Source of the DNA: Siccirubricoccus phaeus
GTDB taxonomy: Bacteria; Pseudomonadota; Alphaproteobacteria; Acetobacterales; Acetobacteraceae
Assembly: GCF_008360935.1 (NCBI RefSeq)
Contig: NZ_SRXO01000032.1
Coordinates: forward strand, 1 to 53,980
DNA length: 53,980 nt
Direction: 5' to 3'
Position 1 is the stretch's first letter, and each line of letters begins with the position of its first letter. Shown one piece after another: positions 1 to 53,980 of the stretch. Both the position numbers and the translations under genes were made by a program. The notes under the pieces are model-generated. The model was not told where the DNA came from. It saw only the letters and a program-made list of their open reading frames with translations, and made no database searches.

Positions 1-548
1 GGGGTGGCGGCGGGCAGGGCAAGCTGCACCGGCGGCGGCGGGGGCGGCGGCGGCACGGGCAGGCTGGCCAGCGGCGCCGGCGCCGGGACCGCAGCGGCCT
101 CCGCGCCGGCAGCCGGGGCCTCGGCCGGCGCGGCCGGCTCGGTCCGCGCCACCTGCACCGGCGGCGGCAGGCGCGGCAGCAGGGCGACCGTCACGCTCTC
201 CCCTTCCGGCACATCCTCCGCGCGGGCGGCGAACAAGGCGGGCGGGCCGGCATAGGCGATGGCCGCCGGGGCGCGCCGCTCCGCCTCGTTCAGCCGCAGG
301 AACTGGGTCGGCTGCATCGGCTCCAGCGAGAGGTGGCGCTGGGCGACGGCGCGCAGCCTTTCCGGCTCGTTCAGCCAGGCCCATTCCGCGGCAAGCGCCT
401 GGGTGCGCTCATTCGCCGCATCGATCTCGCGGGCGATGCTGCGCAGCTCGCGGTCCAGCAGCGCCGCCTCGTGCTTCGTCGAGTAGAGGTGCAGCCCTGC
501 GAGCGCCGCGGCGAGGAAGCCGGCGATGTTGAGCGGTCGGAAGATCAT
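1..548 (-). CDS. ftsL: Cell division protein FtsL-like, 3' part beyond window
   Basis: About 182 residues are visible and no stop is reached before the left edge. The ATG at 548 overlaps the rsmH stop codon (ATGA), so the two are probably translationally coupled. The N-terminus begins [20 protein letters not shown], a short hydrophobic anchor, followed by a heptad-rich segment (about residues 28-60, with [20 protein letters not shown]) and a conserved-looking [20 protein letters not shown] stretch. This is the FtsL plan: a bitopic membrane protein with a periplasmic coiled coil that joins FtsB/FtsQ in the divisome. After about residue 120 the sequence becomes a Pro/Ala-rich tail, longer than most FtsL proteins. 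The identification rests mainly on position after rsmH and on topology, because FtsL sequences are poorly conserved; ftsI would be expected beyond the edge. Confidence 0.72.
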
Positions 549-1543
549 GCGGCGTCCCGTTCTGGGGGCAGGTGTTCCGGAGGCAGGCGGTGGGCGGGCA
601 GGCGTTCCAGGGCGCGCAGCCTGGCGCTCCGGGCCCGGGGGTTGGCAGCGGTCTCGGCGTTGCCCGGGCGCAGTGCCCGCGGCGTCAGCAGGCGGTATTC
701 CGCCGGCGCGGCAGGGCCCGCAAGGGCCCCGGGATCGTGGCGGGAGGCGCCGCCGGCGCGCCCGGCGCGCGCCGCCATGAAGCGCTTGACGATCCGGTCC
801 TCCAGCGAATGGAAGGCGACGACGACCAGCCGCCCGCCCGGGGCGAGGAGCTGCGCCGCCGCCTCCAGCCCGCGCTCCACCTCGCCCAGCTCGTCATTCA
901 CCGCGATGCGCAGCGCCTGGAAGCTGCGCGTCGCGCGGTCGATGCCCGAAGGGTCGCGCGGCGTCACGGCGCGGATCAGCTCGGCGAGCCGGAAGGTGGT
1001 CGTGATCGGCGCCGCGCGCCGGGCGGCGACGATGGCGCGGGCGATCCGACGGGCGTGGCGCTCCTCGCCCAGCGAGAAGAGCATATCCGCGAGCTCCGAC
1101 TCCGGCAGGGTATTCACAAGGTCTGCCGCGGACTTCCCGGCTTTCTCCATGCGCATGTCAAGCGGCCCGTCGGCGCGGAAGGAAAAGCCGCGCGCCGCCT
1201 CGTCGAGCTGGAAGGAGGAGACGCCGAGATCGAGCACCACCCCATCCAGCCGGGCGATGCCGGCGCGCTGCATGAGTCCGAGCAGGTCGCCGAACCGCCC
1301 TTCCAGCAAATGAATGCGGCCGGGGAAGCGGGCGGCCAGCGCGGCGCCGCGGGCGATCGCCTCCGGGTCGCGGTCGATGGCGTAGAGGGTGCAGGCGGCG
1401 GCCGCGAGGATGGCGCCGGCATAGCCGCCGCCGCCGAAGGTGCCGTCGGCATAGGTGGCGCCATCGCGCGGGGCGAGGGTCGCCAGCACCTCCGCCAGCA
1501 TCACCGGCAGATGGCCTTCAGAGGCTGCGGGCGGCGTGGTCAT
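545..1543 (-). CDS. rsmH: 16S rRNA (cytosine(1402)-N(4))-methyltransferase RsmH (MraW)
   Basis: The 332-residue protein has the RsmH hallmarks: [13 protein letters not shown] at the N-terminus, the SAM-binding segment [53 protein letters not shown] and the C-terminal [20 protein letters not shown]. It N4-methylates C1402 in the decoding centre of 16S rRNA. The length is normal for the family. It sits between mraZ and ftsL with ATGA overlaps on both sides, the standard start of the dcw cluster, and is presumably transcribed from the mraZ promoter. All expected motifs are present. Confidence 0.97.
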
Positions 1544-1977
1544 ACGTCACCCCTATCATCCAGCGCGTCCAGCCGCGCCTCCTCCTCGGCGAAGGCGGCG
1601 CTGTTCCAGATCTCGAAGAAGGCGCCGCGGCCGGCGAATTGGATCTCGCCATCCAGCCGCGCCTTCTCGACCAGCGGGCCGGGCATGACGACGCGGCCTT
1701 CCGTATCCGGCCGCAGGGTGTGGACGCGGCCGAGCAGCTTGCGGCTGATGCTCTGATATTCGGCGGAAAGCTTCGACAGCCCGGCGGTTCGGCGTTCAAA
1801 CTCCGCCATGTAGTCGGGCTTGGGCCAGACCTCGAGGCAGGGCAGGAAGCGGGAGCTGCGCAGGATGACGTCCTCCGCGCCGAGGCGGTTGAGCGTGGCG
1901 CGGAAGGCGGCCGGCACGGAGATGCGGCCCTTCTTCGCGTCGAAGCTCCCCGGAAATGTCCCCGCGAAATCGGACAT
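1540..1977 (-). CDS. mraZ: Transcriptional regulator MraZ
   Basis: This 145-residue protein begins [20 protein letters not shown], the first of two tandem AbrB-like MraZ half-domains ([15 protein letters not shown]; the second contains [18 protein letters not shown]). MraZ proteins form ring-shaped oligomers that bind phased short direct repeats in their own promoter and repress the division cluster. The gene is first in the operon and its stop overlaps the rsmH start (ATGA). An array of four GGGA units with exact 10-bp period lies about 140 bp upstream (2114-2150) over a promoter-like sequence and is the expected autoregulatory target. Confidence 0.96.
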
Positions 1978-2113
1978 CGCCCTGCAACCGTCCCCCCGGC
2001 AATGGCGAGCCCCACCTGATCAGCGGGCCGGCGGGGCCCCCCGACCCCACCGGCTCGCCCGACCATCCCGTCCCGGGACCGCTCGCCCCCCCGAGCGTCT
2101 GGCCCCTGCCGGC

Positions 2114-2150
2114 CGGGATAAGATGGGAATACCCGGGAATGTGCGGGAAA
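2114..2150. promoter_or_regulatory. mraZ: Putative MraZ operator (four phased GGGA repeats)
   Basis: On the + strand, (C/T)GGGA followed by two A/T bases recurs four times, at 2114, 2124, 2134 and 2144, with an exact 10-bp period and an otherwise variable spacer. Known MraZ targets are direct TGGGN repeats with the same 10-bp period, usually three copies. The repeats lie on the strand opposite mraZ and overlap its predicted promoter. The function is inferred from this pattern. Confidence 0.68.
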
Positions 2151-2154
2151 GCAA
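2126..2154 (-). promoter_or_regulatory. Putative mraZ-rsmH-ftsL promoter
   Basis: Reading the minus strand, TTGCTT (2154-2149) and TATTCC (2131-2126) are separated by exactly 17 bases. Three of the four GGGA repeats fall inside or next to this promoter, consistent with repression by MraZ. The predicted transcript would have an untranslated leader of about 140 nt. The remainder of the 1978-2360 gap shows no gene. Confidence 0.45.
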
Positions 2155-2360
2155 GGGCGAATACCAATCCACAGTGCGAAACGTCCTGCCGAATTGCTGT
2201 GCTTCCAGAGGCTTGCCGGAAAAAGCCGCACCTCTTTCCAAGAACTTGGTCGCGATGCCGGGCACGGATGCCACAAAGACATGGTTTGTTCTTTTCGCAG
2301 GCCGCGGCCCGGCGGGGTCCCAGGGGAGATCCGGGAGGAGGGCGGCGGGGAGAGAGGGCG

Positions 2361-2760
<400 letters not shown>

Positions 2761-2770
2761 CGCGGCGGGC

Positions 2771-3544
2771 CTATGCGCCCGGGGGTGCGCCTGCGTCAAC
2801 CAGCGCGGCGTGCAGGGCGGCGAGCCTGGCCATGGTGCCGGGATCCGCCTTTCCGTCCACCAGGGCAGGCCGCCAATGCCGCTGGAAGGCGGTGAGCAGC
2901 ACGGGCAGCGGCAGGTCGGTGCGGTAGCCGATGGCGCCGAGCAGGGCGAGCGCCTGCTCGGCCGGCGGAGCGGGCGCGGCCGCCGGGCCGGGCCAGAGGC
3001 CGACGCCATTGGCCGCCAGCCCTTCCCAATCGAATTTCTCCCCCGGATCCTGCTTGCGGTCCGGCGCCACATCGCTGTGGGCCACCACGTTCCAGGGCGG
3101 GATCGGGTGGCGGGAGAGGATGTCCAGGCAGAGATCGCAGACCGCGGCCATCTGCAGCGCCGGGAAGTCCCGGTAGCCCCATTCATGGCCGGGGTTGACG
3201 ATCTCGATGCCGATGCTGCGGCCGTTGAGCTGCTGCTGGCCGCGCCATTCGGAGATGCCGGCATGCCAGGCGCGGCGATGCTCCGGCACCAGGGCGAAGA
3301 CGGTGCCGTCCTCCTCCACCAGGTAATGGGCGGAGACCTGGGCGGCGGGGTCGCAGAGCCGGGCCAGGGCCGCGGCGCCGCTCTGCATGCCGGTATAGTG
3401 CAGCACCAGCGTATCGACCGGGGTGCCGGCAGGGCGGGCGTCGTGATTGGGGCTGGGCGCCGGGCGCAGCAGCGCCGGGGCGGTCAGGGGGGCAGCCAGG
3501 GGGCCGGCCGGGGGGGCGGGGCGGGAGGGCGTGGCGCCGCTCAT
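2771..3544 (-). CDS. N-acetylmuramoyl-L-alanine amidase, AmpD/Amidase_2 family
   Basis: The 257-residue product contains an Amidase_2 (PGRP-like) domain: LVLHYTGMQSGAAALARLCD, VSAHYLVEEDGTVFALVPE, RAWHAGIS, SIGIEIVNPGHEWGYRDFP and NVVAHSDVAPDRKQDPGEKF. The zinc ligands (His of HYT, His of AHSD, Asp of PDRKxDPG) are all visible. These enzymes cleave the N-acetylmuramoyl-L-Ala bond of (anhydro)muropeptides in cell-wall recycling. About 70 C-terminal residues (PAEQALALLGAIGYRTDLP) resemble a peptidoglycan-binding helix bundle. The start at 3544 is chosen because upstream codons encode only low-complexity Arg/Gly/Pro sequence; a GTG at 3655 is the alternative. No signal peptide is evident, consistent with a cytosolic recycling enzyme. 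Confidence 0.88.
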   Translation of the reverse strand: MSGATPSRPAPPAGPLAAPLTAPALLRPAPSPNHDARPAGTPVDTLVLHYTGMQSGAAALARLCDPAAQVSAHYLVEEDGTVFALVPEHRRAWHAGISEWRGQQQLNGRSIGIEIVNPGHEWGYRDFPALQMAAVCDLCLDILSRHPIPPWNVVAHSDVAPDRKQDPGEKFDWEGLAANGVGLWPGPAAAPAPPAEQALALLGAIGYRTDLPLPVLLTAFQRHWRPALVDGKADPGTMARLAALHAALVDAGAPPGA

Positions 3545-3706
3545 GCCCGGCGCTCGTGCCGGCGGTCCCCGCCGCCTGCCCGGCCGGCCGGCAAACCCGC
3601 GCCCTGAGGCAGGGCGGGCCTCACGGCTGCCGCTCCCGCTCGATGCGGTCCCCACCGCCGGCGCAGCGGGCGGGCGGAGCCATGGCCTGGGACCGCGGGA
3701 CGGGAG

Positions 3707-4492
3707 TCACAGCTTCCGCTCCCGCTTGATCCGGTCCCAGGCGGCGTTGATTTCCGCCACCTTCTCCGTCGCGCGGCGGACGAATTCCTGCGGCACGCCG
3801 CGCGCCGCCAGGCTGTCCGGATGGTTCTCCCGCATCAGCTTGCGCCAGGCCTGGCGCACCGTGTCATCCGTCGCCTCCTTCGGCACGCCGAGAATGGCGT
3901 AGGGGTCCGGCCCCGCCTCTGCCGTCGCGCCGGGCGGGCGCTGGCCGTCCCGCGCCCGCTCCCAGGCCGGGGCATCCAGCCCGAAGCCGAGCTGGACACG
4001 CTGCAGGAAGGCCACCTCCGGCTTGGTCAGCGGGCCGTCGGCGCGGGCGATCTGGAAGAAGGCGGCCAGCACATCCTCCAGCATGCCCTTGTTGTCGGCG
4101 AAGGCCCGGCCCAGCCCTTCCGCGAAGGGGGCGAAATCATCCTGGCTGTCCCGCGCCTGGTCGAAAAGCTGGCCGACCTCGCGCAGGCTTTCCGGCGGAA
4201 TGCGGAACAGCCGCTTGAAGGCGTCGATCTCCTCCCGCTTCACCGCGCCGTCGCATTTCGCCAGCTTGGCCGCCAGCACCACCACCGAAATGGCGAAGAG
4301 CTGTTCCCGGGAGCCGAGCAGGGCGGCCATATCCGCCGCCTGCCGGGCAGCGGAGCGGCCGAGCACCCCGGCGAAGGGGTTGGCGCGGCCCTGGTCCGCG
4401 GCATGGCCCAGCGCGGCGCCCACCACGGCGCCGAGCGGGCCCCCGGTGACGAAGCCCGCCACCCCTCCGATCACCTTGCCCCAGAAGCTCAT
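3707..4492 (-). CDS. djlA: TerB/DnaJ-domain co-chaperone (DjlA-like)
   Basis: This 261-residue protein starts MSFWGKVIGGVAGFVTGGPL, a glycine-rich hydrophobic N-terminus as in DjlA membrane-anchored co-chaperones. Residues about 60-180 form a TerB-like helical domain (AISVVVLAAKLAKCDGAVKR and FFQIARADGPLTKPE, two acidic repeats). The C-terminal J-domain (from about residue 195, DPYAILGVPKEATDDTVRQA) carries the essential HPD tripeptide (RENHPDS). It would stimulate a DnaK-type Hsp70. It precedes the amidase on the same strand with a gap of about 160 bp. Confidence 0.9.
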   Translation of the reverse strand: MSFWGKVIGGVAGFVTGGPLGAVVGAALGHAADQGRANPFAGVLGRSAARQAADMAALLGSREQLFAISVVVLAAKLAKCDGAVKREEIDAFKRLFRIPPESLREVGQLFDQARDSQDDFAPFAEGLGRAFADNKGMLEDVLAAFFQIARADGPLTKPEVAFLQRVQLGFGLDAPAWERARDGQRPPGATAEAGPDPYAILGVPKEATDDTVRQAWRKLMRENHPDSLAARGVPQEFVRRATEKVAEINAAWDRIKRERKL

Positions 4493-4586
4493 GCGGCAGG
4501 CTTACCATGGCGGCCGGCTGCGCTACCATCCGAGGGGCCCAGGGGAAATGAGGGCCAAGGGATGAGGGCCAAGGAAAGGAAACGCC

Positions 4587-5486
4587 ATGCCACTCGAGCT
4601 CCGCCCGTTGCACCCGCTCTTCGTCGCCGAGGCGCGCGGCCTCGACCTCTCGCGGCCGCTGGCGGCGGCGGAGCTGGCGGCGGTGACCGCCGCCATGGAC
4701 AAGTATGCGGTGCTGGTGTTTCCCGGGCAGCGGCTGAGCGAGACGGAACAGACCGCCTTCGCCGGGCAATTCGGGCCGCTGAACCCCGGCCTCAAGAAGA
4801 TGGGCCGGCAGCAGGAGCGGCTGCAGGAATACCGGGCGATCGACATCTCCAACCTCGGCGAGGACGGCAAGCCGCTGCCGCGGGACAGCAAGAAGGTGAT
4901 CGGCAGCCTCGCCAACCAGCTCTGGCATTCGGACAGCAGCTTCCAGGCGCCGGCGGTCAGCTATTCCATGCTGCATGCGCTGCGCCTGCCGAGCTGGGGC
5001 GGCGACACCGAATTCTGCGATCTGCGCGCCGCCTGGGACGCGCTGCCGGCGCGGCTGCAGGCGCAGGTCGCGGGGTTGGCGGCGGAGCATTTCGCGCTGC
5101 ATTCGCGCATGACGCTGCTGGGCGACGACCAGTACACGCCGGAACAGCAGGCGGCGTTGCCGCCGGTGGTCTGGCCGCTGAAGCGGGTGCATCCGGGCAG
5201 CGGGCGCACCGCGCTGTTCGTCGGCGTGCATGCGCGGAAGGTCCTCGGCATGGGGGTGGCGGAGGGAAAGATGCTGCTGCTGGATCTGCTGGAGCACGCC
5301 ACCCAGCCGCAATTCCGCTGGACCCATCGGTGGAATGTGGGCGACCTGGTGATGTGGGACAACCGCTGCACCCTGCATCGCGGCCGGGCCTATGACCTGG
5401 ACGAGGCACGGGAGCTGCGGCGCACCACCACCGATGAGGTGCCGGTGGGGGCGACGCCTTCCGGATGGGCGCAGGCGGCGGAGTAG
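4587..5486 (+). CDS. TauD/TfdA-family Fe(II)/2-oxoglutarate-dependent dioxygenase
   Basis: The 299-residue protein is a complete TauD/TfdA dioxygenase. The iron ligands are H114 and D116 in LWHSDSSF and the distal H264 in NRCTLHRGRAYD; the 2-oxoglutarate-binding Arg lies shortly after (ARELRRTT). The N-terminal ELRPLHPLFVAEARGLDLSR and ALVFPGQ-like segments are typical. Members hydroxylate taurine, 2,4-D, sulfonates, carnitine precursors and many other substrates, so the substrate cannot be assigned. The ATG at 4587 follows a GGAAAGGAAA-type ribosome site. It stands alone, diverging from djlA. Confidence 0.9.
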   Translation: MPLELRPLHPLFVAEARGLDLSRPLAAAELAAVTAAMDKYAVLVFPGQRLSETEQTAFAGQFGPLNPGLKKMGRQQERLQEYRAIDISNLGEDGKPLPRDSKKVIGSLANQLWHSDSSFQAPAVSYSMLHALRLPSWGGDTEFCDLRAAWDALPARLQAQVAGLAAEHFALHSRMTLLGDDQYTPEQQAALPPVVWPLKRVHPGSGRTALFVGVHARKVLGMGVAEGKMLLLDLLEHATQPQFRWTHRWNVGDLVMWDNRCTLHRGRAYDLDEARELRRTTTDEVPVGATPSGWAQAAE

Positions 5487-5487
5487 A

Positions 5488-5583
5488 CCCCCACGAAGCC
5501 GCTGCGCGGCTCCTCGGGGGCCCGGAGTCGCTGGGCGGGCGGCGGCTCGCACCGCCTGCCGCGACGAAGCCGCGGCAGGGCAA
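5488..5583 (-). repeat. Hairpin-forming intergenic repeat, copy 1 (inverted relative to 6411-6512)
   Basis: The minus-strand sequence aligns along its length with the + strand of 6411-6512; the first 41 bases differ at about four positions. Both contain a short GCGGCTTCG-type hairpin and a longer one ending in five C/G pairs. The copies lie on either side of the GNAT gene in inverted orientation. Confidence 0.75.
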
Positions 5584-5592
5584 CGGGCGACG

Positions 5593-5698
5593 CTGGAGCG
5601 GGATCGGCTGAGCTTCGCTCATCCGTCCCGCTCCAGCTCATTGTCTGGTCGCGTGATTCAGGGCTTCGGTCGATTCGACCCCAACCGATCACGCTCTA
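5593..5698. repeat. Two-hairpin palindromic element A
   Basis: Hairpin 1 pairs CTGGAGCGGGA (5593-5603) with TCCCGCTCCAG (5626-5636). After a linker of about 14 bases, hairpin 2 pairs GCGTGAT (5651-5657) with ATCACGC (5688-5694), with an inner GGTCG/CGACC stem. The element ends in GCTCTAG, which contains the stop codon of the GNAT gene read on the minus strand. The plan is shared with elements at 22455, 26421 and 38412. Confidence 0.65.
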
Positions 5699-6148
5699 GG
5701 CGGCGAGGCGCTTCGCCATGAACACGGCGATGCCGCGGCCGGGGAATTCCTCCCGCGTCGTCACCGCGTAGCCCAGCCGCTCATACAGCGCGATATTGGC
5801 GGTGAAGGCGGCGTTGGTGAGGAGGCGGGTCTCGCCGCGGCCGGCAGTGCGGGCCAGCGCCTCGGCATGCGCCAGCAGGGCGGAGCCATGGCCCTTGCCC
5901 TGCCGCGCCGGCGCCACGGCGACATTCTCGATCCAGAGATGGTCCTCGCGCAGGACGGTCTCGATCAGGGCGAGCAACTCGCCCTCCTGGTCCAGGAGGT
6001 CGATGCGGTGGGCCTGGACCGCTTCCTCGTAATCGGCGGTCATCGGCGCCGGTTCGCGGCCGATGAGCGGGACCCATTTGGCATAGGCGGCGCGCGTCAG
6101 CGCGCGGATGGCGGGGACATCGGCAAGGGTGGCGGCACGGAGGGCCAT
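5696..6148 (-). CDS. GNAT-family N-acetyltransferase
   Basis: A 150-residue protein of the GCN5-related acetyltransferase fold. It begins MALRAATLADVPAIRALTRA, and motif A is IENVAVAPARQGKGHGSALL with the acetyl-CoA pyrophosphate loop Q-G-K-G-H-G. The C-terminal LYERLGYAVTTREEFPG is the usual GNAT end. The substrate is unknown. The ATG at 6148 is preceded by AAAGGA at a good distance. The stop codon lies inside palindromic element A. The gene is flanked by inverted copies of another repeat and preceded by a candidate terminator/attenuator (6182-6215). Confidence 0.88.
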   Translation of the reverse strand: MALRAATLADVPAIRALTRAAYAKWVPLIGREPAPMTADYEEAVQAHRIDLLDQEGELLALIETVLREDHLWIENVAVAPARQGKGHGSALLAHAEALARTAGRGETRLLTNAAFTANIALYERLGYAVTTREEFPGRGIAVFMAKRLAA

Positions 6149-6181
6149 GGCTTGTGTCCTTTCCGGCCGGCAGCGCACATG

Positions 6182-6215
6182 AAAAACCCTGCCGACCGCA
6201 TGGGTGGGCAGGGTT
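6182..6215 (-). terminator. Rho-independent terminator or attenuator upstream of the GNAT gene
   Basis: On the minus strand GGCAACCCTGCC-type sequence folds with GGCAGGGTT: a perfect 9-bp stem (6207-6215 with 6185-6193), a 13-nt loop, then five T residues. It lies 34 bp before the GNAT start and on the same strand, so it either ends a short upstream transcript or acts as an attenuator. Confidence 0.5.
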
Positions 6216-6244
6216 GCCGGAGAAGCTCTGGCAGGGGGGGAGTT

Positions 6245-6343
6245 CTAGCCTCCCCAGACCCCATGCCCAGGCCGCCAGGCAGCGTGCCGCACCTTCAGGG
6301 TGCGGCGGCGTCGCAGCAGGCGGGCCGGGAGGCTCAGGGTCAT
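6245..6343 (-). CDS. Possible 32-residue Arg-rich leader peptide
   Basis: A small open frame reads MTLSLPARLLRRRRTLKVRH and continues to a stop at 6245. It has four consecutive Arg codons (CGA CGC CGC CGC). A perfect 8-bp hairpin (6286-6293 with 6299-6306) overlaps its middle, and a terminator follows 30 bp after its stop. No strong ribosome site is visible. The arrangement resembles a transcription-attenuation leader for the GNAT gene, but this is inference; it could equally be non-coding. Apart from this frame and the repeat at 6411-6512, the 6149-6514 gap shows nothing. Confidence 0.28.
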   Translation of the reverse strand: MTLSLPARLLRRRRTLKVRHAAWRPGHGVWGG

Positions 6344-6410
6344 GCCGACGATGGGGCCAGGACGGGCAGGAAGAGTCAAGGGTGGAATGGCTTCATAGCG
6401 CCGCCTGGAG

Positions 6411-6512
6411 CCCTGCTGCGGCTTCGCCGCGGCAGGCTGTGCGAGGCGCCGATCCCGGCGCGAGCGACGTCCCGGGGCCCCCATGGCGTCGCGCAGCGAC
6501 GTCATGGGGAAG
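6411..6512 (+). repeat. Hairpin-forming intergenic repeat, copy 2
   Basis: It is homologous to the reverse complement of 5488-5583. Its terminal hairpin pairs CCCCATG with CATGGGG around a GCGTCGC/GCGACG core, while the other copy uses a different stem sequence in the same place, so the stem appears to be kept by paired changes. Confidence 0.75.
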
Positions 6513-6514
6513 AG

Positions 6515-7042
6515 TCAAACCGTCGTGGCCGCCCGCGCCGCCTGGTCGTAGAAGCCGGAGAGGCTCCGCAGCAGCGCCGCCGCGTCGGAGAGCTTCGCCG
6601 CCTCCGGCCCCGCATCGCGCACCGCGCGCGCCAGCAGCGCCTCCCGCAGCTCCGCATAGCGGGTGCAGAGCGCGGCGCCTGCTTCCGTCACCGCCACCAG
6701 CTTCTCCTTCCCCGCCCGGCTGGTCCGCACCAGCCCCGCCGCTTCCAGCTTGCGGATGGCGTAGGTGGCGATGTGCGTGTCCTCGATGGCCAGGGCCAGC
6801 AGGATCTCCGCCTGCCGCTTCGGCCGGCCGCGATGGTGCACCGTGTGCAGGATCAGCACCTCGGTGGGCGAAAGCCCCGGCGCACCGGCCGCCGCGGCGC
6901 ACAACACCATCCAGCGCTGGAAGGCGTGCCCGGCCAGGATCAGCCCATACTCCACCTCCGACAGCGCCGGCGAAGCACCGGCGGCGAGATGGGCGGAGGA
7001 GACGATGGCATTTGGCGCGCTCTGCGCGACCGGCTTGGGCAT
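6515..7042 (-). CDS. MarR-like winged-helix transcriptional regulator
   Basis: The 175-residue protein has a MarR-type winged-helix core: GLSPTEVLILHTVHHRGRPK, then EILLALAIEDTHIATYAIRK as the recognition-helix region, LEAAGLVRTSRAGKEKLVAV as the wing, and a C-terminal helical dimerisation segment. It probably represses itself and the divergent hydantoinase gene: a perfect 7-bp inverted repeat (7053-7078) lies immediately upstream. The ATG at 7042 is chosen because the conserved part starts soon after; further upstream codons run into the neighbouring promoter. The ligand is unknown; a hydantoin- or oxoproline-type compound would fit the neighbour. Confidence 0.8.
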   Translation of the reverse strand: MPKPVAQSAPNAIVSSAHLAAGASPALSEVEYGLILAGHAFQRWMVLCAAAAGAPGLSPTEVLILHTVHHRGRPKRQAEILLALAIEDTHIATYAIRKLEAAGLVRTSRAGKEKLVAVTEAGAALCTRYAELREALLARAVRDAGPEAAKLSDAAALLRSLSGFYDQAARAATTV

Positions 7043-7052
7043 GGACCGATTG

Positions 7053-7078
7053 TTGACGAAATACTGATAAATCGTCAA
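7053..7078. promoter_or_regulatory. Putative MarR operator between divergent genes
   Basis: TTGACGA (7053-7059) and TCGTCAA (7072-7078) form a perfect 7-bp inverted repeat with a 12-bp AT-rich spacer, in an otherwise GC-rich gap between the regulator (start 7042, minus) and the hydantoinase (start 7155, plus). The position and symmetry fit a dimeric winged-helix repressor site. Confidence 0.62.
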
Positions 7079-7154
7079 TGATTTCTCTGAAAGAGGCCGG
7101 GTCTTGCGCCCGCCGCCTCCTATGGTCATCACGCATTCGGCAGGAGAGCGGGCG

Positions 7155-10871
<3,717 letters not shown>

Positions 10872-10917
10872 GGAGAGGCTGCGCCAGGTCAGCAGGAGCG
10901 GAACGGCGGGGAAGTAT

Positions 10918-11062
10918 GGGGGCTCTGCCCCCAAACCCGCGCCGGTGGCTGCCGGCCTTGCCGGCAGCCACCTCCCCGGACCCCGCTGTGAATCGGCAGG
11001 TTGAACCCACCGGTCCAGGACTCGGAACGGGGTCCGGGACCAGATCCTGGCCCCGGCGGGGA
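10918..11062 (-). repeat. GC-rich intergenic repeat, copy 1 (inverted)
   Basis: Read on the minus strand, CCGGGGCCAGGATCTGG, a CCGGACCCCG element and GGTTCAACCTGCCGATTCAC occur in the same order as at 36895-36985 on the plus strand. It also includes short hairpins such as GGGGGCTCTGCCCCC and a 12-bp GTGGCTGCCGGC palindrome. It fills the gap before the AsmA gene. Confidence 0.7.
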
Positions 11063-11109
11063 ACGAACGCATGCGTTCGATGGGGCAGCGCCCCCGATCA
11101 CCCGGCCTG

Positions 11110-13977
11110 ATGCGGAAGCTCGGCCTTGCCCTTCTCGCGCTGCTGGTGCTGCTGCTGGGCACGGCCTGGTTCGGGCCGCGTTTCCTGGATTGGGATGCCT
11201 GGCGCGGCCCGCTGACGGATATCGCCTCCATCCGGCTCGGCCGGCATGTGGCGGTGGGCGGGCGCATCACCCTCTCCCTGCTGCCCCAGCCCATCCTGGA
11301 AGCCGCCGAGGTGGAGATCGGCCCGGACCCGGACGGGCTCGCCATCCGCGCCCGCGCCATGCGGCTCCGGCTCGATCTGCCGGCCCTGCTGGCCGGGCGG
11401 CTGGAGCCGCGGGAGATCGCCCTGCTCGGCGGCGATATCAGCCTGCCCTGGCCGCCCACCCAGCTTCCCAGCTTCCGCCCGCCCCCCTGGCTCACCGCGC
11501 TGGATGCGCGGCTGGAGGATTTCCGCCTCACCCTCGGCACGCTGCAGCTCGAAGGGCTGCAGGCGCGGCTGACCACGGGCGGGATAGCCGAGGCGCTGAG
11601 CGCCGAGGGCCGCTTCACCTGGCGCGGCGCCCAGCTCCGCTTCAACGCCAGCCTCGGCCGCGCCGGCTATGACGGCATCGCGCCGCTGGACCTTTCCACG
11701 GTGCTCGGCGGCACCACCCTGGCGGCACGCGGCGTGCTGGCCCCGGGCGGCGGCTTCGAGGGGCGGCTGGAAGCCAGCGGCCCGGACCTCTCCACCCTGT
11801 TGCCCGCCCCCGCCCAGGCCTTCCGCGCCACCGGCCGGCTCACCGCCTCGGCCGATCTGCTGGCCGCCGACGACCTGACCCTCGATCTCGGCGGCCAGCC
11901 GGCGCGCGGGGCGGTGACGCTCCGCCTCGCCCCGGCGCCGCGGCTGGACCTGGCCGTCGTCGCCGGGCGGCTCGACCTCGATGCCTGGGTGGCGGCGCTG
12001 CGGGGGGCGCGGGGCGCCGCCCTGCCCGTCTCGGTCGATCTCTCCGCCGAGGCCACCGCCCTCTCCGGCGTGCCGCTGCGGAGGTTGCGCGGCGCCGCCT
12101 TCCTGGAAGGCGACCGGATCACCCTCTCCGACGTCTCCGTGCTGCTGCCCGGTGAGACGGCGCTGGAACTCGCCGGCGCCACCGCCGGACCGCGGCTGGA
12201 ACTCGCCATCCGCTTCGCCGCGCCGAATCTGCGGGAGACGCTGGGGGCGCTCGGCCTGCCGCTCGCCGGCATCGACCCGACCCGGCTGCGCCAGGCGGAG
12301 GGGCGCTTCCGCCTGGCGCTTTCGGAGTCCGAGACGAGCCTCGCCGAGCTGGCCGCGACGGTGGATGGCGCGCGGGTCTCGGGCGCCGGGGTGCTGCGCC
12401 AGGCGGCGGGGGGGCGGCCGGCGCTGGGCATCGGGCTGACGCTGGACCGGCTGGAGCTGGACGGGCTGCTGCCAGCCTGGCCGGCGCCGGCCAGGCTGGC
12501 AGGCTTCGACCTCAATTTGCGGCTGGCGGCGGAGACTTTGCGCTGGCGCGGGCTGGAGGCCGGCCGCGCCGCGCTGGACGCCACGCTGGAAAACGGCCGC
12601 GCCACGCTGCGCCGCCTGGCGCTGCGGCTGGGGGAGGTGGATATCGCCGCCTCCGGCGCCGCCCAGCTCGGCCCGGCGCTGCGCTTCCCGGATCTGATGC
12701 TGGAGTTGAGCGGGGCCAGCGGCGCTGCCCTGGCCCCGCTGCTGCCCTCCGAATGGGCCCGGCTGGCCCCGCTGCTGGCGGAGCAGGTCACGCTGCGCCT
12801 GTCCGGCAGCGGCGCGCCGGAGGCGCTGGCGCTGAAGGCGGAAGGCGATCTCGGCGAGCTGCGGGTGGAGGCGAATGCGACGCTGGATACCCTGGCCTGG
12901 CGGGGCAGCGGCGCGCTGACGCTGCGCCACCCGGGCGCGCCGCGGCTGCTGGCGGAGCTGGGCTTCGGCGCGCCGGACTGGCTGGGGGAGGGCTCCTTCG
13001 CCCTGGTCGCCAACCTCTCCGGCCAGCGCAGTGCGGAGGCCAGCAGCCTGACGGCGGAGCATCTGGACCTGGTGGCGGGCGGGTTGCGCGGCCGGGCGCA
13101 GGTGACGCTGGCCCTGGGCGGGGCGGCGGGCGGGACGGCCGCCGGCGGGGCGCGGCCGCGCCTGACCGGACGGGTGGCGCTGGAGACGCTGCCCTTGCCC
13201 TGGCCGAGGCTGGGGGCGCGGGAACCGCTGGCGCTGGAGCCGCTGCAGGCGCTGGACGCCGAGCTGGCACTGGAGGCGGCGCGGGTGCCGCTGCCCGGCG
13301 AGGTGCCGCTGGAAGGGCTGAGCGCCACCCTGCGCCTGGCCGGCGGCGGGCTGAAGCTGGAGGGGCTGCAGGCGCGGCTCGGCGGCGGCGCGCTGCGCGG
13401 CGAGGTGGCGCTGGAGTCCGGCGCCTCCCCCCCGCGCCTGGCGCTGAGCGCGGCGCTGGCGGATGTGACGCTGGCGGCGCCGCTCCTCGGCCTGCCGCTG
13501 GATCTTGCCGCCGGCCTCTATGCCGGGGAGCTGCGGCTGAGCGCGGCTGGCCACAGCCCGGCGGCGCTGGCGGCGACGGCGGAAGGCCGGCTGGAGGTGA
13601 CGGGGCGGGACGGGGTGCTGACCGGCCTTTCCCTCCGCGCGCTGCAGGAGGCGGCAGCGCTGCCGGAGCTGGGCCGGGCGGAGACGGCGCTGCGCCAGGC
13701 CTTGGAGGGCGGGGCGAGCGGCTTCGACCGGCTGGAATTGGCGGGGCTTCTGACGGAAGGACGGCTGCGGCTGGAACGGGCGGAGCTGGCCGGGGAAGGG
13801 GGCGCGGCCTCGGCGAGCGGCGAGATCGACCTGGCGCGGGGCGGGCTGGATCTGCGGCTGGAAGCCCGGCCGGTGGCGGAGGCGCCGCCGGTGGCGCTGC
13901 GGCTGGTGGGGCCGGTGGGGGCGCCGCGAAGGCTGGCGGAGGTGGCGGGGTTTCTCAGGTGGAAGGCGGAGAGGTAG
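11110..13977 (+). CDS. AsmA-family membrane-anchored protein
   Basis: The 955-residue protein has a single N-terminal signal anchor (MRKLGLALLALLVLLLGTAW) followed by GPRFLDWDAWRGPLTDIASI and GRHVAVGGRITLSLLPQPIL, typical of AsmA proteins, then long beta-repeat-like stretches and a C-terminal AsmA_2-like region (LRGEVALESG, ASASGEIDLARGGLDLRLEA). AsmA-type proteins are inner-membrane-anchored bridge-like proteins implicated in phospholipid transport to the outer membrane. The substrate is unassigned. The ATG at 11110 is preferred because upstream sequence belongs to an intergenic repeat; an in-frame ATG at 11071 is possible. It is strongly Leu/Ala/Gly rich. Confidence 0.85.
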   Translation: MRKLGLALLALLVLLLGTAWFGPRFLDWDAWRGPLTDIASIRLGRHVAVGGRITLSLLPQPILEAAEVEIGPDPDGLAIRARAMRLRLDLPALLAGRLEPREIALLGGDISLPWPPTQLPSFRPPPWLTALDARLEDFRLTLGTLQLEGLQARLTTGGIAEALSAEGRFTWRGAQLRFNASLGRAGYDGIAPLDLSTVLGGTTLAARGVLAPGGGFEGRLEASGPDLSTLLPAPAQAFRATGRLTASADLLAADDLTLDLGGQPARGAVTLRLAPAPRLDLAVVAGRLDLDAWVAALRGARGAALPVSVDLSAEATALSGVPLRRLRGAAFLEGDRITLSDVSVLLPGETALELAGATAGPRLELAIRFAAPNLRETLGALGLPLAGIDPTRLRQAEGRFRLALSESETSLAELAATVDGARVSGAGVLRQAAGGRPALGIGLTLDRLELDGLLPAWPAPARLAGFDLNLRLAAETLRWRGLEAGRAALDATLENGRATLRRLALRLGEVDIAASGAAQLGPALRFPDLMLELSGASGAALAPLLPSEWARLAPLLAEQVTLRLSGSGAPEALALKAEGDLGELRVEANATLDTLAWRGSGALTLRHPGAPRLLAELGFGAPDWLGEGSFALVANLSGQRSAEASSLTAEHLDLVAGGLRGRAQVTLALGGAAGGTAAGGARPRLTGRVALETLPLPWPRLGAREPLALEPLQALDAELALEAARVPLPGEVPLEGLSATLRLAGGGLKLEGLQARLGGGALRGEVALESGASPPRLALSAALADVTLAAPLLGLPLDLAAGLYAGELRLSAAGHSPAALAATAEGRLEVTGRDGVLTGLSLRALQEAAALPELGRAETALRQALEGGASGFDRLELAGLLTEGRLRLERAELAGEGGAASASGEIDLARGGLDLRLEARPVAEAPPVALRLVGPVGAPRRLAEVAGFLRWKAER

Positions 13978-14110
13978 GGGGGTGCCGGGGCGCTGCCCCG
14001 GGCCCCGGCAGAGGGCGCTGCCTCGTTGGCGGCAATGCCACCAACCCCGCCGGGGACCGGACCGGTCCCCGGAACCCGGTGGGCGTTTGCCGGGGGCCGG
14101 ATTGCCACCA
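13978..14110 (+). repeat. GC-rich intergenic repeat, copy 2 (degenerate)
   Basis: It holds GGGGCGCTGCCCC-type and GGGGACCGGACCGGTCCCC palindromes together with CCCCGCCGGGG, as in the other GC-rich repeat copies, but the core is more diverged. It lies between the AsmA and M20 genes. Confidence 0.5.
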
Positions 14111-14162
14111 GCCCCCGCGCCCGGCTACGCCACCGCCACCCAGGCGCAGGAGAATGCTGCTT

Positions 14163-15557
14163 ATGCCCACCCGCGAAGGCGCCCTCAGCCGCGCCGCGGC
14201 CTTCTTCGATGAGGGCCATTTCAAATCCCTCCTCGCCGGTCTCGTCGCCATCCCCTCCACCGCCCAGGACCCGGCCTATGAGGCGGAGCTGGCGCGCTAC
14301 CTGGAAACCGCCATCCGCCCCTGGGTGGAGCGCCTCGGCTTCACCGCCACCATCCACCCCAACCCGCTCCCTGGCTTCGGCCCCATCCTCACCGCCGAGC
14401 GCATCGAGGATCCGGCCCGCCCCACCGTGCTGCTCTACGGCCATGGCGACACCGTCCGCGGCCTGGATGAGCAATGGCGCCCCGGCCTCACCCCCTGGGC
14501 GCTGACCGAGGACGGCGATCACTGGTACGGCCGCGGCACCGCGGACAATAAGGGCCAGCACGCCCTGAACCTCGCCGCGCTGGAAGCCGTGCTGGCGGAG
14601 CGCGGCGGCAGGCTGGGCTTCAACCTGAAGCTGGTGCTGGAGATGGCGGAGGAGCGCGGCTCCCGGGGCTTGCGCGAATTCGTCGCCGCCCATCGCGACC
14701 TGCTGACGGCCGATGTGCTCATCGCCTCGGACGGCCCCCGCGTGGACCCGGCCCTGCCGACCATCGCCACCGGCACCCGCGGCATCTTCCAATTCGACCT
14801 GGTCCTGAAGCTGCGCGAGGGCGGCGTGCATTCCGGCCATTGGGGCGGCCTGACCACCGACCCGGCCATCCGCCTTACCCACGCCATCGCCAGCATCTGC
14901 GACGCGCGCGGCAAGATCCTGGTCCGGGACTGGCTGCCGCGGAATGGCGTGCCGGCCGAGGTGCGCGGCGTCCTCGCCGGCTGCCCGGTGGGCGGGGCGG
15001 AGGGTGCCGCCACCATCGACCCGGATTGGGGCGAGCCGGGCCTGACCGCGGCCGAGAAGATCTATGGCTGGAACAGCTTCATCGTCCTTGCCATGGTCAG
15101 CGGCCGGCCGGAGGCGCCGGTGAACGCCGTCGCCCCCGATGCCCGCGCCACCTGCCATATCCGCTACACGGTGGATACCGACCCGGCGGGATTCGGCCCC
15201 GCCCTTCGCCGCCACCTGGACGAGCACGGCTTCGCCGATGTCGAGATCCGCGAGCCGGGGGTGCGCATGGCCGCGTCCCGCACGCCGCCGGACCATCCCT
15301 GGGTGCGCTGGGCTCAGGCCAGCATGGAGCGCAGCCTCGGCAAGCGGGTGCAGATCATCCCGAATTCCTCGGGCGGGCTGCCGGGCGACGTCTTCATGGA
15401 CCATCTGGGCACGCCGCTGGTCTGGGTGCCGCACAGCTATAATGGCTGCAAGCAGCACGGCCCGGACGAGCACCTGCTGACCGGCCCGGCGCGGGAGGGC
15501 ATCCTGGCCTTTGCCGGGATGTGGTGGGATCTCGGGGAAGCCGGCACGCCGGGCTGA
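14163..15557 (+). CDS. M20-family metallopeptidase (dipeptidase/deacylase type)
   Basis: A 464-residue zinc peptidase of the M20/ArgE/DapE family. Visible are TVLLYGHGDTV (metal His), WYGRGTADNKGQHALNLAAL (bridging Asp), LVLEMAEERGSRGLREF (catalytic Glu and metal Glu pair), ASDGPR and the dimerisation domain starting GTRGIFQFDLVLKLREGGVH. The C-terminal HSYNGCKQHGPDEHLL supplies the last metal His. The family removes amino acids or acyl groups from short peptides or N-acyl amino acids; the substrate is not evident. AGGAG lies 10 bp before the ATG at 14163 and only 1 bp from an in-frame ATG at 14154, so the former is chosen. Confidence 0.9.
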   Translation: MPTREGALSRAAAFFDEGHFKSLLAGLVAIPSTAQDPAYEAELARYLETAIRPWVERLGFTATIHPNPLPGFGPILTAERIEDPARPTVLLYGHGDTVRGLDEQWRPGLTPWALTEDGDHWYGRGTADNKGQHALNLAALEAVLAERGGRLGFNLKLVLEMAEERGSRGLREFVAAHRDLLTADVLIASDGPRVDPALPTIATGTRGIFQFDLVLKLREGGVHSGHWGGLTTDPAIRLTHAIASICDARGKILVRDWLPRNGVPAEVRGVLAGCPVGGAEGAATIDPDWGEPGLTAAEKIYGWNSFIVLAMVSGRPEAPVNAVAPDARATCHIRYTVDTDPAGFGPALRRHLDEHGFADVEIREPGVRMAASRTPPDHPWVRWAQASMERSLGKRVQIIPNSSGGLPGDVFMDHLGTPLVWVPHSYNGCKQHGPDEHLLTGPAREGILAFAGMWWDLGEAGTPG

Positions 15558-15667
15558 GCGTTACCCTTCCTCACCCCGGGTCCAGCCTCCGGTCATGTCG
15601 GCGTTACATTTCGCCCCCATCTTCCGGATGCCGGGCCCGACAGGTCCCGCATGAGGAGAATACGCCG

Positions 15668-16255
15668 ATGAAGTCACTCCGCCTCGCCCTGCTCGGGTCC
15701 GCGCTGCTGGCGGCGCCGGCCCTGGCGCAGCCGGTGCCGCCCGCGCCCGCGCCTGGTGCGCGGCCCGCCCCTCCGCCGGCGGCCGGCCGTGGGCCGCATG
15801 GCGGCGTTGCCCTGTTCCAGCGCGTCGATGCCGACCACAATGGCCGCATCACCTGGGAGGAGGCCTGGGGCTTCGCGCAGCAGCGCTTCGCTGATGCCGA
15901 CCGCGACCGCGATGGCGGGCTGGTGATGGAGGAGCTGCTCTCCGCCCGGCTGATGCCGGCGGCGGCCGAGCGGGGCGGCCAGGACGGCGCCGGCATGCGG
16001 CCGGACCGGGCGCGGATGATGGCCATGATGTTCCGCGCCCTGGACGCCAACCGCGACGCCAAGGTGACGCTGGAGGAAGTGCGCCCGGCGATCGAGGCTC
16101 GCTTCCGTGCCCTGGACGCGAATGGTGATAACGGCGTCACCCTGGATGAGCTGCCGGCGCCGCCGCGCCGCTTCGGGCCGCACGGCCATGGCCATGGCCC
16201 GGGCATGGCGCCGCCGGCCCCTCCGGCGCCGCCGCCCGGCACGCAGCCGGGGTAG
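15668..16255 (+). CDS. Secreted EF-hand calcium-binding protein
   Basis: The 195-residue protein starts with a clear signal peptide (MKSLRLALLGSALLAAPALA, then Q), so it is exported to the periplasm or beyond. At least four EF-hand-like loops are visible: DADHNGRITWEE, DADRDRDGGLVMEE, DANRDAKVTLEE and DANGDNGVTLDE. The N- and C-terminal linkers are Pro/Ala rich and the tail has a His/Gly stretch (HGHGHGPG). The function is probably calcium binding or sensing. AGGAG lies 11 bp before the ATG. It stands alone between the M20 peptidase and a repeat-filled gap. Confidence 0.88.
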   Translation: MKSLRLALLGSALLAAPALAQPVPPAPAPGARPAPPPAAGRGPHGGVALFQRVDADHNGRITWEEAWGFAQQRFADADRDRDGGLVMEELLSARLMPAAAERGGQDGAGMRPDRARMMAMMFRALDANRDAKVTLEEVRPAIEARFRALDANGDNGVTLDELPAPPRRFGPHGHGHGPGMAPPAPPAPPPGTQPG

Positions 16256-16261
16256 AGAACG

Positions 16262-16440
16262 GCTACGCCCCTGGCCCCGGCAGGCGTACTGCCCTGTTGG
16301 CGGCAGTACGCCGCCAACCCCCGCCGGGGCCAGGATCTGGCCCCGGACCTCGGTTTGAGTTCGGACCCGGGCTGAACTGCGGAGTCTCGCCAGGGTCCAG
16401 GGGATGGTTCACCCCTGAGTGGGGCCTGGGGAGGCAGCGC
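16262..16440 (+). repeat. GC-rich intergenic repeat, copy 3
   Basis: It contains CCGCCGGGGCCAGGATCTGG, CCCCGGACCTCGGTTTGAGT and CAGGGTCCAGGGGATGG, the same ordered blocks as the copies at 26024 and 36853, plus a GGCAGTAC/GTACTGCC palindrome. The rest of the 16256-17029 gap (about 16450-16860) shows no convincing gene on either strand. Confidence 0.65.
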
Positions 16441-16873
16441 CTCCATTCTCTGCCCCTTGCCCCCTTGCCCCCTTGCCCCTGCGGCAGCGCGGCCGCCTTG
16501 GGTCGTTGCGTCGCATCTTCTGCCGCAGGATTCTCCACCCCAAGCCGCATGGCACGTGCTGCTGTCCGCGACGGGCCGCGGATGGCGCCAAGCGGTGATC
16601 TGCGCTTCCGCCGCCAGCCTGCGCGTCACGTTCCACCGCCAGCCTGCCGCCCGGCCGCGCCAGCCGCGGTCGCGGTAAGGCCGATGGTCCCCCGGCCCAG
16701 GGGACACCTTTGAACAGCATCGTCTCCCGCTGCCCCAGGTGGGCGGGCAGGGCCCGCTCGGCGAGTCCAGGGCATGGCCCCCGTTCCTCGGGCGGATGCC
16801 GGCCTGCCCCGGGCCGCGCCCCGCGGCGAGGGGCGGCGCCGAATCCTGGCCGGACCCCCGACGCTCCCTTTGC

Positions 16874-16902
16874 TTGACGCGCCTTCCAGCCTCCCCCAAC
16901 AT
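16874..16902 (+). promoter_or_regulatory. Putative SOS-controlled promoter of nrdA
   Basis: TTGACG (16874-16879) is followed after 17 bp by CAACAT (16897-16902). The LexA-type site starts 3 bp later, so LexA would cover the transcription start. The -10 match is modest. Confidence 0.35.
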
Positions 16903-16904
16903 GA

Positions 16905-16919
16905 GAACATAAATAGAAC
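16905..16919. promoter_or_regulatory. LexA (SOS) box of the alphaproteobacterial type
   Basis: GAAC-ATAAATA-GAAC is an exact GAAC-N7-GAAC match, the direct-repeat SOS box known for alphaproteobacterial LexA (usually written GTTC-N7-GTTC). It sits in an AT-rich patch 110 bp before nrdA, just after a TTGACG hexamer. No gene is recognisable in the opposite direction. Confidence 0.62.
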
Positions 16920-16967
16920 ATTGGCTTTCCCCCTGGCTTTTCTGCATGCCGGAATTGCTGGACCTGC

Positions 16968-16983
16968 CTACCCGATCTGGTGT
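16968..16983. promoter_or_regulatory. NrdR-like box 1 (weak)
   Basis: CTACCCGATCTGGTGT matches the NrdR consensus ACACAATATATTGTGT at 9 of 16 positions. It starts exactly 32 bp before box 2, the three-helical-turn spacing usual for paired NrdR sites. Confidence 0.4.
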
Positions 16984-16999
16984 TAGAATGCCCCTCTTG

Positions 17000-17015
17000 C
17001 TCCAATATCTTGTGT
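17000..17015. promoter_or_regulatory. NrdR-like box 2
   Basis: CTCCAATATCTTGTGT matches the NrdR consensus at 12 of 16 positions. It lies directly before the nrdA ribosome site. NrdR is the nucleotide-sensing repressor of ribonucleotide reductase genes. Confidence 0.6.
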
Positions 17016-17029
17016 GGAGAGCGTCCGCG

Positions 17030-18925
17030 ATGCATGCTCCGGTCCGGGGGATTAAGGGGGACGTGACTGTGTTCGATGCGGTGCAGTTGGAAGGACATCA
17101 CCAGGTACAGGTGGACCGGGCGCGGGACGCCCTGCTGACGGATTTCGGCAAGGCGACGCTGGGTGACCGCTACCTGCTGCCCGGCGAGAGCTATCAGGAC
17201 CTGTTCGCCCGCGTCGCCAGCGCCTTCGGCGACGATCCGGCGCATGCCCAGCGGATCTACGACTACATCAGCAGGCTGTGGTTCATGCCGGCGACGCCGG
17301 TGCTCTCCAATGGCGGCACCACCCGTGGCCTGCCCATCTCCTGCTTCCTGAACGAGGCCTCGGACAGCCTCGAGGGCATTGTCGGGCTGTGGAACGAGAA
17401 TGTCTGGCTGGCCGCCAAGGGGGGCGGCATCGGCAGCTATTGGGGCAATCTCCGCGGCATCGGCGAGAAGGTGGGGCGCAACGGCAAGACCTCCGGCGTC
17501 GTCCCCTTCATCCGGGTGATGGACAGCCTGACCCTCGCCATTTCCCAGGGCTCGCTCCGCCGCGGCTCCGCCGCCTGCTACCTGCCGGTGAGCCACCCGG
17601 AGATCGAGGAATTCATCGAAATCCGCCGCCCCACCGGCGGCGACCCGAACCGCAAGGCGCTGAACCTGCACCACGGCATCCTGTTGCCGGACGCGTTCAT
17701 GCGCGCGGTCGAGAATGACGAGGAATGGCCGCTGGTCAGCCCGAAGGACGGCGCCGTCATGCGCAAGATCTCGGCGCGCGGGCTGTGGATCCGCATCCTC
17801 ACCGCGCGGATCGAGACGGGCGAGCCCTACCTGATCTTCTCCGATCAGGTGAACCGTTCCATGCCGGCGCACCACAAGCTGGCGGGGCTGGAGGTGAAGA
17901 CCTCCAACCTCTGCTCCGAGATCACCCTGCCGACCGGCCGCGACCAGCATGGGCGGGACCGCACCGCCGTCTGCTGCCTCTCCTCCCTCAACCTCGAGAC
18001 CTGGTTCGAGTGGAAGGACAATCCGCGCTTCATCCCGGACGTGATGCGCTTCCTGGACAACGTGCTGCAGGAGTTCATCGACACCGCGCCGGATTCCATG
18101 GCGAAGGCGAAGTACTCCGCGATGCGGGAGCGCTCGGTCGGCCTCGGCGTCATGGGCTTCCACAGCTTCCTGCAGAGCCAGAACGTGCCCTTCGAGAGCG
18201 TGATCGCGAAGGTGTGGAACAAGAAGATGTTCAAGCACATCCGGGAGCAGGCGGATTTCGCCAGCCGCGCCCTGGCGGAGGAGCGCGGCCCCTGCCCGGA
18301 TGCGGCGGAATACGGGGTGATGGAGCGGTTCTCGAACAAGATGGCGATCGCGCCGACCGCCTCCATCTCCATCATCTGCGGCGGGGCGTCGCCGGGCATC
18401 GAGCCGATCGCGGCGAATGTCTACAACCACAAGACGCTCAGCGGCAGCTACATCGTGCGCAACCCGTACCTGAAGAAGGTGCTGGCGAAGCATGGCCGCG
18501 ACGATGCCGAGACCTGGACCAGCATCACGGTGAACAAGGGTAGCGTGCAGCACCTGGACTTCCTGACGGAGCAGGAGAAGGCCACCTTCCGCACCGCCTT
18601 CGAGCTGGACCAGCGCTGGGTGGTGGAGCACGCCGCCGACCGCACGCCCTTCATCTGCCAGAGCCAGTCGGTGAACCTGTTCCTGCCGGCCAATGTGCAT
18701 AAGCGGGACCTGCACCAGATCCATCTGCAGGCCTGGAAGAAGGGGGTGAAGAGCCTCTATTACTGCCGCTCGCTGAGCATCCAGCGGGCGGATACGATCA
18801 GCGAGAAGGTGGTGCAGGAAGCGCCGAATCTGCGCCCGGCGAAGCCGGACCCGGCCGTGCTGCCACTGCTGGTGGCGGCTGCGGTGGGGACGACGGATTA
18901 CGAGGAGTGCCTGGCGTGCCAGTAG
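17030..18925 (+). CDS. nrdA: Class I ribonucleoside-diphosphate reductase, alpha subunit
   Basis: A 631-residue catalytic subunit that reduces ribonucleoside diphosphates to deoxy forms using a radical from the beta subunit. Landmarks are PATPVLSNGGTTRGLPISCF (first redox Cys), SNLCSEITLP (thiyl-radical Cys), CCLSSLNLETW (second redox Cys), MAIAPTASISIICGGASPGI and LYYCRSLSIQ, with the shuttle cysteines in the C-terminal YEECLACQ. The usual N-terminal ATP-cone is absent, so overall activity control by ATP/dATP is probably missing in this subunit. GGAGAG lies 8 bp before the ATG at 17030. Control by LexA and NrdR is suggested by upstream sites. nrdB follows about 150 bp downstream. Confidence 0.96.
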   Translation: MHAPVRGIKGDVTVFDAVQLEGHHQVQVDRARDALLTDFGKATLGDRYLLPGESYQDLFARVASAFGDDPAHAQRIYDYISRLWFMPATPVLSNGGTTRGLPISCFLNEASDSLEGIVGLWNENVWLAAKGGGIGSYWGNLRGIGEKVGRNGKTSGVVPFIRVMDSLTLAISQGSLRRGSAACYLPVSHPEIEEFIEIRRPTGGDPNRKALNLHHGILLPDAFMRAVENDEEWPLVSPKDGAVMRKISARGLWIRILTARIETGEPYLIFSDQVNRSMPAHHKLAGLEVKTSNLCSEITLPTGRDQHGRDRTAVCCLSSLNLETWFEWKDNPRFIPDVMRFLDNVLQEFIDTAPDSMAKAKYSAMRERSVGLGVMGFHSFLQSQNVPFESVIAKVWNKKMFKHIREQADFASRALAEERGPCPDAAEYGVMERFSNKMAIAPTASISIICGGASPGIEPIAANVYNHKTLSGSYIVRNPYLKKVLAKHGRDDAETWTSITVNKGSVQHLDFLTEQEKATFRTAFELDQRWVVEHAADRTPFICQSQSVNLFLPANVHKRDLHQIHLQAWKKGVKSLYYCRSLSIQRADTISEKVVQEAPNLRPAKPDPAVLPLLVAAAVGTTDYEECLACQ

Positions 18926-19077
18926 CGCGCTGAGGCCAGGGCGACACCTTACCGCATCGCCGCCCGAGGAGCTGCCGTCGCCGGGCCGGCGGCAGCCGTC
19001 CAGGAATGGAAAACACGCCGGCTCCGGCGCGGTGCTTGCCGCTGCGCCGCCCCCCATTGCAAGCTCATGGTGCACCC

Positions 19078-20082
19078 ATGCCAGATGGCACCCCCCCGAT
19101 GGACAGCAACGCCCAGCCGCATTTCGACCTGCTGACCGCCAACCCGGTCTACAAGCCCTTCCGCTACCCCTGGGCCTATGACGCCTGGCTCACCCAGCAG
19201 CGCGTGCATTGGCTGCCGGAGGAGGTGCCGCTCGCCGATGACGTGAAGGACTGGCAGAAGAACCTCACCCCCGCCGAGCGGAACCTGCTGACGCAGATCT
19301 TCCGCTTCTTCACCCAGGCGGATGTCGAGGTGAACAACTGCTACATGAAGCACTACTCCCAGGTGTTCAAGCCGACGGAAGTGCTGATGATGCTAAGCGC
19401 CTTCAGCAACATCGAGACCATCCACATCGCCGCCTACAGCCACCTGCTGGACACGGTGGGGATGCCGGAGGTCGAGTACACCGCCTTCCTCCGCTACAAG
19501 GAGATGAAGGACAAATTCGACTACATGCAGGCCTTCCGGGTCGACTCGAAGACCGAGATCGCCAAGACCCTGGCCGCCTTCGGCGCCTTCACCGAGGGGC
19601 TGCAGCTCTTCGCCTCCTTCGCCATCCTGATGAACTTCCCGCGCTTCAACAAGATGAAGGGCATGGGCCAGATCGTCTCCTGGTCCGTGCGCGACGAGAC
19701 GCTGCACTGCCTCTCCGTCATCCGCCTCTTCCGCACCTTCATCCACGAGAATCCGGAGATCTGGACGGAGGAGCTGAAGCGCGACCTCGCCGAGATCTGC
19801 GACACCATCGTGCAGCACGAGGACGCCTTCATCGACCTCGCCTTCGAGCTCGGCGGCGTCGAGGGGCTGAATGCCGCGGACACCAAGACCTATATCCGCT
19901 TCATCGCCGATCGCCGCCTGCAGCAGCTCGGCCTCGAACCGCTCTACAACATCGAGAAGAATCCGCTGCCCTGGCTGGACGAGATGCTGAACGCGGTGGA
20001 GCACACCAATTTCTTCGAGAACCGGGCGACGGAATATTCCCGCGCCAGTACGACCGGGAGCTGGGACGAGGCCTTTGCCTGA
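19078..20082 (+). CDS. nrdB: Class I ribonucleotide reductase, beta subunit
   Basis: A 334-residue radical-generating subunit. The diiron ligands are visible in the helices AFSNIETIHIAAYSHLLDTV (Glu, His and, four residues after the His, the radical Tyr), EGLQLFASFAILMNF and SWSVRDETLHCLSVIR (Glu and His); the first Asp ligand is in DVKDWQKNLTPAERNLL. It therefore looks like a tyrosyl-radical enzyme. The C-terminal peptide SWDEAFA would dock on NrdA. The start is uncertain: ATGs at 19006, 19078 and 19099 are in frame and none has a strong ribosome site; 19078 is chosen as closest to the conserved LLTANPVYKPFRYPWAYDAW region. No ATP-cone is present. Confidence 0.94.
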   Translation: MPDGTPPMDSNAQPHFDLLTANPVYKPFRYPWAYDAWLTQQRVHWLPEEVPLADDVKDWQKNLTPAERNLLTQIFRFFTQADVEVNNCYMKHYSQVFKPTEVLMMLSAFSNIETIHIAAYSHLLDTVGMPEVEYTAFLRYKEMKDKFDYMQAFRVDSKTEIAKTLAAFGAFTEGLQLFASFAILMNFPRFNKMKGMGQIVSWSVRDETLHCLSVIRLFRTFIHENPEIWTEELKRDLAEICDTIVQHEDAFIDLAFELGGVEGLNAADTKTYIRFIADRRLQQLGLEPLYNIEKNPLPWLDEMLNAVEHTNFFENRATEYSRASTTGSWDEAFA

Positions 20083-20217
20083 CATGCCGGCCGCGGCCTC
20101 GCGCAGCGGCTGTGCGGCTGCCCGGCCCGGCAACCACCGGATGATGCGCGGCGGGGGGGGCGGCGGCGCCATGCCCCCCGGCTGGCGAGGCGCCCGCACT
20201 CCGGCTATCTAGCCCGG

Positions 20218-20904
20218 ATGCTCCGCCTGATCCGCCTTCTGGCTGTCCTGCTCATCCTGCTGCTCGGCGGTGTCTGGGCGCTGGCATGGGTGACCCGCGG
20301 GCCGGAGGAGAGCCTGGTGGACGCCTTCACCAACCGCGTCGCGCAGCTCTTCGGCGGCCAGGCGCCGGTCGCCGCCATGGGCGGCATCGCGCTGCCGCAG
20401 GGCATGACGCTCGGCGGCGGCTTCAGCCTGGTGGACCAGACCGGGCGGGCGGTGACGGAGCGCGATTACGCCGGGCGCTGGATGCTGCTGTATTTCGGCT
20501 ACTCCTACTGCCCCGATGTCTGCCCGACCGAGCTCGGCGCCATGGCCGCGGCGCTCGACCAGCTCGGCCCGCTGGCAGAGCAGGTGGTCCCGGTCCTCAT
20601 CAGCGTGGATCCGGAGCGCGACACGCCGGAGCATCTCGCCGACTACGTCAGCCGCTTCCATCCACGGTTGCAGGGGTTGACCGGCACGGCGGAGCAGGTG
20701 GCGGAAGTGGCGCGCCGCTACCGCGTCTACTACGCGAAGGTGCGGCGCCCGGACATGACCGATTACTTGATGGACCATTCGAGCTTTGTGTACTTGGTGG
20801 GGCCGGATGCGCGCGTACGCAGCCTGTTCCGACCGGACACCTCGCCCGAGGCGATGGCCGCTGCGGTGCAGGCACAGCTCGGGGCTGCCTCTCGGCGGAG
20901 TTGA
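20218..20904 (+). CDS. SCO1/SenC-family copper chaperone / thioredoxin-like protein
   Basis: The 228-residue protein has one N-terminal membrane anchor (LIRLLAVLLILLLGGVWALA) and a thioredoxin-fold SCO domain facing the periplasm. The copper-binding CxxxC motif is in YFGYSYCPDVCPTELGAM and the third ligand His is in MDHSSFVYLV. These proteins deliver copper to the CuA centre of cytochrome c oxidase or keep its cysteines reduced. All ligands are intact and the length is typical. The oxidase genes are not in the window. Confidence 0.93.
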   Translation: MLRLIRLLAVLLILLLGGVWALAWVTRGPEESLVDAFTNRVAQLFGGQAPVAAMGGIALPQGMTLGGGFSLVDQTGRAVTERDYAGRWMLLYFGYSYCPDVCPTELGAMAAALDQLGPLAEQVVPVLISVDPERDTPEHLADYVSRFHPRLQGLTGTAEQVAEVARRYRVYYAKVRRPDMTDYLMDHSSFVYLVGPDARVRSLFRPDTSPEAMAAAVQAQLGAASRRS

Positions 20905-20993
20905 GCAGTCATTTCTCGGGGTTTTGCCTTAGATTGGCTGAGCGTCGACTCGGCGTCGTGCCATAGCGGCAAGCTTGGTGTGGGGAGCAGGTG

Positions 20994-21275
20994 ATGGCGG
21001 ATGAGGCTTCCGATCAGGATGGCGGGCGGGAGTCCGGGCGCGGTTCCGCGCCGCGGCACAGCCGCCGGCTTTCCGACAAGATCCTGATCGCCTTCCACCA
21101 CGCCTGCGACCAGGCGGATTTCGAGGTGGCGGAGCAGCTCCTCCGCATCCTCGAGATGATGCTGACGCGCCGCCCCGTCTCGCCGGACGCCAATCGCCGG
21201 CGGAACATGGAAAGCCTGGTCGCCGCGCATGAGCGGCTCTGGCATCTCCGCCACCCGGACGCGACGGAGAAGTGA
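20994..21275 (+). CDS. Small conserved-looking hypothetical protein
   Basis: A 93-residue protein with a charged, disordered N-terminus (ADEASDQDGGRESGRGSAPR) and a helical remainder (LSDKILIAFHHACDQADFEV, then AEQLLRILEMMLTRRP and NMESLVAAHERLWHLRHP). The amphipathic helices and regular codon use support a real gene, and GGGAGCAGGTG precedes the ATG. It has no signal peptide or membrane segment. The helical repeat-like ACDQADFEVAEQLLRILE resembles tetratricopeptide pieces, but no function can be assigned. Confidence 0.72.
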   Translation: MADEASDQDGGRESGRGSAPRHSRRLSDKILIAFHHACDQADFEVAEQLLRILEMMLTRRPVSPDANRRRNMESLVAAHERLWHLRHPDATEK

Positions 21276-21439
21276 GGCACGCGGCGCGGCACTGCGGAAC
21301 AGGCGAGGGGGTGTGTCTCGTCCAGGCACGGCTAAGGGGGCGCCGGCATGGCTGGTGGCGGCAAGGGCGTAAGGCGTCGGCCGGCGTGTAACTTGGTATA
21401 CAGAATGCGCCAGGGCGCGGCGCCATTCGGGCTATGCGC

Positions 21440-22177
21440 TCAGCCTTCCAGCCCCGCCGCCGCGCCCAGCACCGCCTGCGCCGCCGGGGTGAAGCCGGCT
21501 TCATCGTGCAGCACCAGCCCGGGCTCCAGCCGCGTCGGGCCGCGGCTGCCGAGGCGCCCCTGTAGCAGCACGCGCTTCGCCGCCTGGCCTTCCCGCGGCC
21601 AGAAGGGCAGCAGCCGCACCCCGCCGCCGCCGGCCGCCGCCAGCGCCGCCATCCCCGCCGCCAGCCGCGCCGCCGGCAGGATGAGGCTGAGGCTGCCGCG
21701 ATGGCGCAGCGGCGCGGCCAGGAAGCGCGCCCACTCCGCCAGCCCCGCCTCCGCATGCGTCGCCGCCCGGCGCAGCGCTTCCGGCGGCGCGGTGCCGCCG
21801 GGCCAGTAGGGCGGGTTGGCGAAACTGTGATCGCAGCGCGGCAGGCGGCGGGCGAGCGCCGGATCCCGCACATCGCCCTCGATCACCTCCACCTGCGCCG
21901 CCAGCCCGTTCGCCGCGGCATTCTCCCGCGCCAACGCGGCGAGCGAGGCCTCCCGCTCCACCGCCAGGATGCGCAGGCCCGGCACCCGCGCGGCGAGGCA
22001 GAGGAAGCCGGCGCCGCTGCCGCAGCCCGCCTCCAGCACCGCCTCCCCAGGCCTTGCCGGAATGGCGGCGGCCAGCAGCACCGCATCCAGCCCCGCCCGC
22101 AGGCCGCGCCTCGGCTGGCGCAACCGCACCCGGCCGCCCAGCAGGTGATCCTCCGTGGTGCTCTCCGTCCCGCTCAC
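21440..22177 (-). CDS. N6-adenine methyltransferase, TrmN6-like (tRNA1(Val) type)
   Basis: The 245-residue product starts with a GTG whose GTGA overlaps the stop codon of the preceding DUF2007 gene, implying translational coupling. It begins VSGTESTTEDHLLGGRVRLR; early GLDAVLLAAAIPARPGEAVL and EAGCGSGAGFLCLAARVPGL form the SAM-binding site, and FANPPYWPGG is the NPPY motif of N6-adenine methyltransferases. This matches the COG4123 family, which methylates A37 of a valine tRNA in E. coli. The target here is inferred. Confidence 0.85.
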   Translation of the reverse strand: MSGTESTTEDHLLGGRVRLRQPRRGLRAGLDAVLLAAAIPARPGEAVLEAGCGSGAGFLCLAARVPGLRILAVEREASLAALARENAAANGLAAQVEVIEGDVRDPALARRLPRCDHSFANPPYWPGGTAPPEALRRAATHAEAGLAEWARFLAAPLRHRGSLSLILPAARLAAGMAALAAAGGGGVRLLPFWPREGQAAKRVLLQGRLGSRGPTRLEPGLVLHDEAGFTPAAQAVLGAAAGLEG

Positions 22178-22386
22178 CCGGCTGCCTCGCCGGCTTCGGC
22201 CAGCAGCCTGACGGCCCGGGCGTGGTCCTGCTCGGCCACGGCGAGGCGCCGGGGGAAAGCGCCGATGCCGCCTTCCAGCGCGCTGATATGCGCGTCCAGC
22301 ACCAGGCTCGGGATGCCCGCATCGGCCAGCAGCGCCTGCAGGAAGCTGAGGCGGATCGGGTCCTGGATTGTCGCGACCACCCGCAT
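22174..22386 (-). CDS. DUF2007-family small protein
   Basis: A 70-residue protein, MRVVATIQDPIRLSFLQALL, continuing with ADAGIPSLVLDAHISALEGG and ending in a helix (LAVAEQDHARAVRLLAEAGE). This is the DUF2007 putative signal-transducing domain, resembling a ferredoxin-like fold. It is often adjacent to the small methyltransferase, as here with a GTGA overlap. An in-frame ATG at 22428 would add 14 residues. The molecular role is unknown. Confidence 0.8.
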   Translation of the reverse strand: MRVVATIQDPIRLSFLQALLADAGIPSLVLDAHISALEGGIGAFPRRLAVAEQDHARAVRLLAEAGEAAG

Positions 22387-22454
22387 GCCGAGATGAAATC
22401 CTTGAATTTGCTGCGCTTGCCGCCACATGGCCGCGTGGTTATGGTGCCGCCCCC

Positions 22455-22580
22455 TGGAGCAGCCTCCGGGCTGGTTGGACCATGGAGCGGTCCAACCAGC
22501 CCGGGGACAAGCTGCTCTAGCGGCTATATTTTCTAGGGCAATATCCGATCGGGCGATCCACCCGGTCGGCTATTGCCCTG
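22455..22580. repeat. Two-hairpin palindromic element B
   Basis: Hairpin 1 has a perfect 16-bp stem (22466-22481 with 22489-22504, CCGGGCTGGTTGGACC and complement) inside outer arms GAGCAGC/GCTGCTC. Hairpin 2 pairs GGGCAATA (22536-22543) with TATTGCCC (22571-22578), with a further near-perfect 9-bp inner stem. It occupies the gap between DUF2007 and the divergent polyprenyl synthase, so it may lie in both leaders. Confidence 0.75.
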
Positions 22581-22618
22581 AGCCAGGGTCAAGCAGAGTG
22601 GACGCGGAAGCGCAGGCG

Positions 22619-23638
22619 ATGCCGATCGCGTCGTCAGACAAGATGGCCGCCGCGCGCGGCGAGGATGCGCTGAGCGCGCTGATGGCGCTCGTCCGCGCCG
22701 ATCTCGAAGCCTGCAACCGGCTGATCGTCGAGCGGATGCAGAGCCCGGTCGCCCTCATCCCGCAGCTTGCCGCGCATATCGTCGCGGCCGGCGGCAAGCG
22801 GCTGCGGCCGTTGCTGACGCTGGCGGCCGCCCGGCTCTGCGGCTATCGCGGGCACCGCCATGTGGCGCTCGCCGCCTGCGTGGAGTTCATCCACACCGCG
22901 ACCCTGCTGCATGACGATGTGGTGGATGAAAGCGCGCTGCGCCGCGGCCAGGCCAGCGCCAATGCGCTGTTCGGCAACAAGCCCTCCGTGCTGGTGGGGG
23001 ATTTCCTCTTCGCCCGCGCCTTCCAGCTCATGGTGGAGGACGGCAATCTCGAAGTGCTGGCCATCCTCTCCGCCGCCGCCGCGACCATCGCGGAAGGGGA
23101 GGTGCTGCAGCTCGTCACCCAGAACGACACGGCGACCACCGAGGCGCAGTATCTGCAGGTGATCGAGGGCAAGACCGCCGCGCTGTTCGCCGCCGCGACG
23201 CGCATCGGCGCCGTGGTGGCGGACCGTCCGCCGCCGGAGGCCGAGGCGCTGGACGCCTATGGCCGCAACCTCGGCATCGCCTTCCAATTGGTGGATGACG
23301 CGCTGGATTACGCCGCGGAGCAGGAGCGGCTGGGCAAGACGGTCGGCGACGATTTCCGCGAAGGCAAGATCACCCTGCCCGTGCTGCTGGCCTTCGCCCG
23401 TGGCGATGAGGCGGAACGCGGCTTCTGGCGCCGGGTGCTGGAGGAACGGGCGCAGGCGGAGACCGACCTGGCCGCGGCCCAGACGCTGCTGGAGCGGCAC
23501 GGCGCGCTGCGCGACACGGTGGAGCGCGCGCGGCATTACGGTGACCTGGCGCTGCAGGCCCTTTCCCGCTTCCCGGACAGCGCGGAACGCCGGGCGCTGG
23601 CGGATATCGTCGCCTTCTGCATCGACCGCGCCCGCTGA
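22619..23638 (+). CDS. ispB: All-trans polyprenyl diphosphate synthase (ubiquinone side chain)
   Basis: The 339-residue protein is a trans-isoprenyl diphosphate synthase. The substrate motifs are present: the first aspartate-rich region LLHDDVVDESALRRG and the second AFQLVDDALDYAAE, with GGKRLRPLLTLAAARLCGY before and GKTVGDDFREGKITLPVLLA after. Long-chain (octa/deca-) products for the ubiquinone tail are expected in this lineage; the exact length cannot be read from the sequence. GGAAG lies 8 bp before the ATG at 22619; a GTG at 22598 is an alternative. Confidence 0.92.
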   Translation: MPIASSDKMAAARGEDALSALMALVRADLEACNRLIVERMQSPVALIPQLAAHIVAAGGKRLRPLLTLAAARLCGYRGHRHVALAACVEFIHTATLLHDDVVDESALRRGQASANALFGNKPSVLVGDFLFARAFQLMVEDGNLEVLAILSAAAATIAEGEVLQLVTQNDTATTEAQYLQVIEGKTAALFAAATRIGAVVADRPPPEAEALDAYGRNLGIAFQLVDDALDYAAEQERLGKTVGDDFREGKITLPVLLAFARGDEAERGFWRRVLEERAQAETDLAAAQTLLERHGALRDTVERARHYGDLALQALSRFPDSAERRALADIVAFCIDRAR

Positions 23639-23935
23639 CCGGGTTCCGCGCCGCGTCCCGCGCTTCGCCCGATCCCGCGCCGTAGCGGCCCGCCTGCCTC
23701 CCCCGCTTGCGGGGGCTGGATGCGCTGCGGCCGAGGGTGTCCGTACGCACGGGGCGGCCATGGCTTTGCCCATCCATGCCCTGTGCCCGCGGCGCCGCAG
23801 CTCCGCCCCCATCCTCCCCCCCGGCGGGGTCCAAGGCCCGCCGCCACCCGTTGCGGGGACGATAGGCGCGCCCCGCTTTCCATGCCATGCTCCTGGCCCA
23901 AGGCCCGCGAAGGGCCGGGCTGCAGGGAGTGAAAC

Positions 23936-24919
23936 ATGACCGGGATCCTCGGGCGCCGCGCGGCGCTCGCCCTGGGTGCCGCGGCGCTCGCCGCGCTGAA
24001 GGCGTCGGCGCTGGCGCAGGGCATCTGGCCGCAGGGCTCCATCCGCTTCATCGGCATCTTCCCGCCCGGCGGCGGCACGGACATCCTCTCCCGCCTCTGG
24101 TGCCAGAAGATGGCGGAGATCACCGGCGAGCAATTCGTCGTCGAGAACCGCTCCGGCTCCGCCGGCAATATCGGCACGGAGGCGATCGCCCGCAGCACGC
24201 CGGATGGCCGCACCATCGGCCTTGCCAGCGTGGCGCCGCTGGCCATCGGGCCGACGCTCTACCGCCGCCTGCCCTTCGACGTGACGAAGGACTTCACCTA
24301 TGTCTCCGGCCTCTGGCAATTGCCGAATTTCCTCGCCATCAACCCGGAGGTGCCGGCGCAGACGGTGCCGGAGCTGATCGCGCTGGTGAAGGCGAATCCG
24401 GGGAAATACATCTACGCCTCCTCCGGCAGCGGCACGACAGTGCACCTGGCCGGCGCCATGTTCGCCGCCATGGCGGGGCTGGAGATGATCCATGTGCCCT
24501 ATCGCGGCGGCGCGCCGGCGCATATCGACCTGGTCGCCGGCCGGGTGCACATGATGTTCGACAACATCCCCCAGGCGCTGTCCCTGGTGAAGGAGGGAAG
24601 GCTGCGTGGCCTGGCGGTGACGGGCGCGAAGCGCAGCCCCTTCGCGCCGGAATACCCGGCCATGGCGGAATTCCTGCCGGGCTTCGAGATCGATAGCTGG
24701 GGCGGCGTCATGGGGCCCGCCGGGCTTGCCGCCGGGGTGGTGCAGCGGCTCTCTGCCCTGACGCGCCAGGCGCTGGCGGCGCCCGACCTCATCGCCCGCT
24801 TCCAGGAGAATGGCGCGACGACCTGGTTCACCTCGCCGGAGGAATTCGCCAGCTTCCGGGCGAAGAACGAGGCCGCTTTCGCGCCCATCATCCGCGCCTC
24901 CGGCGCCCAGGTCGACTGA
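23936..24919 (+). CDS. TctC/Bug-family periplasmic solute-binding protein 1
   Basis: A 327-residue tripartite-tricarboxylate-transporter substrate-binding protein. A twin-arginine-like signal (ILGRRAALALGAAALAALKA, cleaved after SALA) is followed by IRFIGIFPPGGGTDILSRLW, FVVENRSGSAGNIGTEAIAR, VPELIALVKANPGKYIYASS, MIHVPYRGGAPAHIDLVAGR and MMFDNIPQALSLVKEGRLRG, all classic Bug motifs. The ligand is usually a carboxylate or aromatic acid. GGGAGTG precedes the ATG. No TctA/TctB membrane genes are present, as is common for the large orphan Bug expansions. It is followed by a close paralogue. The 23639-23935 gap before it shows only a CTCCCCCGCTTGCGGGGG palindrome. Confidence 0.93.
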   Translation: MTGILGRRAALALGAAALAALKASALAQGIWPQGSIRFIGIFPPGGGTDILSRLWCQKMAEITGEQFVVENRSGSAGNIGTEAIARSTPDGRTIGLASVAPLAIGPTLYRRLPFDVTKDFTYVSGLWQLPNFLAINPEVPAQTVPELIALVKANPGKYIYASSGSGTTVHLAGAMFAAMAGLEMIHVPYRGGAPAHIDLVAGRVHMMFDNIPQALSLVKEGRLRGLAVTGAKRSPFAPEYPAMAEFLPGFEIDSWGGVMGPAGLAAGVVQRLSALTRQALAAPDLIARFQENGATTWFTSPEEFASFRAKNEAAFAPIIRASGAQVD

Positions 24920-25032
24920 GCTTGCCCGGCTGCCTCCGGGCGGCAGCGCGCCGACGCCGGGCCGGACCAGCCCAGGCCGCGCTAGGGCCAGGGCGGCGCC
25001 CCGCCCGCCAGGAATTCGCAAGGGAGACACGG

Positions 25033-26019
25033 ATGCCCGACACCACCCGCCGCGCCACGCTGGCCGCGCTGCTCGCCGCCCCGTCGCTCGCCCGCGCCCA
25101 GGGGGCCAATACCCAGGGCGGCGACTGGCCAAGCCAGCCGATCCGCTACATCAACCCCTACCCGCCGGGCGGCTCCACCGACATCCTCTCCCGCCTGTTC
25201 TGCGCCCGGCTGACGGAGCTCACCGGCCAGCAATTCGTCGTCGAGAACCGCTCCGGCTCGGGCGGCGATGTCGGGCTGGACGCCGTGGCGAAGTCGCGGC
25301 CGGACGGCACCACCATCGGCCTCGGCGGCATCGCCTCCCAGGCCATCTCGCCCACCCTGAAGCCCAGCCTGCCCTTCCATCCGGAGCGGGACTTCACCTT
25401 CATCTCCGGCATCTGGCAGCTCCCCAACCTGCTGGTGGTGAACAACGACTCGCCGGCGCGGACGGTGCCGGAGCTGATCGCCATGATGCGGGAGGCGCCG
25501 GGCCGCTTCTCCTACGGCTCCGCCGGGCCGGGCACCACGCTGCATCTTTCCGGCGCCATGTTCGGGCAGATGACCGGGGCCGAGATTGTCCACGTGCCCT
25601 ATCGCGGCGAGGCGCCCGGCCTCATCGACCTGATGGCCGGGCGGATCCAGATGATGCTGGCGAATTTCTCCTCCGCCATCGGCCATGTGCGGGAGGGCAA
25701 GCTGCGGGGGCTGGCGGTGACGAGCGCGGAGCGCAGCCCGGCGGCGCCGGACCTGCCGGCCATCGCGGAATTCGTCCCGGGCTTCGACATCGTCTCCTGG
25801 ACCTGCCTCTGCGCCCCGGCGGGGATTCCGCCGGCGATGCTGGCGCGGATGAGCGACTGGTCGCGGCAGGCGCTGGCGACCGACAGCCTGCAGCGCGCCT
25901 ATCTCGACCTCGGCGCCCGCGCCTGGTGGACGACGCCGGAGGCGATCAAGGAGCACCGCCGGGCGCAGGAGGCGAAATGGCGGCCGATCATCCTGGCTTC
26001 CGGCGCGCGGCAGGAGTGA
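25033..26019 (+). CDS. TctC/Bug-family periplasmic solute-binding protein 2
   Basis: A 328-residue paralogue of the previous gene. Its signal region is short (MPDTTRRATLAALLAAPSLA). Shared blocks include PYPPGGSTDILSRLF, GQQFVVENRSGSGGDVGLDA, TVPELIAMMREAPGRFSYGS and HVPYRGEAPGLIDLMAGRIQ. The two copies are clearly a tandem duplication with diverged C-termini (this one ends in AKWRPIILASGARQE). AAGGGAGACACGG precedes the ATG at 25033. The differing ligand loops suggest separate substrates. Confidence 0.92.
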   Translation: MPDTTRRATLAALLAAPSLARAQGANTQGGDWPSQPIRYINPYPPGGSTDILSRLFCARLTELTGQQFVVENRSGSGGDVGLDAVAKSRPDGTTIGLGGIASQAISPTLKPSLPFHPERDFTFISGIWQLPNLLVVNNDSPARTVPELIAMMREAPGRFSYGSAGPGTTLHLSGAMFGQMTGAEIVHVPYRGEAPGLIDLMAGRIQMMLANFSSAIGHVREGKLRGLAVTSAERSPAAPDLPAIAEFVPGFDIVSWTCLCAPAGIPPAMLARMSDWSRQALATDSLQRAYLDLGARAWWTTPEAIKEHRRAQEAKWRPIILASGARQE

Positions 26020-26023
26020 GCCA

Positions 26024-26098
26024 GGGGCGCTGCCCCTGGACCTCGGCAGGGGCGAGGACCTGGCCCCGGACCCGGTCTGAGTTTCGGGCCCGTGCATG
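26024..26098 (+). repeat. GC-rich intergenic repeat, copy 4
   Basis: GGGGCGCTGCCCC, a GGCAGGGGCGAGGACCTGGC block and CCCCGGACCCGGTCTGAGTT follow in the family order. The following 26100-26420 stretch shows no convincing gene on either strand. Confidence 0.65.
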
Positions 26099-26420
26099 GC
26101 GGGCAGCGGGGCGTCGCGCCGCCAGTGGCCATGCCGGCGACGCTCGACCCGTCGCCGCAAGGCGCTGGCGGCGCACCTTCCGGCTCGGCGCCGAGACCCT
26201 GGCGAACGGCACCAACCCGCCCCCGTGCTGCCGGGCGTGCGCCGATCGCGCCGGGCGACCGTCGCATGCTGCCGCACGCAGCCGGTGGGCCGCCGGGTGG
26301 CGGTGAAGGGGCTGGGCGGCGGCCGCAGCGCCGGTGGCGGCAAGTGGGACGATGTTCCGTTCCGGCGTCCTGCCCGCGAAGCTCGCCGGATCTCCTGCGA
26401 ATTGCGCGGGCAAGCAGGCT

Positions 26421-26525
26421 AGAGCGGTTTCACCTCGCCTGCGCTCGGCGAACCCGCTCCAGCCCCTTGTTCGGTCGCATTTTCCGAGTCGTCCGACGAT
26501 TCCGCCGGACTTGAAAAATGCTCCA
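26421..26525. repeat. Two-hairpin palindromic element C
   Basis: Hairpin 1 pairs GAGCGG (26422-26427) with CCGCTC (26454-26459), with an inner TCGCC/GGCGA stem. Hairpin 2 pairs GCATTTT (26477-26483) with AAAATGC (26515-26521). A linker CCCCTTGTTCGGTC separates them; element A has CTCATTGTCTGGTC in the same place. It lies just beyond the end of the cupin gene. Confidence 0.72.
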
Positions 26526-26554
26526 GGGCCTCTGCCCCTGGCGTGAGACGCCGG

Positions 26555-26959
26555 CTATTCCGGCGCCGGCGAGGCCACCGGCTTTCCCTTCTCCACCACG
26601 AAGCTGCCGAAGATGCGCGTCTTCGCCGCGCCGTTGCGCGCCGCATGCGGCACCCCGGCCTGGACCAGGAAGCTGTCGCCGGCCTTGATCAGCCGCGGCG
26701 GCTGGCCGGCCACCAGCAGCTCCGATTCGCCCTCGATGACGTAGCTGCCCTCATGCCCCGGATGGGTGTGGCGGGCCACCATCGCGTTGGGCTCGATCTC
26801 CACGAGCATCTGCATGTTCACGTAATTGGTGCCCGGCACGTCCTCCTGCCGCAGCAGGGTGCGGGTGATGCCGCCGGCGGGCTGCGCCGCCACCTGGCTC
26901 GCAGTCAGGCCCAGCACGCCGCAGATGGCGCAGGATGCGAAGACCCTTCGGGTCAGCAT
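26555..26959 (-). CDS. Exported cupin-domain protein
   Basis: The 134-residue protein has a twin-arginine-like signal (MLTRRVFASCAICGVLGLTA, cleaved near AAA) and a single cupin barrel: EIEPNAMVARHTHPGHEGSY (metal His pair and Glu), VIEGESELLVAGQPPRL and FLVQAGVPHAARNGA (second motif His). It should be a periplasmic small-molecule-binding or enzymatic cupin; the substrate is unknown. It is divergent from the carbamoylase gene at 27089. The length is normal for a stand-alone cupin. Confidence 0.86.
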   Translation of the reverse strand: MLTRRVFASCAICGVLGLTASQVAAQPAGGITRTLLRQEDVPGTNYVNMQMLVEIEPNAMVARHTHPGHEGSYVIEGESELLVAGQPPRLIKAGDSFLVQAGVPHAARNGAAKTRIFGSFVVEKGKPVASPAPE

Positions 26960-27088
26960 GGCGGTTCCCCCCTTCGTTGCAGCTCAGGCTAGGCCGGCCC
27001 CCCGCGCCGCCGCAAGCATTGACCCGGGCGCCGCCACGGATAGCCTGCCGCCAAGGGGAACGCCGTCGCCGCCGCGGGGAGCAAGCGC

Positions 27089-28312
27089 ATGCAGGTGAAC
27101 GGGGAACGGCTCTGGGCCGATCTGATGAGTCTGGGCCAGATCGGCGCGGGCCAGGCTGGCGGGCATGACCGCCAGGCGCTGTGCGATGCCGATGGCGATG
27201 CCAGGCGGCTTTTCATGCATTGGTGCCGGCAGGCCGGGCTGAGCCTGACGGTGGACGCCATGGGCAACATCTTCGCCCGGCGGGAGGGCACGGACCCCTC
27301 CCTGCCGCCGGTCCTGGCCGGCAGCCACCTGGATACCCAGGCGACAGGCGGCCGCTTCGACGGCCCGCTCGGCGTGCTCGGCGCGCTGGAGGCGGTGCGG
27401 ACGCTGAACGACGCCGGCATCGCCACGCGCCGCGCCATCGAGGTGGTGAACTGGACCAATGAGGAGGGCTGCCGCTTCTTCCCCGGCCTCATGGGCTCTG
27501 CGGTCTTCACCGGCGCGCTGGCGCTGGAGCAGGCGCATGCCGCCACCGACCGCGCCGGCCGCCGCTTCGGCGAGGAGCTGCGGCGCATCGGCTTCCTCGG
27601 CGAGGCGCCGATGGGCGGCCGCCCCGTGGACACCTATCTCGAACTGCATATCGAGCAGGGGCCGCTGCTGGAACGCGTCGGGGTGACGATCGGCGCCGTC
27701 ACCCAGAGCTGCTGGTCCGCCATGCTGGACGTGGCGGTGACCGGGCAGAATTCGCACATCCAATCCACCCCCATGCCGCAGCGGCGCAATGCCCTCTACG
27801 GCGCCGCGCTGCTGATCGCGGCGGTGGAGCGCTGCGGCTACGCCCATGCGCCGGACGGCACGGCCAGCACCGTCGTCATCGATGCCTGGCCGAACAACCG
27901 CATCGTGCTGCCGCATCTCGTGACGCTGTCCTTCGGCCTGGTCTGCGAGACGGAGGCGACCCGCACCGCCATGCTGGCGGAGATCGACGCCGCCATGGCG
28001 CGGATCGGCGCCGAGACCGGCCTCGGCTTCGAGACCAGGCTGCGCCGGCTGCGCGACCCCTTCCATTTCGACGCAGCGCTGGTGGCCGCGACGGAGCAGG
28101 CGGCGCAGGCGCTGGGCCATTCCGTCATGCGCATGCGGACGCGGCCGGGGCATGACGCCTTCAACATGAGCACGGTCTGCCCGACCGAGCTGATCTTCGT
28201 CCCCTGCCGCGACGGCCTCTCCCACAACGAGGCCGAGTGGTGCGAGCCGGTGCACTGCGCCGCCGGGGCCTCCGTGCTGGCGGCGGTGATGCTGGAGCGG
28301 GCGAACCGGTAG
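27089..28312 (+). CDS. Zn-dependent N-carbamoyl-amino-acid hydrolase / allantoate amidohydrolase family (M20)
   Basis: A 407-residue amidase of the hydantoinase/carbamoylase branch of M20. Landmarks: LAGSHLDTQATGGRFDGPLG (metal His and bridging Asp), VVNWTNEEGCRFFPGLMGSA (catalytic Glu pair), YLELHIEQGPLLERVGVTIG (metal His) and the C-terminal CRDGLSHNEAEWCEP. The family hydrolyses N-carbamoyl-L-amino acids, ureidopropionate, allantoate or ureidoglycolate derivatives. GGGGAGCAAGCGC precedes the ATG. A functional link with the hydantoinase at 7155 is plausible but they are 16 kb apart. An MFS transporter follows on the same strand after 60 bp. Confidence 0.92.
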   Translation: MQVNGERLWADLMSLGQIGAGQAGGHDRQALCDADGDARRLFMHWCRQAGLSLTVDAMGNIFARREGTDPSLPPVLAGSHLDTQATGGRFDGPLGVLGALEAVRTLNDAGIATRRAIEVVNWTNEEGCRFFPGLMGSAVFTGALALEQAHAATDRAGRRFGEELRRIGFLGEAPMGGRPVDTYLELHIEQGPLLERVGVTIGAVTQSCWSAMLDVAVTGQNSHIQSTPMPQRRNALYGAALLIAAVERCGYAHAPDGTASTVVIDAWPNNRIVLPHLVTLSFGLVCETEATRTAMLAEIDAAMARIGAETGLGFETRLRRLRDPFHFDAALVAATEQAAQALGHSVMRMRTRPGHDAFNMSTVCPTELIFVPCRDGLSHNEAEWCEPVHCAAGASVLAAVMLERANR

Positions 28313-28372
28313 CCAGGGGCGGCGCACGGTGCGATGGTGAGGCAGGGCCGGTAGAGCCCGGGAGGAAGTTTG

Positions 28373-29611
28373 ATGCCAGTCGCGGACCATGCGGCACCCT
28401 GGGCCGCGGGCGGGGTGGACTCGTCCTACGCCTGGGCCCGGCTGGGCCTGGCAGTCCTGCTCAATACGCTGGGTGGCGTCGGGCTGTGGTCCATCGTCGT
28501 GGCGCTGCCGGCGGTGCAGGCGGAATTCGGCACGGCGCGGGCGGCGGCCGCCTTGCCCTACACGCTCACCACCATCGGCTTCGCCGCGGGCGGGGTGCTG
28601 ATGGGCAGGCTGGCGGACCGCTTCGGCGTGATGTGGCCGGTGCTGGGGGGCAGCCTGTCCCTTGGCCTCGGCTATCTGCTGGCGGCGCAGGCGGGGGACA
28701 TCACTAGCTTCGCGCTGATCCATGGGGTGTTCATCGGGCTGTTCGGCGCCTGTGCCATGTTCGGGCCGCTGGTCGCCGATACCTCGCTGTGGTTCCGGCA
28801 GCGGCGGGGGCTGGCGGTCGCCATCTGTGCCTGCGGCAATTACTTCGCCGGCACGGTCTGGCCGCCCCTGCTGCAATGGGGGATCGCGGAGCTGGGCTGG
28901 CGGCGGACGCATGAGCTGGTGGGGCTGGTCTGCCTCGCCGTGCTGCTGCCGCTGGCGCTGCTGCTGCGTCGCCGCGCGCCGCGGCAGGAGACGGTGGCGC
29001 GGGCGGGCGGCAGCGGCGGCACGGCGCTGGGGCTTTCCCCGGGGGTGCTGCAAGGGGTGATCGTGGCGGCGGGCATTGCCTGCTGCGTCGCGATGGCCAT
29101 GCCGCAGGTGCATATCGTCGCCTATTGCGTCGATCTCGGCTATGGCGCGGCGCGGGGGGCGGAGATGCTCTCGCTGATGCTGGCGACAGGCGTTGTCAGC
29201 CGGCTGGTCTTCGGCCTGGTGATGGACCGGATCGGGGCATTGCCCACGCTGGTGCTCGCCTCCCTGCTGCAGGCGGTGGCGCTGGCGCTGTTCCTGCCCT
29301 TCGACGAGCTGGTGCCGCTCTATGTGATCTCCGGCCTGTTCGGCCTGTTCCAGGGCGGGATCGTGCCCTGCTATGCGGTGATCGTGCGGGAGAATTTCCC
29401 GGCTTCCGAGGTGGGAGTGCGGGTGTCGCTGGCGCTCTCCGCCACGCTGGTCGGCATGGCGCTGGGCGGCTGGATGTCGGGCTTCGTCTTCGACATGACG
29501 GGCAGCTACCGGATGGCGGTGGTGAATGGGCTGCTCTGGAATGGCGCGCATCTGCTGCTGGCCGGGTGGCTGCTGTGGCGGGGCAGGGCGCGGCGCGTGG
29601 CGTTTGCCTGA
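28373..29611 (+). CDS. Major facilitator superfamily transporter
   Basis: The 412-residue protein has about 12 hydrophobic segments, beginning with AWARLGLAVLLNTLGGVGLW, and the MFS signature between helices 2 and 3 (GVLMGRLADRFGVMWPVLGG, the GxLaDrxGrr motif). A second-half counterpart is VSRLVFGLVMDRIGALPTLV. A strong ribosome site GGAGGAAG precedes the ATG. It follows the carbamoylase in the same direction, with 60 bp between, so the two may be co-transcribed and it may import the amide substrate. The substrate itself cannot be inferred. Confidence 0.9.
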   Translation: MPVADHAAPWAAGGVDSSYAWARLGLAVLLNTLGGVGLWSIVVALPAVQAEFGTARAAAALPYTLTTIGFAAGGVLMGRLADRFGVMWPVLGGSLSLGLGYLLAAQAGDITSFALIHGVFIGLFGACAMFGPLVADTSLWFRQRRGLAVAICACGNYFAGTVWPPLLQWGIAELGWRRTHELVGLVCLAVLLPLALLLRRRAPRQETVARAGGSGGTALGLSPGVLQGVIVAAGIACCVAMAMPQVHIVAYCVDLGYGAARGAEMLSLMLATGVVSRLVFGLVMDRIGALPTLVLASLLQAVALALFLPFDELVPLYVISGLFGLFQGGIVPCYAVIVRENFPASEVGVRVSLALSATLVGMALGGWMSGFVFDMTGSYRMAVVNGLLWNGAHLLLAGWLLWRGRARRVAFA

Positions 29612-29779
29612 CGGCGCCGCGCGCTGGGCCCGGCCCGGCGGCCTGTCATGGGGCGGCCTGTCATGGCGGGGGCGCCGGGCGGCCAGCGCGCCTGCTGGCT
29701 GCCGACCGGGCCTGTGACGCCAGCCGCCGCCGCCATGCCATTGTCGCCAAGGGCGCCACGCCGCCCCGCCCATTCCCAG

Positions 29780-32314
29780 TCAGCCGAGCGGGTCGAGGAC
29801 GGCGCCGGAACGTATGGTGATGTCCGCCAGCAGCGTGGTGCCCTCGGCGGTGCCGTCGGTGACCCAGAGCCAGGGCTCAGAGGTGTCAGTGCCATTATAG
29901 GCATTGAACAGCACGCGCCCATCGGCAAGGACGATCAACTGCGTCGGGTAGCCGCTGCCAGGGCCCGGGTTGATATCCGCGACCATATGGGTCCCTGCGG
30001 CGGTGCCGTCGCTGACCCAGAGCTCGGCGCCATGGACGCCGTCATCGGCCGTGAACAGGGCCCTCCCCTCGCTGAACATGACGATGCTGCGCGGGCTGCT
30101 CCAGCCGCTGCCTGAATGGATGTCCGCGACCATGTGGGTGCCTGCGGCGGTACCGTCGCTGACCCAGAGCTCGGAGCCGTAGACACTGTCATCGGCCAGG
30201 AACAATGCCCGGCCATCGCCCAGGGCGACGAAGTCGCGCGGCCACCTACTCTGGTCGATATTCGGGTCGATGTCCGCGATCATGGAAGTGCCCGCCGCGG
30301 AGCCGTCGCTGACCCATAGCCCGATGGTGCTGTTGGTGCCGCTGGCCAGGAACAATGCCCGGCCATCGCCCAGGGCGACGAAGTCGCGCGGGCTGCTCCA
30401 GCTGCTACCCGGGTTGACGTCTGCGACCATGTAAGTGCCCGCAGCGGTGCCGTCGCTGACCCAGAGCTCAGAGCCGTGGAGACCGTCATTGGCCGCGAAC
30501 AGGGCCCGCCCGTCGCCGAGCGCGACGATGCCGGGGGCGGCGGAATATTGCCCGAAGTCGCCGCTGCTACCCCGGCCGGGGTAAATGTCCTTCACCAGCC
30601 CGGTACCGGCGGCTGTGCCGTCGCTGACCCAAAGTTCGCGCCCATGAGTGCCATCGTCGACCGCGAACAGCGCCCGGTCATCGTCCAGGGCGAGGAATGC
30701 GAGCCGAGGCAGGGTGCCGGGGAGCTTATCGAAGGTCTTCACCAGGTAGGTGCCATCGGTCGTGCCGTCGGTCGCCCAGAGGCCGAGGGCCACGGTGCCG
30801 CTGGAGTAGGTGGCGCCGTACAGCGCGTGTCCATCGCCGAGGGCAACGAGACCAGAAACAAGGCCGGAGCCGGTGCCGAGGTTGGTGTCCTTCACCAGCC
30901 GGGTCCCGTCGCTGGTGCCGTCCGTCACCCAAAGACCGGAGGAGGGCGCGAACAACACGCGCCCGTCGCCGAGGGAGGTAAGCCCAGCGCCGCCGGAATC
31001 GCTATCGTAGTCCGCCGGATTGATGTCAGTCAGCGCCCAGGTGCCCTCGGCGGTGCCGTCGCTGACCCATAGCTGGGGGATGTTGATGAAGGGCGAGGCG
31101 CTGAGGATGGCACGGGCGCCGGTCGGGTCCCGCAGGTCGATCGTATGGTCGGCGAAGCGCAGCCGTTCGACGTTGACCAGCGTATCGGTGCCCTCTTCGC
31201 CATCCGTGGGGTCGAGGTCGCGCACCGTCACCCGGCCGTCCTCGGCGCGGATGATCTCGAAATCGGCGGCCTGGCCAGCGTAGACGGCGGTGTCGCCGCC
31301 ACGTCCGCCATCGAGCCAATCGTCGCCTGCGCCGCCCTCGAGCACGTCCGTGCCGTCCAGCAACCCGTCGCCCGCGCCGCCCAGCAGCGTATCGGCCCCC
31401 GCCCCACCGGTCAGGGTGTCGGCGGCGCGGCCTCCGATAAGCTCGTCGTCGCCCTCGCCGCCGATGAGCACATCCCTCCCGCTGTCGCCGATCAGGAGGT
31501 CGTCGCCCTCGCCGCCGTCGAGCTGGTCCGAGAGGGTTGAATGTGCATTGCCCGCGCCGGCCAGCAGGGTGTCCGCGCCGGCCCCGCCGGACAGGGTATC
31601 CATGTCCTGGCCGCCGGTGATCTGGTCGTCGCCCTCGCCGCCCTCGACCTTGGCCCGAATTAGGCCAGTGACGATGAAGTTGTCGGCGCCGTCGCCGAGG
31701 TCGGCATAGGCCCGGGCGAAGGCGCCATCGTAGTCGCGGAGCAGCTTGACGCCGCCGGTCGAGGCAAAGGTCGCGTCGCCCGCCGCCACGGCGGCGGCAA
31801 CGTCGAGGGGCGCGAGGCGGACCGTATCGTCGCCCGCGCCGGTAGCGATACGGAACGTGTTTGACCAGGTCCGTTCGTTGGTGGCGATCTGAATGTCGAC
31901 CAGGTCGGCGCCGGCGCCGGTGACGACGTTGCCGCGCTTGGCACCGACCAGCTCGAGCGTGGAGCCCGCTTCGGAGCCGAGCCCGACGATGACGTCCACA
32001 TGCACGAAGCCGAGGAAGGCGAGGCGCGCCGCTTCCTCAGCGGTGACGGAGACGTTCTTCACGCTGTTCCAGGCACCGACCACGTCGAGGACGGTGCGGC
32101 TCTCCGGCGTGCCGAAGCCGCTGGTGGTGGCGGTCACCAGGCCGCCGAAGAGCGTCTCGGTCCCATCGCCGGCGGGCGTGAAGGGCTGGGAGGACAGCGC
32201 ATTCGGGTCCGGTGCGGCCAGACCGCCGGTATTGGGCAGCAGGTCGAGGTCGGTGCCGGGCAGGTAGGTCTGGAGTTTGTGGGCCCGGTGGCCAAAGGTG
32301 ATGCGAAGGGGCAT
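29780..32314 (-). CDS. RTX/ELWxxDGT-repeat protein, probably secreted
   Basis: The 844-residue product has three parts. Residues about 1-220 are unassigned and begin MPLRITFGHRAHKLQTYLPG. Residues about 222-345 carry RTX nonapeptides (GGEGDDQITGG, GGAGADTLLGGAGDG and similar), calcium-binding repeats of type I-secreted proteins. From about residue 414 to the end run nine repeats of about 48 residues with the core LWVSDGTAAGT plus VADINPG, VALGDGRALF and DDGVHGSE, the ELWxxDGT repeat. GGGAG lies 10 bp before the ATG at 32314. There is no N-terminal signal, so type I export by a C-terminal signal is possible, though the C-terminus is an ELW repeat rather than an obvious secretion signal. It lies in the gap between the MFS gene and ubiG and looks like an accessory insertion. 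Confidence 0.85.
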   Translation of the reverse strand: MPLRITFGHRAHKLQTYLPGTDLDLLPNTGGLAAPDPNALSSQPFTPAGDGTETLFGGLVTATTSGFGTPESRTVLDVVGAWNSVKNVSVTAEEAARLAFLGFVHVDVIVGLGSEAGSTLELVGAKRGNVVTGAGADLVDIQIATNERTWSNTFRIATGAGDDTVRLAPLDVAAAVAAGDATFASTGGVKLLRDYDGAFARAYADLGDGADNFIVTGLIRAKVEGGEGDDQITGGQDMDTLSGGAGADTLLAGAGNAHSTLSDQLDGGEGDDLLIGDSGRDVLIGGEGDDELIGGRAADTLTGGAGADTLLGGAGDGLLDGTDVLEGGAGDDWLDGGRGGDTAVYAGQAADFEIIRAEDGRVTVRDLDPTDGEEGTDTLVNVERLRFADHTIDLRDPTGARAILSASPFINIPQLWVSDGTAEGTWALTDINPADYDSDSGGAGLTSLGDGRVLFAPSSGLWVTDGTSDGTRLVKDTNLGTGSGLVSGLVALGDGHALYGATYSSGTVALGLWATDGTTDGTYLVKTFDKLPGTLPRLAFLALDDDRALFAVDDGTHGRELWVSDGTAAGTGLVKDIYPGRGSSGDFGQYSAAPGIVALGDGRALFAANDGLHGSELWVSDGTAAGTYMVADVNPGSSWSSPRDFVALGDGRALFLASGTNSTIGLWVSDGSAAGTSMIADIDPNIDQSRWPRDFVALGDGRALFLADDSVYGSELWVSDGTAAGTHMVADIHSGSGWSSPRSIVMFSEGRALFTADDGVHGAELWVSDGTAAGTHMVADINPGPGSGYPTQLIVLADGRVLFNAYNGTDTSEPWLWVTDGTAEGTTLLADITIRSGAVLDPLG

Positions 32315-32540
32315 GTCAATCTGCGCTCCCGAGCCATTGCGCGAAACGGACCATTGCGGGACGAGGCGATCCAGTGGCTGAGGATGCAGGCTTTCAGCCC
32401 ACAACTCCAGCTTGAACGGCAACGGCCAATTCACAACCACGCCCAGATTGCCGGGGCGTGCGGCCGTCAGGGGCGTCGTTCTCGATGCTGCATAGGAATG
32501 ACTCTCATTCCTCGTTGTGCAGGCGGGCTGTCGCTAAGGC

Positions 32541-33287
32541 CTAGACCGCCATCACCATGTAATTCACGCCCACATCCCGGCTGACGCGCCATTTGCCGCC
32601 CGGCAGGTCCATGCTCAGCCCGGCGATCTCCGTCACCCGCAGCCCCGCCGCCCGCAGCGCCGCGCCCAGCTCCGCCGGGCGCAGGAACATGCGCCAGTCA
32701 TGCGTCCCCACCGGCAGCAGCCGCAGCAGGTATTCGGCGCCGAGCTTCGCCATCAGGAAGCTGCGCGGCGTGCGGTTCAGCGTGGAGAGGAACACCGGCG
32801 CCCCCGGCTTGGCCAGCGCCCGCAGCGCTGCGCAGAAGGCGGCGCGGTCCGCCACATGCTCGATCACCTCCAGCGCCAGCACGGCGTCGAAGCGCCGGCC
32901 TTCCGCTGCCAGCGCCTCCGGCAGCCCCTCCCGGTAGTCGATCGCCAAGCCCCCGCCGGCGGCATGCGCCCGCGCCGCCTCCAGCGCCGCCCCCGCCGCA
33001 TCCAGCCCGGTGACATCGGCGCCAGCCCGGGCCAGGGCCTCGCTGGCCAGCCCGGCGCCGCAGCCCACATCCAGTACGGAGAGCCCTGCCAGCGGCCGTG
33101 CCGCTGCGGGGGCCCGCCCGTGCAGCCGGGCCAGATGGCCGATCACCCAGCCCATCCGGGCCGGGTTCATCGCATGCAGCGGCGCCATCGGCCCTTTCGG
33201 GTCCCACCAGCGCCCAGCCAGGCGGTCGAATTTGGCGATTTCCGTGCCGTCCGCGCTGCCGCCCATCCCCCCCTGGCCGTCCCGCAT
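32541..33287 (-). CDS. ubiG: Bifunctional ubiquinone O-methyltransferase UbiG
   Basis: A 248-residue class I SAM methyltransferase that O-methylates two steps of ubiquinone synthesis. Motifs: EIAKFDRLAGRWWDPKGPMA (UbiG-specific N-terminus), HAMNPARMGWV, LSVLDVGCGAGLASEALARA (SAM site), ALEVIEHVADRAAFCAALRA and VFLSTLNRTPRSFLMAKLGA. The C-terminal SRDVGVNYMVMAV is typical. The start at 33287 is 10 bp after AGGAGGG; ATGs at 33296 and 33266 are alternatives. It diverges from lysC with about 140 bp between, the usual alphaproteobacterial arrangement. Confidence 0.95.
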   Translation of the reverse strand: MRDGQGGMGGSADGTEIAKFDRLAGRWWDPKGPMAPLHAMNPARMGWVIGHLARLHGRAPAAARPLAGLSVLDVGCGAGLASEALARAGADVTGLDAAGAALEAARAHAAGGGLAIDYREGLPEALAAEGRRFDAVLALEVIEHVADRAAFCAALRALAKPGAPVFLSTLNRTPRSFLMAKLGAEYLLRLLPVGTHDWRMFLRPAELGAALRAAGLRVTEIAGLSMDLPGGKWRVSRDVGVNYMVMAV

Positions 33288-33424
33288 GGCCCGCATACCC
33301 TCCTGCCTCACGCCGGGTTGTTGCAGCCCGGTTGCCGCCCCGGTATCTGTGCCGGCCGCCGCGCCGGCGCAACCGCCTGGCGCACCGCCTTCTCCTTCCC
33401 CGGTTTCCAAGAAGCGCCCGCCCC

Positions 33425-34651
33425 ATGGCCCGTATCGTGATGAAGTTCGGCGGCACCTCCGTCGCCGATCTCGACCGTATCCGCAACGTCGCCGCCCGCG
33501 TGAAACGCGAGATCGAGGCGGGGAACGAGGTGGCCGTGGTCGTTTCCGCCATGGCCGGCGTCACCAACCAGCTCGTCAAATGGTGCCAGGAGCTGTCGCC
33601 CCTGCATGACGCCAGGGAATACGATGTGGTGGTGGCCACGGGGGAACAGGTGACCATCGGCCTGCTCGCGATCGCGCTGCAGACCATCGGCGTCGATGCC
33701 CGCTCCTGGCAGGGCTGGCAGGTGCCCATCGTGACGGATGGCGCGCATGGCAAGGCGCGCGTCGAAAGCATCGATGGCAGCCTGCTGGTGGAGCGCATGC
33801 AGCAGGGCCAGGTGCCGGTCATCGCCGGCTTCCAGGGGGTGGAGACGCAGCGCAATCGCATCACCACCCTCGGCCGCGGCGGCTCGGACCTCTCGGCCGT
33901 CGCCATCGCTGCGGCGGTGAAGGCGGATCGCTGCGACATCTATACGGATGTGGATGGCATCTACACGACGGACCCCCGCATCGTGCCGCGCGCCCGCAAG
34001 CTGGACCGCATCAGCTATGAGGAAATGCTGGAACTCGCCTCGGTCGGTGCCAAGGTGTTGCAGACCCGCTCCGTCGAGCTCGCGATGAAGCAGCGGGTGC
34101 GGGTGCAGGTGCTCTCCAGCTTCGAGGACAAGCCAGGCTCCCTGGTGGTGGATGAGGACGAGATCGTGGAACAGCCCATCGTGAGCGGCATCGCCTATTC
34201 GCGGGACGATGCGAAACTGACGCTGCGGCGGGTGCCGGACCGGCCGGGCATCGCCGCCGGCGTCTTCGGCGCCATGGCCAAGGCCAATGTGAATGTGGAC
34301 ATGATCGTCCAGAATCTGGGCGCCGACGGCACCACGGACATGACCTTCACCGTCGGCAAGGCTGATCTGCCCCGCGCCCAGGCGGCGCTGGCCGAGGCGA
34401 AGGGCGAGCTGGGCTATGAGTCCGTGCTGGCCGACCCGGAGGTGGCGAAGATCAGCGTCGTCGGCGTCGGCATGCGCAGCCATGCCGGCGTCGCCAACAC
34501 CATGTTCCGCGCCCTCGCGGAAAAGGGCATCAACATCCAGGTCATCTCCACCAGCGAGATCAAGGTAAGCGTGCTGGTTGCCGCCGAGTACACCGAGCTC
34601 GCGGTGCGCGCGCTGCACACCGCCTATGGGCTGGACGGGCCGGCGAGCTGA
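33425..34651 (+). CDS. lysC: Aspartate kinase
   Basis: A 408-residue aspartokinase that phosphorylates aspartate at the head of the Lys/Thr/Met and diaminopimelate pathway. Motifs are the N-terminal MARIVMKFGGTSVADLDRIR (KFGGTSV), TTLGRGGSDLSAVAIAAAVK, YTDVDGIYTTDPRIVPRARK and a C-terminal pair of ACT domains (about residues 270-400: LRRVPDRPGIAAGVFGAMAK, VVGVGMRSHAGVANTMFRAL and INIQVISTSEIKVSV) that mediate feedback by lysine/threonine. It is monofunctional, without a homoserine dehydrogenase domain. The stop shares one base with the next start (TGATG). Confidence 0.97.
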   Translation: MARIVMKFGGTSVADLDRIRNVAARVKREIEAGNEVAVVVSAMAGVTNQLVKWCQELSPLHDAREYDVVVATGEQVTIGLLAIALQTIGVDARSWQGWQVPIVTDGAHGKARVESIDGSLLVERMQQGQVPVIAGFQGVETQRNRITTLGRGGSDLSAVAIAAAVKADRCDIYTDVDGIYTTDPRIVPRARKLDRISYEEMLELASVGAKVLQTRSVELAMKQRVRVQVLSSFEDKPGSLVVDEDEIVEQPIVSGIAYSRDDAKLTLRRVPDRPGIAAGVFGAMAKANVNVDMIVQNLGADGTTDMTFTVGKADLPRAQAALAEAKGELGYESVLADPEVAKISVVGVGMRSHAGVANTMFRALAEKGINIQVISTSEIKVSVLVAAEYTELAVRALHTAYGLDGPAS

Positions 34652-35691
34652 TGGACGCGCTGACCCCGCCCGCCGCCGCCGAGGCGGCGCTTGAGAAGCT
34701 GATGGCGCGTGGCGCCGCCTTCCTGGGCAGCCGGATCGCCATCATGGGCGGGGCGATGAGCTGGGTGAGCGAGCGCCACCTGGTCGCCGCCCTCTCCAAT
34801 GCCGGGGCCTTCGGCACCATCGCCTGCGGCGCGATGGAGCCGCCGCGCCTGGCGGAGGAGATCGCCGGCACCCAGGCGCTGACGCAGAAGCCCTTCGGCG
34901 TCAACCTCATCACCATGCATCCGCGGCTGGAGCAACTCGTCGAGACCTGCCTGGCGGCCCGGGTCAGCCATATCGTCTTCGCCGGCGGCATCCCGCCCAC
35001 CGCCGCCATCCGCAAGGCGAAGGAGGGCGGGGCCAAGGTGGTCTGCTTCGCCCCGGCGCTGGCGCTGGCGAAGAAGCTGGTGCGCAGCGGCGCCGATGCG
35101 CTGGTCATCGAGGGCTCCGAGGCCGGCGGCCATATCGGCCCGGTCAGCCTGAACGTGCTGGCGCAGGAGATCCTGCCGGAAATGGCGGCCCAGGTGCCGG
35201 TCTTCGTCGCCGGCGGGCTGGGGCGGGGGGAGGCGATTCTCTCCTACCTCGAAATGGGCGCGGCCGGCGCCCAGCTTGGCACCCGCTTCGTTTGTGCTAC
35301 AGAATGCATTGCGCATCCCAAATTCAAGCAGGCCTTCATTCGTGGCGCGGCGCGGGATGCGCTGCCCACCGTCCAGCTCGATGCCCGCTTCCCGGTCATC
35401 CCCGTGCGCGCCCTGCAGAATGAGGGGACGAAGCGCTTCCTGGAGCACCAGGCGGCGGTGCTGGCGCGCTTCGTGGCCGGGGAGCTGGACAAGGACGCCG
35501 CGCAGCTTGAGATTGAACATTTCTGGGCCGGTGCGCTGCGCCGCGCGGTGATCGAAGGCGAGGTCGAGCAGGGCAGCCTGATGGCCGGCCAAAGCGTCGG
35601 CATGGTGACGAAGGAGCAGCCGGTGACCGAGATCCTGGCCGAGCTGATGGCGCAGGCCCGGGCTGCGCTGGCGGCGCGACAGCCCGGCTGA
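34651..35691 (+). CDS. NAD(P)H-dependent flavin oxidoreductase / nitronate monooxygenase family
   Basis: The 346-residue TIM-barrel flavoprotein shows RIAIMGGAMSWVSERHLVAA, NAGAFGTIACGAM, PFGVNLITMHPRLEQLVETC, ALVIEGSEAGGHIGPVS (the glycine-rich FMN/active-site loop with His) and VFVAGGLGRGEAILSYLEMG followed by GAQLGTRFVCATECIAHPKF. The family includes nitronate monooxygenases (detoxifying propionate 3-nitronate) and enoyl-ACP-reductase-like FabK. It overlaps lysC by one base, so the two are translationally coupled. A direct role in aspartate metabolism is not obvious. Confidence 0.88.
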   Translation: MDALTPPAAAEAALEKLMARGAAFLGSRIAIMGGAMSWVSERHLVAALSNAGAFGTIACGAMEPPRLAEEIAGTQALTQKPFGVNLITMHPRLEQLVETCLAARVSHIVFAGGIPPTAAIRKAKEGGAKVVCFAPALALAKKLVRSGADALVIEGSEAGGHIGPVSLNVLAQEILPEMAAQVPVFVAGGLGRGEAILSYLEMGAAGAQLGTRFVCATECIAHPKFKQAFIRGAARDALPTVQLDARFPVIPVRALQNEGTKRFLEHQAAVLARFVAGELDKDAAQLEIEHFWAGALRRAVIEGEVEQGSLMAGQSVGMVTKEQPVTEILAELMAQARAALAARQPG

Positions 35692-35793
35692 GACGGGAGC
35701 GGGTGGCGTGCGGCATGTCCATGGCATGATATTCACGCCCCGGCGCGGAAATCGGTTTGCTGGCCCTGGCGCCGGGGAGTACATCGCCGCGGC

Positions 35794-36852
35794 GTGCCCG
35801 ATGACATGAAACGCTTCGCCCGACCTGAACCCTCCGCCGGAGAAGCCGCGCGGCTCGGTGAGGAATTGCGCGATGCGCGCATGGCGCTCGGGCTTTCGGT
35901 CGATGATCTGGCGGCCGCGCTGCGCATCCGCCGGGTCTATCTGGCGGCGCTGGAGGAGGGGCGGGTGCGGGACCTGCCGGCCCCGGCCTATGCGGTGGGC
36001 TTCGTCCGCTCCTATGCCCGTGCCCTGGGCCTCGATGCCGACGACATGGTGCGCCGCTTCCGCGACAGTATCGGGCCGGTGGTGCCGCGGAAGACCGATC
36101 TGGTGTTTCCGGAGCCGGTGCCTGACCGGGGCGTGCCGGCCGGGGCGGTGATGCTGGTGGGCGCCGTGCTGGCGGTCGGCGCCTATGCCGCCTGGTACAA
36201 TTGGTCGGCGACGGGCGGGCGGGCGGTGGATGCGGTGCCGCCCCTCCCGCCCCGGATCGAACAGGCGGCGCGCCAAGCGGCGCCGGAACCCTCGGCGCCC
36301 GCGCCCCTGCCTGCGCTGCCGCTGCCCGCCGCGCCCCAGGGCACCGTGCCGGCCGCGCCCCAGGCGGCCTCCCCTCTCCCCCCCGCGCTTCCGCCGGGTG
36401 CTGCGCCGGCCCGGCCGCCGGGCGCCGGCCCAGTGGCCACCCTGCCGGGCCCGGCCCCCGGCGTCGCCCCGCCCAGCCCGATGCCGGCAGCGCCTGCTGC
36501 CCAGCCCACGGTTCAGGCGCCCGTCCCGCCGGCCGCCCCCCGGCCGGAGGAAGGCCGGGTGGTGCTGCGCGCCAAGGCGGATAGCTGGCTGCAGGTGCGG
36601 GACCGCCAGACCGGCAACGTCCTCCTCAACCGCGTGCTGCGGCCCGGCGAGAGCTACGCCGTGCCGAACCGGGACGGGCTGCTGCTGACCACCGGCAACG
36701 CCTTCGGCCTGGACATCCTGGTGGACGGCCAGACCATTCCCGGGCTGGGCGGCGGCCCGGCGGTGCGGCGGGACGTGCCGCTAGAACCGGACCGGCTGCG
36801 TGCCTTCCTCAGCGCCGGGGCAGCAACGGCCGCGCCTCGGCCGGCGCAGTGA
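35794..36852 (+). CDS. rodZ: RodZ-like cytoskeletal/HTH membrane protein (DUF4115)
   Basis: The 352-residue protein has an N-terminal Xre-type helix-turn-helix (residues about 20-90: LGEELRDARMALGLSVDDLA, AALRIRRVYLAALEEGRV, AYAVGFVRSYARALGLDADD), a single membrane segment (AVMLVGAVLAVGAYAAWYNW), a long Pro/Ala-rich periplasmic linker and a C-terminal DUF4115 beta domain (VVLRAKADSWLQVRDRQTGN, VLRPGESYAVPN, TGNAFGLDILVDGQ). This is the RodZ plan; RodZ links MreB to the wall-elongation machinery. The start is a GTG at 35794 with a distant GGGGAG; ATG at 35806 is the alternative. It precedes ispG, as is usual in this group. Confidence 0.88.
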   Translation: MPDDMKRFARPEPSAGEAARLGEELRDARMALGLSVDDLAAALRIRRVYLAALEEGRVRDLPAPAYAVGFVRSYARALGLDADDMVRRFRDSIGPVVPRKTDLVFPEPVPDRGVPAGAVMLVGAVLAVGAYAAWYNWSATGGRAVDAVPPLPPRIEQAARQAAPEPSAPAPLPALPLPAAPQGTVPAAPQAASPLPPALPPGAAPARPPGAGPVATLPGPAPGVAPPSPMPAAPAAQPTVQAPVPPAAPRPEEGRVVLRAKADSWLQVRDRQTGNVLLNRVLRPGESYAVPNRDGLLLTTGNAFGLDILVDGQTIPGLGGGPAVRRDVPLEPDRLRAFLSAGAATAAPRPAQ

Positions 36853-37055
36853 GGATGGGGGCTCCGCCCCCATGCCCCCGGCAGAGGGCTCTGCCCTCTG
36901 CACTTCCGCCGGGGCCAGGACCTAGCCCCGGACCCCGGTCTGCGTTTGCCGGTTCAACCTGCCGACTCACACCGGGGTCCGGGGGGTGGTCCACCCCCCG
37001 GCGGGGTCCAGGGGCAGCGCCCCTGGTGGGGCCCCGGGGGCGAAGCCCCTGCCCG
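36853..37055 (+). repeat. GC-rich intergenic repeat, copy 5 (most complete)
   Basis: A 200-bp palindrome-rich stretch: GGGGGCTCCGCCCCC, GAGGGCTCTGCCCTC, CCGGGGCCAGGACCTAGCCC, GGTTCAACCTGCCGACTCAC, GGGGTCCGGGG, GGTGGTCCACC, GGGGCAGCGCCCC and a final GGGGGCGAAGCCCC. The middle blocks match the inverted copy at 10918-11062. Confidence 0.72.
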
Positions 37056-37116
37056 CGGCGCTTGGGCTCCCCGCCCCGCGCTGCCATATTGCCCGCGACG
37101 CCATGGGACATGCCGC

Positions 37117-38259
37117 ATGAGCTACCGCCCCTATCAGCAGATCCTCCGCCGCAAGTCGCGCCAGATCATGGTCGGCAAGGTGCCGGTCGGCGGCGACGCG
37201 CCGATTACCGTCCAGACCATGACCAACACGCCCACCGAGGATGCCGCGGCGACCATCGCCCAGATCCGCCGGGCGGAGCTGGCCGGCGTCGATATCGTCC
37301 GCGTTTCCTGTCCGACGCCGGAGAGCACCGCGGCGCTGCATGAGATCGTGCGCGAGGTGAATGTCCCGATCGTCGCCGACATCCATTTCCACTACCGCCG
37401 CGCCATCGAGGCGGCGAAGGCCGGCGCCGCCTGCCTGCGCATCAATCCGGGCAATATCGGCAGCGCCGATCGGGTGAAGGAGGTGGTGAAGGCCGCCCGC
37501 GACCATGGCTGCTCCATGCGCATCGGCGTGAATGCCGGCAGCCTGGAGAAGCATCTGCTGGAGAAATACGGCGAGCCGAACCCGGAGGCGCTGGTGGAAA
37601 GCGCCCTGTGGCACGCCGACCACCTGCTGCAGAACGACTTCCACGAATTCAAGATCAGCGTGAAGGCCAGCGACGTGTTCCTGGCCGTTGCCGCCTATCA
37701 GCAGCTCGCCGAGGTGTGCGACCATCCGCTGCATATCGGCATCACCGAGGCGGGCGGGCGGCGGACCGGCACGGTGAAATCCGCGATCGGCCTCGGCAAC
37801 CTGCTCTGGTCCGGCATCGGCGATACGCTGCGCGTCTCGCTGAGCGCGGAGCCGGAGGAGGAGGTGCATGTCGGCTGGGAGATCCTGAAATCCCTCGGCC
37901 TGCGGCACCGGGGGGTGAAGATCATCTCCTGCCCCTCCTGCGCCCGGCAGGGCTTCGACGTCATCAAGACGGTGGCGACGCTGGAGGAGCGGCTGGCGCA
38001 TATCGAGACACCGCTGACGCTGTCCATCATCGGCTGCGTGGTGAACGGCCCGGGCGAGGCGTTGATGACTGATATCGGCCTGACCGGCGGCGGCGCCGGG
38101 CGGCACATGGTCTATGCCGCCGGCAAGACCGACCACACCATCGACGAGGCGGCGATGGTGGACCATCTGGTGGAGCTGGTGGAGAAGAAGGCGGCGCTGA
38201 TCCAGGCCGAGGAGGCCGCCAAGAAGGCGGCGGAGGCGCCGAAGCAGGCGGCGGAGTGA
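37117..38259 (+). CDS. ispG: (E)-4-hydroxy-3-methylbut-2-enyl-diphosphate synthase IspG (GcpE)
   Basis: A 380-residue [4Fe-4S] enzyme of the MEP isoprenoid pathway converting MEcPP to HMBPP. Features are [93 protein letters not shown] (two cluster cysteines) and [20 protein letters not shown] (third Cys). The C-terminus is an Ala/Lys/Glu-rich tail. The ATG at 37117 begins [16 protein letters not shown]. Its stop overlaps a GTG of a small downstream ORF. Confidence 0.97.
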
Positions 38260-38408
38260 ACGGCCTCGGCATCGCCGCGCTGCTGGTCGGAAGGCTGCGG
38301 CCGCCAGGGCCACCGGGCGGCCCGCCAGCCGGGCTGTTGCTGCGGCTGGGGCTGATGTGTGCGCTGCAACTGGCGCTGTTCCTGGCGGTGAGCTGGATGG
38401 CGCGGTAG
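38256..38408 (+). CDS. Possible 50-residue single-span membrane protein
   Basis: A frame starting at a GTG that overlaps the ispG stop (GTGA) reads [20 protein letters not shown] and ends with a hydrophobic helix ([20 protein letters not shown]) plus WMAR. The coupling to ispG and one good transmembrane segment support it, but it is short and close to palindromic repeats. Alternatively it is only a decayed end of an ispG-hisS spacer. Confidence 0.33.
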
Positions 38409-38411
38409 TGT

Positions 38412-38527
38412 CCTGCCCGCTCCGTTCGCTGATTTCCAGCGAACGGAGCGGGCAAGCAGGCCACTGAAAACAAGAGCTGGTGCCCGAGATCGAAGTCCGC
38501 AGGACTTCGGAATAGGGACACCAGCCT
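38412..38527. repeat. Two-hairpin palindromic element D
   Basis: Hairpin 1 is a perfect 18-bp stem (38414-38431 with 38437-38454, TGCCCGCTCCGTTCGCTG and complement) around a 5-nt loop. Hairpin 2 pairs GCTGGTG (38476-38482) with CACCAGC (38519-38525) and inner GAAGTCC with GGACTTC. It lies between ispG and the vapB gene, followed by a short CCTGGG/CCCAGG stem. Confidence 0.72.
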
Positions 38528-38657
38528 GAAATCGGCCTGGGTGCCCGCCGCGGGTAAGCCCAGGCCATGAATCGCCGGCTCAGCTCAGGAGTGTCCGGAT
38601 CCGTGCTGGTCGGGGCCGGTACGGGCCCAGCCGTTGCATCCGCTAGGCACCGCCTTA

Positions 38658-38687
38658 GGTAATACCAAGGAGCTTGCGGGTATTACC
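38658..38687. promoter_or_regulatory. Putative VapB operator
   Basis: GGTAATACC (38658-38666) and GGTATTACC (38679-38687) are a perfect 9-bp inverted repeat with a 12-bp spacer, directly before vapB. AbrB-type antitoxins commonly bind such palindromes to autorepress. Confidence 0.6.
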
Positions 38688-38690
38688 GCC

Positions 38691-38954
38691 ATGGGCATGC
38701 CCGTCACCATCAAGGGTCAGGTCACTATCCAGAAGCCCATCCGCGACCGGCTGGAGATCACGCCGGGCGAGAGCGCTGTGGAATTCGAGCTCCAGCCCGA
38801 CGGCCAGGTGGTGCTGCGGCGGGCCGAGCCCGATCCGCCCATCGCCGACCGTTTCGTACCCTTCCTGGGCAAGCCGCCTGCCGGCTGGAACGGCATGACG
38901 ACGGAAGAGGTCATGCGCCTCACCCGCGGAGAGGACTGGGGTGACGCTGGTTGA
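38691..38954 (+). CDS. vapB: AbrB/SpoVT-type antitoxin VapB
   Basis: An 87-residue protein whose N-terminus MGMPVTIKGQVTIQKPIRDR followed by LEITPGESAVEFELQPDGQV is a swapped-hairpin AbrB-fold DNA-binding domain. The C-terminal MTTEEVMRLTRGEDWGDAG is the toxin-neutralising tail. The stop codon overlaps the toxin start by 14 bp. AAGGAG is 18 bp before the ATG (unusually far), and an in-frame ATG at 38697 is possible. A perfect palindrome just upstream is the likely operator. It presumably neutralises the downstream PIN toxin, which is broken here. Confidence 0.86.
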   Translation: MGMPVTIKGQVTIQKPIRDRLEITPGESAVEFELQPDGQVVLRRAEPDPPIADRFVPFLGKPPAGWNGMTTEEVMRLTRGEDWGDAG

Positions 38955-39334
38955 CACCAGCCTGCTGATCGATCTGTTCGAGGGTCATCCGCGCTGGGCG
39001 TCCTGGTCGGCCGAGGCACTGTCCCGGGCCGCGGCGACGGGTCCCTTGCTCGTCAACGATGTGGTGTTCGCGGAGCTTTCGGTCGGTTTTGCGCTGTGCG
39101 AGGCCTGCGAGGCGTTCCTGGCTTGGGATCGAGCATGCGCAGATGCCCCGGCCTGCCCTTTTCCTCGCCGGCCGGGCCTTCCGGGAGTACCGCCGCCGGG
39201 GCGGCAGCCGCACCGGCGTGCTGCCGGATTTCTTCATCGGCGCCCACGCGGCCGTCGCCGGCCTGCCCCTCCTGACCCGCGCCCCGCGCCGCTACCGCGC
39301 CTATTTCCCGGACCTCGCCCTGATCGCCCCCTGA
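38941..39334 (+). pseudogene. vapC: VapC PIN-domain toxin, frameshifted
   Basis: The frame from the GTG at 38941 reads TLVDTSLLIDLFEGHPRWAS and NDVVFAELSVGFALCEACEA, giving the first catalytic Asp (D of VDT) and Glu (AEL). Near 39115-39125 the homology jumps to the +1 frame: MPRPALFLAGRAFREYRRRG, TGVLPDFFIGAHAAVAGLPL (second catalytic Asp) and RYRAYFPDLALIAP with a stop at 39334. A single-base insertion or two-base deletion explains this. Without correction the first frame runs on to about 39432 with unrelated Pro/Arg-rich sequence. The toxin ribonuclease should therefore be inactive unless the frameshift is programmed or a sequencing error. Confidence 0.8.
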
Positions 39335-39386
39335 GGACCGGCCCCGGCCCTTGCCGGGCGCCCATCCGCCGGAGTAACGCCACCCC

Positions 39387-40727
39387 ATGGCCCAAGCCCC
39401 GCTCCAGCCCGCCCGCGGCACCCATGACCTGATCGGCGAGGAATATCGCCGCCACCTCCACGTCATCGAGACGGCACGGCGGGTGGCGACCCTCTACGGC
39501 TTCGAGGAATGGGCCACCCCGATCTTCGAGGACACCCGCGTCTTCGCCCGTGGCCTGGGCGACACCTCGGACGTCGTCTCCAAGGAGATGTATTCCTTCG
39601 AGGATCGCGGCGGGGAGAGCATCACCCTGCGGCCGGAGAACACCGCCGGCGTCTGCCGGGCGCTGGTCTCCAACGGCCTGACGCAAGCCAACCTGCCCCG
39701 CAAGGTCTTCTATGCCGGGCCGATGTTCCGCTACGAGCGGCCGCAGAAGGGCCGCTACCGGCAATTCCACCAGATCGGCATCGAGGTGCTGGGCGCCGCC
39801 GAGCCGCTGGCGGATGCCGAGGTGATCGCCTGCGGCTGGCACATCCAGCAGGAACTCGGCATCGACGAGGGCACGGTGCTGGAGATCAACACCCTGGGCG
39901 ACGCCGCCAGCCGGGACGCCTACCGCGCCGCGCTGATCGCCTATTTCACCGCCCACAAGGACCAGCTTTCCGAGGACAGCCAGGCGCGGCTGGAGAAGAA
40001 CCCGCTGCGGATCGTGGACAGCAAGGACCCCCGCGACAAGGCGCTGGTCGCCGAGGCGCCCACGATCCACGACCACCTGACGCCGGAGGCGGCGGAATTC
40101 TACGCCGCGGTCAAATCCTACCTGACCATCTTCGGCGTGCCCTTCCGGGAGAATCCGCGGATCGTCCGGGGGCTCGACTACTACAGCCACACCGCCTTCG
40201 AATTCGTCACGGACCGGCTCGGCGCCCAGGGCACGGTCATGGGCGGCGGCCGCTACAACGGCCTCGTCGAGGAGATGGGCGGCCCGCCCACCCCTTCGGT
40301 CGGCTGGGCGGCCGGCGTCGAACGCCTCTCCCTGCTGCTGGAGGCGGCCGAGCTGACGCCGGAGGCGCCACGCCCCGTCGCCATCATCCCGGCCGGCGGC
40401 GATACCTCGGAAGCCGCGGCGCTTTCCGTGCTGCAGGCGTTGCGAGAGCGGGGGGTGGTCGCGGAGATCGCCTACAAGGGCAACATGAAGCGGCGGATGG
40501 AACGCGCCAACCGCGTCAAGGCCGGCGCCGCCGTCATCCTGGGCGAGGCGGAGATCGCCGCCGGCACCGCCACAATCCGCAACCTCGATGCCGGGACGCA
40601 GGAGACGGTGCCGCTGGAGGAGCTCATCCGCGCCCTGGCCGAGACCGGCACCAGCGAAAGCGCCATGCAGGCGCTGATGGCGGAGATGCTGGAGGCCGAG
40701 GAGGATGAGGGAGACGAGGAGAGGTGA
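39387..40727 (+). CDS. hisS: Histidyl-tRNA synthetase
   Basis: A 446-residue class II synthetase that charges tRNA-His. Motifs: [20 protein letters not shown] near the N-terminus, [15 protein letters not shown], motif 2 [20 protein letters not shown], the histidine-binding [14 protein letters not shown], motif 3 [20 protein letters not shown] followed by GWAAGVERL, and a C-terminal anticodon-binding domain. GTGA overlap with prfA follows. In most relatives hisS directly follows ispG; here a vapBC locus and palindromes intervene. Confidence 0.97.
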
Positions 40728-41779
40728 GCCTCGTCGAGAAGCTCGACCGGGTGCTGACCCGGGCGGAGGAGCTGAAGCATCTTCTGGCGACGGCGGAGGG
40801 CGGGCAGTTCGGTGCGCTCTCGAAGGAGCTGTCGGAGCTGGAGCCGCTGGTCGAGAAGGTGGAGGCGCTGCGCGCCGCGGAACGCGCCCGGGACGAGGCC
40901 GAGGCGATGCTGGCCGACCCGGAGCTGCGCGAGCTGGCCGAGGCCGAATACCTGGCGCAGAAGGAGGCGGTGCCGGCGCTGGAGCGTGAGGTGCGCCTCA
41001 TGCTGCTGCCGAAGGACAGCGCCGATGAGCGCAGCGCCATCCTGGAAATCCGCCCCGCCGCCGGCGGCGACGAGGCCGCACTCTTCGCCGCCGAGCTGTT
41101 CCGCGCCTATCAGCGCTATGCCGAAAGCCGCCGCTGGCGCTTCGAGGTGCTGGACTATGACGAGAGCGACCTCGGCGGGGTGAAGGGCGCCGTCGCCGAG
41201 ATCGCCGGCAAGGGCGTCTTCGCCCGGCTGAAATACGAAAGCGGCGTGCACCGCGTGCAGCGCGTGCCGGCGACGGAAACCCAGGGCCGGATCCACACCT
41301 CCACCATCACCGTCGCGGTGCTGCCGGAGGCGGAGGAGGTGGATGTGCAGATCAACGAGAGCGATCTGCGCATCGACACCTACCGCGCCAGCGGCGCCGG
41401 CGGCCAGCATGTGAACAAGACGGACAGCGCCGTCCGCATCACCCACCTGCCGACCGGCGTGGTGGTGGCGATGCAGGAGGAGAAGAGCCAGCACAAGAAC
41501 CGCGCCAAGGCGATGAAGGTGCTGCGCGCCAGGCTGTTCGAGGCGGAGCGTGGCCGTCTGCACGGCGCTCGCGCGGCGGACCGCAAGAGCCAGGTCGGCA
41601 CCGGCGACCGCAGCGAGCGCATCCGCACCTATAATTTCCCGCAGGGGCGGGTGACCGATCACCGCATCGGCCTGACCCTGCACAAGATCGACCGCGTGAT
41701 GCTGGGCGAATTCGACGAGATCATCGACGCCCTGACCGCGGAGGACGAGGCGGCCCGCCTGGCGGCCGAGGGCGAGTGA
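40724..41779 (+). CDS. prfA: Peptide chain release factor 1
   Basis: A 351-residue RF1 that terminates translation at UAA/UAG. The GTG start overlaps the hisS stop. It has a coiled N-terminal domain, the stop-codon recognition region with [20 protein letters not shown] (the PxT tripeptide reads PAT, as in RF1), and the catalytic [20 protein letters not shown] with the universally conserved GGQ. The stop overlaps the prmC start (GTGA), and PrmC methylates the GGQ glutamine, so the coupling is functional. Confidence 0.97.
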
Positions 41780-42651
41780 GCGACCGGCAGCCCGCCTGCG
41801 CTGACCCGGAAGGCACCATCGGCTTCTTCCTCTGCCGCGCCGGCCAGCATCTCCGCGCCGCCGCCATCGAAGCGCCGCGGCTGGAGGCCCGCCTGCTCCT
41901 CGCCCATGCCATGGACTGCCGGCAGGAGGACCTGCTGCGGGACCCGCGCGCCGTGGTGCCGCCCGCGGCCGCCTCCCGATTCGCCGACATGCTCCGCCGC
42001 CGCCTGGACCACGCGCCGATCGCGCATCTGCTCGGCGTGCAGGAATTCTGGTCGCTGCCCTTCCGGGTCTCCCCCGCCACCCTCATCCCCCGCGCCGATT
42101 CGGAGGCGCTGATCGAGGCGGCGCTGGCCGCCTTCCCGGACCGCGGCCGGGTGCGGCGCGTGCTGGATCTCGGCACCGGCACGGGCTGCCTGCTGCTGGC
42201 GGCGCTGACGGAATTCCCCGAGGCCACCGGACTCGGCATCGACCGCGTGCCCGCGGCGGCCGCGCTGGCGCGGGAGAATGCCCGGGCGCTCGGCCTTGGC
42301 CACCGCGCCGCCTTCCTCGCCGGCGACTGGGCGGCGCCCATCCAGGCCCGTTTCGACCTCATCCTCTCCAACCCGCCCTACATCGAATCGGGCGACATCC
42401 CCCGGCTGATGCCGGAGGTGGCGGCGCATGAACCGGCTTCCGCCCTGGATGGCGGGGCGGATGGCCTCGGCGCCTACCGGGCCCTGGTGGCGGCGCTGCC
42501 CCGCCTCCTCGCCCCGGGCGGGGAGGCGGTGCTGGAACTCGGCGCCGGCCAGCGCCCGGCGGTGGAGGCGCTGGCCCGCACCGCCGGCCTTGCATCGCGA
42601 GGCTGCCATCCCGATCTGGGCGGCATCGAACGTGCCCTCCGCCTCGGGTGA
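41776..42651 (+). CDS. prmC: Release-factor glutamine methyltransferase PrmC (HemK)
   Basis: A 291-residue enzyme that N5-methylates the GGQ glutamine of release factors. An N-terminal helical domain ([37 protein letters not shown]) precedes the SAM domain ([20 protein letters not shown]) and the active site [20 protein letters not shown] (NPPY). The GTG start overlaps the prfA stop. The C-terminal [20 protein letters not shown] is as usual. Confidence 0.95.
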
Positions 42652-42905
42652 CCGCCTGCCGGAAAAAACCGTTTGGCGTGCTGCGGCGCAGCTTGTAGGG
42701 TGCGTTCGGCCCTCGCGGGGCGGTCGGGCACGGCCCGCCGCCGGGACGCAAGGGCCTCGCCCATGGCCGGAACAGCTTGCCGCGGCAGAGCGCGGGGCAC
42801 CGATGGCCCAGGGCCTTGGATGACATTGATCGCCACTGCCGGACTACGCCGGAACCCTCCGGCCTGTCCGGGGCGGCTAGCTGCGAGACGGCAGACAGAA
42901 CAGCG

Positions 42906-43385
42906 ATGAACATGAAACGCATGCGCGGCCGCAACCACCGGCATGGTGGCGGCGGGGGGGGTGGCGGCGGCGGCCAGTTCCGGAATGCCGGGGGCGGCGG
43001 CGGCGGCCATCAGCCGATGAACCGCAACCATGTCTTCGACTCCAACGGGCCGGACATGCGGCTGCGGGGCACGGCGCAGCAACTCTTCGAGAAATACCTC
43101 CAGCTCGGCCGCGATGCGACCGGCTCCGGCGACCGGGTGATGGCGGAGGGGTATTTCCAGCATGCGGAGCACTATTTCCGCATCCTCAACGCCATGAACC
43201 AGGCGCAGCAGCAGCGGGAAGGCGGGCAGGGCCAGCATCGCCGCTACCAGCCGGGCCCGGACCAGGCCGGCGAGGGCGGGGAGGCCGGCGACCAGCCCGA
43301 GCTGAACGGCCATGTGAACGGCCATGCGATGGAGGCGGAGGCCGAGGCCGATGCCCTGCAGCCGGAGCCGCGCGAGCCGGCGTGA
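42906..43385 (+). CDS. DUF4167-domain protein
   Basis: A 159-residue basic/glycine-rich protein: an N-terminal MNMKRMRGRNHRHGGGGGGG stretch followed by the DUF4167 core (MNRNHVFDSNGPDMRLRGTA, QQLFEKYLQLGRDATGSGDR, VMAEGYFQHAEHYFRILNAM) and a Glu/Ala/Gly tail. It has the normal position after prmC in alphaproteobacteria. It probably binds nucleic acid, judging from the Arg/Gly-rich end; the biochemical role is not established. A promoter-like TTGGCG-17-TAGGGT lies at 42673-42701. The 42652-42905 gap shows nothing else. Confidence 0.88.
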   Translation: MNMKRMRGRNHRHGGGGGGGGGGQFRNAGGGGGGHQPMNRNHVFDSNGPDMRLRGTAQQLFEKYLQLGRDATGSGDRVMAEGYFQHAEHYFRILNAMNQAQQQREGGQGQHRRYQPGPDQAGEGGEAGDQPELNGHVNGHAMEAEAEADALQPEPREPA

Positions 43386-43563
43386 TTTTCTCCGCGAGGT
43401 CGCTATGCGCCCCCGCGGGCCCTGCTTCCCCATCAAGCCGCCGGCTCCATCGGGACCTTGGACGAGCCGCTTTCTTCCCGGGCCGCGTACAGCCCGCCGC
43501 GGCAGGATGACGGGCATCGCTTCCGATGCCCGCCCATGGCCCGGCATTTGTGCCGCCATCCAT

Positions 43564-43592
43564 TTGACATCCTCGGGTCCCAGGCGCAGGCT
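43564..43592 (+). promoter_or_regulatory. Putative thiC promoter
   Basis: TTGACA (43564-43569) and CAGGCT (43587-43592) are separated by exactly 17 bp, and the riboswitch helix P1 begins 5 bp later, so the transcript would start at the aptamer. The -35 is perfect, the -10 weak. Confidence 0.55.
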
Positions 43593-43596
43593 TTCC

Positions 43597-45595
<1,999 letters not shown>

Positions 45596-45600
45596 GCCCC

Positions 45601-45680
45601 CACCCCGCCCTCCCCGCAAGCGGGGGGAGGGAGAGTGCGCCCCCTCCCCCGCTTGCGGGGGAGGGCCGGGGTGGGGGGTT
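45601..45680. repeat. Palindromic C/G-rich repeats between convergent genes
   Basis: CCCTCCCC-GCAAGC-GGGGGGAGGG and CCCTCCCCCGCTTGCGGGGG-AGGG are two adjoining hairpins in opposite orientation, between thiC and the convergent MOSC gene. They could act as a bidirectional terminator. The same CTCCCCCGCTTGCGGGGG occurs at about 23698. Confidence 0.6.
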
Positions 45681-45699
45681 TTCCCGCCTCCCCACCCCC

Positions 45700-46470
45700 C
45701 TACCGCAACAGCTCCCCGTCCAGCGGCTCCAGCGCATCCCCCACCGCGATGCGGCCGCCCTCGATCACCTCGGCATAGACCCCCAGATCCGCATGGCCGA
45801 AATGCTGCCGCAGCCATTGCGGCGGCTTGGCGTCCCGCTCGGCGGTGTCCGGATTCACTTCCGTCGCCGGGCAGCGGATGATGCGCTTGAACACCCGCAG
45901 CCGCGCGGCGCCGAGCTGGATCTCCTGCCCCACCCAGTCGAACTCCGCCCAGGGCGCGCCGCCCGAGACATAGACATTGGCCCGGAAGCGCAGCGGATCC
46001 AGCTTCATCCCCACCGCCTTCTCCAGCGCCGCCAGGCTGGCCAGGCCGATGATGGAGACGCATTTCGTCGCCACATCGGTGAAGTGGTGCCCGGGCGATT
46101 CGACGAAGCGCGGCACCCCTCGCGCCTCCTCCCCCAGGAAGGCGGTGAGGAAGGCGGCGATCTCGGCGCGCCCCGCCTCGCTCCGCGTATCTCCCAGCAG
46201 CGGCGGGCCCTCCGGCGGGCGGATGGCCAGCACCCCGGTCTTCGGGTCGAAGGCGGAATGCAGCATCGCCAGCCTGGCATTCGCCATCAGGCAGCCGAAA
46301 TGCCGCTTCTGCAGCCAGGCGGGGGCGGCGGGGTCGAAGGGCGCGTCGCCCTGGGCCAGGGCGAAGCGGCGATCATGCGGCAGGCACTGGCCTTCCGCCA
46401 GCATCACCTCCTCCAGCGCCTCCGCCGTCAGGCCCTTCACCGGGTAGCGATAGATCTGCTCGACGCGCAT
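45700..46470 (-). CDS. MOSC-domain protein (MOSC_N plus MOSC)
   Basis: A 256-residue protein with an N-terminal beta-barrel MOSC_N (MRVEQIYRYPVKGLTAEALE, MLAEGQCLPHDRRFALAQGD) and a MOSC domain (ATKCVSIIGLASLAALEKAV, DPLRFRANVYVSGGAPWAEF, FKRIIRCPATEVNPDTAERD with the conserved Cys in RCPATEVN, DLGVYAEVIEGGRIAVGD). Related proteins bind molybdenum cofactor, for example mARC and the YcbX hydroxylamine reductases. AAAGGAAAA precedes the ATG at 46470. It is convergent with thiC and divergent from clpB. Confidence 0.88.
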   Translation of the reverse strand: MRVEQIYRYPVKGLTAEALEEVMLAEGQCLPHDRRFALAQGDAPFDPAAPAWLQKRHFGCLMANARLAMLHSAFDPKTGVLAIRPPEGPPLLGDTRSEAGRAEIAAFLTAFLGEEARGVPRFVESPGHHFTDVATKCVSIIGLASLAALEKAVGMKLDPLRFRANVYVSGGAPWAEFDWVGQEIQLGAARLRVFKRIIRCPATEVNPDTAERDAKPPQWLRQHFGHADLGVYAEVIEGGRIAVGDALEPLDGELLR

Positions 46471-46493
46471 CGGAACATTTTCCTTTCCCGGCC

Positions 46494-46523
46494 CTTGACC
46501 CAGCCCAAGGCGGAATACCACAT
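46494..46523 (+). promoter_or_regulatory. Putative heat-shock promoter of clpB
   Basis: CTTGACC (46494-46500) with CCACAT (46518-46523) at 17 bp resembles the alphaproteobacterial sigma-32 type (CTTGAA / CCCCAT-like). It lies about 137 bp before clpB, a normal heat-shock gene. Confidence 0.4.
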
Positions 46524-46659
46524 CCGGGACGAACTTGGTCCCTGCCGCTGCCTATGAAGGGGTGGTGGGAACCGGTCGCCAACAAGTTGGCGGGGCGGAG
46601 GGCCTCGGGCGCGGCGGCGCCGGCGGTCCTCCCTCCCGCGGACGGGGGACAAAGCGAGC

Positions 46660-49248
<2,589 letters not shown>

Positions 49249-49430
49249 GGGAGGGCTCTGCCCTCCCTCTCACGTTGGACGCAGTGCGTCCAACCCCACC
49301 CGCAAAGGGCCGAAGGGCCCTTTGAACCCTTGAGTTTTGCGTCTCGACCGACGGGTCCAAGACTCATGGTTTCCAAAGGCCTTTCGGCCTTTGGCGGGTG
49401 GAGCTCGAGGAGGGCAGAGCCCTCCTCGAC
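49249..49430. repeat. Inverted pair of hairpin repeats at the clpB / SurE-fusion junction
   Basis: Left half: GGAGGGCTCTGCCCTCC, GTTGGACGCAGTGCGTCCAAC and CAAAGGGCCGAAGGGCCCTTTG hairpins. Right half: CCAAAGGCCTTTCGGCCTTTGG and CGAGGAGGGCAGAGCCCTCCTCG, in reversed order. The halves are diverged inverted copies between convergent genes and probably act in both transcripts, for example as a bidirectional terminator. Confidence 0.65.
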
Positions 49431-52118
49431 CTACAGCAGGTCCGCGCTGCCCGCCTTCACATCCAGCGCAAACGCCAGGAACTGCGTCACCTGCGTGTCG
49501 CTGAAATTGTCGTCCGCCACCATCACCAGGCTCTTCCGCCCATCCGCCAGGTCGGGGCCGAAGGTCATGCCCTCGATATTGTCGAGCGGAATGCCGAGGT
49601 CATCCAGGTCCAGCAGCAGCGTCTTCTGCGCCGGAATGTAATCCTGCCCCGCCAGCGCCGGCAGGCCCGAGACATCCGTCGCATCCTCCGTCCGCACCAG
49701 GTACAGCCGGATGTCGTTGCCGGCAACGCCGGTGGAGAAGGACCGCTCCAGCGCCAGCATGGTGCCCTGGTTGTCCAGCGCCAGCAACTCCGCCAGCCCG
49801 TTGGTGGCGAAGGCATCGACCGGCATCGGTGCATCGACGATGGGGTCGGTCAGATAGGCGTATTCCGCCGTCTCCTGGCCCGTCGCCGTGTCATAGGCCA
49901 GGATGCGCGAAGGCGAGCCGGCCTCGACCGTTGCATCCGGCCCGTCCTGGTACAGCGCATCCTCCGTGCCGACGAACAGCGTCTTGCCGTCCGGCGTCAC
50001 GGTCAGCCCCTCGAAGGCCAGGTTGTTGCGGATGCCCGAGGATTCGTCGGCGGTGGGCGTGAATTTCTCATCCACCGGCAGCTCCGCGATGCGCTGCCCC
50101 GTCAGGTCGAACTGCGCCACGAAGGGCGAGATGAGCTGGCTCGCATCGCCCTCCGAGGAGAGATAGAGCGTGCCGTCCGGCGCCAGGGCCAGCCCCTCCG
50201 GGTCCAGCGAATTGGCCGGGAAATGCTGGCCATCCTCCTGCCCTAGCCGGTGCACGCCCTTGAAGGCGACATCGCCCTGGGAGAGCGCGCCATCCTCCAG
50301 CCCGATATCCAGGGTGAAGAAGCGCGCATCCGCCGAGCGGTCATCGGCGAGCGCGTAATACTGCCCCGTCGCCGCATCCCAGGTGATGGCGGAGAGCCCA
50401 CCGATCTGCAGCCCGCCGAAGCTGTGGCCGAAGCCGATATCGCTCTCGCCGAGGAATTCGATGCCGCCGACCCGCGCCTCACCGGGGAACAGGCCGGTGC
50501 TGGTCGGCAGGCCGAATGGCACGCCGAGCAGGTCGCCGATGAAGTCGTAGGCGCCGAATTCCTGGGCGCCGTAATTCGCGTCGATCGGCGTGACGGTGAT
50601 GTGGCCGGCAGCGAAGGCATTGCCCTCCGCCAGCGGATCGTCCGTCACCACCGGACCGCCGAATTCCAGCTTCGCCTCGCCCTCCGTGCCGGTCGCCACG
50701 GCGCGCAGGTCGTGGTCGGTGGCGGCGTCCATGCGGGTGAAGACCACGTCGGACGGATTGGCGTATTTCGGGATGTTGACGTTCAGCCCGACGCCCTGCG
50801 GCAGCAGCGTACCATCGGCGCCCGCCGTCGCCTGCAGCTCCAGGATCAGGTCGGCGGTGATCTGGCTGGCATGCCACAGGCTGCACCAATCGGTGCCGTG
50901 CGACGAATCCACCTCGGTGGAGACGGCGATGGAGGGCACGCCGTAATTGAACACGCCGGCGACGGCGGCGGCCAAGGTGCCGGACGTCACGCCCTCATAG
51001 CCGAGGCTCGGCCCACCATCGATGCCGGAGACGATGAGGTCAGGCCGCGCCACGCCGGTCAGCAGCGCGTCCAGCCCGGTATAGACCGTGGTGCTCGGCG
51101 TCGCCGCCACCGCATAGCCATCCGTGGTGTGCTCCACGGCGAAATCCGTCAGCGTCAGCGCGGTGCCGAGGCCGTCCTGCGCACTCGCCGGCGCCACCAC
51201 CGTGACCTCGTAGCCGAGATCGAGCAGGGTCTCGCGCAGCAGCTCGAGGCCCGGCGCATCGGCGCCTTCCTCATTCACCAGCATCACCTTCAGCGGCTGC
51301 GCCTCGGGCCGGTCCCAATCGCCCAGCTTGCCGTCCAGCCGGTCCTCCAGCGCCAGGCGCTGCTGCTCGGAGGCCGTCCAGTTCCCGTCGATGGGCGAGA
51401 GCGTCACCCGGCCTTCGAGGAATTGCGCGCCCTCGGAGATCGGGTTGCCGGAGGGATCGGTGTTCGGCGTGAAGGTGGAGTTGTAGAGGCCGCTCGGCTT
51501 CTCGCCGATCGGGTAGCTGGCGGAGGATTCCTGGTCGATGCGCGTGATGGCGAGGCCGAGCGGATCGGCAGTGCCGGGGATGTTGATGGAGAGCCCCTTG
51601 CCGCCGGGGATCAGTGCGCCGCCTTCCGGCCGCGCCGCCTCGAGCTTGTCCAGCAGGCTGACGAGGAATTCCGCCGAATTGGCGTAGGCAGTGTCATAGC
51701 TGCCATCCTCGGAGCCGGCCGAGAGGGCGATGGCCGGAATGCCCCGCTGCAGCGCCGCGACGGCGGCGTTCACGGTGCCGGAGATGTTCTCGCTCTCCCC
51801 GGTATTGTCGCCCCGGTTGGTGCCGGAGATGACGATGTCCGGCGCCTCGCCGCCGAACAGGTCGAGCACGTCGAGACCAACCAGCGTGGCAGCGACGGGG
51901 CGGCCATCCACCGCGTAATTGCCGGGCGAAAATTCGGTGACGGCGAAGGGCTCGTCGAAGGCGGCGGGGCCGCCGAGCGAGCTGCCCTGTGCGCTCTGAT
52001 TCGCCGCGGGCGCGACGATGTGGACATTCTCCCCGGCGGCCTTCAGCGCGTCATAGAGCGCGATGAGGCCTGGCGAATCATAACCGTCATCATTGGTGAG
52101 AAGTATGTTGAGCGACAT
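49431..52118 (-). CDS. Three-domain fusion: SurE nucleotidase, degenerate SurE, phytase-like esterase domain
   Basis: The 895-residue protein starts MSLNILLTNDDGYDSPGLIA, an intact SurE (5'/3'-nucleotidase) active site: N9-D10-D11, GSSLGG near 45-50, VISGTNRGDN (98-103) and ISGTVNAAV (112-120). A second SurE-like module (about 277-520) has KVMLVNEEGADAPGLELLRE and LIVSGIDGGPSLGYEGVTSG: Asp-Asp has become Glu-Glu and the Asn of SGxN is Asp, so its metal site is probably lost or altered. From about 545 to the end, LGESDIGFGHSFGGLQIGGL, EGLALAPDGTLYLSSEGDAS, AFEGLTVTPDGKTLFVGTED and LDNIEGMTFGPDLADGRKSL match the esterase-like/phytase-like beta-propeller domain. The protein is acidic, without signal peptide or membrane segment. 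GGAGG precedes the ATG at 52118. No recognisable partner gene is adjacent. Substrates are unknown; SurE alone acts on nucleotides and exopolyphosphate. Confidence 0.85.
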   Translation of the reverse strand: MSLNILLTNDDGYDSPGLIALYDALKAAGENVHIVAPAANQSAQGSSLGGPAAFDEPFAVTEFSPGNYAVDGRPVAATLVGLDVLDLFGGEAPDIVISGTNRGDNTGESENISGTVNAAVAALQRGIPAIALSAGSEDGSYDTAYANSAEFLVSLLDKLEAARPEGGALIPGGKGLSINIPGTADPLGLAITRIDQESSASYPIGEKPSGLYNSTFTPNTDPSGNPISEGAQFLEGRVTLSPIDGNWTASEQQRLALEDRLDGKLGDWDRPEAQPLKVMLVNEEGADAPGLELLRETLLDLGYEVTVVAPASAQDGLGTALTLTDFAVEHTTDGYAVAATPSTTVYTGLDALLTGVARPDLIVSGIDGGPSLGYEGVTSGTLAAAVAGVFNYGVPSIAVSTEVDSSHGTDWCSLWHASQITADLILELQATAGADGTLLPQGVGLNVNIPKYANPSDVVFTRMDAATDHDLRAVATGTEGEAKLEFGGPVVTDDPLAEGNAFAAGHITVTPIDANYGAQEFGAYDFIGDLLGVPFGLPTSTGLFPGEARVGGIEFLGESDIGFGHSFGGLQIGGLSAITWDAATGQYYALADDRSADARFFTLDIGLEDGALSQGDVAFKGVHRLGQEDGQHFPANSLDPEGLALAPDGTLYLSSEGDASQLISPFVAQFDLTGQRIAELPVDEKFTPTADESSGIRNNLAFEGLTVTPDGKTLFVGTEDALYQDGPDATVEAGSPSRILAYDTATGQETAEYAYLTDPIVDAPMPVDAFATNGLAELLALDNQGTMLALERSFSTGVAGNDIRLYLVRTEDATDVSGLPALAGQDYIPAQKTLLLDLDDLGIPLDNIEGMTFGPDLADGRKSLVMVADDNFSDTQVTQFLAFALDVKAGSADLL

Positions 52119-52317
52119 GGCGACCTCCGCAGGATCCCGGCGGCAGCGGGACTAGAGGCCGGTCGATGACGGTCACCCGCACGTCGCGGATCACGAATCA
52201 CGGATTCCGGAGCCGCATCCGTGCTGTCCAGGAATGGCGCGCGGGCAGCGCGTTGTTCTGCCACCACTGTTCCGGCTCCGGGCCACTCGCCGGTGCCCGC
52301 GGCCGCAGTGGCGCGGA

Positions 52318-53523
52318 TCAGGGCGCCAGCGCCACCTCCTGCCAGGGCGACAGCTGCGAAAGATGCGCCGCCAGCACCGCCTGCCGGGCGCGGAAGGCGG
52401 CAAGCTGAGGGCCTTCCAGCCGCAGCGCCGGCACCGCTTCCAGCCGCGCCGGATCCACCGGGCGGCCATCCGCGATGACCTCGAAATGCAGATGCGGGCC
52501 GGTCGCCAGGCCGGTGGCGCCGACGCGGCCGATCACCTCGCCCTGCCGCACCGCCGTGCCCGGCCGCATCGTCGCGCCGATGGCGGAGAGATGGGCGTAG
52601 AGCGTTTCCCGCCCGCCCGCATGGGTCAGGCGCAACACCCGGCCATAGCCGCTGCGCCAGCCAGCCTCCGCCACCACGCCATCGGCCGCGGCGAAGACCG
52701 GCGTGCCGCGCGGTGCGGCGAAATCCACCCCTTGGTGTTGGCGGGTGAAGCCCAGCACCGGATGGCGCCGCTGGCCGAAGCCGGAACTCACCTTCGCGCT
52801 TTCCAGCGGCGTGCGGAGGAAGGCGCGGCGCAGGCTGCGCCCGGCCGCGTCGAACCACTCGCCGCCATTCGGCGTCTCCTGCCGCCAGAGCGTCAGGCGC
52901 TGGCCGGAGAGGTGGAATTCGGCATAGACGGCCGCGCCGTCGCGCAGCACGCGGCCCTCGGCGTCGCGGAAGCGCTCGAAGAGGATGGTGAAGCGGTCCC
53001 GCGGGCCCACCTCGCGCTGCAGGTCCACGGCTTGGGCCAGGCTCTGCACCAGTTCCCGTGCCAGGGGGGCAGGCAGGCCGGCGGCGCGCAGATCCTCCAC
53101 CACCACGCCACGGATGGCGCCGGCGGCCAGCGCCAGGCGGCGATAGGCCCGCGCCGCCACTTCCTCCGTCCGCCAGCCGGCGCCGTCCCTCGTGGCGGTG
53201 ACGAGGCGGCCGGGTTCGGGCTCGAGGGCAAGGCCGATGAGGCGGTCCGTAGCGGCGTCCTGCTGCAGCGTCAGCGCCTGGTCGGGGCGCAGGCGCTGGC
53301 CGGGCAGGTAGGGGGAGAGGGCGGCCAGGGCGGGCGCGGCCTGCTCTGGCGGGATGCCGGCGGCGGCGAGGAGGCGGGCAGGGGAGTCCTCGCCCACCGG
53401 CTGCAGCCTGTGGGTGACCTGGTGGGGTGTTTCTGCCGGGGGCTGGGCCGGAGCGGGGACGGCTTCGAAAGCGAGGCAGGCGAAAACGGCGCAGCGCCAC
53501 AGGCGCCGCCGGCGATGCGGCAT
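52318..53523 (-). CDS. Exported M23-family metalloendopeptidase (murein hydrolase)
   Basis: A 401-residue protein with a basic signal peptide (MPHRRRRLWRCAVFACLAFE, cleaved after PAPA), an N-terminal LysM-like/helical region (PYLPGQRLRPDQALTLQQDA) and a C-terminal lysostaphin-type M23 domain. The zinc motifs are SGFGQRRHPVLGFTRQHQGV (HxxxD with Asp of GVDFAAPRG) and the GPHLHFEVI (HxH) motif. It cleaves peptidoglycan cross-links in the periplasm, or positions amidases like NlpD/EnvC when inactive; here both metal motifs are intact. It diverges from the rRNA-operon promoter at the right edge. Confidence 0.9.
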   Translation of the reverse strand: MPHRRRRLWRCAVFACLAFEAVPAPAQPPAETPHQVTHRLQPVGEDSPARLLAAAGIPPEQAAPALAALSPYLPGQRLRPDQALTLQQDAATDRLIGLALEPEPGRLVTATRDGAGWRTEEVAARAYRRLALAAGAIRGVVVEDLRAAGLPAPLARELVQSLAQAVDLQREVGPRDRFTILFERFRDAEGRVLRDGAAVYAEFHLSGQRLTLWRQETPNGGEWFDAAGRSLRRAFLRTPLESAKVSSGFGQRRHPVLGFTRQHQGVDFAAPRGTPVFAAADGVVAEAGWRSGYGRVLRLTHAGGRETLYAHLSAIGATMRPGTAVRQGEVIGRVGATGLATGPHLHFEVIADGRPVDPARLEAVPALRLEGPQLAAFRARQAVLAAHLSQLSPWQEVALAP

Positions 53524-53645
53524 GAAAACCCCTCCGAGGGCTGGAATGCGTGCGACACCTCCCGGGAATAGCGTGCGCTGTCAACGGATTGACATGTGCG
53601 GTTTCGAGACGAGGTGAGGTGGTGAAAAAACCCGGAAAAACCCGT

Positions 53646-53674
53646 TTGACAGGGGGCGGGGAGGGGACTAGAAG
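53646..53674 (+). promoter_or_regulatory. Putative rRNA-operon promoter
   Basis: TTGACA (53646-53651) and TAGAAG (53669-53674) have exact 17-bp spacing, in a region with no ORF that leads into a characteristic rrn leader. The 16S gene itself is not in the window. The gap from 53524 is otherwise the M23 upstream region. Confidence 0.6.
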
Positions 53675-53850
53675 CCGCCTCCCGACGACGAGCCGCCTGG
53701 CTCCGAGACGGGACGCGGAACGGGGCCTTGACTGCGGTGGTGAGAGCCACTAAGTTCACTGGCCCGCGGATGACGCGGACGCTCCCCACCCGGCAGGGTT
53801 CAGCCGGTCGGGCCTTAGGGTTCTACCCTTGGGCCGGCCGCGCGGGGATT

Positions 53851-53862
53851 TGTTCATTGACA
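53851..53862 (+). promoter_or_regulatory. Putative boxA antitermination element of an rRNA leader
   Basis: TGTTCATTGACA resembles the boxA TGCTCTTTGACA/TGCTCTTTAACA form found shortly before 16S genes. It is followed by a T/G-rich stretch. From 53600 to the end no protein gene is plausible. Confidence 0.55.
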
Positions 53863-53980
53863 AGTGTATCTGGTTTTTGGAAGCGCGTTCAGTGGTTTTG
53901 GTGTGCTTTTAGGTTTGGGTCTGCCTGAGGGTGGTCCTGGTCCTGGGGTGGGATGCGCGGGCGGCGCTGCTGCTGGGCTG

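Follow-up and report, generated by a model that had tools for sequence, protein, structure and literature searches.

The window, by which we mean the whole stretch of 53,980 nucleotides analysed here from contig NZ_SRXO01000032.1 of Siccirubricoccus phaeus, carries on its reverse strand a single gene that joins two SurE domains to a phytase-like beta-propeller. The gene, its parts and its two neighbours are the following.

52318..53523, minus strand: M23 peptidase gene, the upstream neighbour (Pfam PF01551, 7.6e-34)
52124..52128, minus strand: GGAGG ribosome-binding site, 5 bases 5' of the ATG of the fusion gene (from the sequence)
49431..52118, minus strand: fusion gene, 895 aa, SurE, pseudo-SurE and Phytase-like propeller (open reading frame, Pfam and S. 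soli ortholog)
51324..52118, minus strand: domain 1, residues 1-265 (boundary approximate), intact SurE (Pfam 139.4 bits at 51525-52106; D10, D11, S42, N101)
50514..51293, minus strand: domain 2, residues 276-535 (boundary approximate), SurE fold with E283/E284/D315/D367 (Pfam 117.2 bits at 50727-51287)
49503..50408, minus strand: domain 3, PF13449 Phytase-like beta-propeller, residues 571-872 (Pfam 306.7 bits; model pLDDT 94.8)
46660..49248, plus strand: clpB, convergent to the fusion gene (list of open reading frames)

The frame opens with an ATG at 52118, its stop codon ends at 49431, and it encodes 895 residues; a sequence-only reading of the same DNA had the coordinates, length and start of this gene all right, and was also right in calling the product acidic (calculated pI 4.05, lysine plus arginine 4.3%, one cysteine in 895 residues). 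The frame is not a product of chance, since a 95% identical ortholog lies at the same place in S. soli and the whole gene shows a dN/dS of 0.23 relative to it; taken separately in the two Siccirubricoccus genes, domains 1, 2 and 3 give 0.13, 0.25 and 0.28. The ortholog in S. soli KC 17139 sits, as here, between an M23 peptidase gene and a clpB gene, the flanking gene at 46660..49248 being presumably clpB as recognised from its sequence. The fusion is thus a real, selected and lineage-restricted assembly of modules of known kinds.

Both N-terminal domains belong to the SurE family. The whole protein matches PF01975 at 1.2e-73 and TIGR00087 with 228.8 bits (cut-off 135.1), and the Pfam match resolves into two SurE stretches of 139.4 and 117.2 bits, both above the cut-off of 22.1. 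An intact first SurE and a SurE-like second domain with Glu-Glu and SGID had been proposed from the letters, and both descriptions stand: domain 1 carries N9-D10-D11-G and S98-GTNRGDN, domain 2 carries N282-E283-E284-G and S364-GID. We take the serine at the position of S42 to be a ligand of the SurE metal site, next to the aspartate pair and the asparagine. In the alignment this D-D-S-N set is complete in domain 1 (D10, D11, S42, N101) and is not retained in domain 2, where it reads E-E-D-D (E283, E284, D315, D367); because the position of Ser42 is also changed, to Asp315, a substitution that the earlier description did not include, all four ligand positions differ in domain 2. For the family at large, the DD motif and the conserved asparagine of the metal site are named in PMC8475336, and D8/D9 in PMC3567009. 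As a full-length mixed alignment put the SurE rows out of register, the tandem and the propeller were folded separately; the tandem model, built from only eight sequences, reached a pTM of 0.85 and a mean pLDDT of 83.9 (versus 63.8-71.1 for the other four, much weaker, tandem models), and the 50 best Foldseek matches listed for it are all SurE structures.

The C-terminal part is a phytase-like beta-propeller, as had been read from the sequence: PF13449 matches at 3.1e-91 with 306.7 bits against a cut-off of 27.6 (310.7 bits in the genome search), and the Pfam profiles place the middle region in SurE and the C-terminal region in the Phytase-like family. The separate model is nearly all-beta (mean pLDDT 94.8, pTM 0.93) and matches solved beta-propellers, paraoxonase, human apyrase and xylonolactonase among them, with TM-scores of at most 0.49 among the 50 matches listed; by sequence no solved relative fell below E 0.15, the value of the best solved chain. 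In a PF13449 alignment of 27 rows with the window protein as row 1, 20 columns are invariant, nine of them acidic (D94, E96, E111, E158, E174, D180, E246, E304 and D324 in the numbering of the 350-residue segment). The profile of the true 3-phytases, PF02333, is absent from the window protein at E values up to 1 and is present in loci L043, L055, L085 and L086; as far as sequence goes, the esterase or phytase activity of the propeller is a family label.

Among the genomes searched, only Siccirubricoccus has the three domains in exactly this order. Full-length matches were found in 2 of 147 genomes of relatives, 1 of 385 from the class, 2 of 397 from the family and 1 of 398 from the phylum (the draws overlap, and the class, family and phylum searches scored at most two candidates per genome), and every one of them is the window genome or S. 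soli (G001), which are therefore the only carriers of the architecture in the search of the Acetobacteraceae. We also scanned 84,980 species genomes once with two peptide patterns and kept the best 80 of 141 confirmed stretches. Among these 80, only that of S. soli is full-length in this order, and seven hold a SurE-SurE tandem, namely those of S. soli, Roseomonas aerilata, Bradyrhizobium cenepequi, Kushneria indalinina, Kushneria pakistanensis, a member of the Xenococcaceae and Richelia; the other 73 loci were called single SurE by frame length. Since both patterns were taken from SurE, tandems with other wording will have been missed. The K. pakistanensis tandem also turned up in the phylum search. 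In the literature searched, judged by titles and the beginnings of abstracts, there was no description of the three-part architecture, of the tandem or of a secreted SurE, and subscription journals were thinly covered, which leaves this absence unproven. The statement that no characterised protein is known with this order holds, within what was searched, for the exact order; it does not extend to its parts, given that the tandem occurs in five other genera and the propeller in other multi-phosphoesterase fusions.

The tandems of Kushneria, R. aerilata and B. cenepequi (L083, L084/L074, L081, L082) have their two SurE domains in the same order as the window protein, at 50-60% identity for domain 1 and 42-50% for domain 2, and like it they have altered ligands in domain 2 and lack a hydrophobic N-terminus; the three measured are acidic and free of cysteine. 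They differ from it in their C-termini, none having a propeller after the tandem: the Kushneria tail has no strong Pfam match, the R. aerilata protein (Calx-beta, an EEP nuclease domain, two SurE domains, CBM60) ends in CBM60, and the Bradyrhizobium protein continues after its two SurE domains with cadherin-type domains and five RTX stretches at its end. The proteins of the Xenococcaceae (L085: Phytase-like, Phytase, PhoD, two SurE) and of Richelia (L086: EEP, Phytase-like, two SurE, Phytase, GDSL lipase, PhoD, DUF4114) resemble the window protein in that each unites the tandem and PF13449 in a single acidic chain whose N-terminus is not hydrophobic, but they place the propeller before the tandem, add phytase and PhoD, and keep D-D-S-N in both SurE domains, which group together in the tree. 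Extra modules of the tandem proteins are thus RTX or other calcium modules in two and other phosphoesterases in three. Propellers without SurE are likewise found joined to GDPD (G076, G434), to EEP (G654), to Phytase (G502, where the start of the frame is cut), to GDPD and EEP (Indioceanicola, adjoining a gene annotated PhoX) and to EEP, GDPD and Phytase together (G236). Across the ten fusions that were measured, with that of the window among them, the pI lies at 4.05-4.55 and the cysteine content at 0-0.26%.

The origin of the SurE modules was examined in a midpoint-rooted tree of 70 domains, for which thinning at 72% identity left 56 of 105 singles; part of the single-SurE rows stems from the scan above, which biases them to LNILLTND wording. 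The tree splits into 27 canonical rows and a 43-row branch (support 100/99), and inside the latter the 14 tandem domains form one clade (98/91) with a single SurE from a Skermanella plasmid, which groups with domain 2 (99/97), has SGAD at the asparagine position and keeps NDDG. The two domains of the cyanobacterial tandems group together (99/96), which implies either two separate duplications or homogenisation of the copies; support for placing proteobacterial domain 1 with domain 2 reaches only 86/52. Canonical SurE (E. coli, Salmonella, Thermotoga) shares the fold and the catalytic motif of domain 1, whereas it is a single domain acting as a homo-oligomer, and the alphaproteobacterial canonical SurEs form a separate clade. 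Judged by this tree, the SurE branch of the window is separate from housekeeping SurE. A housekeeping SurE with an added domain is ruled out by the tree and by the stand-alone SurE found besides the tandem in four of five tandem genomes searched (R. aerilata has the tandem only), all six of these stand-alone copies being closest to canonical rows.

The same split is seen at the N-termini. Scored by hydropathy rather than by a signal-peptide program, and on row lists and starts picked by hand, a hydrophobic 13-residue segment of at least 1.5 lies just before the domain in 27 of 28 singles of the branch versus 1 of 27 canonical rows; in the 28th single (L087) a segment is visible by eye further upstream. 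None of the 12 fusion N-termini reaches 1.5, the highest being that of Bradyrhizobium (1.38). Of 34 propeller rows checked, 12 are fused, 18 were called stand-alone from frames rather than from Pfam, and four (L007, L011, L049, L051) stay outside the count since their match starts inside the domain; each of the 18 testable stand-alone propellers is preceded by a hydrophobic segment that scores 1.58 or more. One fused propeller, L183, has a hydropathy of 1.67 before the propeller, within the chain. With the segment present when the modules stand alone and absent when they are fused, SurE modules of this branch and propellers alike would, on their own, apparently leave the cell by means of a Sec-type signal. 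The SurE family is filed as intracellular (PMC8475336); the singles of this branch have the N-terminal segments, and the window protein itself has none.

These observations bear on the sequence-only statement that the fusion has neither a signal peptide nor an export partner nearby. Both parts are correct, as hydropathy detects no signal peptide at the N-terminus and there is no exporter among the neighbours examined (the M23 peptidase gene and clpB), yet the absence had been taken at face value, and the RTX and CBM60 modules on tandem relatives together with the signal-like segments of the single branch members point outside the cell. Type I secretion substrates are typically acidic, cysteine-poor chains without an N-terminal signal, in genomes with a type I exporter, and the window protein and genome show all these features. 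Elsewhere in the genome lies a PrtD-type exporter scoring 690 bits against a cut-off of 510, which none of 14 control genomes exceeded, with HlyD as the gene next after it, and the genome also encodes a large protein that combines RTX repeats with a C-terminal 5'-nucleotidase domain but has no visible signal peptide; type I secretion is therefore possible in this organism. That the fusion itself would take this route is suggested by its relatives, since it has no RTX nonapeptide repeats of its own (Pfam, E values up to 1) and hardly any tail, the stretch past the propeller being very short and devoid of a recognisable C-terminal export signal. Composition alone is no proof of export, as ClpB here also has just 0.12% cysteine.

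The opposite view, that the fusion stays in the cytoplasm as a nucleotidase standing in for a missing housekeeping SurE, with the propeller in a regulatory or scaffolding role, seems unlikely to us. It can draw on the lack of a signal peptide, of RTX repeats and of an adjacent exporter, and on the Pfam SurE search, which detected no other SurE in the window genome, R. aerilata likewise having the tandem only; against it stand the placement of the domains in the branch with signal-peptide-like segments and not in the canonical one, the hydrophobic segments in front of 18 of 18 testable stand-alone propellers, the RTX or CBM60 modules of tandem relatives, and a third genome of the same genus (G002) that has no SurE match at all, so that no stand-in is needed.

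Siccirubricoccus is a soil bacterium. The fusion is present in two of the three genomes of the genus that were searched, the exception being G002, in which the ClpB and M23 matches end about 30 bases apart, i.e. the genes nearly abut; in G654, a more distant genome, the interval is about 550 bases, and in neither interval did the fusion sequence find a match. Gain of the gene in the Siccirubricoccus lineage is probably the simpler reading compared with loss in G002, because the exact order is found only here and in S. soli and is missing where clpB and the M23 gene lie so close together. Relative to S. soli, the fusion gene has a dS of 0.12, lower than the 0.36 of the M23 gene and the 0.17 measured over 393 codons of clpB, which leaves room for exchange after the species split. 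PF13449 occurs elsewhere in the genome in two strong matches (frames of 477 and 392 aa) and one weak match, in the large RTX protein mentioned above. A sigma-70-type promoter was looked for and none was found. Control of the fusion gene by a Pho-box was rejected, as the window holds 2 matches where 1.73 are expected by chance and neither is just upstream of the start.

How the two SurE halves might work together can be approached from their ligands. Domain 1 keeps D-D-S-N in all seven tandems aligned, whereas domain 2 has Asp for Asn along with other changes in all five proteobacterial ones, the remaining ligands being E-D-S in Roseomonas and Bradyrhizobium, D-G-Q in the two Kushneria and E-E-D in the window protein. 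Both copies are intact in the two cyanobacterial tandems, and a dead half is therefore not a rule of the tandem. Because its dN/dS between the two species is 0.25, domain 2 is not drifting freely, and neutral decay is an unlikely account of it. It may instead have acquired a new working site, an all-acidic E-E-D-D pocket that would use another metal (e.g. calcium) for another substrate or for sensing; the acidity of all four residues, the recurrent Asp at the Asn position in five of five proteobacterial copies and the purifying selection speak for such a site, which we nevertheless consider improbable, for the other positions differ by lineage (DG-Q-D in Kushneria but ED-S-D in Roseomonas and Bradyrhizobium), a pattern that suggests loss more than a single new site under conservation, and the tree branch of the window's domain 2 is longer than that of domain 1 (0.82 versus 0.34). 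The middle domain had earlier been proposed to be a pseudoenzyme, and the change from D-D-S-N to E-E-D-D under a dN/dS of 0.25 supports this as an inferred role. Domain 2 would then be a SurE copy without the catalytic metal set, kept as the intramolecular partner of the SurE active site, and a single chain would make up a pseudo-dimer in which one site works. The active site of Salmonella SurE lies near the dimer interface, each site taking its catalytic residues from one subunit, and mutants of altered dimer geometry are inactive or nearly so (PMC3567009), which fits a dead half being retained as dimer partner.

The earlier suggestion that a nucleotidase joined to this propeller points to phosphate scavenging appears plausible, considering the partners of the propeller in related proteins (GDPD, EEP, PhoD and 3-phytase) and one expression report. 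In Nodularia, nsp7010, an atypical alkaline phosphatase ('esterase-like activity of phytase family protein') that is likened to the propeller by family annotation only, is up under phosphate limitation, the values in the two minus-phosphate columns being 5.53 and 3.82; nsp6490, a GDPD with a phytase domain, rises as well, with 4.63 and 5.45 (PMC9846622); nsp7010 is also listed as akin to proteins of other cyanobacteria (PMC3610870), and SurE does not occur in the main text of either source. A recycler of extracellular DNA and nucleotides, in which a nuclease elsewhere frees nucleotides and the fusion removes their phosphate, thereby serving carbon and nitrogen supply as much as phosphorus, would accommodate the exo/endonuclease-phosphatase domain that precedes the R. 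aerilata tandem in the same chain and the one in the Richelia protein; we regard it as quite improbable, because the other domains found joined to the propeller (GDPD, phytase and PhoD) share a phosphate theme, and a protein annotated to the propeller's family responds to phosphate limitation (PMC9846622).

Taken together, we favor the reading, with a probability of roughly 0.55, that the fusion is an exported scavenger of organic phosphate in which the second SurE serves as the pseudoenzyme partner within an internal dimer. Against this reading count the lack of RTX repeats, of a recognisable C-terminal export signal, of a Pho-box and of a neighbouring exporter gene, and the intact second SurE of the cyanobacterial tandems. 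Domain 1 would act as a metal-dependent nucleotidase or phosphomonoesterase of an exported SurE branch, the propeller might be a second phosphoesterase, possibly calcium-using, or a substrate-binding unit, and the chain, devoid of a Sec or Tat signal, would most likely leave the cell by type I secretion.

Two parts may be new, the SurE branch that seems to be exported and the tandem in which one half is presumably dead; neither is described in the literature searched, where a review lists SurE among the intracellular nucleotidases (PMC8475336). We would give about even odds to the wider view that SurE has an exported branch which the literature searched does not describe, that the tandem within it is a heterodimer made of a single chain, one half being dead, that this tandem is traded as a unit among the secreted multi-phosphoesterases of Alphaproteobacteria, Kushneria and cyanobacteria, and that Siccirubricoccus made a version of its own with the propeller. 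If this branch is indeed exported, it would constitute an extra enzyme class in environmental phosphorus cycling that is hidden by its housekeeping annotation. The tandem would also offer a natural test of whether a structural partner is enough for the SurE active site or both sites have to work, which is related to the question behind the Salmonella domain-swap work (PMC3567009).

The fusion gene (window 49431-52118) is less diverged from its Siccirubricoccus soli ortholog than the adjoining M23 peptidase gene (52318-53523), the synonymous divergence (dS) being 0.12 for the former and 0.36 for the latter, i.e., threefold lower; for clpB, of which only part of the gene entered the comparison, the corresponding value is 0.17. 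The gap separating the fusion stop codon from clpB is filled by smaller palindromes together with the following element, which may represent a repeat element or else a terminator that acts in both directions:

Window 49250-49266 and 49409-49425, perfect inverted repeat, arms of 17 nt, spacer of 142 nt

The same genome encodes a second large protein, in which no signal peptide is visible and whose domains comprise an SdiA-regulated domain, cadherin, two LTD stretches, a 5'-nucleotidase C-terminal domain, RTX repeats and FG-GAP repeats:

L182:1080-6515 (contig C23 of G000, the window's own genome), minus strand, large RTX protein

Among the relatives, a plasmid-borne SurE clusters in the tree with domain 2; inspection by eye indicates that a stretch ahead of its SGAD motif is missing, and IS110 transposase genes flank it on both sides at about 4 kb or less:

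L052:6016-6765, single SurE, Skermanella mucosa plasmid pSM-1

Two further loci concern gene neighbours:

L053:933-3131, Indioceanicola profundi plasmid, PhoX family phosphatase gene directly preceding a GDPD-EEP-Phytase-like gene
L074:10148-11512, frame immediately 3' of the Kushneria SurE-SurE tandem, porin-like

To judge by eye from its sequence, the Kushneria frame appears to resemble an outer-membrane porin.
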